DNA of 64,000 bases from Chitinophaga sancti (lineage in GTDB: Bacteria > Bacteroidota > Bacteroidia > Chitinophagales > Chitinophagaceae): contig NZ_CP139247.1 of the NCBI RefSeq assembly GCF_034087045.1, positions 1,116,001-1,180,000 on the forward strand, written 5' to 3'. Position 1 is the first letter of the stretch. The number at the start of each line of letters is the position of its first letter. The position numbers were made by a program, and so were the translations under genes. The notes beneath the pieces are model-generated. The model was not told the DNA's origin and made no database searches. It saw nothing but the letters and a program-made list of their open reading frames with translations. Positions 1 through 64,000 of the stretch are shown here, one piece after another.

Positions 1-678
1 AAAATCCATGGATGCTCGGATAAATTTTGACATTATGGTATACCGGATCCCCCCTCTGCCATGCTTATTTACATGCCTGATCCCTGCCGGACTTGCCACT
101 AATTCACACCTCACCAGTGCCAGACTGGCCGTATCAATAAATAACCGCCCACTCACAAATCCATTTTTGCTGTTGTTCTTAGGTACCACCACTATTACCA
201 CCTGCTCCCCCAGCAAAGAGTCAACATAATAATTATAGTACCGGAAATAACTGGGATTTAATATACTGTACCTGGTATTCGCATATTTAATAAGGTCTTC
301 ATGCAAAGCGCCGGCTGGGGCATTGGAAATATTACTGATCCAGTTATAAAACTGAAAGTCAGGGTTGGAAAACATCTTTTTACGGCCCGCCTTCGTCACT
401 TTCCACTGATCCCCCTTTATTTCCAGTTCGGATTCATTATAGTTGAGCGTATCACCCGCCAACCGGATATCTTCTTTATAAAAGGCCCTCATTGTCACCA
501 GGCTGGTATCATAGTTCTTAGGAATAGCAGCAATCATTCTTTTGACTATCTCCAGCCCCTGGCCAGGGTGAACAGCGACCTCCCTGAGGTGAATGATCTG
601 GGGAAAAAGGGAGGTGGGGAATAACAAAAAGAACAGGAGAAATAACCCTTTCAATAACCGGTGAAACAAATACTTCAT
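1..678 (-). CDS. Secreted protein of unknown function, C-terminus cut by window edge
   Basis: An open frame starts at the ATG at 678 and runs off the left edge without a stop (226 codons visible). The first ~25 residues form a hydrophobic signal peptide (MKYLFHRLLKGLFLLFFLLF). The mature start has a segment of the type 'A..I.K.I..IPKNYDTS...MRAFYKEDIR', which resembles the part that follows the carboxypeptidase-regulatory-like domain in many Bacteroidota exported proteins; that domain itself is absent here. A mixed beta-rich stretch with 'GRLFIDTASLALVRCEL' follows. It lies 47 bp downstream of the AraC-type regulator on the same strand. Function unknown; family resemblance is from memory of sequence patterns only. 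Confidence 0.72.
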   Translation of the reverse strand, partial: MKYLFHRLLKGLFLLFFLLFPTSLFPQIIHLREVAVHPGQGLEIVKRMIAAIPKNYDTSLVTMRAFYKEDIRLAGDTLNYNESELEIKGDQWKVTKAGRKKMFSNPDFQFYNWISNISNAPAGALHEDLIKYANTRYSILNPSYFRYYNYYVDSLLGEQVVIVVVPKNNSKNGFVSGRLFIDTASLALVRCELVASPAGIRHVNKHGRGGIRYTIMSKFIRASMDF

Positions 679-725
679 GGCCTCTTTTTCCTGTAAAACA
701 ACAGGAATATCCGCCACCAGTCTAC

Positions 726-1829
726 TCAAATCCGGATTTGATCATTCATTTTGATGTATTCTTTAGGGCTCATCCCCATATTATTTTTAAATGCCCGCTG
801 GAAAGTAGGAAGGGAATTAAATCCACATTCCAGGGCGAGCCCCATTATAGTAAGATGCTCAAACGACGGATCCGATACCTTTTCTTTGAACATTAATATG
901 CGGTAATTATTGACAAACTCATTGTAGCTTTTATTCAAATGCTGGTTTAAAACCGCGGAAATAGTTTTGGATGGGAGGCCAGTATGCTTCGACAATAATG
1001 CAAGATTCAGGGAAGAATTTAAAAACAATTGATCCTCTTCCATTGCCTTTTTCAGGAGAGGAACAGCGGTGTTGATGAGTTGAGATTCCAACGGGGCAGG
1101 GGTAGCCTTCACTTCCCGCTCCGGCATCAGCAATCCTTTTATGCCCAAAAAGTACACCAACACCACCATCGGAATATACACGGGGTACCAATCTACCGCA
1201 TTCAACACATAATCAGTCAATTGTGGAATAATATAGGGTATTAGATACAGCAGCCAGACTGCCTGAAAACCCATAAACGCCCCTGTAAACTGTTTCATCC
1301 ACTGCAACCGGTCCTTATGCAGGTTGAACCCTTCCAGATAACGATAGGAACGAAACAGGTAAATAGTGATCGACAACCAGCGGGGAATATCCGAATACAC
1401 ATTATAAGTATCAATAAAGAGCGCCCATGGGCGATTATTATTCACAATTAGCCCGGAAACCATCCCTACTACAAAGATCACTGCCGTTACCTGGGGAACC
1501 ACATCCACTACCACCGGCCAGAAATACCGGCGATACCGCCGCGTAACCCGGAAATCCGGGTCGGTCACCGATCTGACATAGAAATACAAAAATGGTCCGA
1601 TGGGCATTATGATGATCAGGGGTACAAAATTTAACATAAACCCAATCGGGATAGGTAACGAGGATAAATTGCCCAGGTACATATTCAGACAAGCCAGGGT
1701 AATACACAGGATCAGTCCCCCCAGCCACTGGTTGGCGTACTTATTTTTAGAAGAATAGAAGAGTAATCCGCACATAATGAACCCTTGCAGGGTCCCCAGC
1801 AACATCAATGTATTAAACACAAGGTGCAT
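726..1829 (-). CDS. AraC-family transcriptional regulator with N-terminal membrane domain
   Basis: 367 residues. The first ~230 residues are a multi-pass membrane domain, with about six or seven hydrophobic segments starting at MHLVFNTLMLLGTLQGFIM. The last ~100 residues are an AraC-type double helix-turn-helix: 'LPSKTISAVLNQHLNKS' is the first helix pair and 'ALECGFNSLPTFQRAFKNN' with 'GMSPKEYI' the second, conserved one. The architecture is common in Bacteroidota, where the membrane part presumably senses a signal and the C-terminus binds DNA (inference). The ATG at 1829 begins directly with the first membrane segment. A 6-bp-arm palindrome lies just upstream at 1835-1850. The effector and targets cannot be read from sequence; the downstream secreted protein gene is an obvious candidate. 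Confidence 0.9.
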   Translation of the reverse strand: MHLVFNTLMLLGTLQGFIMCGLLFYSSKNKYANQWLGGLILCITLACLNMYLGNLSSLPIPIGFMLNFVPLIIIMPIGPFLYFYVRSVTDPDFRVTRRYRRYFWPVVVDVVPQVTAVIFVVGMVSGLIVNNNRPWALFIDTYNVYSDIPRWLSITIYLFRSYRYLEGFNLHKDRLQWMKQFTGAFMGFQAVWLLYLIPYIIPQLTDYVLNAVDWYPVYIPMVVLVYFLGIKGLLMPEREVKATPAPLESQLINTAVPLLKKAMEEDQLFLNSSLNLALLSKHTGLPSKTISAVLNQHLNKSYNEFVNNYRILMFKEKVSDPSFEHLTIMGLALECGFNSLPTFQRAFKNNMGMSPKEYIKMNDQIRI

Positions 1830-1834
1830 GGAAT

Positions 1835-1850
1835 CAGGTTAAACAACCTG
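1835..1850. promoter_or_regulatory. Palindrome upstream of the AraC-type gene
   Basis: CAGGTT-AAAC-AACCTG, perfect 6-bp arms around a 4-base centre. It ends six bases before the regulator's start codon and lies between this gene and the divergent HAD phosphatase. It could be an operator for autoregulation; the arms are short enough for chance. Confidence 0.3.
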
Positions 1851-1916
1851 AAAATAAATAATTTTTTCCGCCGTAGACATTATAATTTGCAACTGAACAG
1901 CAATAGCATTCTAAGT

Positions 1917-2531
1917 ATGAAAGGCATTAAAAACATCATATTCGACCTTGGTGGCGTAATTCTAAATATTGATTATCAGGCGACAAATAAGGCCTTTACA
2001 GACCTGGGGGTAACAGATTTTCACAGCCTGTTCAGCCAGTTCAAAGGCAATAAATTGTTCGACGACCTGGAAACTGGTAAGGTAAGTAATGAAGAGTTTT
2101 TGACGGAAATGCTGAAATATACCCCGGCTGGCACAACCGAACAGCAGATTATTGATGCCTGGAATGCTATGCTGCTGGACTTTCCGTTGCGCAGACTACA
2201 AATATTGCAGCAATTGAGACAACATTATAACCTGTATTTGTTAAGTAATACCAATGCCATTCACATGGCAGCATTCAATAAAATCCTGGAAGAGAGTAGG
2301 GGAATCCCATCATTGGCGACCTTTTTTGACAAGGCATACTATTCTCACCTGATTGGCTACCGCAAACCAGATAAGGAATCATACCAGCTGGTGTTAGATG
2401 AGAACGGGTTGAAACCTGAAGAGACCTTATTTATAGATGACACCCTTCCCAATATAGAAGGGGCAACAGCGGTAGGAGTGCAGACCATCCACTTGCTTGC
2501 ACCCAGAACCATTACAGACATTTTCAAATAG
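1917..2531 (+). CDS. HAD-superfamily phosphatase (subfamily IA-like)
   Basis: 204 residues from the ATG at 1917; an in-frame upstream extension exists but contains no family motif, and the first HAD motif sits at the expected distance from this ATG. Motif I is 'IIFDLGGVIL' (nucleophile Asp about residue 10), motif II 'LLSNTN', motif III Lys in 'GYRKPDKESY', and motif IV 'LFIDDTLPNIEGA'. A helical cap lies between motifs I and II. This pattern fits YihX-type sugar-phosphate or nucleotide phosphatases acting in the cytoplasm, but substrate cannot be told. It is divergent from the AraC gene and convergent with the DUF4834 gene, 3 bases apart. Confidence 0.9.
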   Translation: MKGIKNIIFDLGGVILNIDYQATNKAFTDLGVTDFHSLFSQFKGNKLFDDLETGKVSNEEFLTEMLKYTPAGTTEQQIIDAWNAMLLDFPLRRLQILQQLRQHYNLYLLSNTNAIHMAAFNKILEESRGIPSLATFFDKAYYSHLIGYRKPDKESYQLVLDENGLKPEETLFIDDTLPNIEGATAVGVQTIHLLAPRTITDIFK

Positions 2532-2534
2532 CAA

Positions 2535-2789
2535 TTACTTGACTTCCTCAAAATCGAGGTAATCACCCTTGTCTATTTTAGGCTTAGCCTGCTGCTGGCC
2601 GCTAAAATTATTCGGCTGTTGCTGCTGATGATACTGTTGTTCCTGTTCATATTGCTGGCGCATACGGTCCTGGATGTCTCCCATCTGGCGGCGTACCTGC
2701 CTGGCAGTCTGGTACATTGGTAATACAAGATTGAATACGAACTTGTAAAGTATATAGCAGATAAATAATAGAAATATAATCTTGAACAT
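2535..2789 (-). CDS. DUF4834-like small membrane protein
   Basis: 84 residues from the ATG at 2789. One N-terminal membrane segment (MFKIIFLLFICYILYKFVF) is followed by 'LPMYQTARQVRRQMGDIQDRMRQ', a basic amphipathic stretch, and a Gln-rich tail ending 'DKGDYLDFEEVK'. The pattern matches the Bacteroidota DUF4834 family, whose function is unknown. A TACCTTTG promoter box lies only four bases upstream of the ATG, which fixes the start and implies a leaderless or nearly leaderless mRNA. It faces the HAD gene tail to tail. Confidence 0.8.
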   Translation of the reverse strand: MFKIIFLLFICYILYKFVFNLVLPMYQTARQVRRQMGDIQDRMRQQYEQEQQYHQQQQPNNFSGQQQAKPKIDKGDYLDFEEVK

Positions 2790-2793
2790 GGCA

Positions 2794-2801
2794 CAAAGGT
2801 A
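2794..2801 (-). promoter_or_regulatory. -7 promoter box TACCTTTG of the DUF4834 gene
   Basis: Exact match to the Bacteroidota -7 consensus TAnnTTTG on the minus strand. Only four bases separate it from the start codon, so the transcript should begin at or next to the ATG. No good -33 TTG element was seen. Confidence 0.6.
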
Positions 2802-2955
2802 GCCCATAATCCGTTTCAGGGGCTGAAAGAGGGGGGTATTTTAAGATTCCTTTAACAGGTGGAAATGGTCAAAATTTCCATTAATAGGGGAAAATCGCCC
2901 TTCCACTCCTAAAAAATCTAAAAAACAGCGCCAGCACCACCGGCGCTGTAAAATC

Positions 2956-3309
2956 TTAGTACATTTTTAATAGGCTAGCGGCTTCCATGGCAGCCACCTT
3001 ATTAAATTCCCAGGCCAGTTTGCGGTGATTAACAGCATCTACAATTGTCCCAATCAGGCACAGACCACCTGTGAATAAGTACAAAATACCCATGCCAACC
3101 TGATTAAGAATGAAGCGGTGTATACCCGATACGCATACCAAGCCCAGCAGGCAGCAAATGAGGACTGTCTGAGGATCTTTGCGGCGGGATTGATACAGGG
3201 CAATAAACTTCCGTTTACTGTCCTCACTATAATCTTTGGTGAGTTCCTGCAACCACAGGATCTCTTCCTGGTCAACGCCAGGCAACATGGCAAAGGAAAA
3301 ATCGGTCAT
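2956..3309 (-). CDS. TM2-domain membrane protein
   Basis: 117 residues. The N-terminal ~45 residues are soluble and acidic/helical ('MLPGVDQEEILWLQELTKDYSEDSKRKFIALYQSRRKDP'). The TM2 module follows: a first membrane segment 'VLICCLLGLVCVSGIHRFILNQVGMGILYLFTGG' with the typical G-x-H-R-F turn, then a second segment 'LCLIGTIVDAV'. The TM2 fold is widespread with no assigned enzyme activity. Its ATG overlaps the stop of the upstream DUF2752 gene (ATGA at 3306-3309), so the two are probably translationally coupled; TM2 and DUF2752 genes are often neighbours in Bacteroidota. Confidence 0.88.
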   Translation of the reverse strand: MTDFSFAMLPGVDQEEILWLQELTKDYSEDSKRKFIALYQSRRKDPQTVLICCLLGLVCVSGIHRFILNQVGMGILYLFTGGLCLIGTIVDAVNHRKLAWEFNKVAAMEAASLLKMY

Positions 3310-3611
3310 GTATGATGGTTTTTAAGTCTCAACTGTGATCTTCCAAGCTGAAAAGTTCTATGCAACAATACGGCTACAGCAAAAGGGCTTAACACGTGAT
3401 GGTGGATCGCATTCTTCCAGTCCCCATGTAATAAATAATGAATGCCATGTCCCAACCCGCACCCCGGGCACCAGGTAAATCCGAGCCACTTAAACGGGCA
3501 GAGGCTAAAGTTGCCATCTGCTGCCGGATTCATCCAATACAGTAAGATTAACGCTATCGGCCATATGATCAATTCTTTGTTAATTCGTTGTACGTGGTGA
3601 ATAATTAACAT
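3306..3611 (-). CDS. DUF2752 small membrane protein
   Basis: 101 residues from the ATG at 3611 (a TTG 15 bases upstream is less likely). It contains the DUF2752 core 'CPFKWLGFTWCPGCGLGHGIHYLLHGDWKNAIHHHVLSPFA', with a C-P-x-C-G-L/T motif and His residues next to a membrane segment, and two to three hydrophobic stretches. Function unknown; the conserved Cys and His could bind a metal (inference). It is coupled to the TM2 gene by a 4-base overlap and divergent from the rimP operon. Confidence 0.85.
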   Translation of the reverse strand: MLIIHHVQRINKELIIWPIALILLYWMNPAADGNFSLCPFKWLGFTWCPGCGLGHGIHYLLHGDWKNAIHHHVLSPFAVAVLLHRTFQLGRSQLRLKNHHT

Positions 3612-3730
3612 ATAACAAATGGTCAAACGAAGTTATTAGATTTTGATGTAATCTGTGCAGAAAGCGGATTCCCGAATGGAAATTATTTCGTACAAGTTAA
3701 AGAAAATGCGCTTTGATCAAAATAAAATCC

Positions 3731-3738
3731 TAATTTTG
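3731..3738 (+). promoter_or_regulatory. -7 promoter box TAATTTTG of the rimP-nusA-infB operon
   Basis: Exact TAnnTTTG match. Transcription from it would start near 3743 and give a leader of about 50 bases, almost all of which is the hairpin at 3758-3790. Confidence 0.6.
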
Positions 3739-3757
3739 CATAGGAAAATGATTCTAA

Positions 3758-3790
3758 CGAAGGGGACTGAAAGTCCCCTTCGCGTTTTTT
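3758..3790 (+). terminator. Intrinsic-terminator-like hairpin in the rimP leader (possible attenuator)
   Basis: A perfect 11-bp stem, CGAAGGGGACT / AGTCCCCTTCG, closes a GAA loop and is followed by CG and six T. It ends two bases before the rimP ATG and lies downstream of the operon's own promoter box, so it sits inside the leader rather than ending an upstream gene (the neighbour is divergent). It has every feature of a Rho-independent terminator, and may attenuate the operon or hide the rimP start. Confidence 0.75.
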
Positions 3791-3792
3791 GT

Positions 3793-4257
3793 ATGGCAAA
3801 CGAACAAGTGATAACAAGCATCCGGGAGCATTTGGAAGAAATGCTTGCTGAATATCCGGAATATTTCGTGGTCGATATCAGGATTAAGCCCACTAATAAT
3901 GTAAAGCTATTTGTGGATGGTGATAATGGTGTACCTGTGGATAAGCTGGTCTCATTCAACCGTAATTTATACGCAAGGCTGGAAGCCGCGGCGTTGTTTC
4001 CTGACAACGATTTCTCTCTGGAAGTCTCATCCCCCGGACTGGACGAACCACTGAAACTGCACCGTCAATTCGTAAAGAATATAGGTAGAAAAGTAGCTAT
4101 AACCCTGCTGGATGGTTCCGAAAAGGAAGGCACCCTGCTGGCTGCTACTGAGGAAGCGTTGACGATAGAGGAGACGATCGGTAAGAAAAAAGAGAAAAAA
4201 ACTACTGACATAAACCTTAACGAAATCAAGCACACCAAAGTGTGCATCGTGTTTTAA
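3793..4257 (+). CDS. rimP: Ribosome maturation factor RimP
   Basis: 154 residues from the ATG at 3793 (MANEQVITSIREHLEEML); longer in-frame reading upstream crosses the leader hairpin and is rejected. RimP assists 30S subunit maturation. The N-terminal alpha/beta domain carries 'VVDIRIKPTNNVKLFVDGDNGV' and the conserved 'LEVSSPGLDEPL' with the S-P-G motif about residue 78; the C-terminal SH3-like domain follows ('FVKNIGRKVAITLLDGSEKEGTLL'). A Lys-rich loop 'GKKKEKKTTD' is near the end. It is the first gene of rimP-nusA-infB, 21 bases before nusA. Confidence 0.95.
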   Translation: MANEQVITSIREHLEEMLAEYPEYFVVDIRIKPTNNVKLFVDGDNGVPVDKLVSFNRNLYARLEAAALFPDNDFSLEVSSPGLDEPLKLHRQFVKNIGRKVAITLLDGSEKEGTLLAATEEALTIEETIGKKKEKKTTDINLNEIKHTKVCIVF

Positions 4258-4278
4258 AATATATAATATAAGCAAAAC

Positions 4279-5526
4279 ATGGCTAGTATTAATCTGATTG
4301 AGTCATTCACGGAGTTTAAAGAAGCGGAAAACATTGACCGTCCTACGTTAATGAAGGTGTTAGAAGATGTGTTTAAAACGCTTCTCCGTAAAAAGTATGG
4401 CTCTGATGAGAATTTTGACGTGATTGTAAATACTGAGAAAGGTGACCTGGAAATATTGCGCCGCCGTACCATTGTTAATGATGGTGAGGTAGAAGATGAT
4501 AATGCACAGATCGCTTATTCTGAAGCCATTTTAGTAGAACCGGATTACCAGGTAGGTGAGGATTTGTATGAGGAAGTTGAGATCATGGATTTTGGCCGCA
4601 GAGCCATCCTGGCTGCTAAGCAGACATTGTCAGCACGTATTGGTGACCTGAAAAAGAACATTTTAGTAAAGAAATATGCGGATAGGGTAGGTGAAATTGT
4701 AACAGGTGAAGTGTACCAGGTTTGGAAAAAAGAAGTTTTATTGCTTGATGATGAAAGGAATGAGTTAATTTTACCTAAATCTGAACAGATTCCTACCGAT
4801 TATTTCAAGAAAGGTGAAAATGTAAGGGCAGTAGTAAAAAAAGTGGAGATGAAGAACAACGCTCCGCTCATCATTCTCTCCCGCACCCATCCTACCTTCC
4901 TCGCTAAATTGCTGGAAATTGAAGTTCCGGAGATCTTTGACGGCCTGATTGTAATTAAGAAAATCGTTCGTGAGCCCGGAGAAAGAGCTAAAGTGGCAGT
5001 TGAATCTTATGACGACCGTATTGACCCTGTAGGCGCCTGTGTGGGTATGAAAGGAAGCCGTATCCATGGCATAGTACGTGAACTGCGAAACGAAAATATT
5101 GATATCATTAACTACACTGCGAATATTCAACTGTTGATCCAGCGTGCGTTAACACCTGCGCGTATCAGCCGCATGGAGATAGATAATGAAAATAAATACG
5201 CATCCGTTTTTTTAAAGGCAGATCAGGTATCCCTGGCTATCGGTAAGAAAGGGGTAAATATCAAATTGGCCTGTGAATTGACCGGATATGAAATAGATGT
5301 ATTCCGTGATGAGGAACAAGAGCAGGCTGAGTACGATATTGACCTTTCCGAATTCTCAGATGAGATCGAAGAATGGGTACTGGACGAACTCAAACGTATT
5401 GGTTGTGATACCGCCCGTAGCGTATTAGACCTGACTGTTGAAGAACTGGTACGTCGTTCTGATCTGGAAGAAGAAACTGTAAAGGACGTGAGAAGGATCC
5501 TGCAGGAAGAATTTGACAAAGAGTAA
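4279..5526 (+). CDS. nusA: Transcription termination/antitermination protein NusA
   Basis: 415 residues. NusA binds RNA polymerase and nascent RNA to control pausing, termination and antitermination. Order of domains: N-terminal polymerase-binding domain (1-130, 'LIESFTEFKEAENIDRPTLM'), S1 (about 135-200, 'GEIVTGEVYQVWKKEVLLL'), KH1 and KH2 (about 230-345, 'VGACVGMKGSRIHGIVREL' and 'VSLAIGKKGVNIKLA'), then one short acidic helical domain. There is no second acidic repeat of the E. coli type, which is usual outside Gammaproteobacteria. Since NusA stimulates hairpin-dependent termination, the terminator-like hairpin in front of rimP could give negative feedback (inference). Confidence 0.96.
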   Translation: MASINLIESFTEFKEAENIDRPTLMKVLEDVFKTLLRKKYGSDENFDVIVNTEKGDLEILRRRTIVNDGEVEDDNAQIAYSEAILVEPDYQVGEDLYEEVEIMDFGRRAILAAKQTLSARIGDLKKNILVKKYADRVGEIVTGEVYQVWKKEVLLLDDERNELILPKSEQIPTDYFKKGENVRAVVKKVEMKNNAPLIILSRTHPTFLAKLLEIEVPEIFDGLIVIKKIVREPGERAKVAVESYDDRIDPVGACVGMKGSRIHGIVRELRNENIDIINYTANIQLLIQRALTPARISRMEIDNENKYASVFLKADQVSLAIGKKGVNIKLACELTGYEIDVFRDEEQEQAEYDIDLSEFSDEIEEWVLDELKRIGCDTARSVLDLTVEELVRRSDLEEETVKDVRRILQEEFDKE

Positions 5527-5650
5527 GACCGCACCTCCACTTCCCCGGGATGTGGGCTTACTTGACAGGATTTTTTTTAAGTTATTGTTAATTGTTAAAA
5601 AGGAGTCCCGTTTATAAAACGGGAAAAAAGGGGAGGCCCGAGATTACAAT

Positions 5651-8600
5651 ATGCCTGAAGTAACAAACAACACGCCGCGATTGCTGGCAGCAGCGAAAGA
5701 GTTTAATATTGGAAAGGAAACGTTGATCGACTTCCTTTCTAATAAAGGCTATGACATGGATGGATTCGGTTCACCCAATGCACGCCTGACCTCTCAGATG
5801 TACACAGCTTTGCAATCTGAATTCCAACAGGACAAGGCTAATAAGCGTAAAAGCGATCAGATAGCCCTGCCCAAAGGAAGCGTGTTAGATGCAATGAAGA
5901 AGAAGGAAAAAGAAGAAGCAGAAGCAGCCGCTAAGAAGAAAGAAGCAGCTGCCAAGGAAGAGCAGCCCACAGCCCCGGTAGCAGAGGTACCAAAACCAGA
6001 AGCTAAACCAGAACCTAAGCCTGAGCCTAAGGTGGAACAGCCTAATGCCGAGCTGAAGCCCGAACCAAAACCGGAGCCAAAGCCTGAGCCTAAACCAGAG
6101 CCTGTAAAGGCACCGGTTGCAGAAGTTCCGCCGGTTGTAGCAAAGGAGGAAGTTAAACAGCAGCAACCACCTGTAGCACCTGTCGCTGAAAAAGCACCGG
6201 AACCAAAGCCACAGCCGGAACCGCAACCTGAAAAGAAACCAGATACTCCAAGAATCAATGGTCCTAAAATCATGGGAACTATTGACCTCGAGGCTCTGAA
6301 CAGACATAATAATAAAAAACCTCAGCCTGCCGCAGCTAAAAAGCCAGAACAGGAAGAGAAACCTCCGGTTGCAAAACAACCGGAACCGGTAGCTAAGGCG
6401 CAAGAGCCTGTGCAGGCACCTCCTGTACAACAGCAAACTACTCCTCCGGTTCAAACTCCTGTTGCGACAGAAAAACCTGTCCAGCCAGAAGTAAAACCTA
6501 CTCCGGTGCAACAACAACCAATAGAAAAAGAAAAAATTACAGCGCCTGCTGCTGAAAAAACTGCTCCAAAAGCTGTAGAAGAGAAACAGGCGCCAGCTAC
6601 CGAAAAACCGGCAGCTGCTCAGGAAAAAACAAAAGAACCGGCTGCTAAAGAACAAATTAAGCCGGCCGCACAGCATATGGACGTAGTTGCAGCAGCAGAT
6701 ATCACATCTGAGCAAGATGACAACACCGGTTCTGCCGTAATTGAAAACATTCAGGCAGAAAAATTAACTGGTCCTAAAGTCATCGGTAAAATCGACCTCC
6801 CGGTTCATCAGGAAAGGAGAGATCGTGACAATAAGGGCAATAATAACTTCAACCGCGGTGGCAATAATAACAATGCCGAAAACAACCGTAAACGTAAGCG
6901 TATAATTGTCGAAAAGAAACCTGAGCCTATCCAGCCAGGCGATGAAGCCAACAAGGGTGGCGAAGGTACTCATGGCAACAACCAGGGTGGTAACCGTGGT
7001 GGCCAGGGTCACCAGGGCGGTAACCGCGATGGTGGTAACCGTAACTTCAACAGAGACAACCGCGGTGGTGGTGGTAACCGTGATCATAGTCACGGTGGCG
7101 GCCATAACAACAATAACAATAATAATAATAACAACGCTAACCGTCCGGCTGGTCCTAGCAGACCTCATACCGCACCTAACCGTGACAACCGCCCAGGTGG
7201 TGGTCCGGGTCATCAGGGTGGTAACCGTGGTCCGGGTGGTCCAGGTCATCAGGGTGGCAATCGCGGTCCAGGTGGTCAGGGGCATCAGGGTGGCAACCGT
7301 CCGGGTGGACAAGGTGGTGGTTACAACCGTACTGGTGGCGGCCAATATGGCAACCGCCCAGGTGGTAGCAGCTATAACAACCGTAGCGGAAAGCCAGAAG
7401 ATAAGGAGATCGACAAAAACGAAATCCAGAATAAGATCAAGGAAACCATGGCCAAAATGGGCGGTGGTGGTGGCCGAGGCAAAAACATCAAAGCCAAACA
7501 ACGCCGTGAGAAACGTCATGAGCTCGCTGAGCAAATGGCAAATCAGGCCGGCGGTGACCACAAACTGCAGGTTACTGAGTTCGTTTCTGTAAGCGAACTG
7601 GCCAACCTGATGGATGTAAGCTTTGCCGAGGTGATCTCAAAATGTATGGGACTGGGTATCATGGTATCCATCAACCAACGTCTGGATGCGGAAGTAATCG
7701 AACTGGTAGCAGGCGAATTTGGCTACGAAGTGGAATTCATCGGTGTAGATGAATCTGACGACATAGAAGAAGAAGAAATCCAGGATAATGAAGAAGATCT
7801 GGTACCAAGAGCACCAATCGTTACTATTATGGGTCACGTTGACCACGGTAAAACTTCATTACTTGACTATATCCGTAATGCAAACGTAGTATCCGGTGAG
7901 GCCGGCGGTATCACCCAGCACATTGGTGCTTATCAGGTGACTACTGCAACTGGCAAGCGCGTTACCTTCCTCGATACGCCTGGTCACGAAGCGTTTACAG
8001 CGATGCGTGCCCGTGGTGCCAAGGTGGCGGATATTGCAATCATCGTAATCGCTGCGGACGATGCTATCATGCCTCAAACACGTGAAGCAATCTCCCACTC
8101 ACAGGCTGCCGGTCTGCCAATGATCTTTGCGATCAACAAGATCGATAAGGAAGGCGCCAACCCGGAAAAAATCAAAGAACAACTGGCAGGTATGAACCTC
8201 CTGGTTGAAGATTGGGGTGGTAAATACCAAAGCCAGGAAATCTCAGCGAAAAGCGGTCTGAACATCGACGTATTATTGGAAAAGATCCTGCTCGAAGCAG
8301 AACTGCTGGAACTGAAAGCTAACCCGAACAGGGAAGGTTCCGGTAGCGTGATCGAAGCCTCTCTCGATAAAGGTCGTGGTTATGTAGCGACCCTGCTGGT
8401 ACAAAATGGTACCCTCCGCCAGGGCGATACCATCGCTTCCGGTTCTAACTTCGGTAAGATCAAAGCGATGTTCAACGAACGCGGTCTGCGTGTTGACTCC
8501 GCCGGACCATCTGCTCCTGTACAGGTGCTGGGTCTGAACGGTGCACCACAGGCCGGTGAGAAATTCAGAATGTATGAAAATGAATCTGAAGCGAAGGAAA

Positions 8601-9310
8601 CTGCAAACCGTCGTGCACAGATCATCCGCGAACAGGGTATCCGTACTAAGAAACATATCACACTGGATGAAATTGGCCGCCGTCTGGCACTGGGCAACTT
8701 CAAACAGCTGAACGTAATCATCAAGGGTGACTTCGATGGTTCTGTAGAAGCGCTGAGCGACTCCCTGCAGAAACTGTCTACCGAAGAAATCGTGGTGAGC
8801 GTAGTACACAAGGCTGTAGGTCAGATCACCGAATCCGACGTATTGCTGGCTACTGCATCCGATGCGATCATCCTCGGCTTCCAGGTTCGACCTTCTTCTC
8901 AGGCTAGCAAACTGGCAGAGAAAGAAAACATCGAAATCCGTACTTACTCCATCATTTATGACGCTATCGATGAACTGAAGAGCGCGATGGAAGGTATGCT
9001 GGAACCGAAAATCGAGAAGAAAGTGGTGGCAAACGTGGAAATCCGCGAAACCTATCGCTTCGACAAGGTTACCGTTGCAGGTTGCTTTGTACTGGATGGT
9101 AAGATCACACGTAACACCCGTGTCAACCTGGTACGTGAAGGTATCGTGATCTACACCGGCGAACTTCAATCACTGAAACGCTATAAGGACGATGTGAAGG
9201 AAGTTGCATCCAATATGGAGTGCGGTCTGAGTATCAAAAATTACAGCGACCTGAAAGTGGGCGATATCGTAGAAGGTTTCGAAGAAGTAGAAGTTAAACG
9301 TACGCTCTAA
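5651..9310 (+). CDS. infB: Translation initiation factor IF-2, with very long low-complexity N-terminus
   Basis: 1219 residues, against about 890 for E. coli IF-2. IF-2 is the GTPase that brings initiator tRNA to the 30S subunit. Residues 1-60 are an IF2_N-like domain ('[25 protein letters not shown]'). Residues about 75-380 are Lys/Pro/Glu/Ala/Gln-rich with PEPK repeats; about 390-590 are Gly/Asn/Arg/Gln-rich with GGNR and GPGHQ repeats and an Asn run. A second IF2_N-like domain follows. The GTPase begins about residue 722: G1 'GHVDHGKT', G3 'DTPGHEAF', G4 'NKID'. Domains II-IV follow to '[17 protein letters not shown]'. Third gene of its operon, 124 bases after nusA, ended by a terminator. 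Confidence 0.97.
5985..6115 (+). repeat. In-frame PEPK codon repeats inside infB
   Basis: Tandem six- and twelve-base units encode repeated Pro-Glu-Pro-Lys. Different codons are used between copies (cca/cct/ccg, gag/gaa), so the repeat is old at the protein level or selected there rather than a recent DNA slip. Confidence 0.7.
6950..7395 (+). repeat. Gly/Asn/Arg-rich repeats inside infB
   Basis: Degenerate units such as GGNRG, GPGHQ and GGNRPGG repeat through this stretch; an AAC/AAT run near 7108-7137 encodes about ten Asn. The composition resembles RGG-type RNA-binding low-complexity segments. Confidence 0.7.
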
Positions 9311-9350
9311 TGCAGCCTGCACAAGGCTTTTACAGCAATAAAATTTTGTT

Positions 9351-9386
9351 AAAAAAATAAGCCGCTCTTACGCGGCTTATTTTTTG
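9351..9386 (+). terminator. Terminator after infB
   Basis: AAAATAAGCCGC / GCGGCTTATTTT stem with loop TCTTA, an A run on the left and a T run on the right. It ends the rimP-nusA-infB operon. Confidence 0.85.
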
Positions 9387-9388
9387 GT

Positions 9389-9396
9389 TATTTTTG
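9389..9396 (+). promoter_or_regulatory. -7 promoter box TATTTTTG before the SurA-like gene
   Basis: Exact TAnnTTTG match immediately after the infB terminator and 24 bases before the next ATG. It partly overlaps a T-rich tract, so chance is possible. Confidence 0.45.
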
Positions 9397-9420
9397 AGAC
9401 TCACTGTGCTATTTTATACT

Positions 9421-10803
9421 ATGAATAAATTTTTGGCTTTTTCTGCAGTTGTGATGCTGCTCGGTCAGGTTGCTTCTGCGCAGCAGCGAATGGTGGCGGA
9501 CAAAATTGCTGCTATTGTGGGAGATAAGATCATCCTGAGCTCCGATGTAGAAGGGGAACTGGTGAATATGCAACGCCAGATACAGGACGGTAATCTGCCT
9601 CCTGATGCGGCTTGTACGATCATGGAACAGATCATTGCCCAAAAAGTAATGGTGATTCAGGCAGAAAGGGACAGCTTGCCTGTAAGCGAATCAGATGTGG
9701 ATGGTCAGATTGACAACCGCATCCGCTACTTCGAGCAACTGTACGGTAGCCGTGAGAAAATGAAAGAAGTAACCGGGTACTCTGTATACCAGCTGCGTGA
9801 GCGCTTCCGCCAGCCTATCAAAGAAGGGCTGCTGGCCAAGGCAATGCAGGACAAGATCACCAACTCTGTGAAAGTTACCCCTTCTGAGGTGAAAAGATAT
9901 TTTGACGGTATTCCTAAGGACAGCCTCAAGTTTTATGAGTCTGAACTGGAAATCGGTCAACTGATCATCATTCCAAAGGCAACCAAAGAGATGGAACAAT
10001 ACACCATCGACCGCCTGAATGAAATCAAAAAAGATGTATTGGCAAAGAAAGCCGACTTCGGCCGCCAGGCCATCATGATCTCCGAAGATCCAGGTACCAA
10101 AGAAAATAATGGTATCTACATCCTGAACCGTACTGACAAACAATGGGATCCTGAATTCCTCGCTGCCTCTTTCAGGCTCAAAGAAAATGAGATCTCTTCT
10201 CCTGTAAAAAGCCAGTTCGGTTACCACCTGATCCAATGTCTGAAACGCCAGGGTGACAACATCACCGTTCAGCATATCCTGCTTAAACCACTTGTTGGTA
10301 AGGCTGATATCGCTGCTGCAAAGGTGAAACTGGATAGCATTCGTCAACTCATCCTAAATGGTAAAATGAACTTTGGTGATGCTGTCAACAAATTCAGCGA
10401 TGAGCCAATGGCCAAATTTACCGGTGGCATGTTGCAGAACAATGTAAGCGGTGGTACCCTGATCACTATGGACCAGCTGGATCAGCCATCAGAAAGAGCC
10501 ATCGTTATGATGCTCGATACACTGAAACCAGGCGGTATATCAGAACCAGTGCAGTATGTAGACGAAGAAAGCAAAGCTACTCAGCTTCGTATCGTATACC
10601 TGAAAACACGTACCAACCCTCACCGCGAAAACCTGAATGACGACTACGCACGTATTCAACAGCGTACTTTGGCCATCAAACAGGCAGAAGCAAGAGATAA
10701 ATGGCTGAGAGAAACAATCCCTACATATTACATCCATGTAGATAATGAGTATAAGAAATGTGGGCATATAGCCAGATGGATGGGAGCAGTAGCACAGAAG
10801 TAA
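9421..10803 (+). CDS. SurA-like periplasmic peptidylprolyl isomerase (parvulin type)
   Basis: 460 residues from the ATG at 9421, which gives a clean signal peptide (MNKFLAFSAVVMLLGQVASA). A SurA_N-like helical domain follows ('VADKIAAIVGDKIILSSDVEGELVNMQ', to about residue 150). Two parvulin domains follow: residues about 175-280 ('ELEIGQLIIIPKA...FGYHLIQCLKRQ') and about 285-390 ('VQHILLKPLVGKADIAAAKVKL...FSDEPMAKFTGGML'). The expected role is chaperoning outer-membrane proteins in the periplasm. It lies alone between two terminators. Which of the two parvulin domains is active cannot be decided by eye. Confidence 0.9.
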   Translation: MNKFLAFSAVVMLLGQVASAQQRMVADKIAAIVGDKIILSSDVEGELVNMQRQIQDGNLPPDAACTIMEQIIAQKVMVIQAERDSLPVSESDVDGQIDNRIRYFEQLYGSREKMKEVTGYSVYQLRERFRQPIKEGLLAKAMQDKITNSVKVTPSEVKRYFDGIPKDSLKFYESELEIGQLIIIPKATKEMEQYTIDRLNEIKKDVLAKKADFGRQAIMISEDPGTKENNGIYILNRTDKQWDPEFLAASFRLKENEISSPVKSQFGYHLIQCLKRQGDNITVQHILLKPLVGKADIAAAKVKLDSIRQLILNGKMNFGDAVNKFSDEPMAKFTGGMLQNNVSGGTLITMDQLDQPSERAIVMMLDTLKPGGISEPVQYVDEESKATQLRIVYLKTRTNPHRENLNDDYARIQQRTLAIKQAEARDKWLRETIPTYYIHVDNEYKKCGHIARWMGAVAQK

Positions 10804-10809
10804 TTACTG

Positions 10810-10839
10810 AAAAGGCGGATCAAATCGATCCGCCTTTTT
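10810..10839 (+). terminator. Terminator after the SurA-like gene
   Basis: AAAGGCGGATC / GATCCGCCTTT stem around a short AAATC loop, followed by T residues. Confidence 0.85.
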
Positions 10840-10857
10840 GTTTAGGTTTTTTCAACG

Positions 10858-10865
10858 TAACTTCG
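10858..10865 (+). promoter_or_regulatory. Possible -7 box TAACTTCG of the PurF-type gene
   Basis: One mismatch to TAnnTTTG, 19 bases before the ATG and directly after the preceding terminator, where a promoter is expected. Confidence 0.4.
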
Positions 10866-10884
10866 CGCCTTCAATTCTAATGGG

Positions 10885-12732
10885 ATGAGCGAAGCCATAA
10901 AACATGAATGCGGATTAGCATTTATAAGACTTAGGAAGCCTTTTTCTTATTATCAGCAACAATATGGAACGGTTTTCTACGGCCTCAACAAATTGTACCT
11001 GCTGATGGAAAAGCAGCATAACCGTGGACAGGATGGTGCAGGTATAGCCACTGTGAAGTTGAACACCGAACCCGGGGTTCCCTTCATGCACAGGCTCCGA
11101 AGCAGCGCTCCCCAAGCCATAGGAGACATCTTCGGCAAGGTAAGAGACGAAATCGACGAAATCGAAAAGTACCAACCGGAAATCACCAAGTACCCCGGCC
11201 TCATGAAAGGCCACATGCGTTTCCTCGGCGAAAACATGATGGGTCACCTCCGCTACGCCACTCAGGGTAAAAACAACGTAGAACTCTGCCACCCGTTCGT
11301 AAGATATAACACCATTCCCGCACGCAACCTCTCTATCGCAGGCAACTTCAACCTCGTAAATGCTGATGAACTGTTTAAGTTCGTAAATGTAGACCCGGGA
11401 GAAACTCACCGTAACAGTGACCTCGCGGCGATGCTGGAAGTTGTACACCACTTCCTGTGCAAAGAGGATGAAGTACGTCAGAACGGACTGGATGTAAAGA
11501 AGATCCTGAAAGATGCCTTCTCTATGTTCGACGGCGGTTATCACGTGTGTGGCCTGCTGGGTAGCGGTGATTCTTTCGTGATCCGCGATGCGCACGGTAT
11601 TCGTCCTTCTTATTATTATGTGAATGACGAAGTGATCGTAGCCGCTTCTGAGCGTGCTGCCATCCGTACCGCATTCAACGTAGGTGAAAATGAAGTACTG
11701 GAACTGATGCCTGGAAACGCCCTGATCGTAAAAGAAAACGGCGAATACAGCATTGAGCAGATTCTGGATCAGAAAGAACGTAAAGCTTGTAGCTTCGAGA
11801 GGATCTACTTCTCCCGTGGTAACGACGAAAAGATCTACAAAGAGCGTTCCCGCCTGGGTTACAACCTGGCTGAGCGGGTTCTTGCAGATATTAATAATGA
11901 CCTGAAGAATACCATCTTCTCCTTTATTCCAAATACCGCCGAGATTGCCTTTTATGGTATGATCAAGGGTTTGGAAGACTACCTGAATAAAATCAAGGTA
12001 GAAAGGATCGTATCATGGGGCAAAGACTTCGACGAGGAAAAGCTGACCGAAATGGTGAACCGCCGTATCCGCATCGACAAGATTGCTATCAAAGACGTGA
12101 AGATGCGTACGTTCATTACTGCCGATACCAGCCGTAATGAGATGGTGCAGCACGTGTATGACATCACTTATGGTACTGTTCGTCCGGGTGTGGATACGCT
12201 GGTAGTGATCGATGACTCTATCGTAAGAGGTACCACCCTACGTGAAAGCATTATCAAAATGCTGGACAGACTGGGCCCAAAACGTATTATTATCGTTTCT
12301 TCTGCTCCGCAGATCCGTTATCCTGACTGCTATGGTATTGACATGAGTAAGATGGGTGATTTTGTGGCTTTCCAGGCAGCAATTGCCCTGCTGAAAGACC
12401 ATGGTAAGGAGCATATACTGCAGGAAGCGTATGGTTTGTGCAATGAGTTACAGCGTACAAATACATTGCATGCGCAGAACGTGGTGAGGAATATTTATAA
12501 ACCATTTACTACTGAGCAGATTTCTGCAAAGATTGCAGAGATCATCACTCCGAAAGGCATAAGCGCAGAGGTAAATGTGATTTATCAATCTATTGAGAGC
12601 CTGCATGAGGCTTGTCCTAATAACTTAGGGGATTGGTACTTTACAGGGAACTATCCGACACCGGGAGGGAATAGGGTAGTGAATAAGGCGTTTATGAACT
12701 TCATGGAAGGGAAGAACGAAAGAGGATACTAA
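10885..12732 (+). CDS. PurF-type amidophosphoribosyltransferase, long form
   Basis: 615 residues, about 110 longer than E. coli PurF. The class II glutamine amidotransferase domain is N-terminal with Cys at residue 9 in 'KHECGLAFI', so a short propeptide would be removed to expose the nucleophile; 'NRGQDGAGIA' and 'GHMRFLGENMMGHLRYATQGKNN' are further conserved stretches. The C-terminal phosphoribosyltransferase domain has the PRPP loop 'VVIDDSIVRGTTLRESI' about residues 435-451. The reaction expected is PRPP plus glutamine to phosphoribosylamine, the first step of purine synthesis. No other purine gene is nearby. The extra length is spread through the glutaminase half and at the C-terminus. 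Bacteroidota often have a shorter PurF as well, so this may be a paralogue (inference). Confidence 0.85.
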   Translation: MSEAIKHECGLAFIRLRKPFSYYQQQYGTVFYGLNKLYLLMEKQHNRGQDGAGIATVKLNTEPGVPFMHRLRSSAPQAIGDIFGKVRDEIDEIEKYQPEITKYPGLMKGHMRFLGENMMGHLRYATQGKNNVELCHPFVRYNTIPARNLSIAGNFNLVNADELFKFVNVDPGETHRNSDLAAMLEVVHHFLCKEDEVRQNGLDVKKILKDAFSMFDGGYHVCGLLGSGDSFVIRDAHGIRPSYYYVNDEVIVAASERAAIRTAFNVGENEVLELMPGNALIVKENGEYSIEQILDQKERKACSFERIYFSRGNDEKIYKERSRLGYNLAERVLADINNDLKNTIFSFIPNTAEIAFYGMIKGLEDYLNKIKVERIVSWGKDFDEEKLTEMVNRRIRIDKIAIKDVKMRTFITADTSRNEMVQHVYDITYGTVRPGVDTLVVIDDSIVRGTTLRESIIKMLDRLGPKRIIIVSSAPQIRYPDCYGIDMSKMGDFVAFQAAIALLKDHGKEHILQEAYGLCNELQRTNTLHAQNVVRNIYKPFTTEQISAKIAEIITPKGISAEVNVIYQSIESLHEACPNNLGDWYFTGNYPTPGGNRVVNKAFMNFMEGKNERGY

Positions 12733-12769
12733 AAATAAAGCCCGTTGCTACGCAACGGGCTTTATTTTT
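12731..12769 (+). terminator. Terminator after the PurF-type gene
   Basis: AAATAAAGCCCGTTG / CAACGGGCTTTATTT, perfect long stem with loop CTACG, flanked by A and T runs; should work in both directions. Confidence 0.88.
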
Positions 12770-12896
12770 GGGCAGCACCTGCTACCCTTTATTAATTTTA
12801 TCTTAAATCAGGCTTTGTGCAGCAGGCCACACCATGAAGTGATCCAGTTATTTCAGTAAATTAGTAAGTAACTAAAAGTCAATTATCAATAAAAGG

Positions 12897-13397
12897 ATGA
12901 AAACGTTACTGCTGATCCGCCACGCAAAATCTAGCTGGAATGATCCGGATGTAGATGATTTTGACCGGCCACTCAACAAACGGGGCAAACAAAACGCACC
13001 AGAAATGGCCACTCGCCTGCACTCCAGGGGAATCGTTCCCGAACTCCTTATTGCCAGCCCCGCCAAACGTACCAAAGCAACTGCCCGTCTCATGGCTAAA
13101 GAATGGCACTATGACAAAGATGCCATCCTGCTGGAAGACGAACTCTATCTTTGCTACGCCTCTACATTCCTGAAAATGATCACTAAGATTGATGATGATA
13201 TCGATACTGTCGCCATCTTCGCTCACAATCCAGGTATCACCGACTTCGCCAATTACATTACGCAGGAAATCAGGATAGACAATATCCCTACCTCCGGCGT
13301 TTTCGCAGTAAAAGCTAATATCAATTCATGGAAAGAGTTTGACAGCGCTACCAAGAACTTTCTATTCTTTGACTATCCCAAAGCAGAAGTAGTCTAA
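12897..13397 (+). CDS. SixA-like histidine phosphatase
   Basis: 166 residues. The histidine-phosphatase signature 'LLIRHAKSSW' is at residues 5-14, with the phospho-accepting His at 9. 'RPLNKRGKQNAPEMA' and the second catalytic His in 'VAIFAHNPGITDFANYI' complete the SixA pattern. E. coli SixA removes phosphate from histidine of phosphotransfer proteins; family members in Bacteroidota are not well studied, so the substrate here is open. It is transcribed alone, convergent with proC 23 bases away, with a 130-base leader region containing no clear promoter box. Confidence 0.9.
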   Translation: MKTLLLIRHAKSSWNDPDVDDFDRPLNKRGKQNAPEMATRLHSRGIVPELLIASPAKRTKATARLMAKEWHYDKDAILLEDELYLCYASTFLKMITKIDDDIDTVAIFAHNPGITDFANYITQEIRIDNIPTSGVFAVKANINSWKEFDSATKNFLFFDYPKAEVV

Positions 13398-13420
13398 GCC
13401 CCGTCCTGTTTCTCCCTATT

Positions 13421-14221
13421 TTAGTCTTTCTGAATTTTATTGTAGGACACTGTGATCCCTTTGATCAGTGAAGAACTGAATCCCTGGTGTTCCATCTCAT
13501 TCAGACCAGCAATCGTGCATCCTTTAGGGGTAGTTACCTTGTCGATCTCTTCTTCCGGATGGCGTTTCTCACGGATCAGCAATTCTGCCGCTCCCTTCAC
13601 GGTTTGTGCCGCGATCAGGTTTGCCGTACGTACGTCAAAGCCGATTTCGATACCACCCTGGATGCTGGCCCTGATAAAACGCAATGCATAGGCAATACCA
13701 CAGGCACCCAGTACGGTAGCAGCATCCATCAGCTTTTCGTCGATAGCTACAGTTACCCCCAGCTGATCGAACATATCCTTTACATAATCCTGCAGCTCTG
13801 GCGCCACATTCTTGTAGCACACGCAGGTCATTGACTCCTGAATAGCAATGGCTGTATTCGGCATGGCACGTACGACCGCGATACCGGTACCACCTACCTT
13901 TTCCAGGTCATCCATAGACACCCCAGTCATAACACTGATCAGCACCTGCCTGGATGGATCAAAGGCGGTTTGCACTTTGCTCAGTACTTCTTTCCAGTTG
14001 TACGGCTTGAGGGCGATGACAACGATCTCCGCATCACGGATTGCGGCATCGTTATCTGCAGTTGTATTGACACCGGCTGTCTGAAAGTCTTTCAGAGCCG
14101 TTACATTTCTTCTGGTAATCGTCAGGTCGGCAGGTTGTGAAAACCCGCTTTTCAGTAAACCCTGTGCAATGGCAGCACCAAGATTGCCACCACCGATGAT
14201 AGCTATTTTTTTGCTAGACAT
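13421..14221 (-). CDS. proC: Pyrroline-5-carboxylate reductase
   Basis: 266 residues from the ATG at 14221, where the Rossmann motif follows at once ('MSSKKIAIIGGGNLGAAIAQGLL'); a 43-residue upstream extension is rejected because it holds no motif and covers the divergent promoter region. The enzyme reduces 1-pyrroline-5-carboxylate to proline with NAD(P)H in the cytoplasm. Supporting stretches are 'VRAMPNTAIAIQESMT' and the C-terminal family signature around 'ELLIREKRHPEEEIDKVTTPKGCTIAGLNEME'. Divergent from the thermonuclease gene. Confidence 0.95.
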   Translation of the reverse strand: MSSKKIAIIGGGNLGAAIAQGLLKSGFSQPADLTITRRNVTALKDFQTAGVNTTADNDAAIRDAEIVVIALKPYNWKEVLSKVQTAFDPSRQVLISVMTGVSMDDLEKVGGTGIAVVRAMPNTAIAIQESMTCVCYKNVAPELQDYVKDMFDQLGVTVAIDEKLMDAATVLGACGIAYALRFIRASIQGGIEIGFDVRTANLIAAQTVKGAAELLIREKRHPEEEIDKVTTPKGCTIAGLNEMEHQGFSSSLIKGITVSYNKIQKD

Positions 14222-14349
14222 GTTGTTCACTATATGCTTTAAATCAAGGGGAAGGTATAACAAGATATGCAGATGTGCAAATGAATCAGCCACAATGGTT
14301 AGGCTCTTCCGGGGAAAATTTGTTACTTCGCATCCCAAAATCCTATGCA

Positions 14350-14862
14350 ATGCCTAAATTTTATTTTAGAGTGATCATGTGTATGCTCCTTTGTCTGTTT
14401 ACTCAGACAATAGTGGCCAGCCCACCGAAGAAAATAAAAGGAAAGGTAGTGCGGATCATAGATGGAGATACATTTGAGGTACTGGTAAAAAAAGAGACAT
14501 TCCGCATCAGGCTTTCAGCGATCGATGCACCGGAGAAGGGACAGGACTACTACCAGAAAAGCAAACAGGCATTGTCGGATTTGTGTTTCAACAAGATCGT
14601 AACGGTCGAACTGTTGCGAAAAGACAGGTACCAGCGCTGGATAGGCGATGTCTATAGTAGCAAAGGAGAATACATTAATGGTTGGATGATAGCCGGAGGG
14701 CATGCCTGGCATTATACAGAATATTCTAAAAGTGCACCATTGGCAGCGGCACAGGCCACCGCCAAACGTAATAAACTGGGACTCTGGAAGCAGGCAAAAC
14801 CTATCGCTCCCTGGGAGTTCCGCTCAGCCAAAAACAAAAACAGGAAGAAAAAGGCTGCTTAA
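14350..14862 (+). CDS. Exported thermonuclease-family nuclease (SNase-like)
   Basis: 170 residues from the ATG at 14350 (MPKFYFRVIMCMLLCLFTQTIVASP), which gives a signal peptide; an upstream in-frame start would bury it. Staphylococcal-nuclease motifs are present: 'GKVVRIIDGDTFEVL' with the Asp pair, 'RIRLSAIDAPEKGQ' with the catalytic Arg and metal-binding Asp, 'YQRWIGDVYSSKGEYIN' with the second Arg region, and 'ATAKRNKLGLWK'. It should cut DNA or RNA outside the cytoplasm with calcium. A basic tail 'SAKNKNRKKKAA' ends it. Followed by a strong hairpin. Confidence 0.92.
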   Translation: MPKFYFRVIMCMLLCLFTQTIVASPPKKIKGKVVRIIDGDTFEVLVKKETFRIRLSAIDAPEKGQDYYQKSKQALSDLCFNKIVTVELLRKDRYQRWIGDVYSSKGEYINGWMIAGGHAWHYTEYSKSAPLAAAQATAKRNKLGLWKQAKPIAPWEFRSAKNKNRKKKAA

Positions 14863-14882
14863 TTAACTACCCCCTTATGTTG

Positions 14883-14940
14883 ATATCCCTAAAATAACGG
14901 CTATGCATGCGGCATAAGCGTTATTTTAGGGATATTTTCA
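14883..14940 (+). terminator. Long hairpin/terminator after the thermonuclease gene
   Basis: Perfect 17-bp stem (ATATCCCTAAAATAACG at 14883-14899 with its complement at 14919-14935) around a 19-base loop that itself can pair TATGC with GCATA; TTTTC follows. It ends 26 bases before the next start codon. Confidence 0.75.
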
Positions 14941-14965
14941 ATAGGAGGAAATCTGTCTTTAACTT

Positions 14966-17900
14966 ATGTCAGTGAATACCAGCGATAAAGCCCTCACCGG
15001 CCATATGTTGTATATGCGCCTGCTGGAAGCCGGAGATGGGCACCAGCCGCTAGCCACCCTGCGATTTTTGCGGGGTGTACTCGAGCAGTTATTCCGGCAT
15101 CTCACCAAAAATGAAGCCCGTAGCTTCAGCAACCTGTTTGCCCGTATGCAGTTCTACTTCGACAAGCACGGAGTAGCATCCAATCAACGGCGCCAACTGA
15201 CTATTCTTCGAATTCTTACAACCAAAGCTATGACGGGCGGCCTCCGTGCCGATCAGCAGGATGCCCTGCTCTGTATCCGTACCCTGGCCGATGTCATTGA
15301 ACAATATTACGAGGTTCCTCCCCCCGAAGCACTGCTGGAACGGTGTGCCTCCGTAGCAGGAGAGACCCTGACACAGGGTCCTGTGGATGATAATCCACTG
15401 GTACCGCTGCTCAAATGCCTTGTTACCGGCGTAGGCCCTTTGCAAAAAACACCTGATGGGGTGGAGTCGTTTGTATTCCAGGGCAAAGATGATGAGGCGG
15501 GGGATTTCCTGATCAACATTACTTCTGTTTATCAGCCACATACTGCTGCCCTCCACAAACAGGTACGGGTATATGATACCCTCCATATTCTGCATGCAGA
15601 TCGTGATGTGGTTACCGGCCAGTACGAAGCAGTGAAAGCCACCCGCTTTATCCTGGAACCTGATCTCCTGATCGACATCAGTGATCTGGCAGAATGCTTT
15701 GGCCGCAGTGGTCCCAATCCGTTTTTATACTTAGTCAGGAAACTGGTGCCACAAACGACCGGGTTGCCTGCTTTCAAGGGGAATATCGTCAATTCCCTGC
15801 TGGACAATGTATTACGCCATCCGGATATGAAGCTTCGGGAATCCTTTGTAGAAGCAGTGGCCGAAAATGTATTGCAGGCTGCTGGCTATAGCCGACAAGA
15901 GCTGAACAGCATGTATGCCGACATCAGGGACACACACTGGCCCAATTTATTGGAGGCATCCAGGGAACTGAAAGACCGGCCGGTGAGAATAGAACCGACC
16001 TTCTTCTCTGCCTTATATGGCCTACAGGGGCGTCTGGATATCCTGGCAGAAGATGATACAGATCCTACCCGTAAGGAGATCTTTGAGCTCAAAAGTGGCA
16101 GAGCACCGGATTTTGGAGCCTGGAAGAACCATGAAATGCAGGTAACCGGGTATAACCTGCTGCTGCAATCTACTTTTGGCGATGAGCGCTGTGGCAGCTC
16201 TGCGATCCTTTATTCTTCTGCATCCAATAGTCCATTGCGCAACGTAACGAATAATCGCACTGCGGAAAATGAGTTGCTCGCACTGCGCAATGAAATCGTT
16301 TCCCAGCTATTAAGACTCTCCTCAGGAGAATATGAAATACTTGAAAAAATCACGACACTCGCCGGCGAAGGATTGCCTTCTTTCAGCGTCGTGCATTTCG
16401 CCAACTTCGAAGAAACCTATGGCAAGGCCAGTCCACTGCTGAGAAGCTACTACCAGCAGTTCCTATCTTTCTTGCTCAGGGAGTTCCTGCTGGCCAAGTG
16501 TGGCATGTATGCCTCCATGCACAGGGAAGAAGATGCTGAAGGCTTTGCCGCCCTCTGGTTACAACCTGAATCGGAAAAACTAGCCCGGTTCACGATCATT
16601 CCCGGCCTCTGTTTCCAGAATTTTGATGAAGCCCAGAGTAGTGTGGTATTCACTATTCAGGAGCCGGTGAATCATAACTTCCGCCCAGGGGATACTGCCA
16701 TCATTTACCCAAGAGATACCACCGGGCTGGCACCATTGCAACACCAGATCCTGAAAGGCAGGGTAGATGAACTTCAGAAAGACAGGCTGACCTTTTCACT
16801 GAACAACCGACAGATTACCCACGACTTCTTTGCTCACCAGCAACAATGGGTGATTGAACACGATATTTATGAATCCAACTTCTGGATCTCAGCGACGGCG
16901 CTGTTTCATGTACTGGAACCCCGCTTTGCTGCCAGAATGGAGTTGTTACTGGGCATGCGGGAACCTGTCAAGGTGCCTTTCCCGCTACCTGCCCCCACCA
17001 TGTTCAACAGCAACCAGCAGGAGATCCTGCAGGCTGCGCTGGATGCCAAAGACTATTACCTGGTACAGGGACCTCCCGGCACTGGGAAGACATCGTCCCT
17101 GCTTACTTCAATAGTGACTTCTCTGGCAGCTGCCAGCACCCAGATGATGATCGTGGCATTTACCAACAAGGCAGTAGACGAAATTTGTAAAAAGCTGGAA
17201 AGCAAAGGTGTACAATACCTGCGGTTGGGGGGCCGCCGTTCAGCAGCCGAAAATCAGTTGAGAACCTATTGCCTGGAAGGGGATATTGCACAGGCCAGGG
17301 AGTACATTGCCAATCAGCAGATCTTTGTAGCTACGGTGGCAACGATGGCTACCCGGTTACCTAACCTGCAATTGCTGGGGGTTAAAACGGATACCCTCAT
17401 TGTAGACGAGGCATCTCAGTTGACGGAGCCACAGCTTTTAGGGTTGGTGCTGCCTTTCCGGAAGTTTATACTGATCGGTGATCAGAACCAGCTGCCACCA
17501 GTGGTTGCGCAGGCAGATAATTTCTGTATGACGGAAGAAAGCCTTTTACATAGTACAGGTATTACAGATCTGCGTTGTACACTTTTCGAAAGGCTGATCC
17601 AGGCTTGTAAACAAAACGGCTGGCATCATGGCTGGGGCATGCTGAATACCCATTTCCGCATGCACAATGATATCGCAGACCTGATCAACCATTACTATGC
17701 TTACCAGTTATCGCCAGGCCAACCTTTGCAGGCAGCACCTTTTGTAAAGCAGGATGTAGCTGATGGCGACTGGCATCACATATTGTCACAAGGCAGAACC
17801 ATCTTCCTACCCAGTCCCATGGAGCCGACTTCCAAAATGCACCTGACAGAAGCACAACAGGTGGTATCACTGCTCACTTACCTACAGGAGAGCAGGGGAG

Positions 17901-18262
17901 CGGCATTCAATAAAGAAACTGTGGGTGTAGTGACGCCATGGCGCACCCAGATCAGTCTGATCAGAGAGCTGATAGGCACTAACGAAGCACTACAGGCCAT
18001 CAACATAGATACCGCTGAACGCTTTCAGGGCGCAGAGAATGATATCATCATCATATCACTGGCGGTATATCATCCTACTCAGTTGAATATGTTGCAAAGC
18101 CTTGGCACTTTCAGATGGGAGGAGCATACGATAGAGGTAGACAGGAAGTTGTTGGTTACCCTATCACGGGCACGGCAGCAGGTAATACTGATGGGATATG
18201 AGCCGGCATTGCGGAGTAGTATGCACTATGGCAAGGTGCTGGATAAGATCAGGGCACAATAA
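14966..18262 (+). CDS. Dna2-like nuclease-helicase (PD-(D/E)XK nuclease + SF1B helicase)
   Basis: 1098 residues. The middle part carries a PD-(D/E)XK nuclease core: 'LQGRLDIL' (about 355), 'EIFELKSG' (about 372), 'HEMQVTGYNLL' (about 390), matching the D / E-x-K / Q-x-x-x-Y pattern of Dna2, Cas4 and AddB nucleases. The C-terminal ~450 residues are a superfamily-1 helicase of the Upf1/Dna2 type: Walker A 'GPPGTGKT' (about 700), Walker B 'LIVDEASQLTEPQ' (about 811), 'IGDQNQLPPV', 'HFRMHNDIADLI', 'ERFQGAENDIIIIS' and 'LLVTLSRARQQVIL'. The Cys cluster that holds Fe-S in Dna2 and Cas4 was not seen. Expected role: processing DNA ends or flaps in replication or repair (inference). Monocistronic; preceded by AGGAGG at 14943-14948. 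Confidence 0.85.
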   Translation: MSVNTSDKALTGHMLYMRLLEAGDGHQPLATLRFLRGVLEQLFRHLTKNEARSFSNLFARMQFYFDKHGVASNQRRQLTILRILTTKAMTGGLRADQQDALLCIRTLADVIEQYYEVPPPEALLERCASVAGETLTQGPVDDNPLVPLLKCLVTGVGPLQKTPDGVESFVFQGKDDEAGDFLINITSVYQPHTAALHKQVRVYDTLHILHADRDVVTGQYEAVKATRFILEPDLLIDISDLAECFGRSGPNPFLYLVRKLVPQTTGLPAFKGNIVNSLLDNVLRHPDMKLRESFVEAVAENVLQAAGYSRQELNSMYADIRDTHWPNLLEASRELKDRPVRIEPTFFSALYGLQGRLDILAEDDTDPTRKEIFELKSGRAPDFGAWKNHEMQVTGYNLLLQSTFGDERCGSSAILYSSASNSPLRNVTNNRTAENELLALRNEIVSQLLRLSSGEYEILEKITTLAGEGLPSFSVVHFANFEETYGKASPLLRSYYQQFLSFLLREFLLAKCGMYASMHREEDAEGFAALWLQPESEKLARFTIIPGLCFQNFDEAQSSVVFTIQEPVNHNFRPGDTAIIYPRDTTGLAPLQHQILKGRVDELQKDRLTFSLNNRQITHDFFAHQQQWVIEHDIYESNFWISATALFHVLEPRFAARMELLLGMREPVKVPFPLPAPTMFNSNQQEILQAALDAKDYYLVQGPPGTGKTSSLLTSIVTSLAAASTQMMIVAFTNKAVDEICKKLESKGVQYLRLGGRRSAAENQLRTYCLEGDIAQAREYIANQQIFVATVATMATRLPNLQLLGVKTDTLIVDEASQLTEPQLLGLVLPFRKFILIGDQNQLPPVVAQADNFCMTEESLLHSTGITDLRCTLFERLIQACKQNGWHHGWGMLNTHFRMHNDIADLINHYYAYQLSPGQPLQAAPFVKQDVADGDWHHILSQGRTIFLPSPMEPTSKMHLTEAQQVVSLLTYLQESRGAAFNKETVGVVTPWRTQISLIRELIGTNEALQAINIDTAERFQGAENDIIIISLAVYHPTQLNMLQSLGTFRWEEHTIEVDRKLLVTLSRARQQVILMGYEPALRSSMHYGKVLDKIRAQ

Positions 18263-18323
18263 AAAATAAAGCCACCCGCCGTATGGCAGATGGCTATATG
18301 TCAGACAACATCATATGATCATT

Positions 18324-18337
18324 CCTGACGAGTCAGG
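18324..18337. repeat. Small palindrome between the convergent Dna2-like and HNH genes
   Basis: CCTGAC-GA-GTCAGG, perfect 6-bp arms, ending three bases before the stop codon of the HNH gene and followed by CTTTAA. Possibly a weak terminator for the Dna2-like gene. Confidence 0.35.
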
Positions 18338-18339
18338 CT

Positions 18340-18909
18340 TTAATCCAGAGTAACATGGCTCCAGTTTTCACCGCTTTTGATACGGTATAACTGCATTTCG
18401 CTGATATCGAATTGTTCAGCGATCTGTTTCATGGTCTTGCGACCAGGTTTAGCCAGTAAGCGCTTGATGCTCTTAACTTTAGTAATGTTCAGTTTCAGAC
18501 CTTTGACACGGTTACGTTGTTTTTCCTTGTAAGCGAGTTTGGCGGGGCTGAATTGCTGGTGGGCTTCCATTTCTTCTTTGGTAGCCCATTGAAGGTTTGT
18601 GGCTTTGTTGTTCTTCTTGTCGTAATCGATGTGAATTACATACTTGTGAGAACGACCGGGTTTCTTGTTGAATAATTTCGCTACTTCTCTGTGGAGGTAC
18701 AGTGACTGGTAACTATCAGCGGGTTTTACATTTAGCACGGTATAACCTTCGACGGTAGAGCCTGAGAGCAGCTTACCGTCTGTTATATCTTCATAATAGC
18801 TAATCACTCTTCCCATGTTAGATACTGCATACTTTTTACGCAGGGCAGATTTGTTTTTGATCTGCAAGTCTTTCCAGACTTCATTTTTCAGATTTTTAAT
18901 CGTGGCCAT
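18340..18909 (-). CDS. NUMOD4 / HNH endonuclease-like protein with C-terminal HTH
   Basis: 189 residues. NUMOD4-type start 'EVWKDLQIKNKSALRKKYAVSNMGRVIS', then an HNH_3-like segment 'LYLHREVAKLF...YVIHIDYDKKNNKATNLQWATKEE' (lead His, H-I-D, N-N and N-L-x-W-x-T present), then a C-terminal helix-turn-helix 'MKQIAEQFDISEMQLYRIKSG'. Homing endonucleases and phage HNH proteins share this layout. No intron, intein or phage gene surrounds it, so it is either a solitary mobile remnant or a domesticated DNA-binding protein. The residue before the second His is Ile instead of the usual Asn or Asp, which may affect cutting. Confidence 0.82.
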   Translation of the reverse strand: MATIKNLKNEVWKDLQIKNKSALRKKYAVSNMGRVISYYEDITDGKLLSGSTVEGYTVLNVKPADSYQSLYLHREVAKLFNKKPGRSHKYVIHIDYDKKNNKATNLQWATKEEMEAHQQFSPAKLAYKEKQRNRVKGLKLNITKVKSIKRLLAKPGRKTMKQIAEQFDISEMQLYRIKSGENWSHVTLD

Positions 18910-18941
18910 GTGAAAGAAAATTTAATAGTTGAACCTGGGGT

Positions 18942-20012
18942 TTATCCGTAAACGTTACAATCTGCTACTTCATTGTTTAAGTTTACTGGCAGGTTAGAAT
19001 TATCAGGAAGGGTAGAGGCCCTTTCTATAATGTGACCTTTGTAATGTTCTGCTATTGAATCTAAAACTTCTTCTACTGCTGCCAGTGTACTGCAAGTTAC
19101 TAATTGTTGCCTGAATTCTTTTATGTGGGGTAACCCTTTGAGATAATTCGTATAGTGACGACGCATTTCGAGTATACCTACCACATCACCCTTCCAGCTT
19201 ACTGACTGGCGCAGGTGTTTTTTACAAACGTCTACCCTTTCCTGAATGGATGGTGGGGGCAAATGCCTGCCGGTAGCCATAAAGTGCTTGATCTCATCAA
19301 AGATCCACGGATATCCTATTGCAGCGCGACCTATCATAACGCCATCTACGCCATACTTCTGACGGGCAGCAATGACTTGTTCGGGCGTAGTGATATCGCC
19401 GTTGCCGAATATAGGAATGTGGATACGTGGGTTATTTTTGACTTTACCGATGAGGGTCCAGTCGGCATGTCCTTTATACATCTGGGTGCGGGTGCGCCCG
19501 TGTATGGTGAGGGCCTGGATGCCTACATCCTGTAATCTTTCGGCTACTTCTTCAATGTTTTTGGTATCGTCATCCCATCCCAGGCGGGTCTTTACTGTTA
19601 CCGGCAGTTTAGTAGCTTTTACTACTGCGGCGGTCAGTCTTACCATCTTGGGAATATCTTTCAGGATACCGGAACCGGCTCCTTTGCATACTACTTTTTT
19701 TACGGGGCATCCATAGTTGATGTCCAGCAGGTCGGGGTTGGTAGCTTCCACGATCTGAGCGGCCATGGCCATAGGCTCTTCATCGCCTCCGAATATCTGG
19801 ATACCTACCGGACGCTCTTCAGGGAAAATGTCCAGCTTTTGCCGGCTTTTGATTGCGTCACGGATAAGGCCCTCCGAAGAGATAAATTCTGAATACATCA
19901 GGTCAGCACCCTTATCCTTACACACCGCACGAAAGGGCGGATCACTTACATCCTCCATGGGAGCAAGTAATAGCGGAAAATCGCCCAATAGTATGTTACC
20001 TATCTTTACCAT
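18942..20012 (-). CDS. dusB: tRNA-dihydrouridine synthase B
   Basis: 356 residues. Dus enzymes use FMN and NADPH to reduce uridine in the D-loop of tRNA. The FMN-binding TIM barrel starts 'LLAPMEDVSDPPFRAVCKDKGADLMYSEF'. The active-site Cys lies in 'DINYGCPVKKVVCKGAGSG' about residue 100; 'VTVKTRLGWDD', 'LTIHGRTRTQMYKGHADW' and 'IFGNGDITTPEQ' are typical, as is 'DGVMIGRAAIGYPWIF'. The length fits DusB plus a short C-terminal extension of about 30 residues. 29 bases upstream of the HNH gene on the same strand. Confidence 0.94.
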   Translation of the reverse strand: MVKIGNILLGDFPLLLAPMEDVSDPPFRAVCKDKGADLMYSEFISSEGLIRDAIKSRQKLDIFPEERPVGIQIFGGDEEPMAMAAQIVEATNPDLLDINYGCPVKKVVCKGAGSGILKDIPKMVRLTAAVVKATKLPVTVKTRLGWDDDTKNIEEVAERLQDVGIQALTIHGRTRTQMYKGHADWTLIGKVKNNPRIHIPIFGNGDITTPEQVIAARQKYGVDGVMIGRAAIGYPWIFDEIKHFMATGRHLPPPSIQERVDVCKKHLRQSVSWKGDVVGILEMRRHYTNYLKGLPHIKEFRQQLVTCSTLAAVEEVLDSIAEHYKGHIIERASTLPDNSNLPVNLNNEVADCNVYG

Positions 20013-20117
20013 CTTTTTCTGTTAAGGGTTGACCAAGGTGCCGGAATTTCCCGGATTGCAATTGCCAACTCAATTTCACACTGTAAATTTACGCAAAATT
20101 AATCTAAGACAGGTTAT

Positions 20118-21002
20118 ATGAAGCAGTATCCACCGTCCTTTCAATTTGTAATATTCATTGGCTTTTTCATCGGTTTCTACCTGCTTTACTTTCTATTTTT
20201 AATTATCGTTTTTCCTCATATCAGCGGGTATACCATTTTCACGCTCCAAAGTCTGGATTCGTCGGTTCCTAAAGTTCTCGGCTATAGGAAATTAACGCAA
20301 ATACTTTACACTTTAGTCGTTTATCTTTTGCCAGCTTTAATTTTTGCCAGATTAGCTATGCCCAAACCCATGGAATATCTTTCCCTGAACCGTGGACCGA
20401 AGCTGGCACCAGCTATATTAGCAATTTTGATAATGCTTGTAAGTTTGCCAATGGTGGACCTTTCCGCCCAGTGGAATCAAACATGGCCAGTTTCTGAGAC
20501 CATGCGTATGCAGGAAGAGGTAGCTGAGAAGATGACCCGCGATCTACTCAAAATGGATACATTTTCTACTCTATTAGGGAACGTGTTATTTTTTGCAGTG
20601 ATGCCTGCGATCGCCGAAGAAGCGTTCTTCAGAGGCGTTGTACAGCGACTCATGATCAAAATGATGCCGGTAAAAAATAGCGCATGGTTAGCGATCCTTA
20701 TTACGGCGCTGCTATTCAGTGCTGTACACATGCAATGGTTATCTTTTGTACCAAGAGTGATACTGGGGTTCCTGCTGGGCGTGATCTATTACCTGACCGG
20801 GAACCTGTGGTTGTCCATTCTGGCTCATTCCATCAACAACGGGTTGCAGGTAGTGCTCATGTATCTGTTCCAGATGCACCTGATGAAAACCGATCCGATG
20901 GCAAGCGGGCAGTCCAACTGGCTGGCGGCCATTGCAAGTCTGGTCGTTACCGGCCTTTGGGTGTGGGTGTTACAGCGCCGGTCAAAGCCAGCAATTCAAT
21001 AG
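20118..21002 (+). CDS. CPBP-family intramembrane metalloprotease
   Basis: 294 residues with about eight membrane segments. The CPBP (type II CAAX-protease/ABI) motifs are present: 'AIAEEAFFRGVVQ' about residue 166 (motif 1, E-E-x-x-x-R), 'LFSAVHMQW' (motif 2 His) and 'ILAHSINNGLQ' (motif 3, H-x-x-x-N). Bacterial members cleave or chaperone membrane proteins; the substrate is unknown. It is followed by cdsA on the same strand 103 bases on, and is divergent from dusB. Confidence 0.9.
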   Translation: MKQYPPSFQFVIFIGFFIGFYLLYFLFLIIVFPHISGYTIFTLQSLDSSVPKVLGYRKLTQILYTLVVYLLPALIFARLAMPKPMEYLSLNRGPKLAPAILAILIMLVSLPMVDLSAQWNQTWPVSETMRMQEEVAEKMTRDLLKMDTFSTLLGNVLFFAVMPAIAEEAFFRGVVQRLMIKMMPVKNSAWLAILITALLFSAVHMQWLSFVPRVILGFLLGVIYYLTGNLWLSILAHSINNGLQVVLMYLFQMHLMKTDPMASGQSNWLAAIASLVVTGLWVWVLQRRSKPAIQ

Positions 21003-21105
21003 CAACCTGTTGAGTATAAGACACATTTAATTGGTAATTTTACAGATACCATTTGCATGGACTGTTTATTTTACCCATTTTTGTACAAACTATTCTCTTT
21101 AATAG

Positions 21106-21996
21106 ATGAAAACATTCTTCACCCGTACAGCTTCGGCGTTAGTATTTGTAGCGATTATGCTGGCCGGGATCCTATACAGTCCATTTACCTTTTTCCTGTT
21201 ATTCTTCCTGGTTAATTTTTTTGCCTTAAAGGAGTACTTCAAACTTATCAAGCATATCGATCCTGACTATGCCGCTGTTTCCGGATGGCACCAGAACGGG
21301 GTGCTGGTAGCCAGCTGTGCACTGATGATGGCATTTAGTGGGGATCACTTTGCGGGTGGCAACCTCTCTTTAGGTTTCCTTGGCTGGTGTATGGCTATTA
21401 TCTTCCTGATGGTGTTGCCTATCGGCGAAATCCTGCTTAGCAAAGAGTTTTCTTTGAAAAATATAGGCTATTCCGCACTGGGCCTGTTATATATCACGGT
21501 TTCCTTTGGTTTGCTCGTTCACCTGTGTCTGAACTATGACACCATCCGCTTCAAAGCCGGACCAGATGGCGTAGGTACAGGCCCCGGCTGGCTCATTCCT
21601 TTGTTACTTATTATTTTTATCTGGATCAACGATACGATGGCATACATTGTGGGGTCCCTGATAGGAAAGACACCATTTTTCCCCTCCATTTCTCCTAAAA
21701 AGACCATCGAAGGTACAGTAGGAGGGATGATCCTGGCTGTAGCCGCTGCCGGTGAATATGGCTACAACTGGGGGAGTCAGTGGCTGTCTCTGCAACACTG
21801 GATGGCGCTGGCAGGTCTGGCAGCAGTAATTGGTACTGCTGGCGACCTCATAGAATCTAAACTCAAGCGGATGGCGGGGGTGAAAGATTCCGGCAATATT
21901 ATGCCAGGGCATGGAGGGTTTATGGACCGCTTCGATTCTCTTATTCTGGCGGCACCTTTTGCATGGATTTACATCCATTTCTTCGCAATGGTTTAA
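21106..21996 (+). CDS. cdsA: Phosphatidate cytidylyltransferase
   Basis: 296 residues with about eight membrane segments. CdsA makes CDP-diacylglycerol from phosphatidate and CTP in the inner membrane. The CDS signature is near the end: S-K-L-K-R, then K-D-S-G, then P-G-H-G-G ('NIMPGHGGFMDRFDS'), preceded by 'SPKKTIEGTVGG' and 'GTAGDLIES'. It stands directly before psd, which uses the downstream product phosphatidylserine, so the two form a phospholipid cluster; the phosphatidylserine synthase gene is not in view. Confidence 0.95.
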   Translation: MKTFFTRTASALVFVAIMLAGILYSPFTFFLLFFLVNFFALKEYFKLIKHIDPDYAAVSGWHQNGVLVASCALMMAFSGDHFAGGNLSLGFLGWCMAIIFLMVLPIGEILLSKEFSLKNIGYSALGLLYITVSFGLLVHLCLNYDTIRFKAGPDGVGTGPGWLIPLLLIIFIWINDTMAYIVGSLIGKTPFFPSISPKKTIEGTVGGMILAVAAAGEYGYNWGSQWLSLQHWMALAGLAAVIGTAGDLIESKLKRMAGVKDSGNIMPGHGGFMDRFDSLILAAPFAWIYIHFFAMV

Positions 21997-22001
21997 CTTT
22001 G
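21994..22001 (+). promoter_or_regulatory. -7 promoter box TAACTTTG before psd
   Basis: Exact TAnnTTTG match. Its first three bases are the stop codon of cdsA, so psd can be transcribed separately from cdsA. 40 bases to the psd ATG. Confidence 0.5.
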
Positions 22002-22041
22002 TATTCGCTTTAACCAAACAATATCACCTAATAATTACAGC

Positions 22042-22695
22042 ATGAAGATTCATCGAGAAGGATTGGCCAGTATTCTGATCGCCTTTGTAGTACTTGCACT
22101 GATCAGTGGTGCAGTCATTTATTTCCTACCCGGTATGCCACTTGTTGGCAATATCGTCGCTGCCTTTTCTGTGGTTTTATTCCTGTTTATCGTTTCTTTC
22201 TTCCGCATTCCAGCCAGAGAAATGAAACTGGGAGAAAGCCTGGTTATGGCACCCTGCGATGGTAAAGTAGTCGTAATCGAAGAGACTTACGAGCCTGAGT
22301 ACTTCAAAGACAAGCGCCTGCAGGTATCCATCTTTATGAGCCCTGCGAACGTACACGTAAACAGAAATCCAATCAGCGGAGAAGTAAAGCTGTCTCAATA
22401 CCATTCAGGTAAATACCTGGTAGCATGGCACCCTAAGTCTTCTACTGAAAATGAGCGTCATACCGTAGTAATCGGCAATGGTAAGGCAGACATTCTGGTA
22501 AGACAGATTGCCGGTGCACTTGCCCGTCGAATTGTAAACTATCTGAAACCTGGTATGCAGGTGACCCAGAATGAAGAATTGGGCTTTATCAAGTTCGGTT
22601 CCCGTGTGGATCTTTACCTGCCTATCGGTACTAAGGTAGATGTGCAACTGGAACAGGTAGTTCGTTCCGGCCAGACTGTGATCGCTACTTTATAA
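22042..22695 (+). CDS. psd: Phosphatidylserine decarboxylase (short, proenzyme)
   Basis: 217 residues, the short form found in many Bacteroidota and Alphaproteobacteria. It makes phosphatidylethanolamine. Two N-terminal membrane segments (residues about 8-55) are followed by 'VMAPCDGKVVVIEE', 'QVSIFMSPANVHVNRNPISG' and the self-cleavage site Gly-Ser in 'GFIKFGSRVDLYLP' about residue 185, where the pyruvoyl group forms. The small exported Cys-pair protein follows 44 bases later and may be in the same transcript. Confidence 0.94.
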   Translation: MKIHREGLASILIAFVVLALISGAVIYFLPGMPLVGNIVAAFSVVLFLFIVSFFRIPAREMKLGESLVMAPCDGKVVVIEETYEPEYFKDKRLQVSIFMSPANVHVNRNPISGEVKLSQYHSGKYLVAWHPKSSTENERHTVVIGNGKADILVRQIAGALARRIVNYLKPGMQVTQNEELGFIKFGSRVDLYLPIGTKVDVQLEQVVRSGQTVIATL

Positions 22696-22739
22696 GCAGA
22701 AAAGGGTTAACTTTAAAAGGTAACTAAATCATCCAGCTA

Positions 22740-22964
22740 ATGAAGAAGATGTTATTCAGTGCTATGACCTTGCTTTTCCTGACAGGCGCCGCTATGGCAC
22801 AGGACAAACAAAAGGCAAAAGCCTGCTGTAAAAAGGACGCTACCGGAAAAAGTGCCTGCTGCAAGCAACCTGGTAATACGGCCAGCCTGCGGACAAAGAT
22901 GGCCAAACCCGCTCCAGCTAACGCACAGGCTACGCCAGCAGCAAAACCTGCCAACAAGAAATAA
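22740..22964 (+). CDS. Small exported protein with Cys-Cys pairs
   Basis: 74 residues. A signal peptide (MKKMLFSAMTLLFLTGAAMA, cleavage before QDKQ) is followed by a short mature chain with two Cys pairs in 'AKACCKKD' and 'SACCKQ', spaced about 11 residues apart, then a Lys/Ala/Pro-rich tail. No family recognised. Vicinal Cys pairs outside the cytoplasm suggest disulfides or metal binding (inference). It follows psd by 44 bases and is closed by a good terminator. The overlapping reverse frame is a compositional shadow. A near-match -7 box, TAACTTTA, lies about 30 bases upstream. Confidence 0.7.
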   Translation: MKKMLFSAMTLLFLTGAAMAQDKQKAKACCKKDATGKSACCKQPGNTASLRTKMAKPAPANAQATPAAKPANKK

Positions 22965-22970
22965 TTATAA

Positions 22971-23000
22971 AAAAAGCCGGCTCTTATGAGCCGGCTTTTT
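22971..23000. terminator. Bidirectional terminator between psd cluster and YjjG-like gene
   Basis: AAAAAGCCGGCTC / GAGCCGGCTTTTT, perfect 13-bp stem with loop TTAT. It touches the stop codon of the convergent minus-strand gene and serves both transcripts. Confidence 0.9.
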
Positions 23001-23698
23001 TATAAAATATCTTTTAACTCCTGCAATCCTTTGATCACATATGTTGGTTTTACTGTTCCATTCACCGGCACCACCGCATTGAAGTACACCTGATCTATCC
23101 CCGCATTGTGCGCCCCTAAAATATCAATTTCCAATGCATCGCCTATCATGATACTACTTTCAGCAGTAGCGCCCGCCAATTTCAACGCATAATCAAATAT
23201 TTCGCGATAAGGCTTGAGACTACCTGCTAATTCTGATGTGATCACATGTGTGAAGAATTGATCTATCCCAGAGCTTTTCATCTTAATCAGCTGGGTTTCT
23301 TCAAAGCCATTCGTGATCATATGCATCGGGTAGTTCTTTGCTGCCAGGTATTCCAGTACTTCCTTTGCATTTGGAAATAAGGCGGTTTTGTAAGGCAGGA
23401 TTTCCAGGAACCGGGTTCCCATGGCATGCGACAACTTATCATCCCCAATCTTGAAATCCAGCAGGGTCCTGCTGAATCGCTTAAATCGAAGATCGTTGCG
23501 GCTAATGAATCCTTTGCGGAAACGATCCCACAATTTATCGTTATGTGTCATGTAGGTGCGGTGGAACACCTCAAATGAAGGAACTCCTCTGCTGGCCAGC
23601 GTATGTGTGTGGTATAATTCTTCTAAGACCTGGTAAGCATTGGTTTCAAAATCCCATAATGTGTGGTCCAGATCAAAAAATATATGCTTGTATTTCAT
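23000..23698 (-). CDS. yjjG: YjjG-family noncanonical pyrimidine nucleotidase (HAD)
   Basis: 232 residues. HAD motif I 'HIFFDLDHTLWDFETN' (D-x-D at about 9-11) carries the T-L-W-D-F pattern typical of YjjG. Motif II is 'MHMITNGFEETQ', motif III Lys in 'AGSLKPYREIFDYAL', motif IV 'IMIGDALEIDILGAHNAGI'. E. coli YjjG dephosphorylates UMP, dUMP, dTMP and mutagenic pyrimidine nucleotides. The promoter box TATCTTTG is six bases before the ATG. Confidence 0.9.
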   Translation of the reverse strand: MKYKHIFFDLDHTLWDFETNAYQVLEELYHTHTLASRGVPSFEVFHRTYMTHNDKLWDRFRKGFISRNDLRFKRFSRTLLDFKIGDDKLSHAMGTRFLEILPYKTALFPNAKEVLEYLAAKNYPMHMITNGFEETQLIKMKSSGIDQFFTHVITSELAGSLKPYREIFDYALKLAGATAESSIMIGDALEIDILGAHNAGIDQVYFNAVVPVNGTVKPTYVIKGLQELKDIL

Positions 23699-23704
23699 GT
23701 ACTA

Positions 23705-23712
23705 CAAAGATA
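23705..23712 (-). promoter_or_regulatory. -7 promoter box TATCTTTG of the YjjG-like gene
   Basis: Exact TAnnTTTG match on the minus strand, six bases upstream of the start codon; predicts an almost leaderless mRNA. Confidence 0.6.
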
Positions 23713-23757
23713 CGAAATCCACATTTTTTACTATTTTCCAGCTTCTAAACAGGATTT

Positions 23758-24462
23758 ATGAACGCAGTAGTCACAGGTGCCAGTAAAGGTATAGGGAAAG
23801 CCATCGCCGAAAAACTGGCCATGGAAGGATTTAATGTAGCTATTTGTTCCAGGGATGCGGCCAAACTGGCTGCTGCCGCTGCAGACATTCAAGCAAAGGC
23901 GCCACAGGCAGAGGTATTGACATTCTCCGCCGATATGAGCAAAAAGGAAGATGTACTGGCTTTTGCCAACAAAATAAAAAAGATATTCCAGACTGTAGAC
24001 ATTCTTGTGAACAACGCAGGACTGTACATTCCCGGCGCCCTGCACGAGCAGGAAGACGGACTACTGGAGTATCTGATGGCCGTAAATGTATTTAGCGCAC
24101 ATACCATCACCCGGCAATTATTACCCTCAATGATCACACAACGTAAAGGACACATATTTAACCTTTGCTCTACCGCCAGCTACAGTGCCTATCCGAATGG
24201 AGGGGCTTATAGCATCACTAAATTCGCCCTGCTGGGCTTCTCCAAAAATCTGCGTGAAGAGCTCAAATCCCACAATGTGAAGGTAACCGCCCTCAGCCCC
24301 GGACCAACTCTCACCGCATCGTGGGAGGGATGGGATGGCCCTGCGGACAGAATGATGGAGCCTGCTGATGTAGCGAACCTGCTATGGGCAGCCTACACAC
24401 TCTCTGCTCAGGCTGTTGTGGAAGAAGTAATCATGCGTCCAATTTTGGGAGATATTGGCTAA
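23758..24462 (+). CDS. SDR-family oxidoreductase (3-oxoacyl-ACP reductase-like)
   Basis: 234 residues. Classical short-chain dehydrogenase motifs: the NAD(P)-binding 'VTGASKGIGKAIA' (residues 5-17), 'LVNNAGLYIPG', catalytic Ser in 'LCSTASYSAYP' and 'YSITK' (Y-x-x-x-K). 'LSPGPTLTASW' closes the nucleotide site. It most resembles sepiapterin/3-ketoacyl reductase-like SDRs of Bacteroidota; substrate not assignable. Stands upstream of batD with a separate promoter between. Confidence 0.9.
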   Translation: MNAVVTGASKGIGKAIAEKLAMEGFNVAICSRDAAKLAAAAADIQAKAPQAEVLTFSADMSKKEDVLAFANKIKKIFQTVDILVNNAGLYIPGALHEQEDGLLEYLMAVNVFSAHTITRQLLPSMITQRKGHIFNLCSTASYSAYPNGGAYSITKFALLGFSKNLREELKSHNVKVTALSPGPTLTASWEGWDGPADRMMEPADVANLLWAAYTLSAQAVVEEVIMRPILGDIG

Positions 24463-24555
24463 AACCTTTACAAACAAGCGTTTTACGCCCTCATATCTAT
24501 ATTTTTTTTAACTAACTTTTAACCGCGACAGCCGCGTTAAGGGGCGCCGTTTGGT

Positions 24556-24563
24556 TAAATTTG
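24556..24563 (+). promoter_or_regulatory. -7 promoter box TAAATTTG of batD-batE
   Basis: Exact TAnnTTTG match, nine bases before the batD ATG. Confidence 0.55.
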
Positions 24564-24572
24564 TTATACATT

Positions 24573-26561
24573 ATGAAGGTCATTACTGTTAGTATAAGGA
24601 GGTCGCTGCTATCCCTGCTGTTTTTACTGGGTATAGCATCTAGTCTGCGAGCGCAGGAATTTAAATTTACCACCACTGTATCAAGCAATAAAGTGGCACT
24701 GGAAGAACCATTCCAGATCCAGTTTATGCTGGAAAACGGGACCAATGTAACCCAGTTTACACCACCGAACTTCAACGACTTTGAAATATTGCAGGGCCCT
24801 AACCAGATGCAGGGTACTTCGATCGTCAATGGCCGACGTTCTGATTATATTGCATTGATTTATCTGATCAGGGCTAAACGGGTGGGTAACTTTACCATTC
24901 CTGCTGCCGCCGCCCGTGTGAACGGCGATATTGTGAAGTCCAATCCTGTCACCATCGAAGTGGCAAAAGGCCTCAGCGGTTCCGCTGCCCAACAGCAACA
25001 ACCACAGCGCCAGCAGGTACCTGTCAATCCATTTGCCGGTATGGGCCAGCGTAGTGCTCCCAGTCACCAGGCAGAAGAAATGGAAGGTGTAATTAAGAAT
25101 GGTGAAGACATCAATGCCAAGCTAAAAAAGAACATTTTCGTTAAAGTGGATGTTGACAAAACATCTCTCTACGAGGGCGAACAGCTGACTGCGACCTACA
25201 AGCTGTACACCCGCCTTCCGACTAACGCCAGTGTGACCAAAGTACCTGCCTTCAAAGGATTTTCCGCTAAAGATATAGAATTGCCAAACCCGCCACAGGC
25301 CAGTGAAGAAATGGTGAACGGCATTCCCTACAGGGTATTCGTGATCCGTAAAACCATGCTGTTCCCGATGCAGTCAGGAACGCTGGAACTCGATCCTGTA
25401 GAGGTAGACAACCATGTGAGACTGGTGAAACTGGTGAAGAATGGTAAACGCAAAGATCCACTCGCTGATATGTTCAATGACCCGGCTTTTAAAGACGCGT
25501 TCAATGATCCTTTCTTCGATGATGTATTTAACCGGCCGGAAGTAGAATACCAGGATGTTCCTTACAAGATCCAGACAGCACCGGTAAAAGTAACTGTAAA
25601 GCCACTGCCTGTCGATAGTCGCCCGGCAAGCTATAATGGCGCCGTGGGCAGATTTAACATGACCGCTACCGTGGATAAGAACAGCCTGTCTACCGACGAT
25701 GCACTTACCCTGAAAGTAACCATCTCCGGCCAGGGTAATGTGAACCTGCTGAATCCTCCCAAAGTTGACATCCCTGCCAGCTTTGATAAATACGATCCAA
25801 AAGTGTCAGACAATATTGAAAAGAACAGCAACCCTCTTTCTGGTAGCCGTACTTTTGAATATGTGCTGATGCCGGTAGAGGCAGGGGAGCAGACCATTCC
25901 ACCTGTGGAATTCTCTTACTTCGATGCTGCTTCCAAAACCTATAAAACTGTTAGCTCCAAGCCATTCACCATTCACGTGACAGCCGGCAAGCAAACGAAG
26001 AGAGACAAAGAAGATTTCAGCCTCAATAAAAACGCCATCACTAACAATAGTAACAGCGTTCTGGATTGGGTAAAACACAATACTTACTTCATTACTTCTA
26101 TCTGGTTCTACCTGCTGCTGGTATTGCCGCTGCTGGCACTGATCGGAGCATGGCTGTACCGCCGCCGCCTGGATTACCAGCAGAACAATGCAGCTTTCCT
26201 GAAACACCGCAATGCTAATAAGGTAGCGCTCAAGCGACTGGAACTGGCCGCCCGCTATCTGAAAGAAGGTAAGGACAAAGCATTTTACGAAGAGACTTCC
26301 CGCGCTGTATGGGGCTATCTGAGTAACAAACTGCATGTACCATTTGCTGACCTGAGTAAACAACTGATCCAGGATAAACTGGCACAGCAACAGGTAAGTG
26401 AGCAATATACCGCTGACCTGTTTGACCTGCTGGATAATTGTGAAATGGCCCTGTATACGCCCAACCACAACAATACCAGGATGCAGGGTACCTATCAACA
26501 GGCCGTACAGGTAATCAGTAAACTGGAAGATGAACTGACAAGGGCGAAGAGCGCCGTTTAA
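24573..26561 (+). CDS. batD: BatD-family protein
   Basis: 662 residues from the ATG at 24573 (a TTG 12 bases earlier is less likely). Signal peptide, then periplasmic beta-sandwich repeats starting 'FKFTTTVSSNKVALEEPFQIQFMLENGTN', with 'FEILQGPNQMQGTSIVNG' as the BatD hallmark. A Gln-rich linker lies about 135-150. One membrane segment (about residues 500-525, 'FYLLLVLPLLALIGAWLYRRR') leads to a cytoplasmic helical domain. Bat proteins were named for aerotolerance in Bacteroides; their mechanism is unsettled. It forms a pair with batE 20 bases on. The moxR, DUF58, batA and batB genes usually next to it are absent from this window. Confidence 0.88.
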   Translation: MKVITVSIRRSLLSLLFLLGIASSLRAQEFKFTTTVSSNKVALEEPFQIQFMLENGTNVTQFTPPNFNDFEILQGPNQMQGTSIVNGRRSDYIALIYLIRAKRVGNFTIPAAAARVNGDIVKSNPVTIEVAKGLSGSAAQQQQPQRQQVPVNPFAGMGQRSAPSHQAEEMEGVIKNGEDINAKLKKNIFVKVDVDKTSLYEGEQLTATYKLYTRLPTNASVTKVPAFKGFSAKDIELPNPPQASEEMVNGIPYRVFVIRKTMLFPMQSGTLELDPVEVDNHVRLVKLVKNGKRKDPLADMFNDPAFKDAFNDPFFDDVFNRPEVEYQDVPYKIQTAPVKVTVKPLPVDSRPASYNGAVGRFNMTATVDKNSLSTDDALTLKVTISGQGNVNLLNPPKVDIPASFDKYDPKVSDNIEKNSNPLSGSRTFEYVLMPVEAGEQTIPPVEFSYFDAASKTYKTVSSKPFTIHVTAGKQTKRDKEDFSLNKNAITNNSNSVLDWVKHNTYFITSIWFYLLLVLPLLALIGAWLYRRRLDYQQNNAAFLKHRNANKVALKRLELAARYLKEGKDKAFYEETSRAVWGYLSNKLHVPFADLSKQLIQDKLAQQQVSEQYTADLFDLLDNCEMALYTPNHNNTRMQGTYQQAVQVISKLEDELTRAKSAV

Positions 26562-26581
26562 ATAAAATCATAGTCAACAAC

Positions 26582-27346
26582 GTGAAACAGATCGTAACCG
26601 CTATACTTTTATGCACATTGATGAGCAGTACCCGCCTGCTGGCGGCCCCAGCTCCTCAACAGCAGGAATTTGAGAAAGCTAACGCCTTATTCAGACAGAA
26701 ACAATATACTGAAGCTGCCGGCATCTATCAGCGACTGGCAGATGAAGGTTATGATCAGCCGGAGCTCCTCATCAACACTGGCAATGCCTGGTACAAAGCT
26801 AACCGTACCGGTCTGGCTGTGTACAGCTATGAGAAAGCCCTGCTCGCAGATCCATTCAGCAAAGCGGCTCAGCACAACCTCTCCATCGCTAATCAGCGGG
26901 TGGAAGGATATGTCAATGAATTGCCGCAGCTGTTTTTCCAGCAGTGGTGGACAGCTATCAAATATATGCATCGCCCTAATGGCTGGGCTACCGGCGCCAT
27001 TATCTTTTGCTGGCTCACGGTTATAGGCATCATCTTACTATTACTGCGTCCTACACTGCGGCCCACTGTTGTGAAGAGTGTGACAGGGGTATTCGGCCTT
27101 CTTTTCGCTTTCTACCTGTTCATGGGTATTACCACCTATGCGAGTGCCACTGCGCATGACAATGGCATTATCATGGGGAGTGTCGTAAAGGTGAAATCGG
27201 CTCCCGATCAGGGCAGCAAAGATCTGTTCGAACTACATGAAGGTGTAAAAGTGCAAATCACAGACGGTACCAGTGAGTTTTGTAAGATAGAGCTGCCAGA
27301 TGGAAAAACCGGCTGGATGGCTTGTGGGGATATCAAAAAACTATAA
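26582..27346 (+). CDS. batE: BatE-like TPR and SH3 domain membrane protein
   Basis: 254 residues with a GTG start at 26582; this start gives the signal peptide KQIVTAILLCTLMSSTRLLA, while the next ATG would cut it in half. TPR repeats follow (about 28-100, 'ANALFRQKQYTEAAGIYQRL', 'NTGNAWYKANRTGLAVYSYE'), then two membrane segments (about 140-158 and 165-185), then a bacterial SH3 domain to the end ('GSVVKVKSAPDQGSKDLFELHEG', 'WMACGDIKKL'). This is the BatE layout. Overlaps the convergent LytTR regulator by six bases. Confidence 0.85.
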   Translation: MKQIVTAILLCTLMSSTRLLAAPAPQQQEFEKANALFRQKQYTEAAGIYQRLADEGYDQPELLINTGNAWYKANRTGLAVYSYEKALLADPFSKAAQHNLSIANQRVEGYVNELPQLFFQQWWTAIKYMHRPNGWATGAIIFCWLTVIGIILLLLRPTLRPTVVKSVTGVFGLLFAFYLFMGITTYASATAHDNGIIMGSVVKVKSAPDQGSKDLFELHEGVKVQITDGTSEFCKIELPDGKTGWMACGDIKKL

Positions 27347-28102
27347 CCGTTCGATTCGCTCCATGAAATCCTGTTTCCTGTGCCGGGAGACAGGAATACA
27401 GCTTCCATCATTCATGATAATTTCTCCGCCGTCCCCTTTCAGGTAACGTTCCATATAGTTCAGATTGACTACATAGCTGTGGTGTACCCTGAAGAATCCT
27501 TTGTTTCTCAGCATATTTTCTATGTCTTTGAGGGAACGGAAAACTATAGCTGGTGCGGGTGCGGACAGGAGGTGTATGCGGGTATTGATCCCATCGGCCA
27601 TACAGTAGAGAATGTCTTTTACCAGGATCATTCGCACCCCTTCGGGGCTGGGCAATCCCAGTCTTTCGCCAGGATAGAGTTGCTGATGCAGCAATTCCAT
27701 GGTATTGCCTGACCGGGTAACGGACTTTTCCTTTTCTGTAAGATGCGCCTGCCGGATCAGCGCTTTGTCCACAGCGTCCTGCAGATCATCCCTGAGGATG
27801 GGTTTCATCAAAAAGTCGACTACATTATGACGGATCGCCTGTAGAGCATATTCTTCGTGAGAAGTGGTGACAATGATCGCAGTATTCATATGGCCGCAGG
27901 CATTTATCACCTCAAAACCATTGAGGCCAGGCATTTCCACATCCAGGAAAAGCAATTCAGGTTGATATTTATTTATGGCTTCAAGCGCAGAAAGGCCATC
28001 CGCACATACGGCGACGACAGTAACAGAGGGGCAATGTTTTTCTAATAATAGCTTTAGTACACTCCGACTCAGCCTTTCGTCATCAACGATGATGGTTCGC
28101 AT
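27341..28102 (-). CDS. LytTR-family response regulator
   Basis: 253 residues. The receiver domain (1-120) has the acidic pair 'IIVDDERLS', phospho-acceptor Asp in 'LLFLDVEMPGLNGFEV' (about residue 54), the switch Thr/Ser in 'IIVTTSHEEYAL' and Lys in 'DFLMKPI'. The C-terminal LytTR DNA-binding domain is seen in 'DILYCMADGINTRIHLL', 'RSLKDIENMLRNKGFFRVHHSYVVNLNYMERYLKGDGGEIIMNDGS' and 'IPVSRHRKQDFMERI'. The probable partner is the LytS-like gene 175 bases upstream on the same strand; these pairs are common in Bacteroidota. Confidence 0.93.
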   Translation of the reverse strand: MRTIIVDDERLSRSVLKLLLEKHCPSVTVVAVCADGLSALEAINKYQPELLFLDVEMPGLNGFEVINACGHMNTAIIVTTSHEEYALQAIRHNVVDFLMKPILRDDLQDAVDKALIRQAHLTEKEKSVTRSGNTMELLHQQLYPGERLGLPSPEGVRMILVKDILYCMADGINTRIHLLSAPAPAIVFRSLKDIENMLRNKGFFRVHHSYVVNLNYMERYLKGDGGEIIMNDGSCIPVSRHRKQDFMERIERL

Positions 28103-28277
28103 GATCTGATAAATAATTCTTGTCCTATCGTATTTCTCTATTGGTTGAGGGCTAGGTATTATAGAGATTATACTATGAAGTATCTGTTTACGAAAATATT
28201 GTCACTGATAATGAATTCTGCATTGAAAATACAAAATCTGCTGACATTGGATCAATTTTTAATTTGAGAGCTAAGCA

Positions 28278-29069
28278 TTAACCCTCATAAGCTGGCATCA
28301 TACGGCTATTGACATGGAGCATAGAGATTTTGATACGATGGCCGGTGAGATCTTCTTCTTCCGCTATTTTGGCCTGAATGTGATATTTTTCATTGATCAC
28401 CTGCAATCGTTCTTCGGCAATGGTGATTCCTTTTGTTAGATAGGACTGTTGGTCCAGGTCGGGAGCTTCATGGTGTACGCCATTGTCTTCTATACACACA
28501 GCAATAGTATCTCCATCGCGGGCAAAGGTGATATTGAGCATACCACCTTTGCCCGGCCTTAACAACAGGCGGCGCCAGATGACATCCTGTACATACGGCT
28601 GTATAAGCAGGGGAGGGACAAAAGTAAGCTGCTGAGACACGGAAGGAAGTACTTCCAGCTGGTAGTCGAACTGTGGGCCGAACCGGAGTTGTTCCAGCTG
28701 CAGATAAAGTTCCAGCGCCTCCACATCTTCTTCAAGGTTCACCCATTCTTTGTTACAGTTTCGGATGATGAGCCGCATTAAGCGGGCAAAACGTGTTAGG
28801 TACAGGGATGCAAGATCCGTACTGGTAGTCAGGATGTAGTGGTGTATAGCATTCAGGCTATTAAAAATAAAGTGAGGGTTCATCTGTGCCTGAAATGCAT
28901 GCATTTCAAGATGGATGATTGCCTGCTGCCTGCTTATCTCTTTTGCTACATCCTTTTTCAGCTTATTTTCCCGGCTTCGGAACAGAATCAATACCAGGGC
29001 CAGGCTCAATAAAAAAAACAGCCAATATTGCCAGCCCGCTGCATTGAACAAATCAAAGCAAAAACTCAC
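28278..29069 (-). CDS. LytS-like sensor histidine kinase with degenerate ATP site
   Basis: 263 residues with a GTG start; no in-frame ATG exists before the membrane segment (about 14-31, 'YWLFFLLSLALVLILF'). A short coiled coil leads to the His_kinase motif 'FQAQMNPHFIFNSLNAIHHYI' with the phospho-accepting His about residue 64. The ATPase part is unusual: where the family has an E-N pair in the N-box ('QP.VENAI.HG'), this protein reads 'QPYVQDVIWRRL', and the first G-box reads 'EDNGVHHEA' where a second Gly is usual. The kinase may be weak or dead, or act through a partner. Same strand as the LytTR regulator. Confidence 0.85.
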   Translation of the reverse strand: MSFCFDLFNAAGWQYWLFFLLSLALVLILFRSRENKLKKDVAKEISRQQAIIHLEMHAFQAQMNPHFIFNSLNAIHHYILTTSTDLASLYLTRFARLMRLIIRNCNKEWVNLEEDVEALELYLQLEQLRFGPQFDYQLEVLPSVSQQLTFVPPLLIQPYVQDVIWRRLLLRPGKGGMLNITFARDGDTIAVCIEDNGVHHEAPDLDQQSYLTKGITIAEERLQVINEKYHIQAKIAEEEDLTGHRIKISMLHVNSRMMPAYEG

Positions 29070-29107
29070 GCCTTATCGGTTTACTATTCTAAGGATACAA
29101 TTAAATC

Positions 29108-29122
29108 TTAGTTCGGAACTAA
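29108..29122. promoter_or_regulatory. Palindrome upstream of the LytS-like gene
   Basis: TTAGTTC-G-GAACTAA, perfect 7-bp arms, 39 bases upstream of the GTG start. Candidate operator; factor unknown. Confidence 0.4.
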
Positions 29123-29260
29123 ATGCAACTTTGTCTGACTAGGAATAACAATATCCGTCAAATACCCCGAAGGCGAAAGCAACACTTCTTACAAGGCAGT
29201 ATTTATGCTAAAAACGGTGTGATTTGGCCGGTAAGTGGTAGGGGAATCAGGGGTTATAAT

Positions 29261-29297
29261 AAAAAATTGCGAAATACGTGAACCGCACTTCGCAATT
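29261..29297 (-). terminator. Terminator after the yicC-gldH-kinase-regulator operon
   Basis: On the minus strand AATTGCGAA pairs with TTCGCAATT across a 15-base loop and runs into TTTTTTATT. It lies 24 bases after the regulator stop codon. Confidence 0.7.
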
Positions 29298-29320
29298 AAC
29301 AGGTTAGCCAGCAGGGAGGA

Positions 29321-30028
29321 CTATTCTGTAAACTTGTAGCCTACGCCTCTTACTGAATGGAAATATCTTGAGTTCCGGCTGTCTTCTTCGAAGTACTTGC
29401 GGAAGTTGAGGATAAAGTTATCAATCGTACGGGTGGTAGGATATACGTTGTAACCCCATACCACCTGAAGGATCTTTTCTCTGGTAACAACTTCGCCTTT
29501 ATTTTCGATCAGTAGCTTAAGGAGCATGGTTTCTTTTTTGCTCAGCTCATAGTGTTTACCATCTTTGCCGATGCACTCCTGCGCGGCAAAATCAATTTGA
29601 TTATCACCGAAATGGTAGACATTCGAGACTGAGTCCTTATCCTGGATCTTCTTATTTTTTAGGATCAGTTTTTCTACACGCAGCAGCAGCTCTTCCAGGT
29701 TGAAAGGCTTGGTCATGTAGTCGTCGCCACCTTTTTTCAGACCCAGTACGCGGTCTGCACTACTGTTCTTGGCACTGAGGAAGAGGATGGGCACTTCATT
29801 GTTTTGGATACGGATGTTTTCGCACACGGCAATGCCATCCATTTCCGGCAACATTATATCCAGTATGATCAGGTCGAAATACTCGTTTTTCACCGCCTTT
29901 AAAGCAGCGGTTCCATTATCTACAGCCGTAACTTCATAGCCTTCCAGCTCCAAATTCAGCTTGAGGGCTTCCTGAAGATTCTCTTCATCTTCTACCAGTA
30001 GTATGGATGCTTTTGTAGCTTCCTTCAT
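29321..30028 (-). CDS. OmpR/PhoB-family response regulator
   Basis: 235 residues. Receiver: 'LLVEDEENLQEALK', phospho-Asp in 'LIILDIMLPEMDG' (about residue 56), 'LFLSAKNSSADRV' and Lys in 'DDYMTKPFNLEEL'. The winged-helix output domain spans about 140-235 ('LSKKETMLLKLLIENKGEVVTREKIL', 'TRTIDNFILNFRKYFEEDSRNSRYFHSVRGVGYKF'). It follows its kinase gene by 40 bases and is the last gene of the yicC-gldH operon. The order kinase then regulator is seen twice in this window (also at 49.4-51.6 kb). Confidence 0.95.
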   Translation of the reverse strand: MKEATKASILLVEDEENLQEALKLNLELEGYEVTAVDNGTAALKAVKNEYFDLIILDIMLPEMDGIAVCENIRIQNNEVPILFLSAKNSSADRVLGLKKGGDDYMTKPFNLEELLLRVEKLILKNKKIQDKDSVSNVYHFGDNQIDFAAQECIGKDGKHYELSKKETMLLKLLIENKGEVVTREKILQVVWGYNVYPTTRTIDNFILNFRKYFEEDSRNSRYFHSVRGVGYKFTE

Positions 30029-30068
30029 AGTTTAAATTTCGATAAGCTTAAATTACTGATAATGTAAT

Positions 30069-31085
30069 TTACGCCGTTTGTACGGAATATACCGGCCATG
30101 TGATTTCAAAACATGCTCCGGCAGGTACATTATCTTTTACGATGATAGTGCCTCCATGTTGCTGTACGATCCTTCTGGTAAGGAAGAGGCCCAACCCGGA
30201 GCCTTTGGCCTTGCGGGTATTTTCGTTGCCAATACGGTAAAACTTAAGGAAGATCCTTTCCCGTTCATCTACAGGGATGCCTGGTCCTTCATCTTTCACT
30301 ACCAGCCTAAGCTGGCCGGCATTTTCCTCTAACCGTACGTCTATGACCGTATTTTTGGGTGCATATTTAGCAGCATTCTCTACGAGGTTGTTCAGTGCTA
30401 TCTGCAGCATGAACTTGTCACCATTCAGCCATACATCAGGCAAAATATGTGCCTGTATGGAGTGCGTGGCTATTCTACCTTTGATTTCCTTTACGCCATT
30501 GATCAGCAATTCAGAAAAATTGAGGTCTTCGCGGAACAGCTTATAACGGTCTGATTCCATTTGGGATGCCAGCAGTATATTATTACACAGCTGATCAAGA
30601 CGATTGGTTTCGCGAATGGTATTGTCTAGTAGTTTGAACCGCTTTTCTTCATCCAGTCTATGTTTACGAAGGGTTTCCAGATTGAGTTTGGCGGCAGCGA
30701 TAGGGGATTTCAGTTCGTGTGTTACGGCCATCATGAAGTTCTGCTGCTGTTGTGAGAGCTTCAATTGTTTGTAGATGGAGCGGTATACAAAGAAACCACC
30801 CATTAAAATGATGGCCAGAAAAATAATTCCCTCCCCGATGAACATGACAGTACGGCGGTATTCTGTTGTTTGTATCCGTGCCAGTTCCTGTTGATATTCT
30901 ACCGGATGTGCAACACTGTCAGTTCTCAGCACCAGGTTCTGGATTTCGAAGCGGGATATCTGTTCACTTTGCATAAACAGGAGCACACCCCACCATACGA
31001 GTGCCAGGATCGTGTATGCAAGTACAAACAGATAGATGACGGAAATGGCTTTTCCGTCCTGTAATTTATTGAGTAGCTTTTTCAT
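30069..31085 (-). CDS. Sensor histidine kinase (HisKA type)
   Basis: 338 residues from the ATG at 31085 (MKKLLNKLQDGKAISVIYL). Two membrane segments (about 13-35 and 80-103) enclose a small ~45-residue extracytoplasmic sensor. HisKA has 'MMAVTHELKSPIAAAKLNLETLRKH' (His about 130). The ATPase domain has N-box 'ALNNLVENAAKYAP', G1 'VKDEGPGIP', F-box 'FLKFYRIGNE' and G2 'GSGLGLFLTRRIV'. The gene overlaps gldH by 20 bases, so it is probably co-translated with it. Pairs with the downstream OmpR-type regulator. Signal unknown; the gldH link hints at envelope or motility (inference). Confidence 0.94.
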   Translation of the reverse strand: MKKLLNKLQDGKAISVIYLFVLAYTILALVWWGVLLFMQSEQISRFEIQNLVLRTDSVAHPVEYQQELARIQTTEYRRTVMFIGEGIIFLAIILMGGFFVYRSIYKQLKLSQQQQNFMMAVTHELKSPIAAAKLNLETLRKHRLDEEKRFKLLDNTIRETNRLDQLCNNILLASQMESDRYKLFREDLNFSELLINGVKEIKGRIATHSIQAHILPDVWLNGDKFMLQIALNNLVENAAKYAPKNTVIDVRLEENAGQLRLVVKDEGPGIPVDERERIFLKFYRIGNENTRKAKGSGLGLFLTRRIVQQHGGTIIVKDNVPAGACFEITWPVYSVQTA

Positions 31086-31572
31086 TGGTCCGTAAACCGG
31101 CTTTCTCCACCCGTAAGCCAACATTCATGATATCCGGAAGCGGATTTTGCCGCATATTTTGTTCAAAGGTAAACTTATAAACACCTGGTTTGTTCAGTAT
31201 TGCATGTTGCTGAATGGGGATCTGGTGTTCATAAATATCGTCCAGTCCACTACCCAGCCATTTACCGGTCATATCAGCAAGGGGCAGTTCTACCCTCTGT
31301 GGTATTGGTTGTTCGCCCGGAAACTGGGTATTGATCAGCAGGTAAATATTGCTATAGGGGTATGCATCCTTGTGGCGGATATTCACATAGATGTTATACA
31401 AATAGGCTGTATCTGCCGGTTGCAGTGTGACCTCAAATGCTGGCTTATAGCTGTAGGCCCATTCATGCCCCGGGATCTCCAGGTTCTTTTCATAGGTGTC
31501 CATCTTCATGGGCTCGCAGGAAGCTGCTACCAGCAACATTCCTACAGCCATCATCCGGAAGAATTTATTCAT
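31066..31572 (-). CDS. gldH: Gliding motility lipoprotein GldH
   Basis: 168 residues. A lipoprotein signal (MNKFFRMMAVGMLLVAASC, lipobox A-A-S-C) is followed by 'DTYEKNLEIPGHEWAYSYKPAFEVTLQPADTAYLYNIYVNIRHKD', which matches GldH of Flavobacterium johnsoniae in pattern and size. GldH is needed for type IX secretion/gliding in that species. The rest ends with 'YKFTFEQNMRQNPLPDIMNVGLRVEKA', also typical. It lies between yicC (24 bases upstream) and a kinase gene it overlaps by 20 bases. Confidence 0.92.
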   Translation of the reverse strand: MNKFFRMMAVGMLLVAASCEPMKMDTYEKNLEIPGHEWAYSYKPAFEVTLQPADTAYLYNIYVNIRHKDAYPYSNIYLLINTQFPGEQPIPQRVELPLADMTGKWLGSGLDDIYEHQIPIQQHAILNKPGVYKFTFEQNMRQNPLPDIMNVGLRVEKAGLRTNEKATQ

Positions 31573-31596
31573 ATACTATTGCGATACGGTTTTTTA

Positions 31597-32472
31597 TTAC
31601 AGCACATTCAGCACCTGCTCTTTCGCTTTTTCCAGCTCATCTTTCATGAGCACTACCCATTGCTGGATGTTGGCATCATTGGCTTTAGAACCGGTCGTAT
31701 TGATTTCACGACCTACTTCCTGTAATACGAATCCCAGTTTTTTACCTTTGGAAGGTTCTGCTTCTTTCAGGATTTCTTTGAAGTAGCGGCAGTGGTTTTC
31801 AAGTCTTACCAGTTCTTCAGAGATGTCCAGTTTTTCTAAATAAAATATAAGTTCCTGTTCCAGGCGATTCTCATCTATGTTTTCTTTACCTACATATTCT
31901 GCCAGCAGAGATTCGAGTCTGGTTCTTACCCTGTCTTTACGCTGAGGATCCAGTTCTCTTACCTTGATGGTGTAGTTTTCAATGTTCTCTATGCGTGTGA
32001 GCAGGTCCGCAGCCAGCACAGAACCTTCGTCAAGGCGATGGGCGTCCAGGTCGGAAATAGCCTGTTTCAGTGCTGTTTCAACTTCCTGCCACTCTTCTTC
32101 AGAAATCTGCTCATTAGCAGGACTCACCACTTCGGGAAGCTTCATCAGCACATTGAGCATATCTTCTTTAGGCAAATTCAGTTCATCGGCCAGTGTGGTG
32201 ATAGACTGATGATAGAACTTTGCCAAGTCTGTATTAATGACCACCGGACGGTTTGCACCGTTTTGTCTGATATTGACACTGGCATCCAGTGTACCACGTA
32301 CTAACGTTTGTTGCAGCTGGTTGCGTATATCAAACTCGTAGGGCTTTAACAACGGGGAAATTTTCAGGTTGACTTCAAACTGTTTTCCATTTAGTGATTT
32401 AATTTCTACCACTATTGTTGTCTCTCCCCGGGTGATTTCAGCCCTTCCGAAGCCGGTCATTGATTTCAGCAT
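31597..32472 (-). CDS. yicC: YicC/YloC-family endoribonuclease
   Basis: 291 residues. It starts 'MLKSMTGFGRAEI', the family hallmark, followed by 'VVEIKSLNGKQFEVNLKISPLLKPYE'. The C-terminal part has 'DKVRTRLESLLAEY'-like helices and 'ENHCRYFKEILKEAEPSKGKKLGFVLQEVGREINTTGSKAND', which carries the conserved Q-E-x-x-R-E-x-N-T motif near residue 255. E. coli YicC is an endoribonuclease acting on RyhB and other RNAs. First gene of the yicC-gldH-kinase-regulator operon, with its own promoter box. Confidence 0.94.
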   Translation of the reverse strand: MLKSMTGFGRAEITRGETTIVVEIKSLNGKQFEVNLKISPLLKPYEFDIRNQLQQTLVRGTLDASVNIRQNGANRPVVINTDLAKFYHQSITTLADELNLPKEDMLNVLMKLPEVVSPANEQISEEEWQEVETALKQAISDLDAHRLDEGSVLAADLLTRIENIENYTIKVRELDPQRKDRVRTRLESLLAEYVGKENIDENRLEQELIFYLEKLDISEELVRLENHCRYFKEILKEAEPSKGKKLGFVLQEVGREINTTGSKANDANIQQWVVLMKDELEKAKEQVLNVL

Positions 32473-32491
32473 AATAGAGATTTGTAAGCAA

Positions 32492-32499
32492 CAAACCTA
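32492..32499 (-). promoter_or_regulatory. -7 promoter box TAGGTTTG of the yicC operon
   Basis: Exact TAnnTTTG match on the minus strand, 19 bases before the yicC ATG. Confidence 0.55.
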
Positions 32500-32535
32500 C
32501 CTAAATTAGGCCAAAGCGCAAAGAAACGTTAAAGA

Positions 32536-33126
32536 TCAGGCTTTAAAGAGCAGGTCATAGAGCTCCTGCCTGCTGTATTCCCTGATGTCGCCCGGCTGCA
32601 AACCTGCTATGGTAGCCTTACCTATCCGGTAACGTATAAGTCTCAACGTTGGAAACCCAACGGCAGCGGTCATTTTCCTGACCTGCCTGTTTTTTCCTTC
32701 CTTCAGGGACAATTTTATCCACGGGGCGGGAATGCTCTTACGGAAACGAATAGGAGGGTTACGATCCGGGACCTCCGGATCTTCCGGAAAAAGGGAGGCC
32801 TTGCAGGGAAGGGTTTTGTACATTTTACCATCTATATTGATAGGTACTCCCTGACTCAGCTTTTGCACAGCAGTGTCGGTGACTGCTCCATCTACCTGTA
32901 CCCAGTATTCCCTTTCGTGTGCAAATTTCGGATCCAGAAGGCGGTGATTGAGGCCCTTGTCATTGGTCAGCACCAGGAGGCCTTCACTATCGTAATCTAA
33001 ACGTCCTACCGGGTAAACATCCGGGGGAACTTTAAAAAAATCTCCCAGGCTGGCTTTCCCTTCTTCTTTGCCGAAACGGGTAAGTACCTGGAAAGGTTTA
33101 TATATTATATAATAATTAAATGCCAT
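32536..33126 (-). CDS. rluE: 23S rRNA pseudouridine synthase, RluE-like (RsuA family)
   Basis: 196 residues, with no N-terminal S4 domain, as in E. coli RluE. The catalytic Asp lies in 'VYPVGRLDYDSEGLLVLTND' (G-R-L-D, about residue 42). 'KEGKNRQVRKMTAAVGFPTLRLIRYRIG' is the conserved RNA-contact stretch. The expected product is pseudouridine at 23S position 2457. Divergent from the Crp/Fnr gene. Confidence 0.9.
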   Translation of the reverse strand: MAFNYYIIYKPFQVLTRFGKEEGKASLGDFFKVPPDVYPVGRLDYDSEGLLVLTNDKGLNHRLLDPKFAHEREYWVQVDGAVTDTAVQKLSQGVPINIDGKMYKTLPCKASLFPEDPEVPDRNPPIRFRKSIPAPWIKLSLKEGKNRQVRKMTAAVGFPTLRLIRYRIGKATIAGLQPGDIREYSRQELYDLLFKA

Positions 33127-33177
33127 AAGGAATGCTCCCGGATGTGATTTTTTGCAGGTTTTAATCCACTAAATTAG

Positions 33178-33185
33178 TAATTTTG
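33178..33185 (+). promoter_or_regulatory. -7 promoter box TAATTTTG of the Crp/Fnr gene
   Basis: Exact TAnnTTTG match, 13 bases before the ATG; a TTTG lies 23 bases upstream, slightly farther than the usual -33 spacing. Confidence 0.55.
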
Positions 33186-33198
33186 GAGATTGAACACT

Positions 33199-33909
33199 AT
33201 GTGTACGCCTTTCCATAATGCCTCGTGTATGAACTGTCAGGATCGCTTTGGATCAATTTTATTCAAAGCTGAAAAGTGCAATCTGGAAGAGATAGACGCC
33301 GCCAAAGTATGCTCCACCTACAAAAAAGGAGAAGTAGTATTCCAGGAAGGCACCTATCCCTTCGGCATTTACTGCGTAAATACCGGCAAAATTAAGCTCT
33401 CTCATTCAGGAGATGATGGCCGCGAACAGATTGTCAGGTTGGCTAAGCCAGGTGACATCATCGGCTACAAGGCACTTCTATCTGCGGAAAGGTATACAGC
33501 TTCTGCTATTGCGCTGGACGATTCTTCCGTTTGCTTTATTCCCAAAGACCTTTTCATGAGCATCCTGCAAAAAGACGCTAACCTCTCTTTCGAGATGATG
33601 CGCATCATTGCCAGCGAGCTCCGTAAAGCCGAGACCAAGATCACCCACCTGGCCCAGAAGCCGGTGCGGGAAAGACTGGCCGAAACCCTCCTCTTCATCA
33701 AGGAAACTTACGGCGTAGAGCAGGATGGCACTACTCTGAATGTGCGCCTGAGCCGTGAAGAGATCGCCAACCTGGTAGGCACTGCCACCGAATCGGCCAT
33801 CCGCCTGCTTTCCGAATTCAAAAAAGACGGTCTGATTGAGCTACAGGGTAAGAAAATCCGCCTGCTCAACCAGGAAGAAATCACCAAAACCGCCAACCTG
33901 CAGGACTAA
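33199..33909 (+). CDS. Crp/Fnr-family transcriptional regulator
   Basis: 236 residues from the ATG at 33199 (the upstream TTG is not needed). Five Cys lie in the first 38 residues (C2, C10, C13, C27, C38). The cyclic-nucleotide-binding-like barrel spans about 35-145 ('GEVVFQEGTYPFGIYCVNTGKIKL'), a long dimer helix follows, and the winged helix holds 'LSREEIANLVGTATESAIRLLSEFKKDGLI'. The recognition helix has the E-x-x-x-R pair that in FNR and CRP reads the TGA half-site. It stands directly before the cbb3 oxidase genes, and dyads TTGA-N6-TCAT at two of their promoters fit it as regulator. Whether the Cys hold an Fe-S cluster is open; their spacing differs from E. coli FNR. Confidence 0.9.
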   Translation: MCTPFHNASCMNCQDRFGSILFKAEKCNLEEIDAAKVCSTYKKGEVVFQEGTYPFGIYCVNTGKIKLSHSGDDGREQIVRLAKPGDIIGYKALLSAERYTASAIALDDSSVCFIPKDLFMSILQKDANLSFEMMRIIASELRKAETKITHLAQKPVRERLAETLLFIKETYGVEQDGTTLNVRLSREEIANLVGTATESAIRLLSEFKKDGLIELQGKKIRLLNQEEITKTANLQD

Positions 33910-33961
33910 TTATCACCGTCCTGTCATTTCCTTTATTTCCTGATTGTTGTCAGCCCCGTTC

Positions 33962-33975
33962 TTGACTCTTGTCAT
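33962..33975. promoter_or_regulatory. FNR-like dyad upstream of ccoI
   Basis: TTGAC-TCTT-GTCAT. Its centre is 36.5 bases from the last base of the ccoI -7 box, exactly as at ccoS. With a start point about five bases after the box the centre lies near -41.5, a class II activator position. Confidence 0.55.
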
Positions 33976-33997
33976 TTTTCCCCCTTCGCATTGCCGG

Positions 33998-34005
33998 TAT
34001 TTTTG
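33998..34005 (+). promoter_or_regulatory. -7 promoter box TATTTTTG of ccoI
   Basis: Exact TAnnTTTG match, 16 bases before the ccoI ATG, with an FNR-like dyad upstream in place of a -33 element. Confidence 0.55.
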
Positions 34006-34021
34006 CACCAAATCCTTTATC

Positions 34022-36421
34022 ATGGCTACATTTACCGCCGTTCCTGGGATAGAAGTGGAGTGTGAACATTGCGGAGAGGCCTGTGCTGACACTACTATCA
34101 TTATTGGGGATAAGACCTTTTGTTGTCAGGGATGTAAACTAGTGTACGAACTGCTCAATGAGAATGACCTTTGTGAATACTATAATTTAAATAATAAACC
34201 CGGACTTGCTCAAAGGATACCTGTCAGGAAGGACAAATTTGCCTTTCTTGACGACAATAAAATCCAGCAGCAACTGATCCAATACAGGGATGATGATCAT
34301 ACGCACATCACTTTTTACATTCCACATATTCACTGCAGCTCCTGCCTCTGGTTGCTGGAGAACCTGCACAGGCTGGATAGCGGGGTTGAAAGCGTAACGG
34401 TAAACTTTACCCGCAAGGAAGCGCGTATCGTATACTGGCAGTCGCAGACCACCCTTCGCCGCATTGCCGAAATACTGACCAGCATCGGCTACGAACCCTA
34501 TATCAGCCTGCAGGATATGCAGAAAAAGAAACCGCGCGTACAGCGGGACCTGATATACCGGCTCGGCGTAGCCGGTTTCGCCTTTGGTAATATCATGCTG
34601 CTCAGTTTTCCTGAGTACTTTGGTAACTATGGTTATTCCGATGCGAAAATGAATGAGATCTTTAGAATACTGAATGTGACACTATCACTGCCCGTATTCT
34701 TTTATAGTGCTCAGGTATTTTTCAAATCGGCCTGGAGTGGCCTCAAGACAGGTTTTCTTAACATTGACGCCCCCATCGTACTCGCCATCGTTGTCACCTT
34801 TGTACGCAGCCTGGTCGATGTGATGTCAGGCACTGGCTCCGGTTATTTCGACTCAATGACCGGTATCGTTTTTTTCATGCTGATCGGTAGAATTCTGCAG
34901 GACAAGACTTACCAGGGATTATCATTTGACAGGGATTATACCTCTTATTTCCCGTTAGCCATTACAATTATAAAAGATGGAAAGGAAGTGCCTACAGCAC
35001 TTCCTGACATCAAAGTAAATGACACCTTACTCATTCACGACAATGAGCTGATACCTGCAGATGGTATTCTGGTACGCGGTACTGCCCTCGTAGATTATAG
35101 CTTTGTAACAGGAGAGTCGGTGCCTGTGAGCAAATCAATAGGAGAGATCGTGTATGCAGGAGGTAAACAGTTAGAAGGAAACATCGAGATACTGACGATC
35201 AAGGAAGTGGCGCAAAGTTACCTGACCAGTCTCTGGAACAGGGATGAACTGAAGCAGAAAGCGACCCGTCAGGAATCATTCATTCACCTGGTAGCACGTA
35301 ACTTCACCTGGTTGTTGCTGGCAATTGCAGCGATGTCAGCCCTTTACTGGTGGAAGTTTGACCATACGAGGATCTGGCCGGCAGCAACGTCTATCCTGAT
35401 TGTAGCCTGTCCGTGTACGTTACTTTTAGCTGCTTCTTTCACCAATGGTCACATTCTCCGTATTCTGAGCAGACATAAATTGTACCTGCGCAATGCGGGT
35501 GCCATAGAAAGACTGGCTGGTATTACCGACATTGTATTTGATAAAACAGGTACGCTGACCGGCAACAAGGATATCCCTGTCACCTGGCATGGGCCTACAC
35601 TTTCAAGGGCCCAGATCATGAGCATCGCCTCTGTGGCGGCTCAATCTACTCACCCGCTCAGTAAACTGATCAGCGCTTTTTATCACAACATTCCAAGGGT
35701 GCCTGTAAGTGGGTTCAAAACCACCACTGGTTTGGGCGTGAGTGGATACATCCAGGAAGATGCCATACTGCTGGGCAACGCCTCCTTTACAGGCACCCGC
35801 ACTGCTACTACGCACAACGATGGTAGCATTGTATACGTAGCTATCAACGAGCAGCCGCTGGGATATTTCCTGATCGGTAACCAATACCGTGAAGGCATTA
35901 GTACGCTGCTGCAAAGCCTGAGAACAAAGGGGTACAGCCTCTCCCTGCTCTCTGGCGATAATGACCGGGAAGCGGACTATCTGAAATCATTGATGGGAGA
36001 AGACGCAACGCTCCGCTTTACCCAACAACCACAAGACAAACTAAACTACATACTGGACCTGCAAACGAAGGGCAGACGTGTGCTGATGATCGGCGATGGT
36101 CTCAACGATGCAGGCGCACTGAAACAGAGTGATGTAGGTATTTCATTAACCGAAGACAGCAACAACTTTACACCCGCGAGTGATGGGATCCTGGAAGCAG
36201 GACAACTGACGAGATTACCGAAGTTTATCAGGATCTGTATAGCGAACAAACGGATCATTGTCATCAGCTTTGTAATCTCCCTGATCTATAACGTGATCGG
36301 GTTGTCATTTGCAGTGCAGGGTATCTTATCACCACTTACAGCGGCGATTCTGATGCCGGCGAATTCTATCAGCATGATATTACTCTCATATGGCCTGAGC
36401 GAATGGGCCGACAGACGCTAA
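34022..36421 (+). CDS. ccoI: Copper-type P-type ATPase CcoI/FixI for cbb3 oxidase assembly
   Basis: 799 residues from the ATG at 34022. An N-terminal Cys-rich segment ('CEHCGEACADTTII', 'TFCCQGCKLVYELL') precedes an HMA domain with C-x-x-C in 'IPHIHCSSCLWLLENL'. Core ATPase motifs: 'TGESVPVSK', ion-binding C-P-C in 'IVACPCTLLLAAS', phosphorylated Asp in 'VFDKTGTLTGN' and 'GDGLNDAGALK'. CcoI exports copper across the inner membrane for the heme-copper centre of the oxidase. About eight membrane segments. It has its own promoter and is followed by a terminator before ccoS. Confidence 0.94.
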   Translation: MATFTAVPGIEVECEHCGEACADTTIIIGDKTFCCQGCKLVYELLNENDLCEYYNLNNKPGLAQRIPVRKDKFAFLDDNKIQQQLIQYRDDDHTHITFYIPHIHCSSCLWLLENLHRLDSGVESVTVNFTRKEARIVYWQSQTTLRRIAEILTSIGYEPYISLQDMQKKKPRVQRDLIYRLGVAGFAFGNIMLLSFPEYFGNYGYSDAKMNEIFRILNVTLSLPVFFYSAQVFFKSAWSGLKTGFLNIDAPIVLAIVVTFVRSLVDVMSGTGSGYFDSMTGIVFFMLIGRILQDKTYQGLSFDRDYTSYFPLAITIIKDGKEVPTALPDIKVNDTLLIHDNELIPADGILVRGTALVDYSFVTGESVPVSKSIGEIVYAGGKQLEGNIEILTIKEVAQSYLTSLWNRDELKQKATRQESFIHLVARNFTWLLLAIAAMSALYWWKFDHTRIWPAATSILIVACPCTLLLAASFTNGHILRILSRHKLYLRNAGAIERLAGITDIVFDKTGTLTGNKDIPVTWHGPTLSRAQIMSIASVAAQSTHPLSKLISAFYHNIPRVPVSGFKTTTGLGVSGYIQEDAILLGNASFTGTRTATTHNDGSIVYVAINEQPLGYFLIGNQYREGISTLLQSLRTKGYSLSLLSGDNDREADYLKSLMGEDATLRFTQQPQDKLNYILDLQTKGRRVLMIGDGLNDAGALKQSDVGISLTEDSNNFTPASDGILEAGQLTRLPKFIRICIANKRIIVISFVISLIYNVIGLSFAVQGILSPLTAAILMPANSISMILLSYGLSEWADRR

Positions 36422-36444
36422 AAACAGGCCATTACTTTTTCCGG

Positions 36445-36481
36445 AAACCTGCCTTTGCCTTAGGGAGCAAAGGCGGGTTTT
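36445..36481 (+). terminator. Terminator after ccoI
   Basis: AAACCTGCCTTTGC pairs with GCAAAGGCGGGTTT (one G-T pair) around loop CTTAGGGA, followed by T. It separates ccoI from the ccoS-led operon. Confidence 0.75.
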
Positions 36482-36554
36482 CAGGGTTCTTCTACTCAAT
36501 TTATTAAAGCAGGATACTGCTCAATGAGTGCACTGATTTATATCAGCGAATTCC

Positions 36555-36568
36555 TTGAGCGGCATCAT
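36555..36568. promoter_or_regulatory. FNR-like dyad upstream of ccoS
   Basis: TTGAG-CGGC-ATCAT, sharing TTGA-N6-TCAT with the ccoI site; centre 36.5 bases from the last base of the -7 box at 36598. Confidence 0.55.
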
Positions 36569-36590
36569 CGTCCCCGCAACCGTAGTAGGC

Positions 36591-36598
36591 TAGCTTTG
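36591..36598 (+). promoter_or_regulatory. -7 promoter box TAGCTTTG of the ccoS-ccoNO-QPGH operon
   Basis: Exact TAnnTTTG match, 25 bases before the ccoS ATG and after the ccoI terminator. Confidence 0.55.
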
Positions 36599-36623
36599 TT
36601 CATGGAAATTAAAACAACTCACC

Positions 36624-36848
36624 ATGAGCGTGATCATTTTATTACTAGGAGCCAGTCTACTGGTAGCGATATGTTTCCTGGCGGCCTTTATATGGTCGGT
36701 AAGAAGCGGACAGTTTGAAGATCATTTCTCGCCGGCCCATCGAATTCTTTTTGAGCACAAGCCAACCGAACACGCCAGCGGATCTACACCACCAGCACCA
36801 CCTTGTAACAACAACAGCACTGCCACTCCACCTAATTGTAAGCAATAA
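36624..36848 (+). CDS. ccoS: cbb3 oxidase assembly protein CcoS
   Basis: 74 residues. One N-terminal membrane segment (IILLLGASLLVAICFLAAFIW) followed by 'SVRSGQFEDHFSPAHRILFE', the CcoS signature (S-G-Q-F/Y-D/E-D near P-x-x-R-I-L). CcoS is required for cofactor insertion into cbb3 oxidase. A Pro/Ser/Asn-rich tail of ~25 residues with two Cys is an extension of unknown meaning. First gene of the oxidase operon. Confidence 0.92.
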   Translation: MSVIILLLGASLLVAICFLAAFIWSVRSGQFEDHFSPAHRILFEHKPTEHASGSTPPAPPCNNNSTATPPNCKQ

Positions 36849-36912
36849 GTAATCAGCAACAGGAAGTTTAATTTTTTTCTACGATCAACTCGTCATCCGT
36901 AATCGCACAAAT

Positions 36913-39021
36913 ATGTCTCTTGAAAAATTTGCGTACGACAACCGTACCGTGAAATGGTTTGCATATGCCAGTATCGGCTGGGGGCTTATTGGTATGCTGG
37001 CAGGTCTTTGGGCCGCGCTGGCACTGGTACTCCCGGGAATTAACCTGGACTTTGCACCGACGACCTTTGGCCGTATCCGGCCCGTTCACACCAATGCTGT
37101 CATCTTCGCTTTCGTAGGTAACGGTATTTTCATGGGTGTGTACTATTCACTTCAACGCTTGTGTAAGGCACGCATGTACAGCGACCTGCTGAGCAAAATT
37201 CACTTCTGGGGCTGGCAGACAATTATTGCCTGTGGAGCCCTTTCGCTGTTCATGGGTTATACTACCGGTAAGGAATATGCCGAGCTGGAATGGCCACTGG
37301 ATATTGCTATCACACTTATCTGGGTTGTATTTGGAGCGAACATGCTGGGTACGATTCTGAAAAGGAGAGAAGCCCACCTGTATGTAGCCATCTGGTTCTA
37401 CATTGGTACATGGGTAGCTATTGCCATGCTGCACATCATCAACTCATTCGAGTTGCCACTGAGCTTCATGAAGAGTTACTCCTGGTATGCCGGTGTGCAG
37501 GATGCACTGGTGCAATGGTGGTATGGTCACAACGCAGTTGCGTTCTTCCTGACCACTCCTTACCTGGGCCTCATGTACTACTTTGTGCCTAAAGCTGCGA
37601 ACAGACCTGTGTATTCCTATCGCTGGTCTATCATCCACTTCTGGGCGCTGATCTTTATTTACATCTGGGCTGGTCCTCACCACCTGTTATATACTGCTCT
37701 TCCTGAATGGGCACAGTCACTGGGTACTGTATTCTCCATCATGCTGATCGCTCCATCATGGGGTGGTATGCTGAATGGTCTGCTCACGCTGCGTGGTGCC
37801 TGGGATAAAGTAAGGGAAGATGCTATACTGAAATTCTTTGTGGTAGCACTGACCTGTTATGGTATGTCTACATTCGAAGGTCCGATGCTCTCCCTGAAAA
37901 ACGTAAATGCTATCAGCCACTATACCGACTGGACTATCGCTCACGTACACGTAGGTGCACTGGGTTGGAATGGCTTCCTGACCTTCGGTATCCTGTACTG
38001 GATGCTACCACGTATTTTCAGCACTGAACTGTACAACCGCAAATGGGCAAATACTCACTTCTGGCTGGGTACCCTGGGTATCATTTTCTATGTGATCCCA
38101 ATGTATTGGGCTGCTTTCACTCAGAGCATGATGTGGAAAGAGTTTACTGCTGAAGGACAGTTGAAATATCAATTCCTTGAAACAGTTCACACGGTTGTTC
38201 CAATGTATGCATTGCGTGCTGTAGGTGGTGTATTCTACATCTCTGGTGTGATACTGATGATCGTGAACCTGGCGAAGACTATCAGCCGTGGTACGTTTGT
38301 AGCAGACGAAGCTGCAGAAGCACCTGCACTGCCAAAAGTGATAGAGGTATATGGTAAAGCTCACTGGCACAACTGGATCGAACGTCGTCCAATTCAAATG
38401 GCAATATTCAGTCTGATCGTAGTTGCGATTGGTGGTTTACTGGAACTGGTGCCTACCTTCCTGGTAAGGAGCAACATTCCTACTATCTCCAGCGTAAAAC
38501 CTTATACTCCGCTTGAACTGCATGGCCGTGACATTTACATCCGCGAAGGTTGTTATACCTGTCACTCCCAGATGATCCGTCCTTTCCGGGATGAGGTAGC
38601 CCGTTATGGTGAATATTCCAAAGCAGGTGAATTTGTGTACGATCACCCGTTCCAATGGGGTTCAAAACGTACCGGTCCGGATCTGGCCAGAATAGGTGGC
38701 AAGTATCCTGACTCATGGCATTACAATCACATGCTGGATCCAACCTCTATGTCTCCAGGTTCTATCATGCCACGATACCCATGGTTATTTGAAGACAGAC
38801 TGGATAAGACCAGGACACCAGCCATGATCAATGTAATGCGTAAACTCGGTGTACCGTACGCGCCAGGATATGAAAATCAGGCAACCGCAGATCTGGAAAA
38901 ACAAGCAAACGAAATTGCCGGTTCTCTGGAAAAAGAAAAACTGCATGTTGGTAAAGACCGTGAAATCGTAGCGTTAATTGCTTATCTGCAAAGGATGGGT
39001 AAGGATATCAAAACGAAATAA
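36913..39021 (+). CDS. ccoNO: Fused cbb3 cytochrome oxidase subunits I and II (CcoN-CcoO)
   Basis: 702 residues. Residues 1 to about 480 are CcoN, the heme-copper subunit with twelve membrane segments: heme-ligand region 'RIRPVHTNAVIFAF' (His 59), 'WWYGHNAVAFFLT' and 'WAGPHHLLYTALP' for copper, and 'DWTIAHVHVGALGW' for the two hemes. Residues about 490-702 are CcoO, with one membrane anchor and a single c-type heme site C-Y-T-C-H at about 546 plus downstream Met ligand candidates ('SIMPRYPWL'). The fusion is typical of Bacteroidota. This is the terminal oxidase for low oxygen. Confidence 0.96.
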   Translation: MSLEKFAYDNRTVKWFAYASIGWGLIGMLAGLWAALALVLPGINLDFAPTTFGRIRPVHTNAVIFAFVGNGIFMGVYYSLQRLCKARMYSDLLSKIHFWGWQTIIACGALSLFMGYTTGKEYAELEWPLDIAITLIWVVFGANMLGTILKRREAHLYVAIWFYIGTWVAIAMLHIINSFELPLSFMKSYSWYAGVQDALVQWWYGHNAVAFFLTTPYLGLMYYFVPKAANRPVYSYRWSIIHFWALIFIYIWAGPHHLLYTALPEWAQSLGTVFSIMLIAPSWGGMLNGLLTLRGAWDKVREDAILKFFVVALTCYGMSTFEGPMLSLKNVNAISHYTDWTIAHVHVGALGWNGFLTFGILYWMLPRIFSTELYNRKWANTHFWLGTLGIIFYVIPMYWAAFTQSMMWKEFTAEGQLKYQFLETVHTVVPMYALRAVGGVFYISGVILMIVNLAKTISRGTFVADEAAEAPALPKVIEVYGKAHWHNWIERRPIQMAIFSLIVVAIGGLLELVPTFLVRSNIPTISSVKPYTPLELHGRDIYIREGCYTCHSQMIRPFRDEVARYGEYSKAGEFVYDHPFQWGSKRTGPDLARIGGKYPDSWHYNHMLDPTSMSPGSIMPRYPWLFEDRLDKTRTPAMINVMRKLGVPYAPGYENQATADLEKQANEIAGSLEKEKLHVGKDREIVALIAYLQRMGKDIKTK

Positions 39022-39032
39022 ACTGATTTATC

Positions 39033-39197
39033 ATGAAGTTCATAAACTATCTGCAATCCATCACCGGTGTAACCATTTACCCGATGATATCGCTGGTCCT
39101 CTTTTCGCTGTTCTTTATAGTAGCGGCCATCTGGGCATTCAAAGCACCAAAAAATATGGTGGACCACATCAGTAATATCCCATTAGACGAAAGCTGA
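39033..39197 (+). CDS. ccoQ: CcoQ-like small membrane subunit
   Basis: 54 residues, below common ORF length limits. It starts MKFINYLQSITGVTIYPMIS, has a single membrane segment (about 17-36, LVLFSLFFIVAAIWAFKAPK) and ends 'MVDHISNIPLDES'. Size, place between ccoNO (11 bases before) and ccoP (13 bases after), and single-span topology with a short charged tail fit CcoQ/FixQ, which stabilises the oxidase complex. No alternative ORF covers this gap. Confidence 0.88.
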   Translation: MKFINYLQSITGVTIYPMISLVLFSLFFIVAAIWAFKAPKNMVDHISNIPLDES

Positions 39198-39210
39198 AAC
39201 CTGACCAACA

Positions 39211-40314
39211 ATGAAGAAAAGACTTTTTAATACAACACTGTTGTTCTCACTGCTGGCCAGCTTACCTGCGGCTGCGGAAGAATACACCTCCTACAAGCCA
39301 GATGGTCCGTCAGAACTGGGCCACCCTGTAGCTATCGTACTCCTTACCGTGATCGTAGGCCTGTTCATCGCTATTGTAATATTGGGTAGTGCTGTTATTG
39401 GTGCTATTGACATCTATAAGGAGCGACTGAAAAACAGTAAAGCACTCCTGATCGGAGGCTTACTGGTAGGCTGCCTCTTTTCAGCTTCTGGCGCTATGGC
39501 ACAGGAAGCAGTGACAACAACAGCCACAACAAACATTATCAGCGGTCTGTCCACAACATCCTTTTACCTGCTGATCTCTGTAATCGGCCTTGAACTCCTC
39601 GTTATCATTGCTCTGCTGTATGCGCTTCGTATCCTGGTGGGTATTAAGAGCAGGCGTAAAGTAAGAGCTGAGAAAGCTGAAAAAACAGTAGCTGAAGGCA
39701 AAAAAAGTATCCACTGGCTGGAAAAGCTGAATGACACCAAGAGTCTGGATGCTAACTCTGAAGCTGAAGCAGACATGGGCCACGATTACGATGGTATCCA
39801 TGAGCTGAACAATCCAACACCTCCATGGTGGAGATACGGTTTCTACATCAGTATTGCATTTGCCGTAATATACCTCTGGCGATTCCAGGTTGCTCACTCA
39901 GCACCATCACAGATAGAAGAGCTGGCCATTGCCAATGCGAAAGCGGATGAGGCAAAAGCTGCCTATCTGAAAAATGCGGCGAACAACGTGGATGAAAATA
40001 CTGTGAAACAACTGACCGATCCTGCAGATCTGGCTGCTGCGGCCAAACTTTTCGCGAGCAATTGTGCTCCCTGCCATGGCCCTCAGGGTCAGGGTGTGGT
40101 AGGACCCAACCTCACGGATGACTACTGGATACATGGTGGAACGATCAACAAGGTATTCACGACTATCAAATATGGTATTCCTGAAAAAGGGATGAAGTCA
40201 TGGAAAGATGACTTCTCTCCCGGACAGCTGGCACAGTTAGCAAGCTATGTAAAGAGTATCCATGGCACTAACCCTCCTAATCCGAAGGAGCCACAGGGTA
40301 ATCTGGAAAAATAA
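39211..40314 (+). CDS. ccoP: cbb3 oxidase subunit III (CcoP), single-heme form
   Basis: 367 residues. Signal peptide, then membrane segments at about 30-60, 75-95 and 112-140, the linker 'SIHWLEKLNDTKSLDANSEAEADMGHDYDGIHELNNPTPPWWRYGFY' that is the usual CcoP_N signature, another membrane segment (about 212-228), and one cytochrome c domain with C-A-P-C-H at about 285. Most proteobacterial CcoP proteins carry two heme c sites; only one is seen here. The three extra N-terminal membrane segments are also not in the proteobacterial form. Passes electrons from cytochrome c to CcoO. Confidence 0.93.
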   Translation: MKKRLFNTTLLFSLLASLPAAAEEYTSYKPDGPSELGHPVAIVLLTVIVGLFIAIVILGSAVIGAIDIYKERLKNSKALLIGGLLVGCLFSASGAMAQEAVTTTATTNIISGLSTTSFYLLISVIGLELLVIIALLYALRILVGIKSRRKVRAEKAEKTVAEGKKSIHWLEKLNDTKSLDANSEAEADMGHDYDGIHELNNPTPPWWRYGFYISIAFAVIYLWRFQVAHSAPSQIEELAIANAKADEAKAAYLKNAANNVDENTVKQLTDPADLAAAAKLFASNCAPCHGPQGQGVVGPNLTDDYWIHGGTINKVFTTIKYGIPEKGMKSWKDDFSPGQLAQLASYVKSIHGTNPPNPKEPQGNLEK

Positions 40315-40322
40315 TCTTTCAC

Positions 40323-40362
40323 GGGCCGGACTGACCGGTTAAACGGAAATCAGTCCCGGCCC
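40323..40362 (+). repeat. Strong hairpin between ccoP and ccoG
   Basis: GGGCCGG-ACTGA pairs with TCAGT-C-CCGGCCC (one bulged C) around a 15-base loop. No T run follows, so it is more likely an RNA-stability or processing element inside the operon than a terminator. Confidence 0.5.
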
Positions 40363-40381
40363 ACATTTTAACGCGTTCACA

Positions 40382-41764
40382 ATGGATACAACGTTTCGAG
40401 ACAGTTTGGCGACTGTGGATAAACAAGGGAAACGCAATTGGATTTATGCACAGAGACCTAAGGGTAAACTTTATAATGCGAGAAGTATTCTTAGCTATCT
40501 CTATTTCATTGCGTTTTTTGCCGGACCGTTTATTCAGATAAACGGCCGGCCCCTTTTTTTGATTAACGTAGTAGAAGGCCGTTTTATCCTCTTCGGCGCT
40601 CTTTTCTGGCCCCAGGATTTCTTCATCTTCGGGTTGGCAATGGTTGCCTTTATTCTCTTTATAGTCATCTTTACGATGGCCTTTGGCCGCCTTTTTTGCG
40701 GTTGGGCATGCCCCCAGACTATCTTTATGGAAATGCTATTCCGAAAGATAGAATACTGGGTAGAAGGTGATGCGGCTGCACAGCGGGTACTGAATCAAGC
40801 CCCCTGGACTACAGACAAGATATTCAAAAAGACCAGTAAACACGTGTTATTTTATACGCTTTCATTCGTGATCGCCAACACCTTTCTGGCTTACATTATA
40901 GGCTTAGACAACCTTTCGCGCATTATTACGGGACCTGTAACTGAACATATTGGTGGTCTTACGGCCATACTCATTTTTGCAGGCATTTTTTATGGAGTTT
41001 TTTCTTTTTTCAGGGAGCAGGTATGTACTATTGTCTGTCCGTATGGCCGTTTACAAGGCGCATTGCTGGACAAGAATTCCGTGATCGTAGCTTATGATTA
41101 CTCAAGAGGAGAACCCAGAAGCCATTTTAAGAAACAAAAGGATGCTGCCTTCGGGGATTGTATCGACTGTGCACAATGTGTAAAGGTGTGCCCCACAGGT
41201 ATAGATATCCGTAACGGCACCCAGCTGGAATGCGTAGGCTGTACCGCCTGTATCGATGCTTGTAATTTCATGATGGCGAAAGTGAACAGACCTTTGAACC
41301 TGATCCGTTACGCATCAGAAGATGGTATTGCCAACAAAAAACCGCTGACGATCACCGCCCGTATGAAAGTGTACAGCAGTATCCTGGTACTGATTCTTAC
41401 CGCCATCACTTTTATGCTGGTAAGCAGACAACCGGTAGGCGGCGATATCATCCGTGCTGGAGGTATGTTATACCAGGAGAGAGGAGAGGACAGCGTATCC
41501 AACCTGTACAATATAAAACTGATCAACAAAACGACAGCGGATATTCCGCTGACGTTGAGACTGGAAGATATAGCAGGTCGTATACAATCAATTGGCGCTT
41601 CTGTGATCAAAGTAAAATCGGAATCACAGGGAGAAGGCACCTTCTTTATCGTATTACCCAAAAGTGCGATCAGGAAAAGAAAAACTGTACTGCATGTAGC
41701 ATTATATGCAGGCGACAAGAAAACCGGTTCCATCAAAACTACTTTCCTGGGACCGATCCAATAA
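40382..41764 (+). CDS. ccoG: Cytochrome c oxidase accessory protein CcoG (FixG)
   Basis: 460 residues. Five or so membrane segments, NapH-like 'FGRLFCGWACPQTIFMEMLFRKIEYW' and 'VCTIVCPYGRLQGALLD', then a ferredoxin-type pair of 4Fe-4S sites: 'CIDCAQCVKVCP' and 'CVGCTACIDACN' (about residues 260-300). A C-terminal immunoglobulin-like domain follows. CcoG is a membrane Cu(II) reductase supplying copper to cbb3 oxidase assembly in Rhodobacter. In operon with ccoP and ccoH. Confidence 0.95.
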   Translation: MDTTFRDSLATVDKQGKRNWIYAQRPKGKLYNARSILSYLYFIAFFAGPFIQINGRPLFLINVVEGRFILFGALFWPQDFFIFGLAMVAFILFIVIFTMAFGRLFCGWACPQTIFMEMLFRKIEYWVEGDAAAQRVLNQAPWTTDKIFKKTSKHVLFYTLSFVIANTFLAYIIGLDNLSRIITGPVTEHIGGLTAILIFAGIFYGVFSFFREQVCTIVCPYGRLQGALLDKNSVIVAYDYSRGEPRSHFKKQKDAAFGDCIDCAQCVKVCPTGIDIRNGTQLECVGCTACIDACNFMMAKVNRPLNLIRYASEDGIANKKPLTITARMKVYSSILVLILTAITFMLVSRQPVGGDIIRAGGMLYQERGEDSVSNLYNIKLINKTTADIPLTLRLEDIAGRIQSIGASVIKVKSESQGEGTFFIVLPKSAIRKRKTVLHVALYAGDKKTGSIKTTFLGPIQ

Positions 41765-41783
41765 CTTTTATAAACTAATCATC

Positions 41784-42221
41784 ATGAACTGGGGACATAG
41801 CATCATCGTTGTATTCGTTCTTTTTGCCGCCGGTATACTCACATTGGTTACCAAGAGTATGCATGCACATGTGGAAATGGTGAACAATGACTATTATGCG
41901 GAAGAGCTGAAATACCAACAGGTGATAGACGGACGTAAAGAAGCAGCACTGCTGTCGGCACCGGTGAAGATCGATCAGGCCGGCGATCATATAGATGTGA
42001 CTTTCCCTCCAGAAATGCAGGGAACTCCACTGAGTGGTAAGATCCTTTTCTACAAAGCTGCGGATTCCCGTCAGGATGTAACAGTTCCGCTCCGCGCTGG
42101 TGTAGAAGGTACTATGAGCATCAGCAAACAGAAACTGAAAAAGGGCGATTATCAGGTTCAAATGGAATGGGATGCCAAGGGCAAACACTACGTCCAGGAA
42201 GAGAATATATCGGTGAACTAA
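41784..42221 (+). CDS. ccoH: CcoH/FixH-family protein
   Basis: 145 residues from the ATG at 41784 (MNWGHSIIVVFVLFAAGILTL), which begins with its single membrane anchor. The extracytoplasmic part starts with 'HVEMVNNDYYAEELKYQQVIDG', the FixH signature, followed by a small beta domain. FixH/CcoH is needed for stable assembly of cbb3 oxidase. Lies 19 bases after ccoG and 15 before the SafE-like gene. Confidence 0.92.
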   Translation: MNWGHSIIVVFVLFAAGILTLVTKSMHAHVEMVNNDYYAEELKYQQVIDGRKEAALLSAPVKIDQAGDHIDVTFPPEMQGTPLSGKILFYKAADSRQDVTVPLRAGVEGTMSISKQKLKKGDYQVQMEWDAKGKHYVQEENISVN

Positions 42222-42236
42222 TTTAAACAGCACACT

Positions 42237-42950
42237 ATGTTCCTGACATTTCTTTATGCGCTTTCGCTGGGTTTTATAGGCAGTTTTCACTGCATAGGTA
42301 TGTGTGGGCCGATAGCGCTTACGTTGCCGGTTCAGCACCTGGAAGGCACGCGCAGGCTGGGAGGCATATTACTGTACAATGCAGGACGAGTGAGCGCTTA
42401 TACAGGCCTTGGCATCTTTTTCGGATGGCTGGGCAGACAATTTTATCTCGGTGGCCTGCAGCAATGGCTTTCTATTACAGTAGGAGGGTTATTGCTGCTG
42501 GTCATTTTTTTTCAGTATGGATGGAAGTCATTCCGTCTCCCTGCAATAGGAGGATTTTATACTAAAAGAATTAAATCAATCCTTGGCAACTTACTTCGCC
42601 AACGTCGTTTCAGTACACTTTATGCAATCGGTTTTTTCAACGGCTTACTGCCCTGTGGGTTGGTTTACTTCGCCATAGCAGGCGCGATCGCAACAGGTGC
42701 AACCTGGCAGGGAGCACTGTTTATGACTGCTTTTGGAACGGGTACCTTACCGGCGATGATAGCGGTAAGCTGGTTCACAGAGCTGATCAGTCTGCGCTTC
42801 CGTAACCGTATCAGACGTTTCATACCCGTAATAGCAGGCATTATGGCCATCTTGCTGATCATGCGTGGCCTGAACCTGGGCATTCCGTATATCAGCCCGG
42901 TACTTTCTCCTCAGGAAGAGCGGGTTACTTTACACTGTATTAAACCTTGA
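42237..42950 (+). CDS. SafE/TauE-like (DsbD-related) membrane protein
   Basis: 237 residues with six or so membrane segments. The start 'FLTFLYALSLGFIGSFHCIGMCGPIALTLP' has the H-C-x-G-M-C-G-P motif, and 'GFFNGLLPCGLVYFAIAGA' has a second buried Cys; both are typical of the 'sulfite exporter TauE/SafE' annotation used for CcoS-neighbour proteins related to the DsbD/CcdA fold. In this operon a role in copper or thiol transfer for oxidase assembly is more likely than sulfite export (inference). Confidence 0.88.
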   Translation: MFLTFLYALSLGFIGSFHCIGMCGPIALTLPVQHLEGTRRLGGILLYNAGRVSAYTGLGIFFGWLGRQFYLGGLQQWLSITVGGLLLLVIFFQYGWKSFRLPAIGGFYTKRIKSILGNLLRQRRFSTLYAIGFFNGLLPCGLVYFAIAGAIATGATWQGALFMTAFGTGTLPAMIAVSWFTELISLRFRNRIRRFIPVIAGIMAILLIMRGLNLGIPYISPVLSPQEERVTLHCIKP

Positions 42951-42955
42951 CTACA

Positions 42956-44314
42956 ATGACTCTCATTCAGAAATATAATACCGCTGCTCCACGGTACACC
43001 AGTTATCCTACCGTTCCCTACTGGGATGAATCAACCTTTGATGCTACAAGATGGAAACAATCCCTGCAGGAGTCTTTTAAGGCGACCAACTCAACCGAGG
43101 GTATCAGCATTTACATACACCTTCCTTATTGCGAAAAGTTGTGCACTTACTGTGGATGCAACAAGCATATAACCATCAATCATGGGGTAGAAAAGCCCTA
43201 TATGGACGCTATCTTACGGGAGTGGGGCCTCTACCTCAAACTGTTTGAAAAACGCCCGAGAATACGCGAAATTCACCTTGGAGGAGGTACCCCTACTTTC
43301 TTCAGTGCCGACAACCTGGCGCAACTCATCAGTGGTATTTATGAATATGCTGACCTGATCTCTGATGCGTCTCTGAGTTTTGAAGGGCATCCCAATAATA
43401 CCACTGTGGCACATATGCAAACCCTGTACAATTTAGGGTTCAGACGTATGAGTCTGGGCATCCAGGATTTTGATCCAAAGGTGCAGGATATCATCAACCG
43501 TATACAACCTTTTGAAACGGTTGAACGGGTTACCAACGAGGCAAGGGAGATTGGATTTACCTCCATTAACTATGACCTGGTGTATGGTTTGCCTTTACAA
43601 ACGATGGCAAGTGTACAGGATACCATTAATAAGATTATTAATCTGGGTCCGGACAGGATCTCGTTCTATAGCTATGCACACGTACCCTGGATCAAGGGAA
43701 ATGGTCAGCGCAAGTATTCTGAAGCAGACCTGCCTAAGGATGAAGAAAAACGCGCGCTATATGAATTGGGCAAAACGATGTTTGCTGAAAATGGGTATAC
43801 AGAAATAGGAATGGATCACTTTGCCCGTCCACATGATTCCCTGTACCGCTCAGCGCAGGAGGGTACCCTTCACCGCAACTTTATGGGTTATACAGATCAC
43901 CATACTTCACTGATGATAGGCTTAGGTGCATCATCTATCGGCGATAGCTGGTATGCTTATACACAAAACGAGAAGACGATCGATCGCTGGATGGAAAGGG
44001 TAAACAACGATGACTTTCCGGTAGTAAGAGGGCATATTCTTAGTACTGAAGACCTGTTACTTCGTCGACATATTCAGGCACTGATGTGCAATTTTGAAAC
44101 TACCTGGAACAAGGCCGATGTGCAGTGTGATGCGATTGTAGAAGGTTTGCAAAGACTGCAGGAACTTGAAAGGGATGGGTTGGTTGCAGTAAAACCAAGA
44201 AAGGTTTTTGTAACAGAAAAGGGACGTCCTTTTATTCGTAACATCTGTATGGCATTTGATGCTCGTTTATGGCGCAGACAACCACAATCACAGCTATTCA
44301 GTAGTGCCATCTAA
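42956..44314 (+). CDS. hemN: Oxygen-independent coproporphyrinogen III oxidase
   Basis: 452 residues from the ATG at 42956. Radical SAM motif 'CEKLCTYCGCNKHIT' (C-x-x-x-C-x-x-C, about residues 60-67), SAM-binding 'IHLGGGTPTFFS', 'NYDLVYGLPLQT' and 'FYSYAHVPWIKGNGQRKY' are as in E. coli HemN. It converts coproporphyrinogen III to protoporphyrinogen IX without oxygen, supplying heme under the same low-oxygen conditions as the oxidase. It begins five bases after the SafE-like stop, so it is the last gene of the operon. Confidence 0.96.
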   Translation: MTLIQKYNTAAPRYTSYPTVPYWDESTFDATRWKQSLQESFKATNSTEGISIYIHLPYCEKLCTYCGCNKHITINHGVEKPYMDAILREWGLYLKLFEKRPRIREIHLGGGTPTFFSADNLAQLISGIYEYADLISDASLSFEGHPNNTTVAHMQTLYNLGFRRMSLGIQDFDPKVQDIINRIQPFETVERVTNEAREIGFTSINYDLVYGLPLQTMASVQDTINKIINLGPDRISFYSYAHVPWIKGNGQRKYSEADLPKDEEKRALYELGKTMFAENGYTEIGMDHFARPHDSLYRSAQEGTLHRNFMGYTDHHTSLMIGLGASSIGDSWYAYTQNEKTIDRWMERVNNDDFPVVRGHILSTEDLLLRRHIQALMCNFETTWNKADVQCDAIVEGLQRLQELERDGLVAVKPRKVFVTEKGRPFIRNICMAFDARLWRRQPQSQLFSSAI

Positions 44315-44408
44315 ATCTTATTGACTTCATTCTTATTGCTTTACGTTGAATGTGTATCCTGAGATTGGAATTTTTTCCAAAAAATGGAATAACCATGCTA
44401 TGATAAAT

Positions 44409-44426
44409 TATCACATAATTGTGATA
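44409..44426. promoter_or_regulatory. Perfect 7-bp-arm palindrome in the hemN-lpxD gap
   Basis: TATCACA-TAAT-TGTGATA. Contains TCACA and TGTGA half-sites in the order opposite to a standard CRP site; candidate operator or small hairpin. Confidence 0.4.
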
Positions 44427-44473
44427 GAACGATCGGCTGAAATATTGATGAATAAAGGGTTTGAGCGGGCATA

Positions 44474-44510
44474 AAAAAAGTCTGACCGTTTTTTACAATC
44501 AGACTTTCTT
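44474..44510 (+). terminator. Terminator-like hairpin downstream of hemN
   Basis: AAAGTCTGA pairs with TCAGACTTT around a 13-base T-rich loop, preceded by A residues and followed by CTTGTT. It is the first terminator after hemN. Confidence 0.6.
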
Positions 44511-44720
44511 GTTATGTGAATGGGTTAGTAAGTACAGGGAACAAAAATTCCCTACACAATATTAAAAAGAATTTTATCACAAAAGAAAAAAAATGCAAAC
44601 TTTTTTATTCACACCACTAAAAAAAGTGTGGATAACAACAGTCAAAAAGTGCAGCTGAAAGATTTTTTGTGCCGGTTATCAAACCCAATTTACACAAACG
44701 ATAATATCCCGATTCTCACC

Positions 44721-44728
44721 TACCTTTG
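44721..44728 (+). promoter_or_regulatory. -7 promoter box TACCTTTG of lpxD
   Basis: Exact TAnnTTTG match, 21 bases before the ATG. Confidence 0.6.
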
Positions 44729-44749
44729 TTGCACTAAACAGCAGAATAT

Positions 44750-45694
44750 ATGAAGTTCAATGCTCCAATACCGGTAACCGAAATCGCTGCATACATAGGC
44801 GCAGAGCTGGAAGGCAACGATCAGCAAATGGCAACCGGCATTAACGAAATACATAAGGTTACTCCGGGTGATATTTCATTTGTAGACTTTGAAAAGTACT
44901 ATGATAAGTGTCTGCGTTCCGCAGCAACAATTATTATCATCAATAAAAAAGTTGACTGTCCTCCCGGTAAAACATTGCTTGTATTACCAGATCCGTTCAG
45001 TGCTTATGTTAAAATTGTGAAAAGGTTCCGTCCTTTTGAACCAGCGACCAAACCCATCAGCGATTCCGCGAAAATAGGGAAGGACACTATCATCCAGCCA
45101 AATGTGTTCATCGGAAATCACGTTACTATCGGAGAGAACTGTCTTATTCATCCCAACGTTACCATCTACGATCATACAGTAATTGGCAACAACGTAATCA
45201 TTCATGCAGGCACCGTGATTGGCGCAGATGCATTCTACTTTAAGAAAAGAGCAGACAGGGAAGTGATGTATGATAAGATGGAAAGCTGCGGTCGCGTGAT
45301 CATTGAAGACGATGTGGAAATCGGCGCTGGCTGTACCATTGACAAGGGTGTAAGTGGTGATACTATCATTGGTCGCGGTACTAAGTTTGACAATATGATT
45401 CATATCGGTCATGGTACCGTGATTGGTCGTAACTGTCTCTTTGCTGCACAGGTAGGAATCGGTGGTAAAGCTCATATTGAAGACAATGTGATCCTCTGGG
45501 GTCAGGTAGGTGTATCCAAAGATCTGGTGATCGGTAAGGGAGCTGTGGTGCTGGCACAAAGTGGTGTACCAGCTTCACTGGAAGGAGGGAAAACGTACTT
45601 TGGTTCTCCGGTAGAAGATGCACGCGTGAAGATGAAGGAACTGGCATGGATCAAACGTATCCCTGAAATCTGGGAGAAATTAATGTCTAAATAA
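44750..45694 (+). CDS. lpxD: UDP-3-O-(3-hydroxyacyl)glucosamine N-acyltransferase-like protein
   Basis: 314 residues, slightly shorter than E. coli LpxD (341). The N-terminal uridine-binding domain (1-100, 'VTEIAAYIGAELEGNDQQ', 'GDISFVDFEKYYDKCL') precedes a left-handed beta helix of hexapeptide repeats ('IGKDTIIQPNVFIGNHVTIG', 'NVTIYDHTVIGNNVIIHAG'). The catalytic His region corresponds to 'DNMIHIGHGTVIG'. LpxD adds the N-linked acyl chain in lipid A synthesis. Many Bacteroidota have two LpxD-like genes; this solitary short one, away from lpxA/lpxC, may be the second, so the symbol is tentative. Confidence 0.8.
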   Translation: MKFNAPIPVTEIAAYIGAELEGNDQQMATGINEIHKVTPGDISFVDFEKYYDKCLRSAATIIIINKKVDCPPGKTLLVLPDPFSAYVKIVKRFRPFEPATKPISDSAKIGKDTIIQPNVFIGNHVTIGENCLIHPNVTIYDHTVIGNNVIIHAGTVIGADAFYFKKRADREVMYDKMESCGRVIIEDDVEIGAGCTIDKGVSGDTIIGRGTKFDNMIHIGHGTVIGRNCLFAAQVGIGGKAHIEDNVILWGQVGVSKDLVIGKGAVVLAQSGVPASLEGGKTYFGSPVEDARVKMKELAWIKRIPEIWEKLMSK

Positions 45695-45704
45695 ACGCTT
45701 TTGT

Positions 45705-45741
45705 AAAATAGCTTCTGCAGGGTAGCAGAAGCTATTTTTTT
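45705..45741 (+). terminator. Terminator after lpxD
   Basis: AAATAGCTTCTGC / GCAGAAGCTATTT stem with loop AGGGTA and a run of seven T. Confidence 0.9.
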
Positions 45742-45742
45742 A

Positions 45743-45750
45743 TACATTTG
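45743..45750 (+). promoter_or_regulatory. -7 promoter box TACATTTG of the 45.8-kb hypothetical gene
   Basis: Exact TAnnTTTG match, four bases before the ATG, directly after the lpxD terminator. Predicts a leaderless mRNA. Confidence 0.55.
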
Positions 45751-45754
45751 GAAC

Positions 45755-46417
45755 ATGCTTTTCCGAACATTGCTTCTCCTGTTTTCAACCCTGACTGCAG
45801 TAGCCCAGAAAGGGCTTACCGAAATCCCTGTCACTATCAAAGACGGCTGGTTTACTGCCAAAACAATTTCTTTCGATAAGTATACCACGGGCGACCGTAA
45901 AAACGGTATTGATCAACCCACTTCCTTCTCCTTCATAAAGAACCCAATTGACGCCTTCAACTTTCAGCTTCTATGTGATACCTGCAACAAAGGGAGTAAG
46001 GCGTATATTCAGGCGCTATTTACCCCTCGCATCGCTTTCTCAGATCGTTCGTTGCCATCCTTACTGGAACATGTTGAGGCTAACAATAAACTTACTTATA
46101 TCGTCATCCAGGTTGCCGATTCTTCTTTGGGTAACTGGGAAATGATCCTCCGGAATATGACTTACCTGGACCTGAACGACAACAAACAGGCAGGCATACT
46201 CCGCTCTTCACTGGGAGAGTTCAAAGTCACCGCTAATAACCATTTTGGTATCGTAAATTCTTATGAAAATATCCGGTACGAATTTGTGTACCGGAAGAAG
46301 GTAGTGGCGGCCGTCATACCCGGTAATAATCCCCGGGTATGGTTAGACCTGAATAATTTGAAAGAGGAGCAGCGCATTGTAGTTGCAGCAGCAATGGCTG
46401 CATTATTGCTGAGATGA
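45755..46417 (+). CDS. Exported protein of unknown function
   Basis: 220 residues, not recognised. A signal peptide (MLFRTLLLLFSTLTAVAQ) is followed by a mainly beta/alpha chain with 'TISFDKYTTGDRKNGID', a C-x-x-C ('LLCDTCNKGSKAYI') about residue 74, and 'FGIVNSYENIRYEFVYRKKVVAAVIPGNNPRVWLDLNNLKEEQR'. No membrane anchor follows. It is transcribed alone from a leaderless-type promoter and overlaps the convergent epimerase by 15 bases. The codon usage looks like its neighbours, and the clear signal peptide and promoter argue for a real gene. Confidence 0.8.
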   Translation: MLFRTLLLLFSTLTAVAQKGLTEIPVTIKDGWFTAKTISFDKYTTGDRKNGIDQPTSFSFIKNPIDAFNFQLLCDTCNKGSKAYIQALFTPRIAFSDRSLPSLLEHVEANNKLTYIVIQVADSSLGNWEMILRNMTYLDLNDNKQAGILRSSLGEFKVTANNHFGIVNSYENIRYEFVYRKKVVAAVIPGNNPRVWLDLNNLKEEQRIVVAAAMAALLLR

Positions 46418-47395
46418 GGACTGCATTTTTTCCAGGTAAGCTTTACTCATACGGGCCACCGTTTCTTTCAGTGGTGTAAACGCAAAGTCCGGCAATACTT
46501 CCTTTATCTTCCCGTTGTTGTAGTATACTTTCAGTTGTGCTGTATGCGCAGTTTCTTTTGTTAACACGGCCTTTTTCCCGGTGATCTTACTTTTCAATGT
46601 TTCTATGCGCCATACTATCTCTGCCTGCCATGGTTTCACCAGTTTATGCGGCGGCTTCTTGCCCAGGTGGATCGCCATTTCTGTAAACAGGTCTACATAT
46701 CGCCAGTTGTCTGCAGAGATTACAAAACGCTGACCGCTTACATTGCTTTCCATAAGGCGTATCATCACTTCAGCTACATCTTCCACATCTGTGAAACCAG
46801 TGATTCCTTCTGTATAATAAGGGAATTCTTTCCAGGCACTTTTGATGAGCAGACCGGAACCATCTTCCCAGAAATCTGGTCCCAGAATAATAGATGGATT
46901 CACGATGGCAGCAGGTAATCCTTCTGCAATACCTCTCCATACTTCCATTTCTGCCCTATACTTACTTACGGCATATTGTGAGTTGTGATGACTATCCTGC
47001 CATTCAGTATTTTCATCGATCATCTGCCCGGTCTTTGCACGACCCAGGGCCGCTACGGAACTCACATGCACCAGTTTTTTCACGCCAGCATCCAGCGCCA
47101 GGTTCACCACATTGGCAGTACCATCTATGTTCACTTTCATTATCTGCTCACGCGCTTCCGGACGGAATGATACCACACCTGCACAGTGATAGACTTTTTC
47201 AACACCTTCCATGGCTTCTTCCAGTGCGACTACATCCAGTACATCACCTTTGATCCAGGTGATTTTGTCTGCAATGTCTTTGAGCTGTTCAGGAATTTCC
47301 TTGCGGTATAATGCCCTTACAGGTACGCCTGTTTTCACCAGTTTTCGTAATAAATGACTGCCTAAAAATCCGGTTCCTCCTGTTACTAATATCAT
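46403..47395 (-). CDS. NAD-dependent epimerase/dehydratase (extended SDR)
   Basis: 330 residues. The Rossmann motif 'ILVTGGTGFLGSHLLRKL' opens the protein; 'VYHCAGVVSFRPE', 'LVHVSSVAALGRAK' and 'YAVSKYRAEMEV' (Y-x-x-x-K) are catalytic features; 'AIVNPSIILGPDFW' follows. This fits the dihydroflavonol-reductase/hopanoid-associated-like extended SDR group; substrate unknown. 19 bases after the dehydrogenase gene on the same strand, likely one operon. Confidence 0.9.
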   Translation of the reverse strand: MILVTGGTGFLGSHLLRKLVKTGVPVRALYRKEIPEQLKDIADKITWIKGDVLDVVALEEAMEGVEKVYHCAGVVSFRPEAREQIMKVNIDGTANVVNLALDAGVKKLVHVSSVAALGRAKTGQMIDENTEWQDSHHNSQYAVSKYRAEMEVWRGIAEGLPAAIVNPSIILGPDFWEDGSGLLIKSAWKEFPYYTEGITGFTDVEDVAEVMIRLMESNVSGQRFVISADNWRYVDLFTEMAIHLGKKPPHKLVKPWQAEIVWRIETLKSKITGKKAVLTKETAHTAQLKVYYNNGKIKEVLPDFAFTPLKETVARMSKAYLEKMQSSSQQ

Positions 47396-47414
47396 GTAAT
47401 CTTGTTCCGTTTGT

Positions 47415-48275
47415 CTAAAGATAATTATAAAACCCTTTCCCGGTTTTCTTTCCTAAATCACCTGCCTGCACACAGGCTATCTGCAATGGACTCGGCGTAA
47501 AGCGGGGAGCCTTTGCAAATGCATCGTACAATGATTGCGTCACGGCCAGGTTTACATCGTTGCCAATCAGGTCCATCAGGGTAAAAGGGCCCATTCTGAA
47601 GCCTGCACTTTCCAGCAGGCGATCTATTGTTTTGTATTGAGCAATTCCTTCCGTTGCAACCTGCATGGCTTCTAAATAATAATGCCGGGCAACCCTGTTT
47701 ACAATAAAACCGGGAGTATCCCTGACTTGTACCGGTGTTTTACCCATTTTAGCTGCTAATGCATGCAACAGTTGTGCAACACTATCCGTTGTTTTTTCGC
47801 CACTCACAATCTCCACCAGTTTCATAACCGGTGCGGGATTAAAAAAGTGCATGCCAGCTACCCGTTCGGGATGAGGCACCGCCGCTGCAATGGATGATAT
47901 GGAGAGTGAAGAAGTGTTCGAAGCGAAGATCGTGTACTCATTATTCACAGCCGCTAATTCCCGAAATAGCGCTGTTTTAATATCGGTTTTTTCCACAATG
48001 GCCTCTATGATCACATCTGCCTTTACATCGCCGGTATGTGCCGTAAAATGCAGGCGTTGCATGATCTGGACGGCCATTCCTTCCTCCAGTTTTCCTTTCT
48101 GCTCCAGGGTGGATAATTGACTACTGATCTGTTGTCTGGCTTTGTCCAGCATAGCTGGTTGTACATCGAACAATACTGTGTTAAAACCGCTTGCAGCGGC
48201 TAACTGTGCTATGCCGGCGCCCATTGTGCCAGCACCGCATACAGCGATCGTTTGCATTTGTTCCAGGTGGATCAT
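47415..48275 (-). CDS. 3-hydroxyacyl-CoA (hydroxybutyryl-CoA) dehydrogenase
   Basis: 286 residues, the length of single-function 3-hydroxybutyryl-CoA dehydrogenases. The NAD-binding motif is 'IAVCGAGTMGAGIAQLAAASGF' about residues 10-30; 'ASNTSSLSISSIAA', 'AGMHFFNPAPVMKLVEIV' with the catalytic His, and 'DTPGFIVNRVARHYYLEA' follow. The C-terminal domain ends 'GDLGKKTGKGFYNY'. It oxidises 3-hydroxyacyl-CoA in fatty-acid or butyrate metabolism. A second ATG at 48257 is a possible start. Confidence 0.93.
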   Translation of the reverse strand: MIHLEQMQTIAVCGAGTMGAGIAQLAAASGFNTVLFDVQPAMLDKARQQISSQLSTLEQKGKLEEGMAVQIMQRLHFTAHTGDVKADVIIEAIVEKTDIKTALFRELAAVNNEYTIFASNTSSLSISSIAAAVPHPERVAGMHFFNPAPVMKLVEIVSGEKTTDSVAQLLHALAAKMGKTPVQVRDTPGFIVNRVARHYYLEAMQVATEGIAQYKTIDRLLESAGFRMGPFTLMDLIGNDVNLAVTQSLYDAFAKAPRFTPSPLQIACVQAGDLGKKTGKGFYNYL

Positions 48276-48299
48276 CTTCGTCTTTTGGGGGTAAAAAAA

Positions 48300-48353
48300 G
48301 AAAAACAGGAGAAAAGGCGTATGGATAATTCAATTGCGCGCTTTTCTCCTGTT
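48300..48353 (-). terminator. Terminator after pheS
   Basis: AACAGGAGAAAAG (48304-48316) pairs with CTTTTCTCCTGTT (48341-48353); on the minus strand it runs into TTTCTTTTTTT. Confidence 0.75.
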
Positions 48354-48380
48354 TGTAAATATATTCAAATATGCTTGTTG

Positions 48381-49409
48381 CTAGACAGCTCCTTCAAATT
48401 GTTCCAGGAATCGAACATCATTTTCTGAGAACAACCGTAGATCCTTAATCTGGTATTTCAGCATGGTAATGCGTTCTATACCCATACCGAAGGCAAAACC
48501 AGTGTATTTTTCAGGATCGATACCACAATTCTCCAACACCTTTGGATGCACCATACCACAACCCAGGATTTCTACCCAACCGGTATGCTTACATACGTTA
48601 CAACCCTTACCACCACAGATGTGGCAGGAAATATCCATTTCTGCACTTGGCTCAGTGAACGGGAAGTAGGAAGGACGGAAGCGGATACGGATATCTTCGC
48701 CAAACAGCTCTTTTACGAAGTGATAGAGCGTTTGTTTCAGATCGGCGAAAGAAACGTTTTCATCAATGTACAATCCTTCTACCTGGTGGAAGAAGCAGTG
48801 TGCACGGGCAGAAATAGTTTCATTGCGGTATACACGTCCGGGACAGATGATACGGATAGGCAGCTCACCTTTTTCCATTGCCCTTACCTGTACGGAAGAA
48901 GTATGAGTGCGCAGCAACCAGTCCGGTGCCTTGCTGATGTAGAAAGTATCCTGCATATCCCTCGCCGGGTGATTTTCCGGCAGGTTCAGTGCGGTAAAGT
49001 TATGCCAGTCATCTTCTATTTCAGGCCCTTCTGCAATCGCAAAACCCAGGCGTTCAAATATGCTGATGATGTTATTTCTTACTATGCTGATAGGATGACG
49101 GGTACCCAGGCGGTGAGGTTCCGCAGGCAGGGTAAAGTCCGCATCGGTAGCGGCAGCACCGGCACCATCTTTCAGGTGTTCAAATTGCGCATAGCGCTCT
49201 TCTACGAATTGCTTAAACCCGTTGAGCAGTAAACCGAATTCTCTTTTCTGCTCTTTGGGTACGTTCGCCATTTCTCCGGATATAGCTTTTACAATCCCTT
49301 TGGTACCAAGGAATTTGATACGGAATGCTTCCAGGTCGGCAGCTGTGGCCGGTTCGAATGCCTGGATTTCCTGTTTGTAGGCAGCTATTTGCTGTTCTAT
49401 GTGATCCAT
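48381..49409 (-). CDS. pheS: Phenylalanine--tRNA ligase alpha subunit
   Basis: 342 residues. N-terminal coiled coil (1-90) with 'FLGTKGIVKAISGEM', then the class II catalytic domain: motif 'HPISIVRNNIISIFERLGF', 'DMQDTFYIS', motif 2 'GRVYRNETISARAHCFFHQVEGLYIDENV', 'SYFPFTEPSAEMDISC', a C-x-x-C...C-x-x-C zinc-like loop ('CHICGGKGCNVCKHTGW'), and motif 3 'GFAFGMGIERITMLKY'. Charges tRNA-Phe with the beta subunit PheT, which is not in the window. TATCTTTG box seven bases upstream. Confidence 0.97.
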   Translation of the reverse strand: MDHIEQQIAAYKQEIQAFEPATAADLEAFRIKFLGTKGIVKAISGEMANVPKEQKREFGLLLNGFKQFVEERYAQFEHLKDGAGAAATDADFTLPAEPHRLGTRHPISIVRNNIISIFERLGFAIAEGPEIEDDWHNFTALNLPENHPARDMQDTFYISKAPDWLLRTHTSSVQVRAMEKGELPIRIICPGRVYRNETISARAHCFFHQVEGLYIDENVSFADLKQTLYHFVKELFGEDIRIRFRPSYFPFTEPSAEMDISCHICGGKGCNVCKHTGWVEILGCGMVHPKVLENCGIDPEKYTGFAFGMGIERITMLKYQIKDLRLFSENDVRFLEQFEGAV

Positions 49410-49416
49410 AAGACAG

Positions 49417-49424
49417 CAAAGATA
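49417..49424 (-). promoter_or_regulatory. -7 promoter box TATCTTTG of pheS
   Basis: Exact TAnnTTTG match on the minus strand, seven bases before the ATG and inside the 24-base gap after the regulator gene. Confidence 0.55.
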
Positions 49425-49433
49425 ATGATATAC

Positions 49434-50123
49434 TCAGAAAATTAATTTATAACCCACACCCCGGATGTTGACAATTTGTACCCTGGGGTCGTCTTTGAGG
49501 TAGCGGCGCAATTTGGTGATGAAAACATCCATGCTACGGGCGTTGAAAAAGCTGTCGTCGCCCCACAAATCCAGCAGTATACTCTTCCTTTCTATTACCT
49601 GGTTCAAATTTTCTGACAGGCGCCGCAGTATCTCGGCTTCCCGGTGGGAGAGGAAAGCCGTTTCGTGATTGCGGGTCAGGGTTTGCTTGGTGTAGTTGAA
49701 GTGGTACTGGCCAATCTGGATTACATCGGAACCAGAAGCCTCCTGTGCTGCCGGCTGATCATTGAACCGCTGCAGCAAAGCTTTGATCCTTACAATCAGC
49801 TCATCCATACTGAATGGCTTTTTCAGATAGTCATTGCCTCCCAGTTCGAATCCTTTTACCACATCCGCAGTCTGGGATTTAGCCGTGAGAAAGATAATCG
49901 GGGTCACTTTGTCCTGTTTCCTGATTTCTGTAGTAACAGTGAAGCCGTCCATGTTTGGCATCATGATATCCAGCACGACCACATCTGGTTTGTGCTGCTG
50001 GTACAAATCCAGTCCTTCCTTTCCGTCAGACGCGTAGAGCATTTCAAAGCCACGCATTTCCAGACTATCTTTTACGATTTGTCCCAGTTGCCATTCGTCT
50101 TCTATCAATAATACTTTAGCCAT
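49434..50123 (-). CDS. OmpR-family response regulator (partner of the 50.1-51.6 kb kinase)
   Basis: 229 residues from the ATG at 50123, where the receiver begins at once ('MAKVLLIEDEWQLGQIVKDSL'); the upstream extension overlaps the kinase gene and is rejected. Phospho-Asp in 'VVVLDIMMPNMDGF' (about residue 51), 'IFLTAKSQTADVV', 'DYLKKPFSMDEL'. The winged helix spans about 130-229 ('FLSHREAEILRRLSENLNQVIERKSIL', 'RSMDVFITKLRRYLKDDPRVQIVNIRGVGYKL'). Last gene of the kinase-regulator pair, 16 bases after the kinase stop. Confidence 0.95.
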   Translation of the reverse strand: MAKVLLIEDEWQLGQIVKDSLEMRGFEMLYASDGKEGLDLYQQHKPDVVVLDIMMPNMDGFTVTTEIRKQDKVTPIIFLTAKSQTADVVKGFELGGNDYLKKPFSMDELIVRIKALLQRFNDQPAAQEASGSDVIQIGQYHFNYTKQTLTRNHETAFLSHREAEILRRLSENLNQVIERKSILLDLWGDDSFFNARSMDVFITKLRRYLKDDPRVQIVNIRGVGYKLIF

Positions 50124-50139
50124 AGTTACAGATTTAATC

Positions 50140-51561
50140 TCAGACAGGTATCTGGATGATAAATTCGCTGCCTTTGTCCGGTTCACTGTGTACAGTGATA
50201 CTACCATCGTGCAGCTCTACTATTTTCCTGACATAACTGAGGCCCAGTCCGAATCCCTTTACATTGTGCAGGTTGCCGGTCGGTACCCGGAAGAAAGTAT
50301 CAAAAATACTTTCCTGGTATGTTTTAGGAATACCTATGCCATTATCTTTTACCCGAATGATCAAGTTACCGTTTTCTATTGAACTACGGATGTTTACCAC
50401 GGGTAATTCTCCTGAGTACTTGATGGCGTTGTCCACAAGGTTATTGATCGCATTTGACAGGTGGGTACGGTCTACATTTACCAGCCGCTCACCGATCAGG
50501 TTATCATACCTGAATTGCACGGATCTGTTGGTTTTGAGCTGATGGTTAGTAATGATCGTATCCATGATTTCGTTGATGTCCGTTTCTTCTTTGTACAGCT
50601 CTATTTCTTCTCTTTCTTCCGATGCGATGTGTAATACTTTTTCAACCAGGTCAGACAACCTTTGCAACTCCTGCTTGGAGATGTCGAGGTAAGTTTGCGT
50701 TTTGCGCTGATCGTTGAGGGCATTGAAATTCTGCATGGCTTCCACAGCTGCATATACAGTAGCGATAGGCGTTTTCAGCTCATGCGTCATATTGTTGATG
50801 AAATCATTCTTTACCTCTGAGAGTTTCTTTTGTTTCAGGATGGTACGCAACATGTAGATAAAGCAGATCGTCGTCAGCACCAGCAAAACAAAGGAACCTG
50901 CCAGGGTCCAGACCATCTTGGCCAGGATGTATTGCATGGGTGATTTAAACACTGCCTGAACAAAAAGGTTGCTTGCAGGGTTGAACGGTATCTTACTTGT
51001 CTTTTGTGGACCCCTTCTGCGCAGACTATCGCGGAAACTTTCCCTGGCAAAACCTTCAAAGTTGATATGAAAAGTATCCAGGCGGAAATCAGTTTTGATC
51101 TGACGGCCGTGGAGTTCTGCGCTAAAGATGGAGTCCAGCTTTATCAGTTTGACACTATCGCTGGTAATATTGTTCAGGAGCAGGAAATCGGAAATTTGTC
51201 TGGCTAAGGTATCGGCATACACACGGTTGGGATTCTGATGAGGACCGGCATGATCATTCGCATCGACAATTAAGTGCATGCGCCCTTCGCGCCCTTCACC
51301 TTCTTCCGGACCTGGAGGAGGGATATCGCCACCAGGGCCTCTCATGCTGTCTCCATGCTCTCTGTTAAAGCGCCTGAAGTACCGGCGTACGTCGGCAAAC
51401 TGTTTGTTGTAAACAGCTGTACGCAATGATTCGTTAATATCTTTACTGAACTGATCTAACTGTACGTGATAGGAGTTATATAACCAGTATCCCTGGAACA
51501 TGTAGATGCCTAGAATGCATATACACATGAGTATCAGAATGTTTCGGATCCGCTGGCGCAT
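50140..51561 (-). CDS. Sensor histidine kinase with Pro/Gly-rich periplasmic domain
   Basis: 473 residues from the ATG at 51561; an earlier TTG would add eight residues. First membrane segment about 6-26, periplasmic sensor of about 190 residues, second membrane segment about 218-240 ('TLAGSFVLLVLTTICFIYML'). The sensor contains 'RGPGGDIPPPGPEEGEG' at about 70-90. HisKA: 'FINNMTHELKTPIATVYAAV'. ATPase: N-box 'AINNLVDNAIKY', G1 'VKDNGIGIP', G2 'GFGLGLSYVRKIV'. All catalytic motifs are intact. It is divergent from the GLPGLI-like/barrel pair, whose proteins carry Pro/Gly tracts too. Confidence 0.94.
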   Translation of the reverse strand: MRQRIRNILILMCICILGIYMFQGYWLYNSYHVQLDQFSKDINESLRTAVYNKQFADVRRYFRRFNREHGDSMRGPGGDIPPPGPEEGEGREGRMHLIVDANDHAGPHQNPNRVYADTLARQISDFLLLNNITSDSVKLIKLDSIFSAELHGRQIKTDFRLDTFHINFEGFARESFRDSLRRRGPQKTSKIPFNPASNLFVQAVFKSPMQYILAKMVWTLAGSFVLLVLTTICFIYMLRTILKQKKLSEVKNDFINNMTHELKTPIATVYAAVEAMQNFNALNDQRKTQTYLDISKQELQRLSDLVEKVLHIASEEREEIELYKEETDINEIMDTIITNHQLKTNRSVQFRYDNLIGERLVNVDRTHLSNAINNLVDNAIKYSGELPVVNIRSSIENGNLIIRVKDNGIGIPKTYQESIFDTFFRVPTGNLHNVKGFGLGLSYVRKIVELHDGSITVHSEPDKGSEFIIQIPV

Positions 51562-51582
51562 TATATCAATGAATTTATCATG

Positions 51583-51590
51583 CAAAGCTA
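51583..51590 (-). promoter_or_regulatory. -7 promoter box TAGCTTTG of the kinase-regulator pair
   Basis: Exact TAnnTTTG match on the minus strand, 21 bases before the kinase ATG; the first TTAAC block begins 28 bases farther upstream. Confidence 0.5.
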
Positions 51591-51618
51591 TTTGATTATA
51601 GGATTATCATAGCTATCC

Positions 51619-51656
51619 CATTAACAGTAATTAACAATAAATAAGGAACCTTAACC
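51619..51656. promoter_or_regulatory. TTAAC repeat block, copy 1
   Basis: A 26-base exact repeat of copy 2, containing TTAAC at 51621 and 51631, plus a third TTAAC at 51651: offsets 0, 10 and 30. The 10-base period fits tandem binding of an OmpR-type regulator on one DNA face. Confidence 0.6.
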
Positions 51657-51679
51657 ATTGCGCCCATATTATGTTCTGT

Positions 51680-51717
51680 CATTAACAGTAATTAACAATA
51701 AATAAAGCTATTTAACC
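51680..51717. promoter_or_regulatory. TTAAC repeat block, copy 2
   Basis: Same layout 61 bases on: TTAAC at 51682, 51692 and 51712, the first 26 bases (51680-51705) identical to copy 1. It lies on the GLPGLI-like side of the divergent region. Confidence 0.6.
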
Positions 51718-51767
51718 TGAAAATGCGTGCCGAATATTGACTTTTGTGACAGCAAAAAAACAAACAC

Positions 51768-52547
51768 ATGAACCATTTATCAAAAACCCTCTTTGGTGCC
51801 GCCCTGATAGCCTTCACTGGCTTCACAGCACAGGCACAGGAAAAGAACAGCGGTGTGATCGATTATGAATTGAGTCAAAAAATGCCTCCAAGAGGCGGCG
51901 ATGGCGGCGATGAAGAAGGACAAGTAATCACTATAAAGCAACATTTCTTTTTCGCAGCCGGCCACGGTAAGCTGGAAACAGAACGTCCTAACTTTGGCGG
52001 GGGCATGGATCGTCAGGGTCCTCCTCCTCCTGGTGAAGGTGGTGAACAAGGCCCCCCTCCAGGATTCGGTGGTGGCCGTTTCCGTGGTGGATTTGGTATG
52101 ATGGGTGGCGGATTCGTTGACCTACAGAGCCATAAATACCTGCAAACATTTACCAAACCAGATGACTCTACTAAAACCTACTTTGCAGAAGAAGACTTCC
52201 GTCCGGCAAAAGATGTAAAACCGGGTGATAAGACTAAGAAAATCGCTGGTTACAATTGCAAAAAAGCTACCGTGACCGTAAGGGATGAAACTTATACTGT
52301 ATGGTATACAACTGACCTGCCTTTCAGCTACAGCCCTGTAAATGGCCTGTTACCTGAACCCAATGGCGTTGTACTGGCTGCTGAAAGCGACAACCGTTCC
52401 TTTACAGCAAAGAAAGTAGACTTTAAACCAATACCTCCTGAAAAAGTTTCCCTGCCTGGTAATGCGGAGAAAGTGAGTGAAGAAGAAATGCACAAAATGC
52501 GTCAGGAGGCCAGAGATAAATTCCGTGACAGACAAAACAGGAATTAA
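51768..52547 (+). CDS. GLPGLI-family-like exported protein with Pro/Gly-rich insert
   Basis: 259 residues. Signal peptide (MNHLSKTLFGAALIAFTGFTAQA). 'GVIDYELSQKM' is the usual GLPGLI start; two Gly/Pro-rich inserts follow ('PPRGGDGGDEEGQ' about 42-55; about 78-125 with 'GPPPPGEGGEQGPPPGFGGG'). Then 'KIAGYNCKKATVTVRDETYTVWYTTDLPFSYSP', the typical family core, and 'NGLLPEPNGVVL' where the name-giving GLPGLI motif would be, so that motif is altered. Acidic/basic C-terminal helix. Function unknown. 30 bases before the barrel gene, presumably co-transcribed. Confidence 0.85.
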   Translation: MNHLSKTLFGAALIAFTGFTAQAQEKNSGVIDYELSQKMPPRGGDGGDEEGQVITIKQHFFFAAGHGKLETERPNFGGGMDRQGPPPPGEGGEQGPPPGFGGGRFRGGFGMMGGGFVDLQSHKYLQTFTKPDDSTKTYFAEEDFRPAKDVKPGDKTKKIAGYNCKKATVTVRDETYTVWYTTDLPFSYSPVNGLLPEPNGVVLAAESDNRSFTAKKVDFKPIPPEKVSLPGNAEKVSEEEMHKMRQEARDKFRDRQNRN

Positions 52548-52577
52548 AAGACTACTACTTTAACTTACATCCTCCTC

Positions 52578-55469
52578 ATGAAAAGGATCCCCCTTATGAC
52601 TTTGTGCCTGATCCTGATTGCGCTTATATCCAAAGCGCAATCAGGTCAGGTTAAAGGCCAACTGACTGACTCAACCGCATCTCACCCTTTGGCTGATGCT
52701 ACCGTAGCATTGCTGAATGGCAAAGATTCTTCTCTCGCAGCTACTGCATTTACTGACAAAAAAGGTGGATTCAGCTTTACCGGTCTTTCTGCCGGTGGCT
52801 ACCGGGTATACATTACTTACCTGGGTTACAAACCAATCTTCAAAAGCATTACTGTATCGGCCGCACAACCTGTAGTGGATATGGGCACCATTCATCTTCT
52901 GGGCAAAGGTATCACCCTGGGTGAAGTAGAGATCATACAGGAAGTACCTCCTGTTGTGGTAAAAAAAGATACCCTTGAATTCAATGCAGATGCTTTCAAA
53001 ACCCGTGAAAACGCAGTGGTGGAAGACCTGCTTAAAAAACTGCCCGGTGTTACTGTGGATAAAGATGGAGTGATCACAGCACAGGGTGAAACGGTAAAGA
53101 GAGTATTGGTAGATGGTAAACCATTCTTTGGCGATGATCCAAAACTCGCCACCAAAAACCTGCCTGCTGAAGTGATCGATAAAATTCAGGTGATAGACCG
53201 TAAATCAGATCAGGCACAGTTTACAGGTATCGATGATGGTAATACTGAAAAAGCCATCAATATCACAATTAAAAAAGACAAGAAAAAAGGAGTATTCGGA
53301 AAGGCATCCGCCGGCTATGGTACTGATGATCGTTTTGCTATCAATGCCAATGCTAACGCCTTCCGCGATAACCGTCAGCTTTCTTTCCTGGGTAGTGGTA
53401 ACAACGTCAATAACATGGGCTTTACCATGCAGGATGTATTCAACTTCTCCAGCAGCAACAATGGCAGTGGAGGTAGTAACGGCCGTAGTGGCGGCGGTGG
53501 CAGGGGAGCTGCTCAATCTACCATCAGCAACCTGGGTGGTAACAGTACCACAGGCATCACCACAAACTGGAATGCAGGATTCAACTATAATCAGGACTTT
53601 GGATCAAAATTAAAGATCAATGGTAGTTACTTCATCAACGATGTAAAGACTGAAACTAAAAATCAGAACACAAAGCAAACTTTTACATCCGATAGTTCTT
53701 ACTATTATAACTCTACTACCGGTTCTCTTACTGAAAATAAGAACAACCGTCTCAACATGCGGATCGAGTATGAAATTGACTCTTTCCACTCTGTGATATT
53801 TACACCTACATTCTCCTATACTGATGGTAGCACTAATTCAACCAGCTACTACCAACAGCAGGATATCAATAAAGTAACCTCTATCGATGGTTCCAATACC
53901 AATCGTAGTGGTGCTTCTTCTCCAAACTTTTCAGGCTCTGCATTGTACCGTCAGAAGTTTCATAAAACAGGTCGTACGCTGAGCGCCAACTTTACGTATG
54001 GATATAACACTACCGATCGTCAGAACTATTATAAGTCGCTGGATGAATATGTAGCGACTGATACTACTTCAGCTTATACCAGCGGTTACGACAGGAAGAC
54101 GAATGCGAATAACATCGGTAGAAATTATCAGGCAACATTGACGTACACAGAACCGTTGATGAAAGACAGATACCTGGAACTGGATTATACTTATAGCAAT
54201 AATTACAGCTCTTCCAAAAACCTGACTTACGATGCAAATGCTTCCGGAAAATATGATGTGCTGAATGATAGCCTGAGTAACATTTTTGAAAATACATTTT
54301 CTACTAATCAGGCAGGTATCAATATACGTACGAACAAGTTCAAGTATGACTATACCTTCGGTATGAATGTGAAGTTTAATAGTCTGGTGAATGATAATGT
54401 AAGCAGGAATACACACATCTCTCAGTATACAGTAAACTACTTTCCTTCTGCAAGTTTCAACTATAATTTTGAGCAGGGTAGAAGGTTCCGTTTTCGTTAT
54501 AATGGCAGCACAACACAACCAACTATTTCTCAGTTGCAACCACTACCAGATCTGACCAATTCACTGTATGTACAGCAGGGTAATCCTAATTTGAAGCCTA
54601 CGTTCACACATAGTCTGATGGCGGGTTATAACGCGTTTAACAGAAGTTCATTCCGTGGTATTTTTGTAAATGCAAATGCAACATTCGCCAATAACCAGAT
54701 TGTAAATGCGAACCGTACAGATGACTCTACCGGTAAGCAATACACTAAACCGATCAATACAAACGGTGTGTATTCATTGAGTGGTAGTATGGTGAATGCT
54801 ATTCCCATCAAGAATCACATCACTTCTCTGAACATAAGTACGAACGTTTCTTACAAAAGAGATGCGAGCTTCACTGGTGTAGATGAGGATTTCAGCGACA
54901 TAAAGAAATACTATACCAGAAACTTCAGTCTGACCGAAGGCATTACATTCAACTACTTCTTCAAAGAATTATTTGATGTATCTACATCTGGAAGTGTACA
55001 GTATGCTGCAGCACGATACGACATCCTGCCAAGCAACAATACCAACTATTTCAACTATTCATTCTCTCTGGATTTCAACATCAATCTGCCTGCAGGTTTT
55101 CAGGTGGGTAGTGACATGACATACACATTGAATGCCGGACGTGCTGCTGGTTACAACGTAGATTATACTTTGCTGAACGGATATGTATCTAAGTTTGTGG
55201 GAAAGAAAAAACAGGGACAATTTAAATTTTATGCTTACGACCTGCTAAAACAAAATATCAGCATCAGCCGTACTACGGGTGAGAACTACATCCAGGATAC
55301 ACAGAACATGGTACTGCAACGTTACTTTATGATCAGCTTTACATACTTCCTGCGTAAGTTCGGTACGAACAATAATAATAATCGTGAAGGCCCTCCACGC
55401 GAAATGCGCTTTATGCGTCCTCCGGGTGGCGGTATGCCGGGAGGTCCTCCTCCGGGCGGTGGAATATAA
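52578..55469 (+). CDS. TonB-receptor-like outer membrane beta-barrel protein
   Basis: 963 residues. Signal peptide (MKRIPLMTLCLILIALISKA), a carboxypeptidase-regulatory-like beta sandwich (about 24-110, 'GQVKGQLTDSTASHPLADAT'), a plug-like domain (about 130-220, 'KTRENAVVEDLLKKLPGVTVD', 'KRVLVDGKPFFGDDPKLATKNLPAEVIDKIQVID'), then a large barrel of the OMP_b-brl_3 type. A Gly/Ser/Asn-rich loop is at about 290-320 ('SSNNGSGGSNGRSGGGG'). The extreme C-terminus is Pro/Gly-rich ('MRPPGGGMPGGPPPGGGI'), unusual since barrels normally end in an aromatic strand. Probable surface transport or binding; substrate unknown. Follows the GLPGLI-like gene. Confidence 0.88.
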   Translation: MKRIPLMTLCLILIALISKAQSGQVKGQLTDSTASHPLADATVALLNGKDSSLAATAFTDKKGGFSFTGLSAGGYRVYITYLGYKPIFKSITVSAAQPVVDMGTIHLLGKGITLGEVEIIQEVPPVVVKKDTLEFNADAFKTRENAVVEDLLKKLPGVTVDKDGVITAQGETVKRVLVDGKPFFGDDPKLATKNLPAEVIDKIQVIDRKSDQAQFTGIDDGNTEKAINITIKKDKKKGVFGKASAGYGTDDRFAINANANAFRDNRQLSFLGSGNNVNNMGFTMQDVFNFSSSNNGSGGSNGRSGGGGRGAAQSTISNLGGNSTTGITTNWNAGFNYNQDFGSKLKINGSYFINDVKTETKNQNTKQTFTSDSSYYYNSTTGSLTENKNNRLNMRIEYEIDSFHSVIFTPTFSYTDGSTNSTSYYQQQDINKVTSIDGSNTNRSGASSPNFSGSALYRQKFHKTGRTLSANFTYGYNTTDRQNYYKSLDEYVATDTTSAYTSGYDRKTNANNIGRNYQATLTYTEPLMKDRYLELDYTYSNNYSSSKNLTYDANASGKYDVLNDSLSNIFENTFSTNQAGINIRTNKFKYDYTFGMNVKFNSLVNDNVSRNTHISQYTVNYFPSASFNYNFEQGRRFRFRYNGSTTQPTISQLQPLPDLTNSLYVQQGNPNLKPTFTHSLMAGYNAFNRSSFRGIFVNANATFANNQIVNANRTDDSTGKQYTKPINTNGVYSLSGSMVNAIPIKNHITSLNISTNVSYKRDASFTGVDEDFSDIKKYYTRNFSLTEGITFNYFFKELFDVSTSGSVQYAAARYDILPSNNTNYFNYSFSLDFNINLPAGFQVGSDMTYTLNAGRAAGYNVDYTLLNGYVSKFVGKKKQGQFKFYAYDLLKQNISISRTTGENYIQDTQNMVLQRYFMISFTYFLRKFGTNNNNNREGPPREMRFMRPPGGGMPGGPPPGGGI

Positions 55470-55473
55470 AACA

Positions 55474-55505
55474 GAAAAGGAGTGCGATATGCACTCCTTT
55501 TTTTA
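55474..55505 (+). terminator. Terminator after the outer membrane barrel gene
   Basis: AAAAGGAGTGC / GCACTCCTTTT with loop GATAT, followed by T residues. Confidence 0.9.
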
Positions 55506-55654
55506 TGTATTATACATGTAAAATGACTCCAGATTTTTTGAAAGGTTGAAAGGAAATAAAGGTGACGGTGAAACATCTCCCCTCGTACCATCAGCTTTAT
55601 AACCTTACAACCTTAATAACTTTGTCGTTTGACCATAGGGGCAGTAGCATCGGA

Positions 55655-55960
55655 TCATGCAACTTTGTATTTCGGCGCAGGGGATTTGCGCTCTCTTATA
55701 CCATTAGCAATCCTGCGTACTAACCAGCTTAGTGTAAACGTCGGAATAAAGTCCAGACCAGGGAATAACTCCTCCATAAAGTTGAACACACTTCCGAATG
55801 CACCCATACTGCCACCAAACATTCTGTAGAATATGATAGCGGAAATGGGAGCCCAAATTACATCACTCACTTCGCCTAACACGGGCACTGCATAACTGGC
55901 ACAGCCAATCAGGTCCATCAGTATACAAATCCATAAGGCAGGAGTAAATCTCTTTTCCAT
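55655..55960 (-). CDS. Small conserved membrane protein of unknown function
   Basis: 101 residues from the ATG at 55960, preceded by GGAGG nine bases upstream, which settles the start over a longer frame. Two membrane segments ('PALWICILMDLIGCASYAVPVLGEVSDVIWAPISAIIFYRMF') then 'FNFMEELFPGLDFIPTFTLSWLVRR', a motif with E-E-L-x-P-G-x-D-F-I-P-T that looks strongly conserved-type, and a basic tail. I have seen similar small proteins in other Bacteroidota but can give no function. Confidence 0.78.
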   Translation of the reverse strand: MEKRFTPALWICILMDLIGCASYAVPVLGEVSDVIWAPISAIIFYRMFGGSMGAFGSVFNFMEELFPGLDFIPTFTLSWLVRRIANGIRERKSPAPKYKVA

Positions 55961-56279
55961 ATTGACCTCCGCTTTAAATTGTGAACAAATTAGTATAATC
56001 AAATAGCTTACCAATTTCAATTACGGATGGTGGTATAGTAATTACGGAGTCTATGGCCGGGGCGCTATTTTGGGAATAATGATTTGTGATACAATCCTTT
56101 AAAAAATGCTGATTTTTTCTTCTTTCTGGGATTACTCGTAATTTTTTCTAACTCAGGCGTAACTGTACTTCTATAAGGTTTGGTACTAGTATAAAGTTAC
56201 GAATTTCATCCCGGATTGGTAGTACGCATTTCAAAAATGCGTAGTTCCACGTTATATTTATAAAAAATTCTATCGTTAT
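55961..56279. other. AT-rich intergenic region before the hydroxypyruvate-isomerase-like gene
   Basis: 319 bases with no coding frame. The only structure seen is the palindrome at 56223-56243. No exact TAnnTTTG box on the plus strand near the next start. Confidence 0.6.
56223..56243. promoter_or_regulatory. Palindrome upstream of the hydroxypyruvate-isomerase-like gene
   Basis: TACGCATTT-CAA-AAATGCGTA, perfect 9-bp arms around three bases, 36 bases before the ATG. Candidate repressor operator. Confidence 0.45.
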
Positions 56280-57062
56280 ATGTCCACTCCGCTCAAAGGT
56301 TGTATCCGTCATTCCGTGTGTGCCTGGCCTTATGAATCCATTCCACTGGACACCTTTTGCAAGGGTGCTAAAGAAATAGGGCTTGAATCCATCGATCTCC
56401 TGTACCCCCATCAGTTTGAAACCGCAAAGCACTTTGACCTCACCTGTGCCATGGTAGCATCTGTGAGCGATGCATGGAATATCGCCAAAGGGTGGAACCG
56501 TGTAGAACATCACGATGCCCTCATTACTTATTACCAATACCTGATAGACGAAACGGCCAAAGCCGGCTTCCCTTCTGTAGTCTGCTTTTCTGGTAACAGA
56601 GAGGGACTGGATGATGAGCAGGGTATTGAAAATTGCGCTATGGGGTTGCATCGCTTATTACCATATGCTGAAAAAAAGAAGGTGAATATAGTGATGGAGC
56701 TGCTGAACAGCAAAGTTGATCATCCTGATTATCAATGCGATCATACACACTGGGGCGTGGCTTTGAGCAAAAGGATAGGGTCAGAACGTTTCAGCCTCCT
56801 CTATGACATTTACCACATGCAGCTCATGGAAGGGGATATCATCCGCACCATTCGCGACAACCATACTTATTTCAGTCATTATCACACTGGCGGCGCGCCC
56901 GGCAGAAATGAGATCAATGACAGCCAGGAATTATACTACCCGGCTATCATGAAAGCAATTTATGAAACAGGGTTTAAAGGCTTTGTAGCACAGGAATTTA
57001 TTCCTACCAGAACGGATAAACTTTCGTCTCTGAAAGAAGCCGTGCTGATATGTGATATCTGA
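56280..57062 (+). CDS. Hydroxypyruvate isomerase-like sugar-phosphate isomerase/epimerase
   Basis: 260 residues, TIM-barrel of the AP-endonuclease-2-like group. 'SIDLLYPHQFETAK', 'VVCFSGNREGLDDEQG' and 'NIVMELLNSKVDHPDYQCDH' (metal-binding Glu) lead to 'LLYDIYHMQLMEGDIIRTI' and 'YFSHYHTGGAPGRNEI' (metal-binding His, P-G-R motif) and 'FKGFVAQEFIPT' (final Glu). This is the Hyi pattern: interconversion of hydroxypyruvate and tartronate semialdehyde or a related sugar. No signal peptide. Convergent with the GNAT gene 12 bases away. Confidence 0.9.
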   Translation: MSTPLKGCIRHSVCAWPYESIPLDTFCKGAKEIGLESIDLLYPHQFETAKHFDLTCAMVASVSDAWNIAKGWNRVEHHDALITYYQYLIDETAKAGFPSVVCFSGNREGLDDEQGIENCAMGLHRLLPYAEKKKVNIVMELLNSKVDHPDYQCDHTHWGVALSKRIGSERFSLLYDIYHMQLMEGDIIRTIRDNHTYFSHYHTGGAPGRNEINDSQELYYPAIMKAIYETGFKGFVAQEFIPTRTDKLSSLKEAVLICDI

Positions 57063-57074
57063 CTCTTACTTAAA

Positions 57075-57617
57075 TCAGTATTTCCAGTCATTACGCAGCA
57101 TGCCCATAACTACCATGTCTACAAAATGTCCATGTAGTTTGGCATTGTGGCGCAAAATACCCTCTTTCGTAAATCCAAGTTTGATAGGAATACGGGCACT
57201 GCGGTCATTTTCCAGTGCAAAGCGAATTTCTATTTTGTTGAGTTTCAGGTTTTCGAAAGCAAAAGAGATGAGCACCTTGCAGCAGGCTAAGACAATACCT
57301 TTGCCACGACAATGTTCTGCCAGCCAATAGCCGATTTCGGCTTTTTGCAGCAGGTGATCCCAGCAATGTAAGTCCAATACTCCGCATAGCTGACCATTAT
57401 ACCAGATACCAAAAGCAATGGCTTCCTGGTCTTCTGCTTTGCGCAGCATCATCTCTATAAAACGAAGGGAATGATCTTCATTGGTATTGTAATCCACCCA
57501 TGGCAGGAATCGGCGCAACGCCTTACGGGATGTATCGATGGTGCGATAAAGCACCGGTGCATTTTCAGGTTGTAACTGCCTGAGTAAAATCTGATCGTCT
57601 ACGGCTAACTCCAGCAT
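57075..57617 (-). CDS. GNAT N-acetyltransferase (RimJ/RimL-like)
   Basis: 180 residues. RimJ/RimL-type start 'QILLRQLQPENAPVLYRTI', 'FGIWYNGQLCGVLDLH', acetyl-CoA loop 'GYWLAEHCRGKGIVLACCKVL' (R-x-x-G-K-G variant), 'NKIEIRFALENDRSARIPIKLGFTKEGILR' near the end. Probably acetylates a protein N-terminus or small amine; substrate unknown. The start codon follows the T run of the upstream lipoprotein gene's terminator with no gap, an odd arrangement. Confidence 0.9.
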   Translation of the reverse strand: MLELAVDDQILLRQLQPENAPVLYRTIDTSRKALRRFLPWVDYNTNEDHSLRFIEMMLRKAEDQEAIAFGIWYNGQLCGVLDLHCWDHLLQKAEIGYWLAEHCRGKGIVLACCKVLISFAFENLKLNKIEIRFALENDRSARIPIKLGFTKEGILRHNAKLHGHFVDMVVMGMLRNDWKY

Positions 57618-57668
57618 AAAAAATTAAGGTTTGGCCCCTATACCGTCCAGGGTATAGTGACCAAACCT
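57618..57668 (-). terminator. Terminator of the lipoprotein gene, abutting the GNAT start
   Basis: On the minus strand AGGTTTGG...CTATACC pairs with GGTATAG...CCAAACCT (mismatched bases between the two stem parts) and then runs TAATTTTTT straight into the GNAT ATG. Confidence 0.75.
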
Positions 57669-57682
57669 CAAATATAATAAAC

Positions 57683-58288
57683 TTAACTTTTTGCAAACAA
57701 CTGTTGCCGCTGCATATCACGAACTATCTGGCGGGCGAACTGTGATGCCTGCTTATAAGCAGTGGGCGGATCTATCGCTTCTGACTGTGCATTGTAGATC
57801 AGCTTTTTCTGTCCCAGGTCATAAAGATTCGTATCCCATTCATACCGCACATTCGTGACATAATAACCAGGGGTAAACATACCGCCGTACCATCCCCGGT
57901 AATAAGGGGCGTAAGGGTAGGAGGGCACATAGCCGCTGGATTTTGTCTTATCGACCATAGCGATAGTGAGCACCTGGTCCACATCACCATTTCTGAATTT
58001 GCGCAGGGCGGCCTTTTCGTCTCCTGTCTTCGACAAGGCGTCGTCCGGGCCGTATTTGGCAAATGAAGATACTGCGTTGAAGCCTTCTTTATGTAGTTCA
58101 TTGACCAGCTCATTTTCCATTAAAATGCGCAGTTTTTTGTCCCTGGGTGGAACAAGGGCTATCACAATCATTTTTTTGCTGGTATCCAGCCTGGCATCCG
58201 GTGTTTTCCAGGACGAAGTTAGTTTGGTACTGGTACAGGCTGCGATGGACAGCCCTATACATAATAGCAATACTCCTAGCCTTTTCAT
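57683..58288 (-). CDS. Lipoprotein of unknown function
   Basis: 201 residues. Lipoprotein signal MKRLGVLLLCIGLSIAAC with Cys at residue 18, then 'TSTKLTSSWKTPDARLDTSKKMIVIALVPPRDKKLRILMENELVNELHKEGFNAVSS', a fold start seen in DUF4136-like lipoproteins, and a Tyr/Gly/Pro-rich stretch 'YVPSYPYAPYYRGWYGGMFTPGYY' about residues 125-148. 'DTNLYDLGQKKLIYNAQSEAIDPP' follows. A strong Shine-Dalgarno, AAGGAGG, precedes the ATG, rare in this phylum. Probably anchored to the outer membrane. Confidence 0.85.
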   Translation of the reverse strand: MKRLGVLLLCIGLSIAACTSTKLTSSWKTPDARLDTSKKMIVIALVPPRDKKLRILMENELVNELHKEGFNAVSSFAKYGPDDALSKTGDEKAALRKFRNGDVDQVLTIAMVDKTKSSGYVPSYPYAPYYRGWYGGMFTPGYYVTNVRYEWDTNLYDLGQKKLIYNAQSEAIDPPTAYKQASQFARQIVRDMQRQQLFAKS

Positions 58289-58293
58289 AATCT

Positions 58294-58301
58294 CCTCCTT
58301 T
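58294..58301 (-). promoter_or_regulatory. Strong Shine-Dalgarno before the lipoprotein gene
   Basis: AAAAGGAGGAGATT precedes the ATG on the minus strand. Most genes in this window lack such a site. Confidence 0.6.
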
Positions 58302-58358
58302 TAACTGTTGGTTAGACGGGAAAAAAAGAGGAGAGTTACATTGACCTGCTAAAAATAA

Positions 58359-58391
58359 TAGCGGCTTGCGACGATTGGTCGCAAGCCGCTA
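58359..58391 (-). terminator. Terminator after mqnC
   Basis: TAGCGGCTTGCGAC / GTCGCAAGCCGCTA, perfect 14-bp stem with loop of five; on the minus strand it runs into TTATTTTT. Confidence 0.88.
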
Positions 58392-58409
58392 TACGTATAT
58401 ACATCAGTA

Positions 58410-59534
58410 TTAATAATTAATCACCTGTTCCTGGATTCCCGCCGGGATTTCCCTGAATTCGTACAACTGGGTTCTCAGCTGCGGCTCGAAGCCAGCTTCC
58501 TTGATCGCCTGTTGCATGGATTTGTAGGTAAACCTGTGCGGAGCACCGGCAGCACTGACCACATTTTCCTCGATCATGATAGATCCGAAATCGTTCGCAC
58601 CGGCGTGTAGACAGATCTGAGCAACCTGTTTACCTACTGTGAGCCAGCTAGCCTGGATATTCTTTATATTAGGCAGCATGATACGGCTCAATGCGATCAT
58701 ACGGATATATTCTTCGGAAGTGGTCATGTTGTGTACCCCTCTGATCCTGGACAGCAGGGTATCTACATCCTGGAATGTCCATGGAATGAAAGCGGTGAAG
58801 CCATAATGGCCTTCCGGTTTCTCGCTCTGTACCTGTCTGATATCTGCCAGGTGTTCAAAACGTTCCATTATAGTTTCCACGTGTCCGAACATCATGGTAG
58901 CGGAGGATGCGATATTCAGCTTATGCGCCGCCCGCATTACATCCAGCCACTCCTGCGCACCACATTTCCCTTTGGAAATGAGCCTGCGCACACGGTCGTT
59001 CAGGATCTCAGCCCCGGCACCTGGTAAGCTGGCCAGACCAGCTTCTTTCAGTGCGCTCAGCACTTCTATATGTGTACTTTTTTCCAGTTTTGTGATGTGT
59101 GCCACTTCAGGGGGCCCGAGGGCATGCAGCTTGAGGGTAGGATACAACTGTTTCAGCTGCTTAAAGGTATCCACGTAAAATGCCAGACCCAGATCCGGGT
59201 GGTGTCCGCCCTGCAGCAGCAACTGGTCGCCGCCAAATTTCAGGGTCTCCTCGATCTTTACCTTGTACTCCTCAATTGACGTGATGTAAGCGTCTCCGTG
59301 ACCTGGGATACGATAAAAGTTACAGAATTTGCAGTTAGCCGTACACACGTTGGTCGTGTTTACGTTTCGATCTATCTGCCAGGTAACTTTTCCGTGTGGA
59401 ACCTGTTGTTTACGAAGCTCATTTGCGATGTGCATCAGCTCCGTAAGCGGTGCTTTTTCAAACAGATATACCCCTTCTTCCGGTGCAAGCCACTCAAAAT
59501 TTAATGCTTTCCTATATAGATCTTTCAGTTCCAT
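58410..59534 (-). CDS. mqnC: Cyclic dehypoxanthinyl futalosine synthase
   Basis: 374 residues from the ATG at 59534 (MELKDLYRKALNFEWLAPEEG). Radical SAM Cys cluster in 'TNVCTANCKFCNFYR' (C-x-x-x-C-x-x-C, about 68-75). 'GGDQLLLQGGHHPDLGLAFYVDTFKQLK', 'LHALGPPEVAHI', 'LPGAGAEILNDRVR' and 'HYGFTAFIPWTFQDVDT' fit MqnC better than the paralogue MqnE. It forms the spiro-ring of dehypoxanthine futalosine in the alternative menaquinone pathway, consistent with menaquinone feeding the respiratory chain. Other mqn genes are not in the window. Confidence 0.9.
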   Translation of the reverse strand: MELKDLYRKALNFEWLAPEEGVYLFEKAPLTELMHIANELRKQQVPHGKVTWQIDRNVNTTNVCTANCKFCNFYRIPGHGDAYITSIEEYKVKIEETLKFGGDQLLLQGGHHPDLGLAFYVDTFKQLKQLYPTLKLHALGPPEVAHITKLEKSTHIEVLSALKEAGLASLPGAGAEILNDRVRRLISKGKCGAQEWLDVMRAAHKLNIASSATMMFGHVETIMERFEHLADIRQVQSEKPEGHYGFTAFIPWTFQDVDTLLSRIRGVHNMTTSEEYIRMIALSRIMLPNIKNIQASWLTVGKQVAQICLHAGANDFGSIMIEENVVSAAGAPHRFTYKSMQQAIKEAGFEPQLRTQLYEFREIPAGIQEQVINY

Positions 59535-59540
59535 GATAAA

Positions 59541-59548
59541 CAAAGGTA
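59541..59548 (-). promoter_or_regulatory. -7 promoter box TACCTTTG of mqnC
   Basis: Exact TAnnTTTG match on the minus strand, six bases before the ATG at 59534. Confidence 0.6.
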
Positions 59549-59643
59549 GCAAAAAACAATATCCCGCCATTGGTGGATTTTTAGGTGGTAATCGGCTTTT
59601 TTAATCCTACATTTATACAACTGTTATTCTGTCATTCTCTCGT

Positions 59644-60864
59644 ATGCAAAAAGCAACATTGTCAAAGCACTGTTGTATCATTTTATTAGCACTTTCTCTA
59701 TTCCACGCCGCAACCGCTCAATCAAAACTGCCTCAGGAAGAAGAAGGTACGCTGATCTGTCGCTTTCCATTCAGACAATACTATGGGGGCGTAGTGGTGA
59801 TACTCGCACAGATAAAAGGTTTTTCCGATACACTCCAGTTCATCCTTGATACCGGTAGTGCAGGCATATCTCTGGACACCAGCACCTGTGTCCGCTTAGG
59901 TGTTCAGCTCACACCATCTGACAAAGTTGTGCGTGGGGTCGGAGGGTCCAAAAGAGTGGATTTCGCCATGGACCAAACGTTGCTGCTGCCAGGTTTGGAG
60001 GTAGACAGCCTCAATTTTCACGTCAACAACTACGAGCTGATCAGCCAGGTATATGGCTTGCAAATAGACGGTATCATTGGGTATAGCCTGCTAAACCGCT
60101 ATAATGTGCTGGTTGACTACAATACCGAAGAGATACAACTCTATACCCATGGGAAATTCACTTATCCTAAAGGTGGGTCATTACTACATCCTACCCTCAC
60201 CCAGATTCCCATTGTCACCGGTCAGCTCCGCAATGGCAAAACCCAGCGCGAGAGCCGGTATTACTTCGATACAGGTGCGGGTATGTGTCTATTGTTTTCC
60301 AAACAATTCGTGAACGACAGTACCGTACTCTCCACCCGGAAAAAACAACGAAAAGTAATTCAAACCGAGGCCCAGGGCCTTGGTGGGAAAATGACCATGG
60401 ATGTAACCACTATCGGGGAGTTCAAAATCGGCAATTTCAACTTTCGGAACGTACCTGTCTATGTATTTGACGATCAAACGAATATCACAGCTTATCCTTT
60501 TCTTGGGGGCATGATTGGCAATGATCTTCTTCGCCGTTTTAATATTTATCTCAATTATGGCAAAAAGGAAATTTACCTGCTGCCAAATAAACACTTTAAG
60601 GAACCATTCGATTATTCCTATACCGGGCTGGTCATGTATATGATTGATGGAAAAATTGAAATCACCGATATTATCAAAGGATCTCCTGCAGAAAAGGCAG
60701 GTTTAAAGCCCGGAGATATCATCATTGCGATCAATAACCTCTTCACTAACAACATACAGGACGTGAGGGAACAGCTAAAAAATGTAGGTACCCGGCCTAT
60801 GTTACTCATCAGCAGGAACAATGAGCTCATGCTGAAAAAAGTACTCATCAAAAGTATTTTATAA
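59644..60864 (+). CDS. Exported retropepsin-like aspartyl protease with PDZ domain
   Basis: 406 residues. Signal peptide to about residue 26 (ALSLFHAATAQ). Two aspartyl-protease lobes: 'LQFILDTGSAGISLD' (D-T-G, about residue 65) and 'YYFDTGAGMCLLF' (about 210), each followed by the second hydrophobic-hydrophobic-Gly motif ('IDGIIGYSLL', 'LGGMIGNDLL'). A PDZ domain ends the protein ('ITDIIKGSPAEKAGLKPGDIIIAINN'). Both catalytic Asp are in one chain, so it can fold as an internal dimer. Followed 23 bases later by a shorter paralogue. Confidence 0.88.
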   Translation: MQKATLSKHCCIILLALSLFHAATAQSKLPQEEEGTLICRFPFRQYYGGVVVILAQIKGFSDTLQFILDTGSAGISLDTSTCVRLGVQLTPSDKVVRGVGGSKRVDFAMDQTLLLPGLEVDSLNFHVNNYELISQVYGLQIDGIIGYSLLNRYNVLVDYNTEEIQLYTHGKFTYPKGGSLLHPTLTQIPIVTGQLRNGKTQRESRYYFDTGAGMCLLFSKQFVNDSTVLSTRKKQRKVIQTEAQGLGGKMTMDVTTIGEFKIGNFNFRNVPVYVFDDQTNITAYPFLGGMIGNDLLRRFNIYLNYGKKEIYLLPNKHFKEPFDYSYTGLVMYMIDGKIEITDIIKGSPAEKAGLKPGDIIIAINNLFTNNIQDVREQLKNVGTRPMLLISRNNELMLKKVLIKSIL

Positions 60865-60887
60865 TACTTTGCATTATCTTTCGTTTG

Positions 60888-61805
60888 ATGTGTAACGTGA
60901 AAAAGCTACTGTTCTACATACTTATTGCTTTGCCGCTATTGTCGGCCGCCCAGGTAGCACCTGTCTCTGCAGAACCGGTAGCCATTCTGCCATTCCGGAT
61001 CTATGATCACTCTTTGATTATCAGTGCTTCTCTGAGTAGTTTGGAGGATAGCCTGTATTTTATATTCGATACAGGCGCCGAAGCCAGCACACTGAGTAAT
61101 GAAACAGCTAAAAAACTGAAACTCGAAACCAAAGAAGATGGAGGACTGAGTGGCACCGACGATATTGTAGTCAGGGTCCCCACATCCACTATCAATCTGC
61201 TCTATTTTGGTAAGGCCCGATTACCGCTGGTAAAAGTGTTTTTAGAACCGCTGCAGGAATTCAAAAGATCGCCTATTCATATCGACGGTATTATTGGCGT
61301 AGACCTGATCAAAATGTTCATCGTTCAGATCGACTACACCAACTCCCGGATCTTACTATATCGTCAGGGCAAAACTCCGATGAGCGTACCAGGCAAGCGC
61401 CTGGCCATGACGCTGAATTTTGATACCCCTGTCATAGAAGCCGTGATAGAACTGCCTGATGGCCGCTCCCTGGGCAGCCGTTACCACTTCATTACCGGTG
61501 GTGATTACGGCATCCTGTTCAACTGGCCTTTCGTTGAAAAATACCACCTGAGAGAGGTGCTGCCCATCGTCGGTACAGACAAGGTAGGAGACCTGTACCA
61601 GCAACTCACTTACCTCAATACCATCATCCCTTACCTGGCCTTTGGCACTGTACGCATGGAAAAGGTCTCCGGCAGTTACTGCAAGGAGGTGAATGACGTA
61701 GGTGGATTAACAGAAGTGGCCGGTTCCATTGGCTCTTATATCTGGTCACAATTCCGCACCATTACCATCAACTATAAACAACGGGAAATCTACCTCGATA
61801 AATAA
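60888..61805 (+). CDS. Aspartyl-protease-like exported protein, second lobe lacking the catalytic Asp
   Basis: 305 residues from the ATG at 60888; a GTG at 60897 is also possible. Signal peptide (LLFYILIALPLLSAAQ). The first lobe has 'LYFIFDTGAEASTLS' with D-T-G and 'IDGIIGVDLI'. The second lobe reads 'YHFITGGDYGILFN', with Ile in place of the catalytic Asp found at the same point in the upstream paralogue. There is no PDZ domain. It could be an inactive partner, a binding protein, or work as a homodimer of first lobes. Tandem duplication of the upstream gene is likely (inference from order and shared motifs). Confidence 0.82.
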   Translation: MCNVKKLLFYILIALPLLSAAQVAPVSAEPVAILPFRIYDHSLIISASLSSLEDSLYFIFDTGAEASTLSNETAKKLKLETKEDGGLSGTDDIVVRVPTSTINLLYFGKARLPLVKVFLEPLQEFKRSPIHIDGIIGVDLIKMFIVQIDYTNSRILLYRQGKTPMSVPGKRLAMTLNFDTPVIEAVIELPDGRSLGSRYHFITGGDYGILFNWPFVEKYHLREVLPIVGTDKVGDLYQQLTYLNTIIPYLAFGTVRMEKVSGSYCKEVNDVGGLTEVAGSIGSYIWSQFRTITINYKQREIYLDK

Positions 61806-61891
61806 GTGGTTAGCCTGCCCTTGGCAAAATCAATATGGACATTCCTCTTTATTTTTAATACCTTAACTTGCAGTTCTCATAAATAGGAATT

Positions 61892-63127
61892 ATGATCCAT
61901 TATAATAAATTCACTTTAGCCAATGGCCTGCGCGTGATTGTGCATGAAGACCATACCACGCCAATGGCAGTGTTAAATGTTATGTACGATGTGGGCTCCC
62001 GCGATGAAGATGCTGACAAGACAGGATTTGCGCATTTATTCGAACACCTGATGTTTGGCGGCTCTGTCAACATCCCGGAATATGATGAACCACTTCAGAT
62101 GGCCGGTGGTGAAAACAACGCTTACACAACCAGTGACCTGACCAACTACTACATTCAACTTCCCGCAGAAAATATAGAAACAGCTTTCTGGCTGGAAAGC
62201 GACCGTATGCTCTCCCTGGCATTCAGCGAAAAGAGTCTGGATGTTCAGCGCAAGGTTGTATGCGAAGAGTTCAAGGAGCATTACATCAACAAACCTTACG
62301 GCGACATCTGGCACAAGATGCGTGACCTGGCTTACACTGTGCATCCCTATAAATGGATGACCATCGGAAAGGAACTGGCACACATTGAAGATGCAAAGCT
62401 GGAAGATGTAAAAAGCTTCTTCTTCAAATATTACCGTCCGGTCAATGCCATTCTGGTAGTAGCCGGCAAAGTGACCACCTCTCAGGTAAAAGCGCTGGCA
62501 GAAAAATGGTTCGGCGATATTCCTGCAGGAGTGCCTATTCAACGTAATATACCGCAGGAACCGGCACAACAGGGTGCGCACAAACTGGAAGTAAAAGCCA
62601 ATGTACCACTGGATGCCCTTTACAAATGTTACCATATGCCTGGTCGTATGGACAAGGACTACTACTCAATCGATCTGATCTCTGATATTCTGGGTGGCGG
62701 CGCTTCTTCCCGTCTGCACCAGGTACTGGTAAAAGAGAAAAAACTCTTCAGTAATATTGATTGTTATCATTTCGGCACGCTGGATGCAGGTTTGTTCACC
62801 ATCGAGGGCAAACTGGTAAAAGGAGTGAAGATGAAAGATGCTGAAAAAGCGATACAGGAAGAACTGGATAAAGTACAACAGGAAATCATCCCTGAAAGAG
62901 AACTGCAAAAAGTGAAAAACCGCGTGGAAAGCATGCTCGCTTTTGAAGACATGGGACTGTTGAACAGAGCGAATAACCTCGCTTTCTATGAGTTGATGGG
63001 CGATGCCTCACTCATGAATGCGGAATTCAGCAACTACGAAGCGGTAACTGCCGAGCAAATGCACAAACAGGCAGCTATACTCTTTGACGAGAAGAACTCA
63101 AATACTATTTACTATTACGCAGGCTAA
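61892..63127 (+). CDS. M16 zinc metallopeptidase, catalytic subunit
   Basis: 411 residues. The inverted zinc motif is H-L-F-E-H in 'TGFAHLFEHLMFGGS' (about residues 48-52), with the distal Glu in 'VVCEEFKEHYINKPYG'. 'NGLRVIVHEDHTTPMAVLNVMYDVGSRDE' opens the fold; the second domain has 'LVVAGKV' and 'ILGGGASSRLHQVLVKEKKL'. No signal peptide is visible, so a cytoplasmic or otherwise exported site is open. The next gene, 15 bases on, encodes a second M16 chain without the zinc motif; together they match the two-chain layout of mitochondrial processing peptidase-like enzymes. Confidence 0.92.
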   Translation: MIHYNKFTLANGLRVIVHEDHTTPMAVLNVMYDVGSRDEDADKTGFAHLFEHLMFGGSVNIPEYDEPLQMAGGENNAYTTSDLTNYYIQLPAENIETAFWLESDRMLSLAFSEKSLDVQRKVVCEEFKEHYINKPYGDIWHKMRDLAYTVHPYKWMTIGKELAHIEDAKLEDVKSFFFKYYRPVNAILVVAGKVTTSQVKALAEKWFGDIPAGVPIQRNIPQEPAQQGAHKLEVKANVPLDALYKCYHMPGRMDKDYYSIDLISDILGGGASSRLHQVLVKEKKLFSNIDCYHFGTLDAGLFTIEGKLVKGVKMKDAEKAIQEELDKVQQEIIPERELQKVKNRVESMLAFEDMGLLNRANNLAFYELMGDASLMNAEFSNYEAVTAEQMHKQAAILFDEKNSNTIYYYAG

Positions 63128-63142
63128 TATTCACTAAGATTA

Positions 63143-64000
63143 ATGATAAATCGTAAACTCGCCCCTGAGATAAAAGATGCCGTTGATTTTGAAGTCGCAC
63201 TGAAACCGTATGAGAAATTCACACTGGATAATGGCATCCCTGTATACGTTATTGAATCGGATGAACAGGAAACCTTGCAGCTGGAAATGGTATTTCCCGC
63301 AGGTAGCTGGTACGAATCAGAAAACCTCATTGCTTCTGCTTCCAACTTCCTGATGAAGAATGGAGCAGGTAAGCATTCTGCACTGCAAATAAATGAAAGT
63401 ATCGATTACTATGGGGCTTACCTGAACAGGAGCTGCCACCATGAATTTGGTACTTACACCCTCCACTGTCTGACCAAAAGCTTTTCTGCACTATTGCCTA
63501 CGCTACAGGAAGTGATATTGGATCCTGCTTTTTCTGAAGAAGAACTGGCCACTTTCCAGCAGAACATGAAGCAACGGCTGGCGGTGAATCTGCAGAAATG
63601 TGATTTCGTAGCGAACAGGCATATTGACAAATACCTGTTTGGAGAATTCCATCCTTATGGCCGCGTGAGCAGCATGGAGGCATACGATGCATTGCAGACA
63701 GAAACATTGAGAGCTTTCTATCAGCAACATTACACTTACAATAACTGCCGCATATTCGTGGCTGGCAAACTGCCCGATCAATTGATCCCTCAGCTGAACC
63801 AATACTTTGGTACCACCAAATGGAATGGAGAAGCGACGATCATCAAACCGGAAATCTCCATCATGCCGGCGGAAGAAAAGAAATTCCGCATCTTCAATGA
63901 TGAGAATGGGGTACAGGGTGCTGTACGCATAGCACGTCATTTCCCTAATCGCTACCATCCTGATTATCCGAAGATGATGGTATTGAATACCATCTTCGGC
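63143..64000 (+). CDS. M16-family protein lacking the zinc motif, C-terminus cut by window edge
   Basis: The frame opens at the ATG at 63143 and runs to the right edge without a stop (286 codons visible). 'YEKFTLDNGIPVYVIESDEQETLQLEMVFPAGSWYES' is the M16 N-terminal strand pattern, but where the catalytic chain has H-x-x-E-H this one reads 'ASNFLMKNGAGKHS', so it should not bind zinc. 'SIDYYGAYLNRSCHHEF', 'AFYQQHYTYNNCRIFVAGKL' and 'NQYFGTTKWNG' follow the family layout. It is 15 bases after the active chain and likely its partner. Confidence 0.88.
   Translation, partial: MINRKLAPEIKDAVDFEVALKPYEKFTLDNGIPVYVIESDEQETLQLEMVFPAGSWYESENLIASASNFLMKNGAGKHSALQINESIDYYGAYLNRSCHHEFGTYTLHCLTKSFSALLPTLQEVILDPAFSEEELATFQQNMKQRLAVNLQKCDFVANRHIDKYLFGEFHPYGRVSSMEAYDALQTETLRAFYQQHYTYNNCRIFVAGKLPDQLIPQLNQYFGTTKWNGEATIIKPEISIMPAEEKKFRIFNDENGVQGAVRIARHFPNRYHPDYPKMMVLNTIFG

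Follow-up and report, generated by a model that had tools for sequence, protein, structure and literature searches.

The window, that is, the whole 64,000-nucleotide stretch of the Chitinophaga sancti genome that was analysed, contains the rimP-nusA-infB operon close to its beginning, preceded by a compact leader (Table 1). The first gene is recognized as rimP by its best NCBIfam model, NF002531, at 104 bits (5e-30), which is under the cut-off of 123 for this model, and by the Pfam domain PF02576 at 5.5e-8, above the cut-off. The NusA encoded by the second gene matches solved NusA chains over most of its length (best 1l2f, 1.1e-63). The IF-2 protein has 1219 aa, and its very long N-terminal half is of low complexity, first P/E/K-rich and then G/N/R-rich. 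The ORF upstream of the operon is divergent, so that transcription of the nearest neighbour does not enter the hairpin. Terminator-like hairpins are seen at 9352-9385, past infB, and at 10808-10840, past the next gene, which is peptidylprolyl isomerase-like; judging from the former, the operon may end at about 9385.

Table 1. Features of the rimP-nusA-infB leader and operon in the window
Feature	Position	Strand	Basis
Divergent upstream ORF	3306..3626	-	ORF list; no NCBIfam family
Candidate -33 element, TTTG	3712..3715	+	15 bases from the -7 box; putative assignment
-7 promoter box TAATTTTG, TAnnTTTG type	3731..3738	+	Sequence; class-wide enrichment
Predicted transcription start (+/- few bases)	3743	+	Predicted from the -7 box
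Terminator hairpin, 5' arm CGAAGGGGACT	3758..3768	+	Sequence, fold, covariation over 118 relatives
Hairpin loop, GAA	3769..3771	+	Sequence, fold
Terminator hairpin, 3' arm AGTCCCCTTCG	3772..3782	+	Sequence, fold, covariation
U-tract, T6	3785..3790	+	After CG spacer 3783-3784; followed by GT and ATG 3793-3795
rimP, first operon gene	3793..4257	+	NCBIfam RimP models and PF02576
nusA, second gene	4279..5526	+	TIGR01953, 371 bits (cut-off 253)
infB (IF-2), third gene	5651..9310	+	TIGR00487, 773 bits (cut-off 424)

Inspection of the sequence bears out, position by position, the original prediction of a promoter box, a perfect 11-bp hairpin and a run of six T placed just before the rimP ATG. All 11 pairs of the hairpin are perfect, 7 of them being G-C; the T-run begins two bases past the stem rather than immediately, and among 30 loci of the genus the third base past the stem is a T in only 10% and the fourth in 100%. 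The distance from the end of the stem to the ATG is 10 nt in the window and 10-12 nt in 28/30 genus loci, so that promoter box, hairpin, U-tract and start codon all fit inside some 65 bp. The 58-nt leader folds with -21.4 kcal/mol (z -4.2), and none of 200 shuffled sequences is equally stable. No antiterminator appeared in the folds of 58 and 128 nt, both of which retain the hairpin; in the alternative pairing of the short leader, its 5' GGAAAAU is joined to the U-tract, which is not part of the stem.

The box is of the TAnnTTTG type, which is described as the -7 box in Flavobacterium psychrophilum (PMC9723704). Thus, the sequence has the -7 box of a Bacteroidota housekeeping promoter ahead of the predicted transcript, and transcription would start a few bases downstream of it. 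At the place of the candidate -33 element, the genus consensus shows a T-rich, TTTTTG-like element, and the -7 box is followed by GGAAA in the consensus of both genus and family. In the window, GGAAA(A) lies about 5 nt past the -7 box (3739-3749) and can pair with the U-tract; it is probably located near the 5' end of the transcript, where a pull on the U-tract is conceivable.

When considered against the genome as a whole, the hairpin is exceptional by its place and not by its strength. In 464 kb of the genome there are 205 terminator-like sites, of which 64, the window hairpin itself included, score at least as high, and for 38% the dG is at or below its -18.5. Only two of these 205 sites, however, have a TAnnTTTG box at 5-32 nt ahead of the stem, and just one of them, the rimP hairpin, has an ORF start within 45 nt downstream. 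The stem word AAGGGGAC-N3-7-GTCCCCTT occurs at one place only in the 8.32-Mb genome. A covariance model of the hairpin alone is unspecific: three other genome sites score 34.4, 34.3 and 34.0 bits vs 33.1 bits for the window, and all three sit behind gene ends and are devoid of the TAnnTTTG box. Among the 28 matches listed, six sites other than the window and of similar score were inspected: none has such a box (0/6), and five of them lie behind gene ends, one (L445) being ambiguous; these six sites correspond to seven loci, as L446 and L448 are the two strands of one site. A regulon sharing the hairpin was considered and rejected, given the single occurrence of the stem word and the absence of the box at the similar-scoring sites.

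Another hairpin, GCACAC-4-GTGTGC, spans the final codons of rimP (window 4230-4245). In 30 genus loci the mean stem score at this place is 9.73 vs 8.25 (sd 1.67) upon synonymous resampling, and locus L002 retains the hairpin with altered pairs on both arms; the family (30 loci), the class (31) and the other classes (26) show no such excess. This hairpin could be relevant to rimP-nusA coupling.

The original prediction named the lack of stem conservation in related genomes as one finding that would speak against it. The rimP gene was located by Pfam PF02576 in 60/60 genus, 141/147 family, 135/149 class and 289/296 phylum genomes, the sets overlapping and the groups denoting kinship to the window. 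The 296 upstream regions compared are a non-random sample, which combines best-scoring matches (118 loci) and regions hand-picked from the listings, mostly one per genus (179), the phylum loci being drawn from the best-scoring matches listed; this sum includes L117, an incomplete locus with wrong coordinates that was left out of the 296 and is still contained in the 295 control windows and the 891 shuffles. In 281/296 sampled phylum loci, the 200 nt ahead of the RimP domain contain a terminator-like hairpin, a count that includes some hairpins located more than 100 nt before the domain (e.g. in L109 and L176), which may be terminators of another gene. By group, the hairpin is found in 30/30 genus, 65/66 family, 107/115 class and 79/85 other-class loci, as compared to 46/295 windows further upstream and 114/891 dinucleotide shuffles. 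Fifteen of the 296 loci have no hairpin by the criteria used; some of them show imperfect hairpins by eye, and L135, L164, L218 and L269 show none. The stem thus passes the comparison that the original prediction had set for it. At E up to 0.1, the model R1 matched 9/17 Bacteroidota loci that carry a name (4/17 being without the region), and by our own arithmetic 8 of these 9 matches fall at about the expected place. Together with the type of promoter, these matches point to Bacteroidota as the phylum sampled.

Although the stems were picked without requiring T, the 8 bases past the stem contain on average 6.07 T in the genus, 5.22 in the family, 4.10 in the class and 5.27 in other classes, vs 2.60, 1.57, 2.40 and 2.65, respectively, in the 8 bases before it. 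As only the 3' side is T-rich, and this in every group, the conserved unit is the hairpin together with a U-tract on the strand of the operon. This asymmetry bears on the possibility that the hairpin acts mainly on rimP translation or on mRNA stability, by limiting ribosome loading or by protecting the 5' end. Such a role would suit the position of the hairpin, about 11-35 nt before the start codon with the end of the stem 10 nt from the ATG; it would not, however, need a U-tract, and the distance from the stem to the next in-frame ATG varies among relatives from 5 to more than 40 nt while hairpin and box stay together in the class. We therefore regard a primary effect on translation or stability as improbable.

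In the class, hairpin and promoter box lie at a near-fixed spacing. The nearest TAnnTTTG box within 60 nt upstream of the stem was found in 195/202 class hairpin loci, with about 12 expected from shuffles; by group, the counts are 30/30 in the genus, 64/65 in the family and 101/107 in the class, with shuffle expectations of 1.9, 3.6 and 6.5, and in every one of the 195 loci the box-stem distance is 6-30 nt. Outside the class the box is seen in only 25/79 hairpin loci (3.6 expected), at 6-38 nt. The combination of box and hairpin marks 195/211 class loci of rimP vs 1/29 of tig and 0/29 of dnaA, one incomplete locus of each control gene being left out; when the box is disregarded, hairpins are found in 11/29 tig and 0/29 dnaA loci, so that a hairpin alone is not rare in front of genes. 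Because the box is conserved upstream of the hairpin, the hairpin lies inside the leader of the operon itself, as had been argued originally from the divergent neighbour in the window; the box, in 195/202 class loci, stands between the upstream ORF and the hairpin. If transcription starts 5 nt past the box and ends 7 nt past the stem, the terminated RNA has an estimated median length of 48 nt in the genus, 46 nt in the family and 47 nt in the class, and about 32 nt in other classes (24 loci with a box). In these 24 boxed loci (from L061-L090 and L239-L297) the hairpin may begin just a few bases past the predicted transcription start, so close that the terminator would make up nearly the whole short transcript.

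These data also bear on the reading of the hairpin as a terminator of the upstream transcription unit that adjoins rimP by chance. By crude ORF calls, the nearest upstream ORF is co-directional in 3/30 genus, 15/30 family, 15/30 class and 16/24 other-class loci, which for some relatives would accord with such a reading; the neighbour is divergent, however, in the window and in 27/30 genus loci (and mixed elsewhere), and a promoter box just before the hairpin in 195/202 class loci is not what a terminator of upstream transcription would call for. We consider this origin highly improbable. Hardly more credible is a leader peptide, or a RimP with an N-terminal extension, starting from ATG 3748, in which case the hairpin would be coding sequence. 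This ATG is in frame with rimP without a stop in between; within the 16 nt ahead of the stem, however, 12/30 genus loci have an in-frame ATG, 11 have one in another frame and 7 have none, while the hairpin is present in 30/30.

The stem itself shows compensatory changes. From the hairpins that remained after omission of those with fewer than 5 G-C pairs or longer than 34 nt (160 distinct), 120 were picked and 118 leaders of the genus, family and class were aligned, L109 and L176 being dropped since their hairpins are far upstream. The alignment contains 127 double-change cells vs a shuffled mean of 34.4, and 8/9 stem pairs have changed on both sides. Paired cells amount to 93.6% vs 85.0 in shuffles and 47.1-69.1% with slid partners, a share that is inflated by the selection of the aligned rows for having a hairpin, and related sequences can exceed shuffles; as evidence of covariation, the double changes weigh more than this share.

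Within the class, the stem has a prevailing polarity: the 5' arm carries GGG in 195/202 loci and CCC in one, as compared to 34 and 32, respectively, of the 205 terminator-like sites of the window genome. As a phylum-wide rule, this polarity fails: in other classes of the phylum the 5' arm has GGG in 19/79 and CCC in 43/79 loci, i.e. the arms are often reversed. The stems are specific to lineages, for example AAGGGAACG/CGTTCCCTT in much of the family and GAGGGGAC/GTCCCCTC in the class, with TCGCCC/GGGCGA, GTGAGCGTC/GGCACTCAC or AAAGTGGGG/CCCCACTTT found elsewhere. Being alike within a lineage and unlike between lineages, the stems suggest a reader that may be aware of their sequence.

An element of this kind has precedents. 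The rimP-leader was published in 2010 by Naville and Gautheret as the most ubiquitous attenuator, extending beyond enterics (PMC2965389), and most likely the window element is its Bacteroidota variant. Like the window, the rimP-leader of that report belongs to the same operon, consists of a short terminator hairpin followed by a T-run 4-130 nt before rimP, has a G-rich 5' arm and a C-rich 3' arm and, in its general form, involves no antiterminator. Correspondingly, the window element stands before rimP, the first gene of a rimP-nusA-infB operon, comprises a short hairpin and then a T-stretch, has the core GGG in the 5' arm and CCC in the 3' arm, ends 10 nt before the gene, and shows no antiterminator in a predicted leader of about 50 nt. 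The described stem is GGGc...gCCC (PMC2965389) and that of the window GGGGAC...GTCCCC, so the weaker c...g beside the core is missing from the window, where an A-U pair takes its place; some relatives in the class carry GGGGGC...GCCCCC. On account of the A-U pair, we class the window element not as an instance of the strict motif but as a variant of its lineage, with a mode of action like that of the rimP-leader. The main text of PMC2965389 does not contain the string 'Bacteroid'; its species lists are in the supplement, where members of the Bacteroidota may be found.

The Rfam family RF01770 ('Gammaprotebacteria rimP leader') is attached to the same gene and is a model of 102 positions. It recovers the positive controls, E. 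coli at 102 bits and Morganella at 82.8 bits, does not match window 2900-4600 at E up to 10, and yields nothing at the gathering level in Bacillus, Collinsella and three Bacteroidota loci (L341 ends short of rimP). A riboswitch or another Rfam element was rejected as well, as the four matches are at chance level (E 0.3-8.5) and all under the gathering score. A rimP leader had been described in enteric bacteria, as stated originally, but also beyond them (PMC2965389).

The original prediction further held that the Bacteroidota element would be an unrelated, convergent device, a claim that the wider distribution does not bear out. A NusA KH motif pattern provided 80 named loci, out of 120 stretches, of which 42 were evaluable, a RimP-like ORF being found before nusA; among the other 38, many of them from Bacteroidota, the nusA start was off the locus in 12, the upstream ORF had no crude RimP motif in 22 and no ORF was found in 4. 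A hairpin precedes the RimP-like ORF in 28/40 non-Bacteroidota and 2/2 Bacteroidota loci, as compared to 41/840 shuffles, and the arrangement is present in loci of Firmicutes, Actinomycetota, Alpha- and Gammaproteobacteria, Gemmatimonadota and other classes of the phylum. Alphaproteobacteria account for 8 of the 12 evaluable loci in which no hairpin was found. Several Firmicutes have AGAGTGGG..CCCACTCT-like stems. In E. coli K-12, rimP is preceded by two hairpins, of which the second carries T7 and is 24 nt away from the annotated start; this region is covered by RF01770. With these 28 loci, and with a rimP-leader published in 2010, the description of the element as unrelated and convergent finds no support; for so short a stem, common descent and repeated gain are indistinguishable.

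Taken together, the placement, covariation and association with a promoter make it very probable that the hairpin is a real attenuator of rimP-nusA-infB. Given a real attenuator, NusA would be its likely main input, and the complete proposal, a promoter-proximal attenuator with negative feedback by NusA, appears to us reasonably probable. The following cycle can be envisaged: RNA polymerase would start some 15 nt ahead of the hairpin; part of the complexes would stop at the U-tract and release an RNA of about 45-48 nt; and only the complexes that read through would make the rimP-nusA-infB mRNA. Because NusA of other bacteria is an aid to the folding of hairpins and to pausing at sites of this kind, more NusA would mean more termination and, hence, less NusA made, a feedback that would operate without a sensor RNA, a leader peptide or an antiterminator.

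Autoregulation of NusA in Bacillus subtilis is reportedly the subject of a study by Mondal et al. (2016). As described in PMC12288461, B. subtilis NusA regulates its own synthesis via NusA-stimulated termination in the nusA leader. That system is experimental and its leader is 180 nt long (PMC2965389), whereas in the window both the feedback and the leader of about 50 nt are predictions from sequence. The nearest counterpart in architecture is the leader of the rimP-nusA-infB operon of Streptococcus agalactiae (gbs0413-gbs0418), a member of the Firmicutes, for which PMC4448216 describes an intrinsic terminator with termination 31 nt past the start, a short RNA seen by RNA-seq and a proposed NusA feedback. 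NusA has also been proposed as the reader of the rimP-leader (PMC2965389) and as controlling the E. coli operon (PMC2965389, PMC6511841). With these precedents in B. subtilis, S. agalactiae and E. coli, NusA feedback in the window would seem a sound prediction. Within the phylum, PMC9723704 reports a structured 5' element, without an Rfam match, upstream of rimP in F. psychrophilum and other genera of Flavobacteriaceae, which probably is the same element as in the window; that report gives no link to a terminator or NusA, its main text not containing the string 'nusa'. The main text of the B. thetaiotaomicron transcriptome paper (PMC7366714) mentions neither rimP nor nusA, and among the open-licence papers that the searches listed, none was recognized as a further description of a rimP attenuator in Bacteroidota. 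What is new here, accordingly, is the phylum-wide survey, the covariation, the near-fixed spacing of promoter and terminator in the class, and the class-specific stems.

That the attenuator is real and its main input is something other than NusA, such as Csp-type cold-shock chaperones melting the hairpin, NusG or RimP, is a doubtful though tangible alternative. Transcription of the whole operon in E. coli is reported to increase after cold stress, with a possible shift in promoter and terminator use, in a paper that also cites work on CspA-family proteins as antiterminators (PMC6511841); of 1400 terminators in B. subtilis, 88% are described as facilitated by NusG, alone or with NusA (PMC8060035); and the class-specific stem, with its GGG 5' arm in 195/202 loci, would suit a dedicated RNA-binding reader. 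Against these inputs stand the location of the nusA gene in the controlled operon and the fact that NusA is, in the literature consulted, the one factor reported as acting at this leader, namely in B. subtilis (PMC12288461). The B. subtilis terminators that need both NusA and NusG are reported to have weaker hairpins (PMC8060035); as a sign of NusA dependence, a weak hairpin had to be rejected for the window, where the strength is ordinary (dG -18.5). As the terminators on which NusA acts are many, it cannot be taken for granted that the rimP hairpin gives a useful dose response.

A more elaborate version of NusA control, which we put forward tentatively and consider rather unlikely, is that the class has fused promoter and terminator into one unit, such that readthrough senses NusA loading during the exchange of sigma for NusA, and that the stem has co-evolved with NusA or RimP. 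Termination at about 45 nt from the start would then occur about as early as the hairpin permits, and perhaps at some 32 nt in the sister classes. Readthrough would gauge the speed of NusA loading on the freshly escaped polymerase and would thereby serve as a sensor of NusA concentration without a sensor RNA. The stems are nearly constant within a class and differ, often with reversed arms, from one class to another; they would owe this to co-evolution with the RNA-binding domains that NusA (or RimP) has in the respective lineage.

If the proposed feedback by NusA is true, the autogenous control that NusA exerts through an early terminator would span Bacteroidota, Firmicutes and Proteobacteria and would rank among the attenuation systems of widest occurrence. 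In its compact form, the window element would represent a minimal testable unit, and the class-specific stems would provide a natural experiment on whether NusA reads the sequence of a terminator. For the Bacteroidota themselves, the element would bear on how the levels of nusA and infB are set in the phylum.
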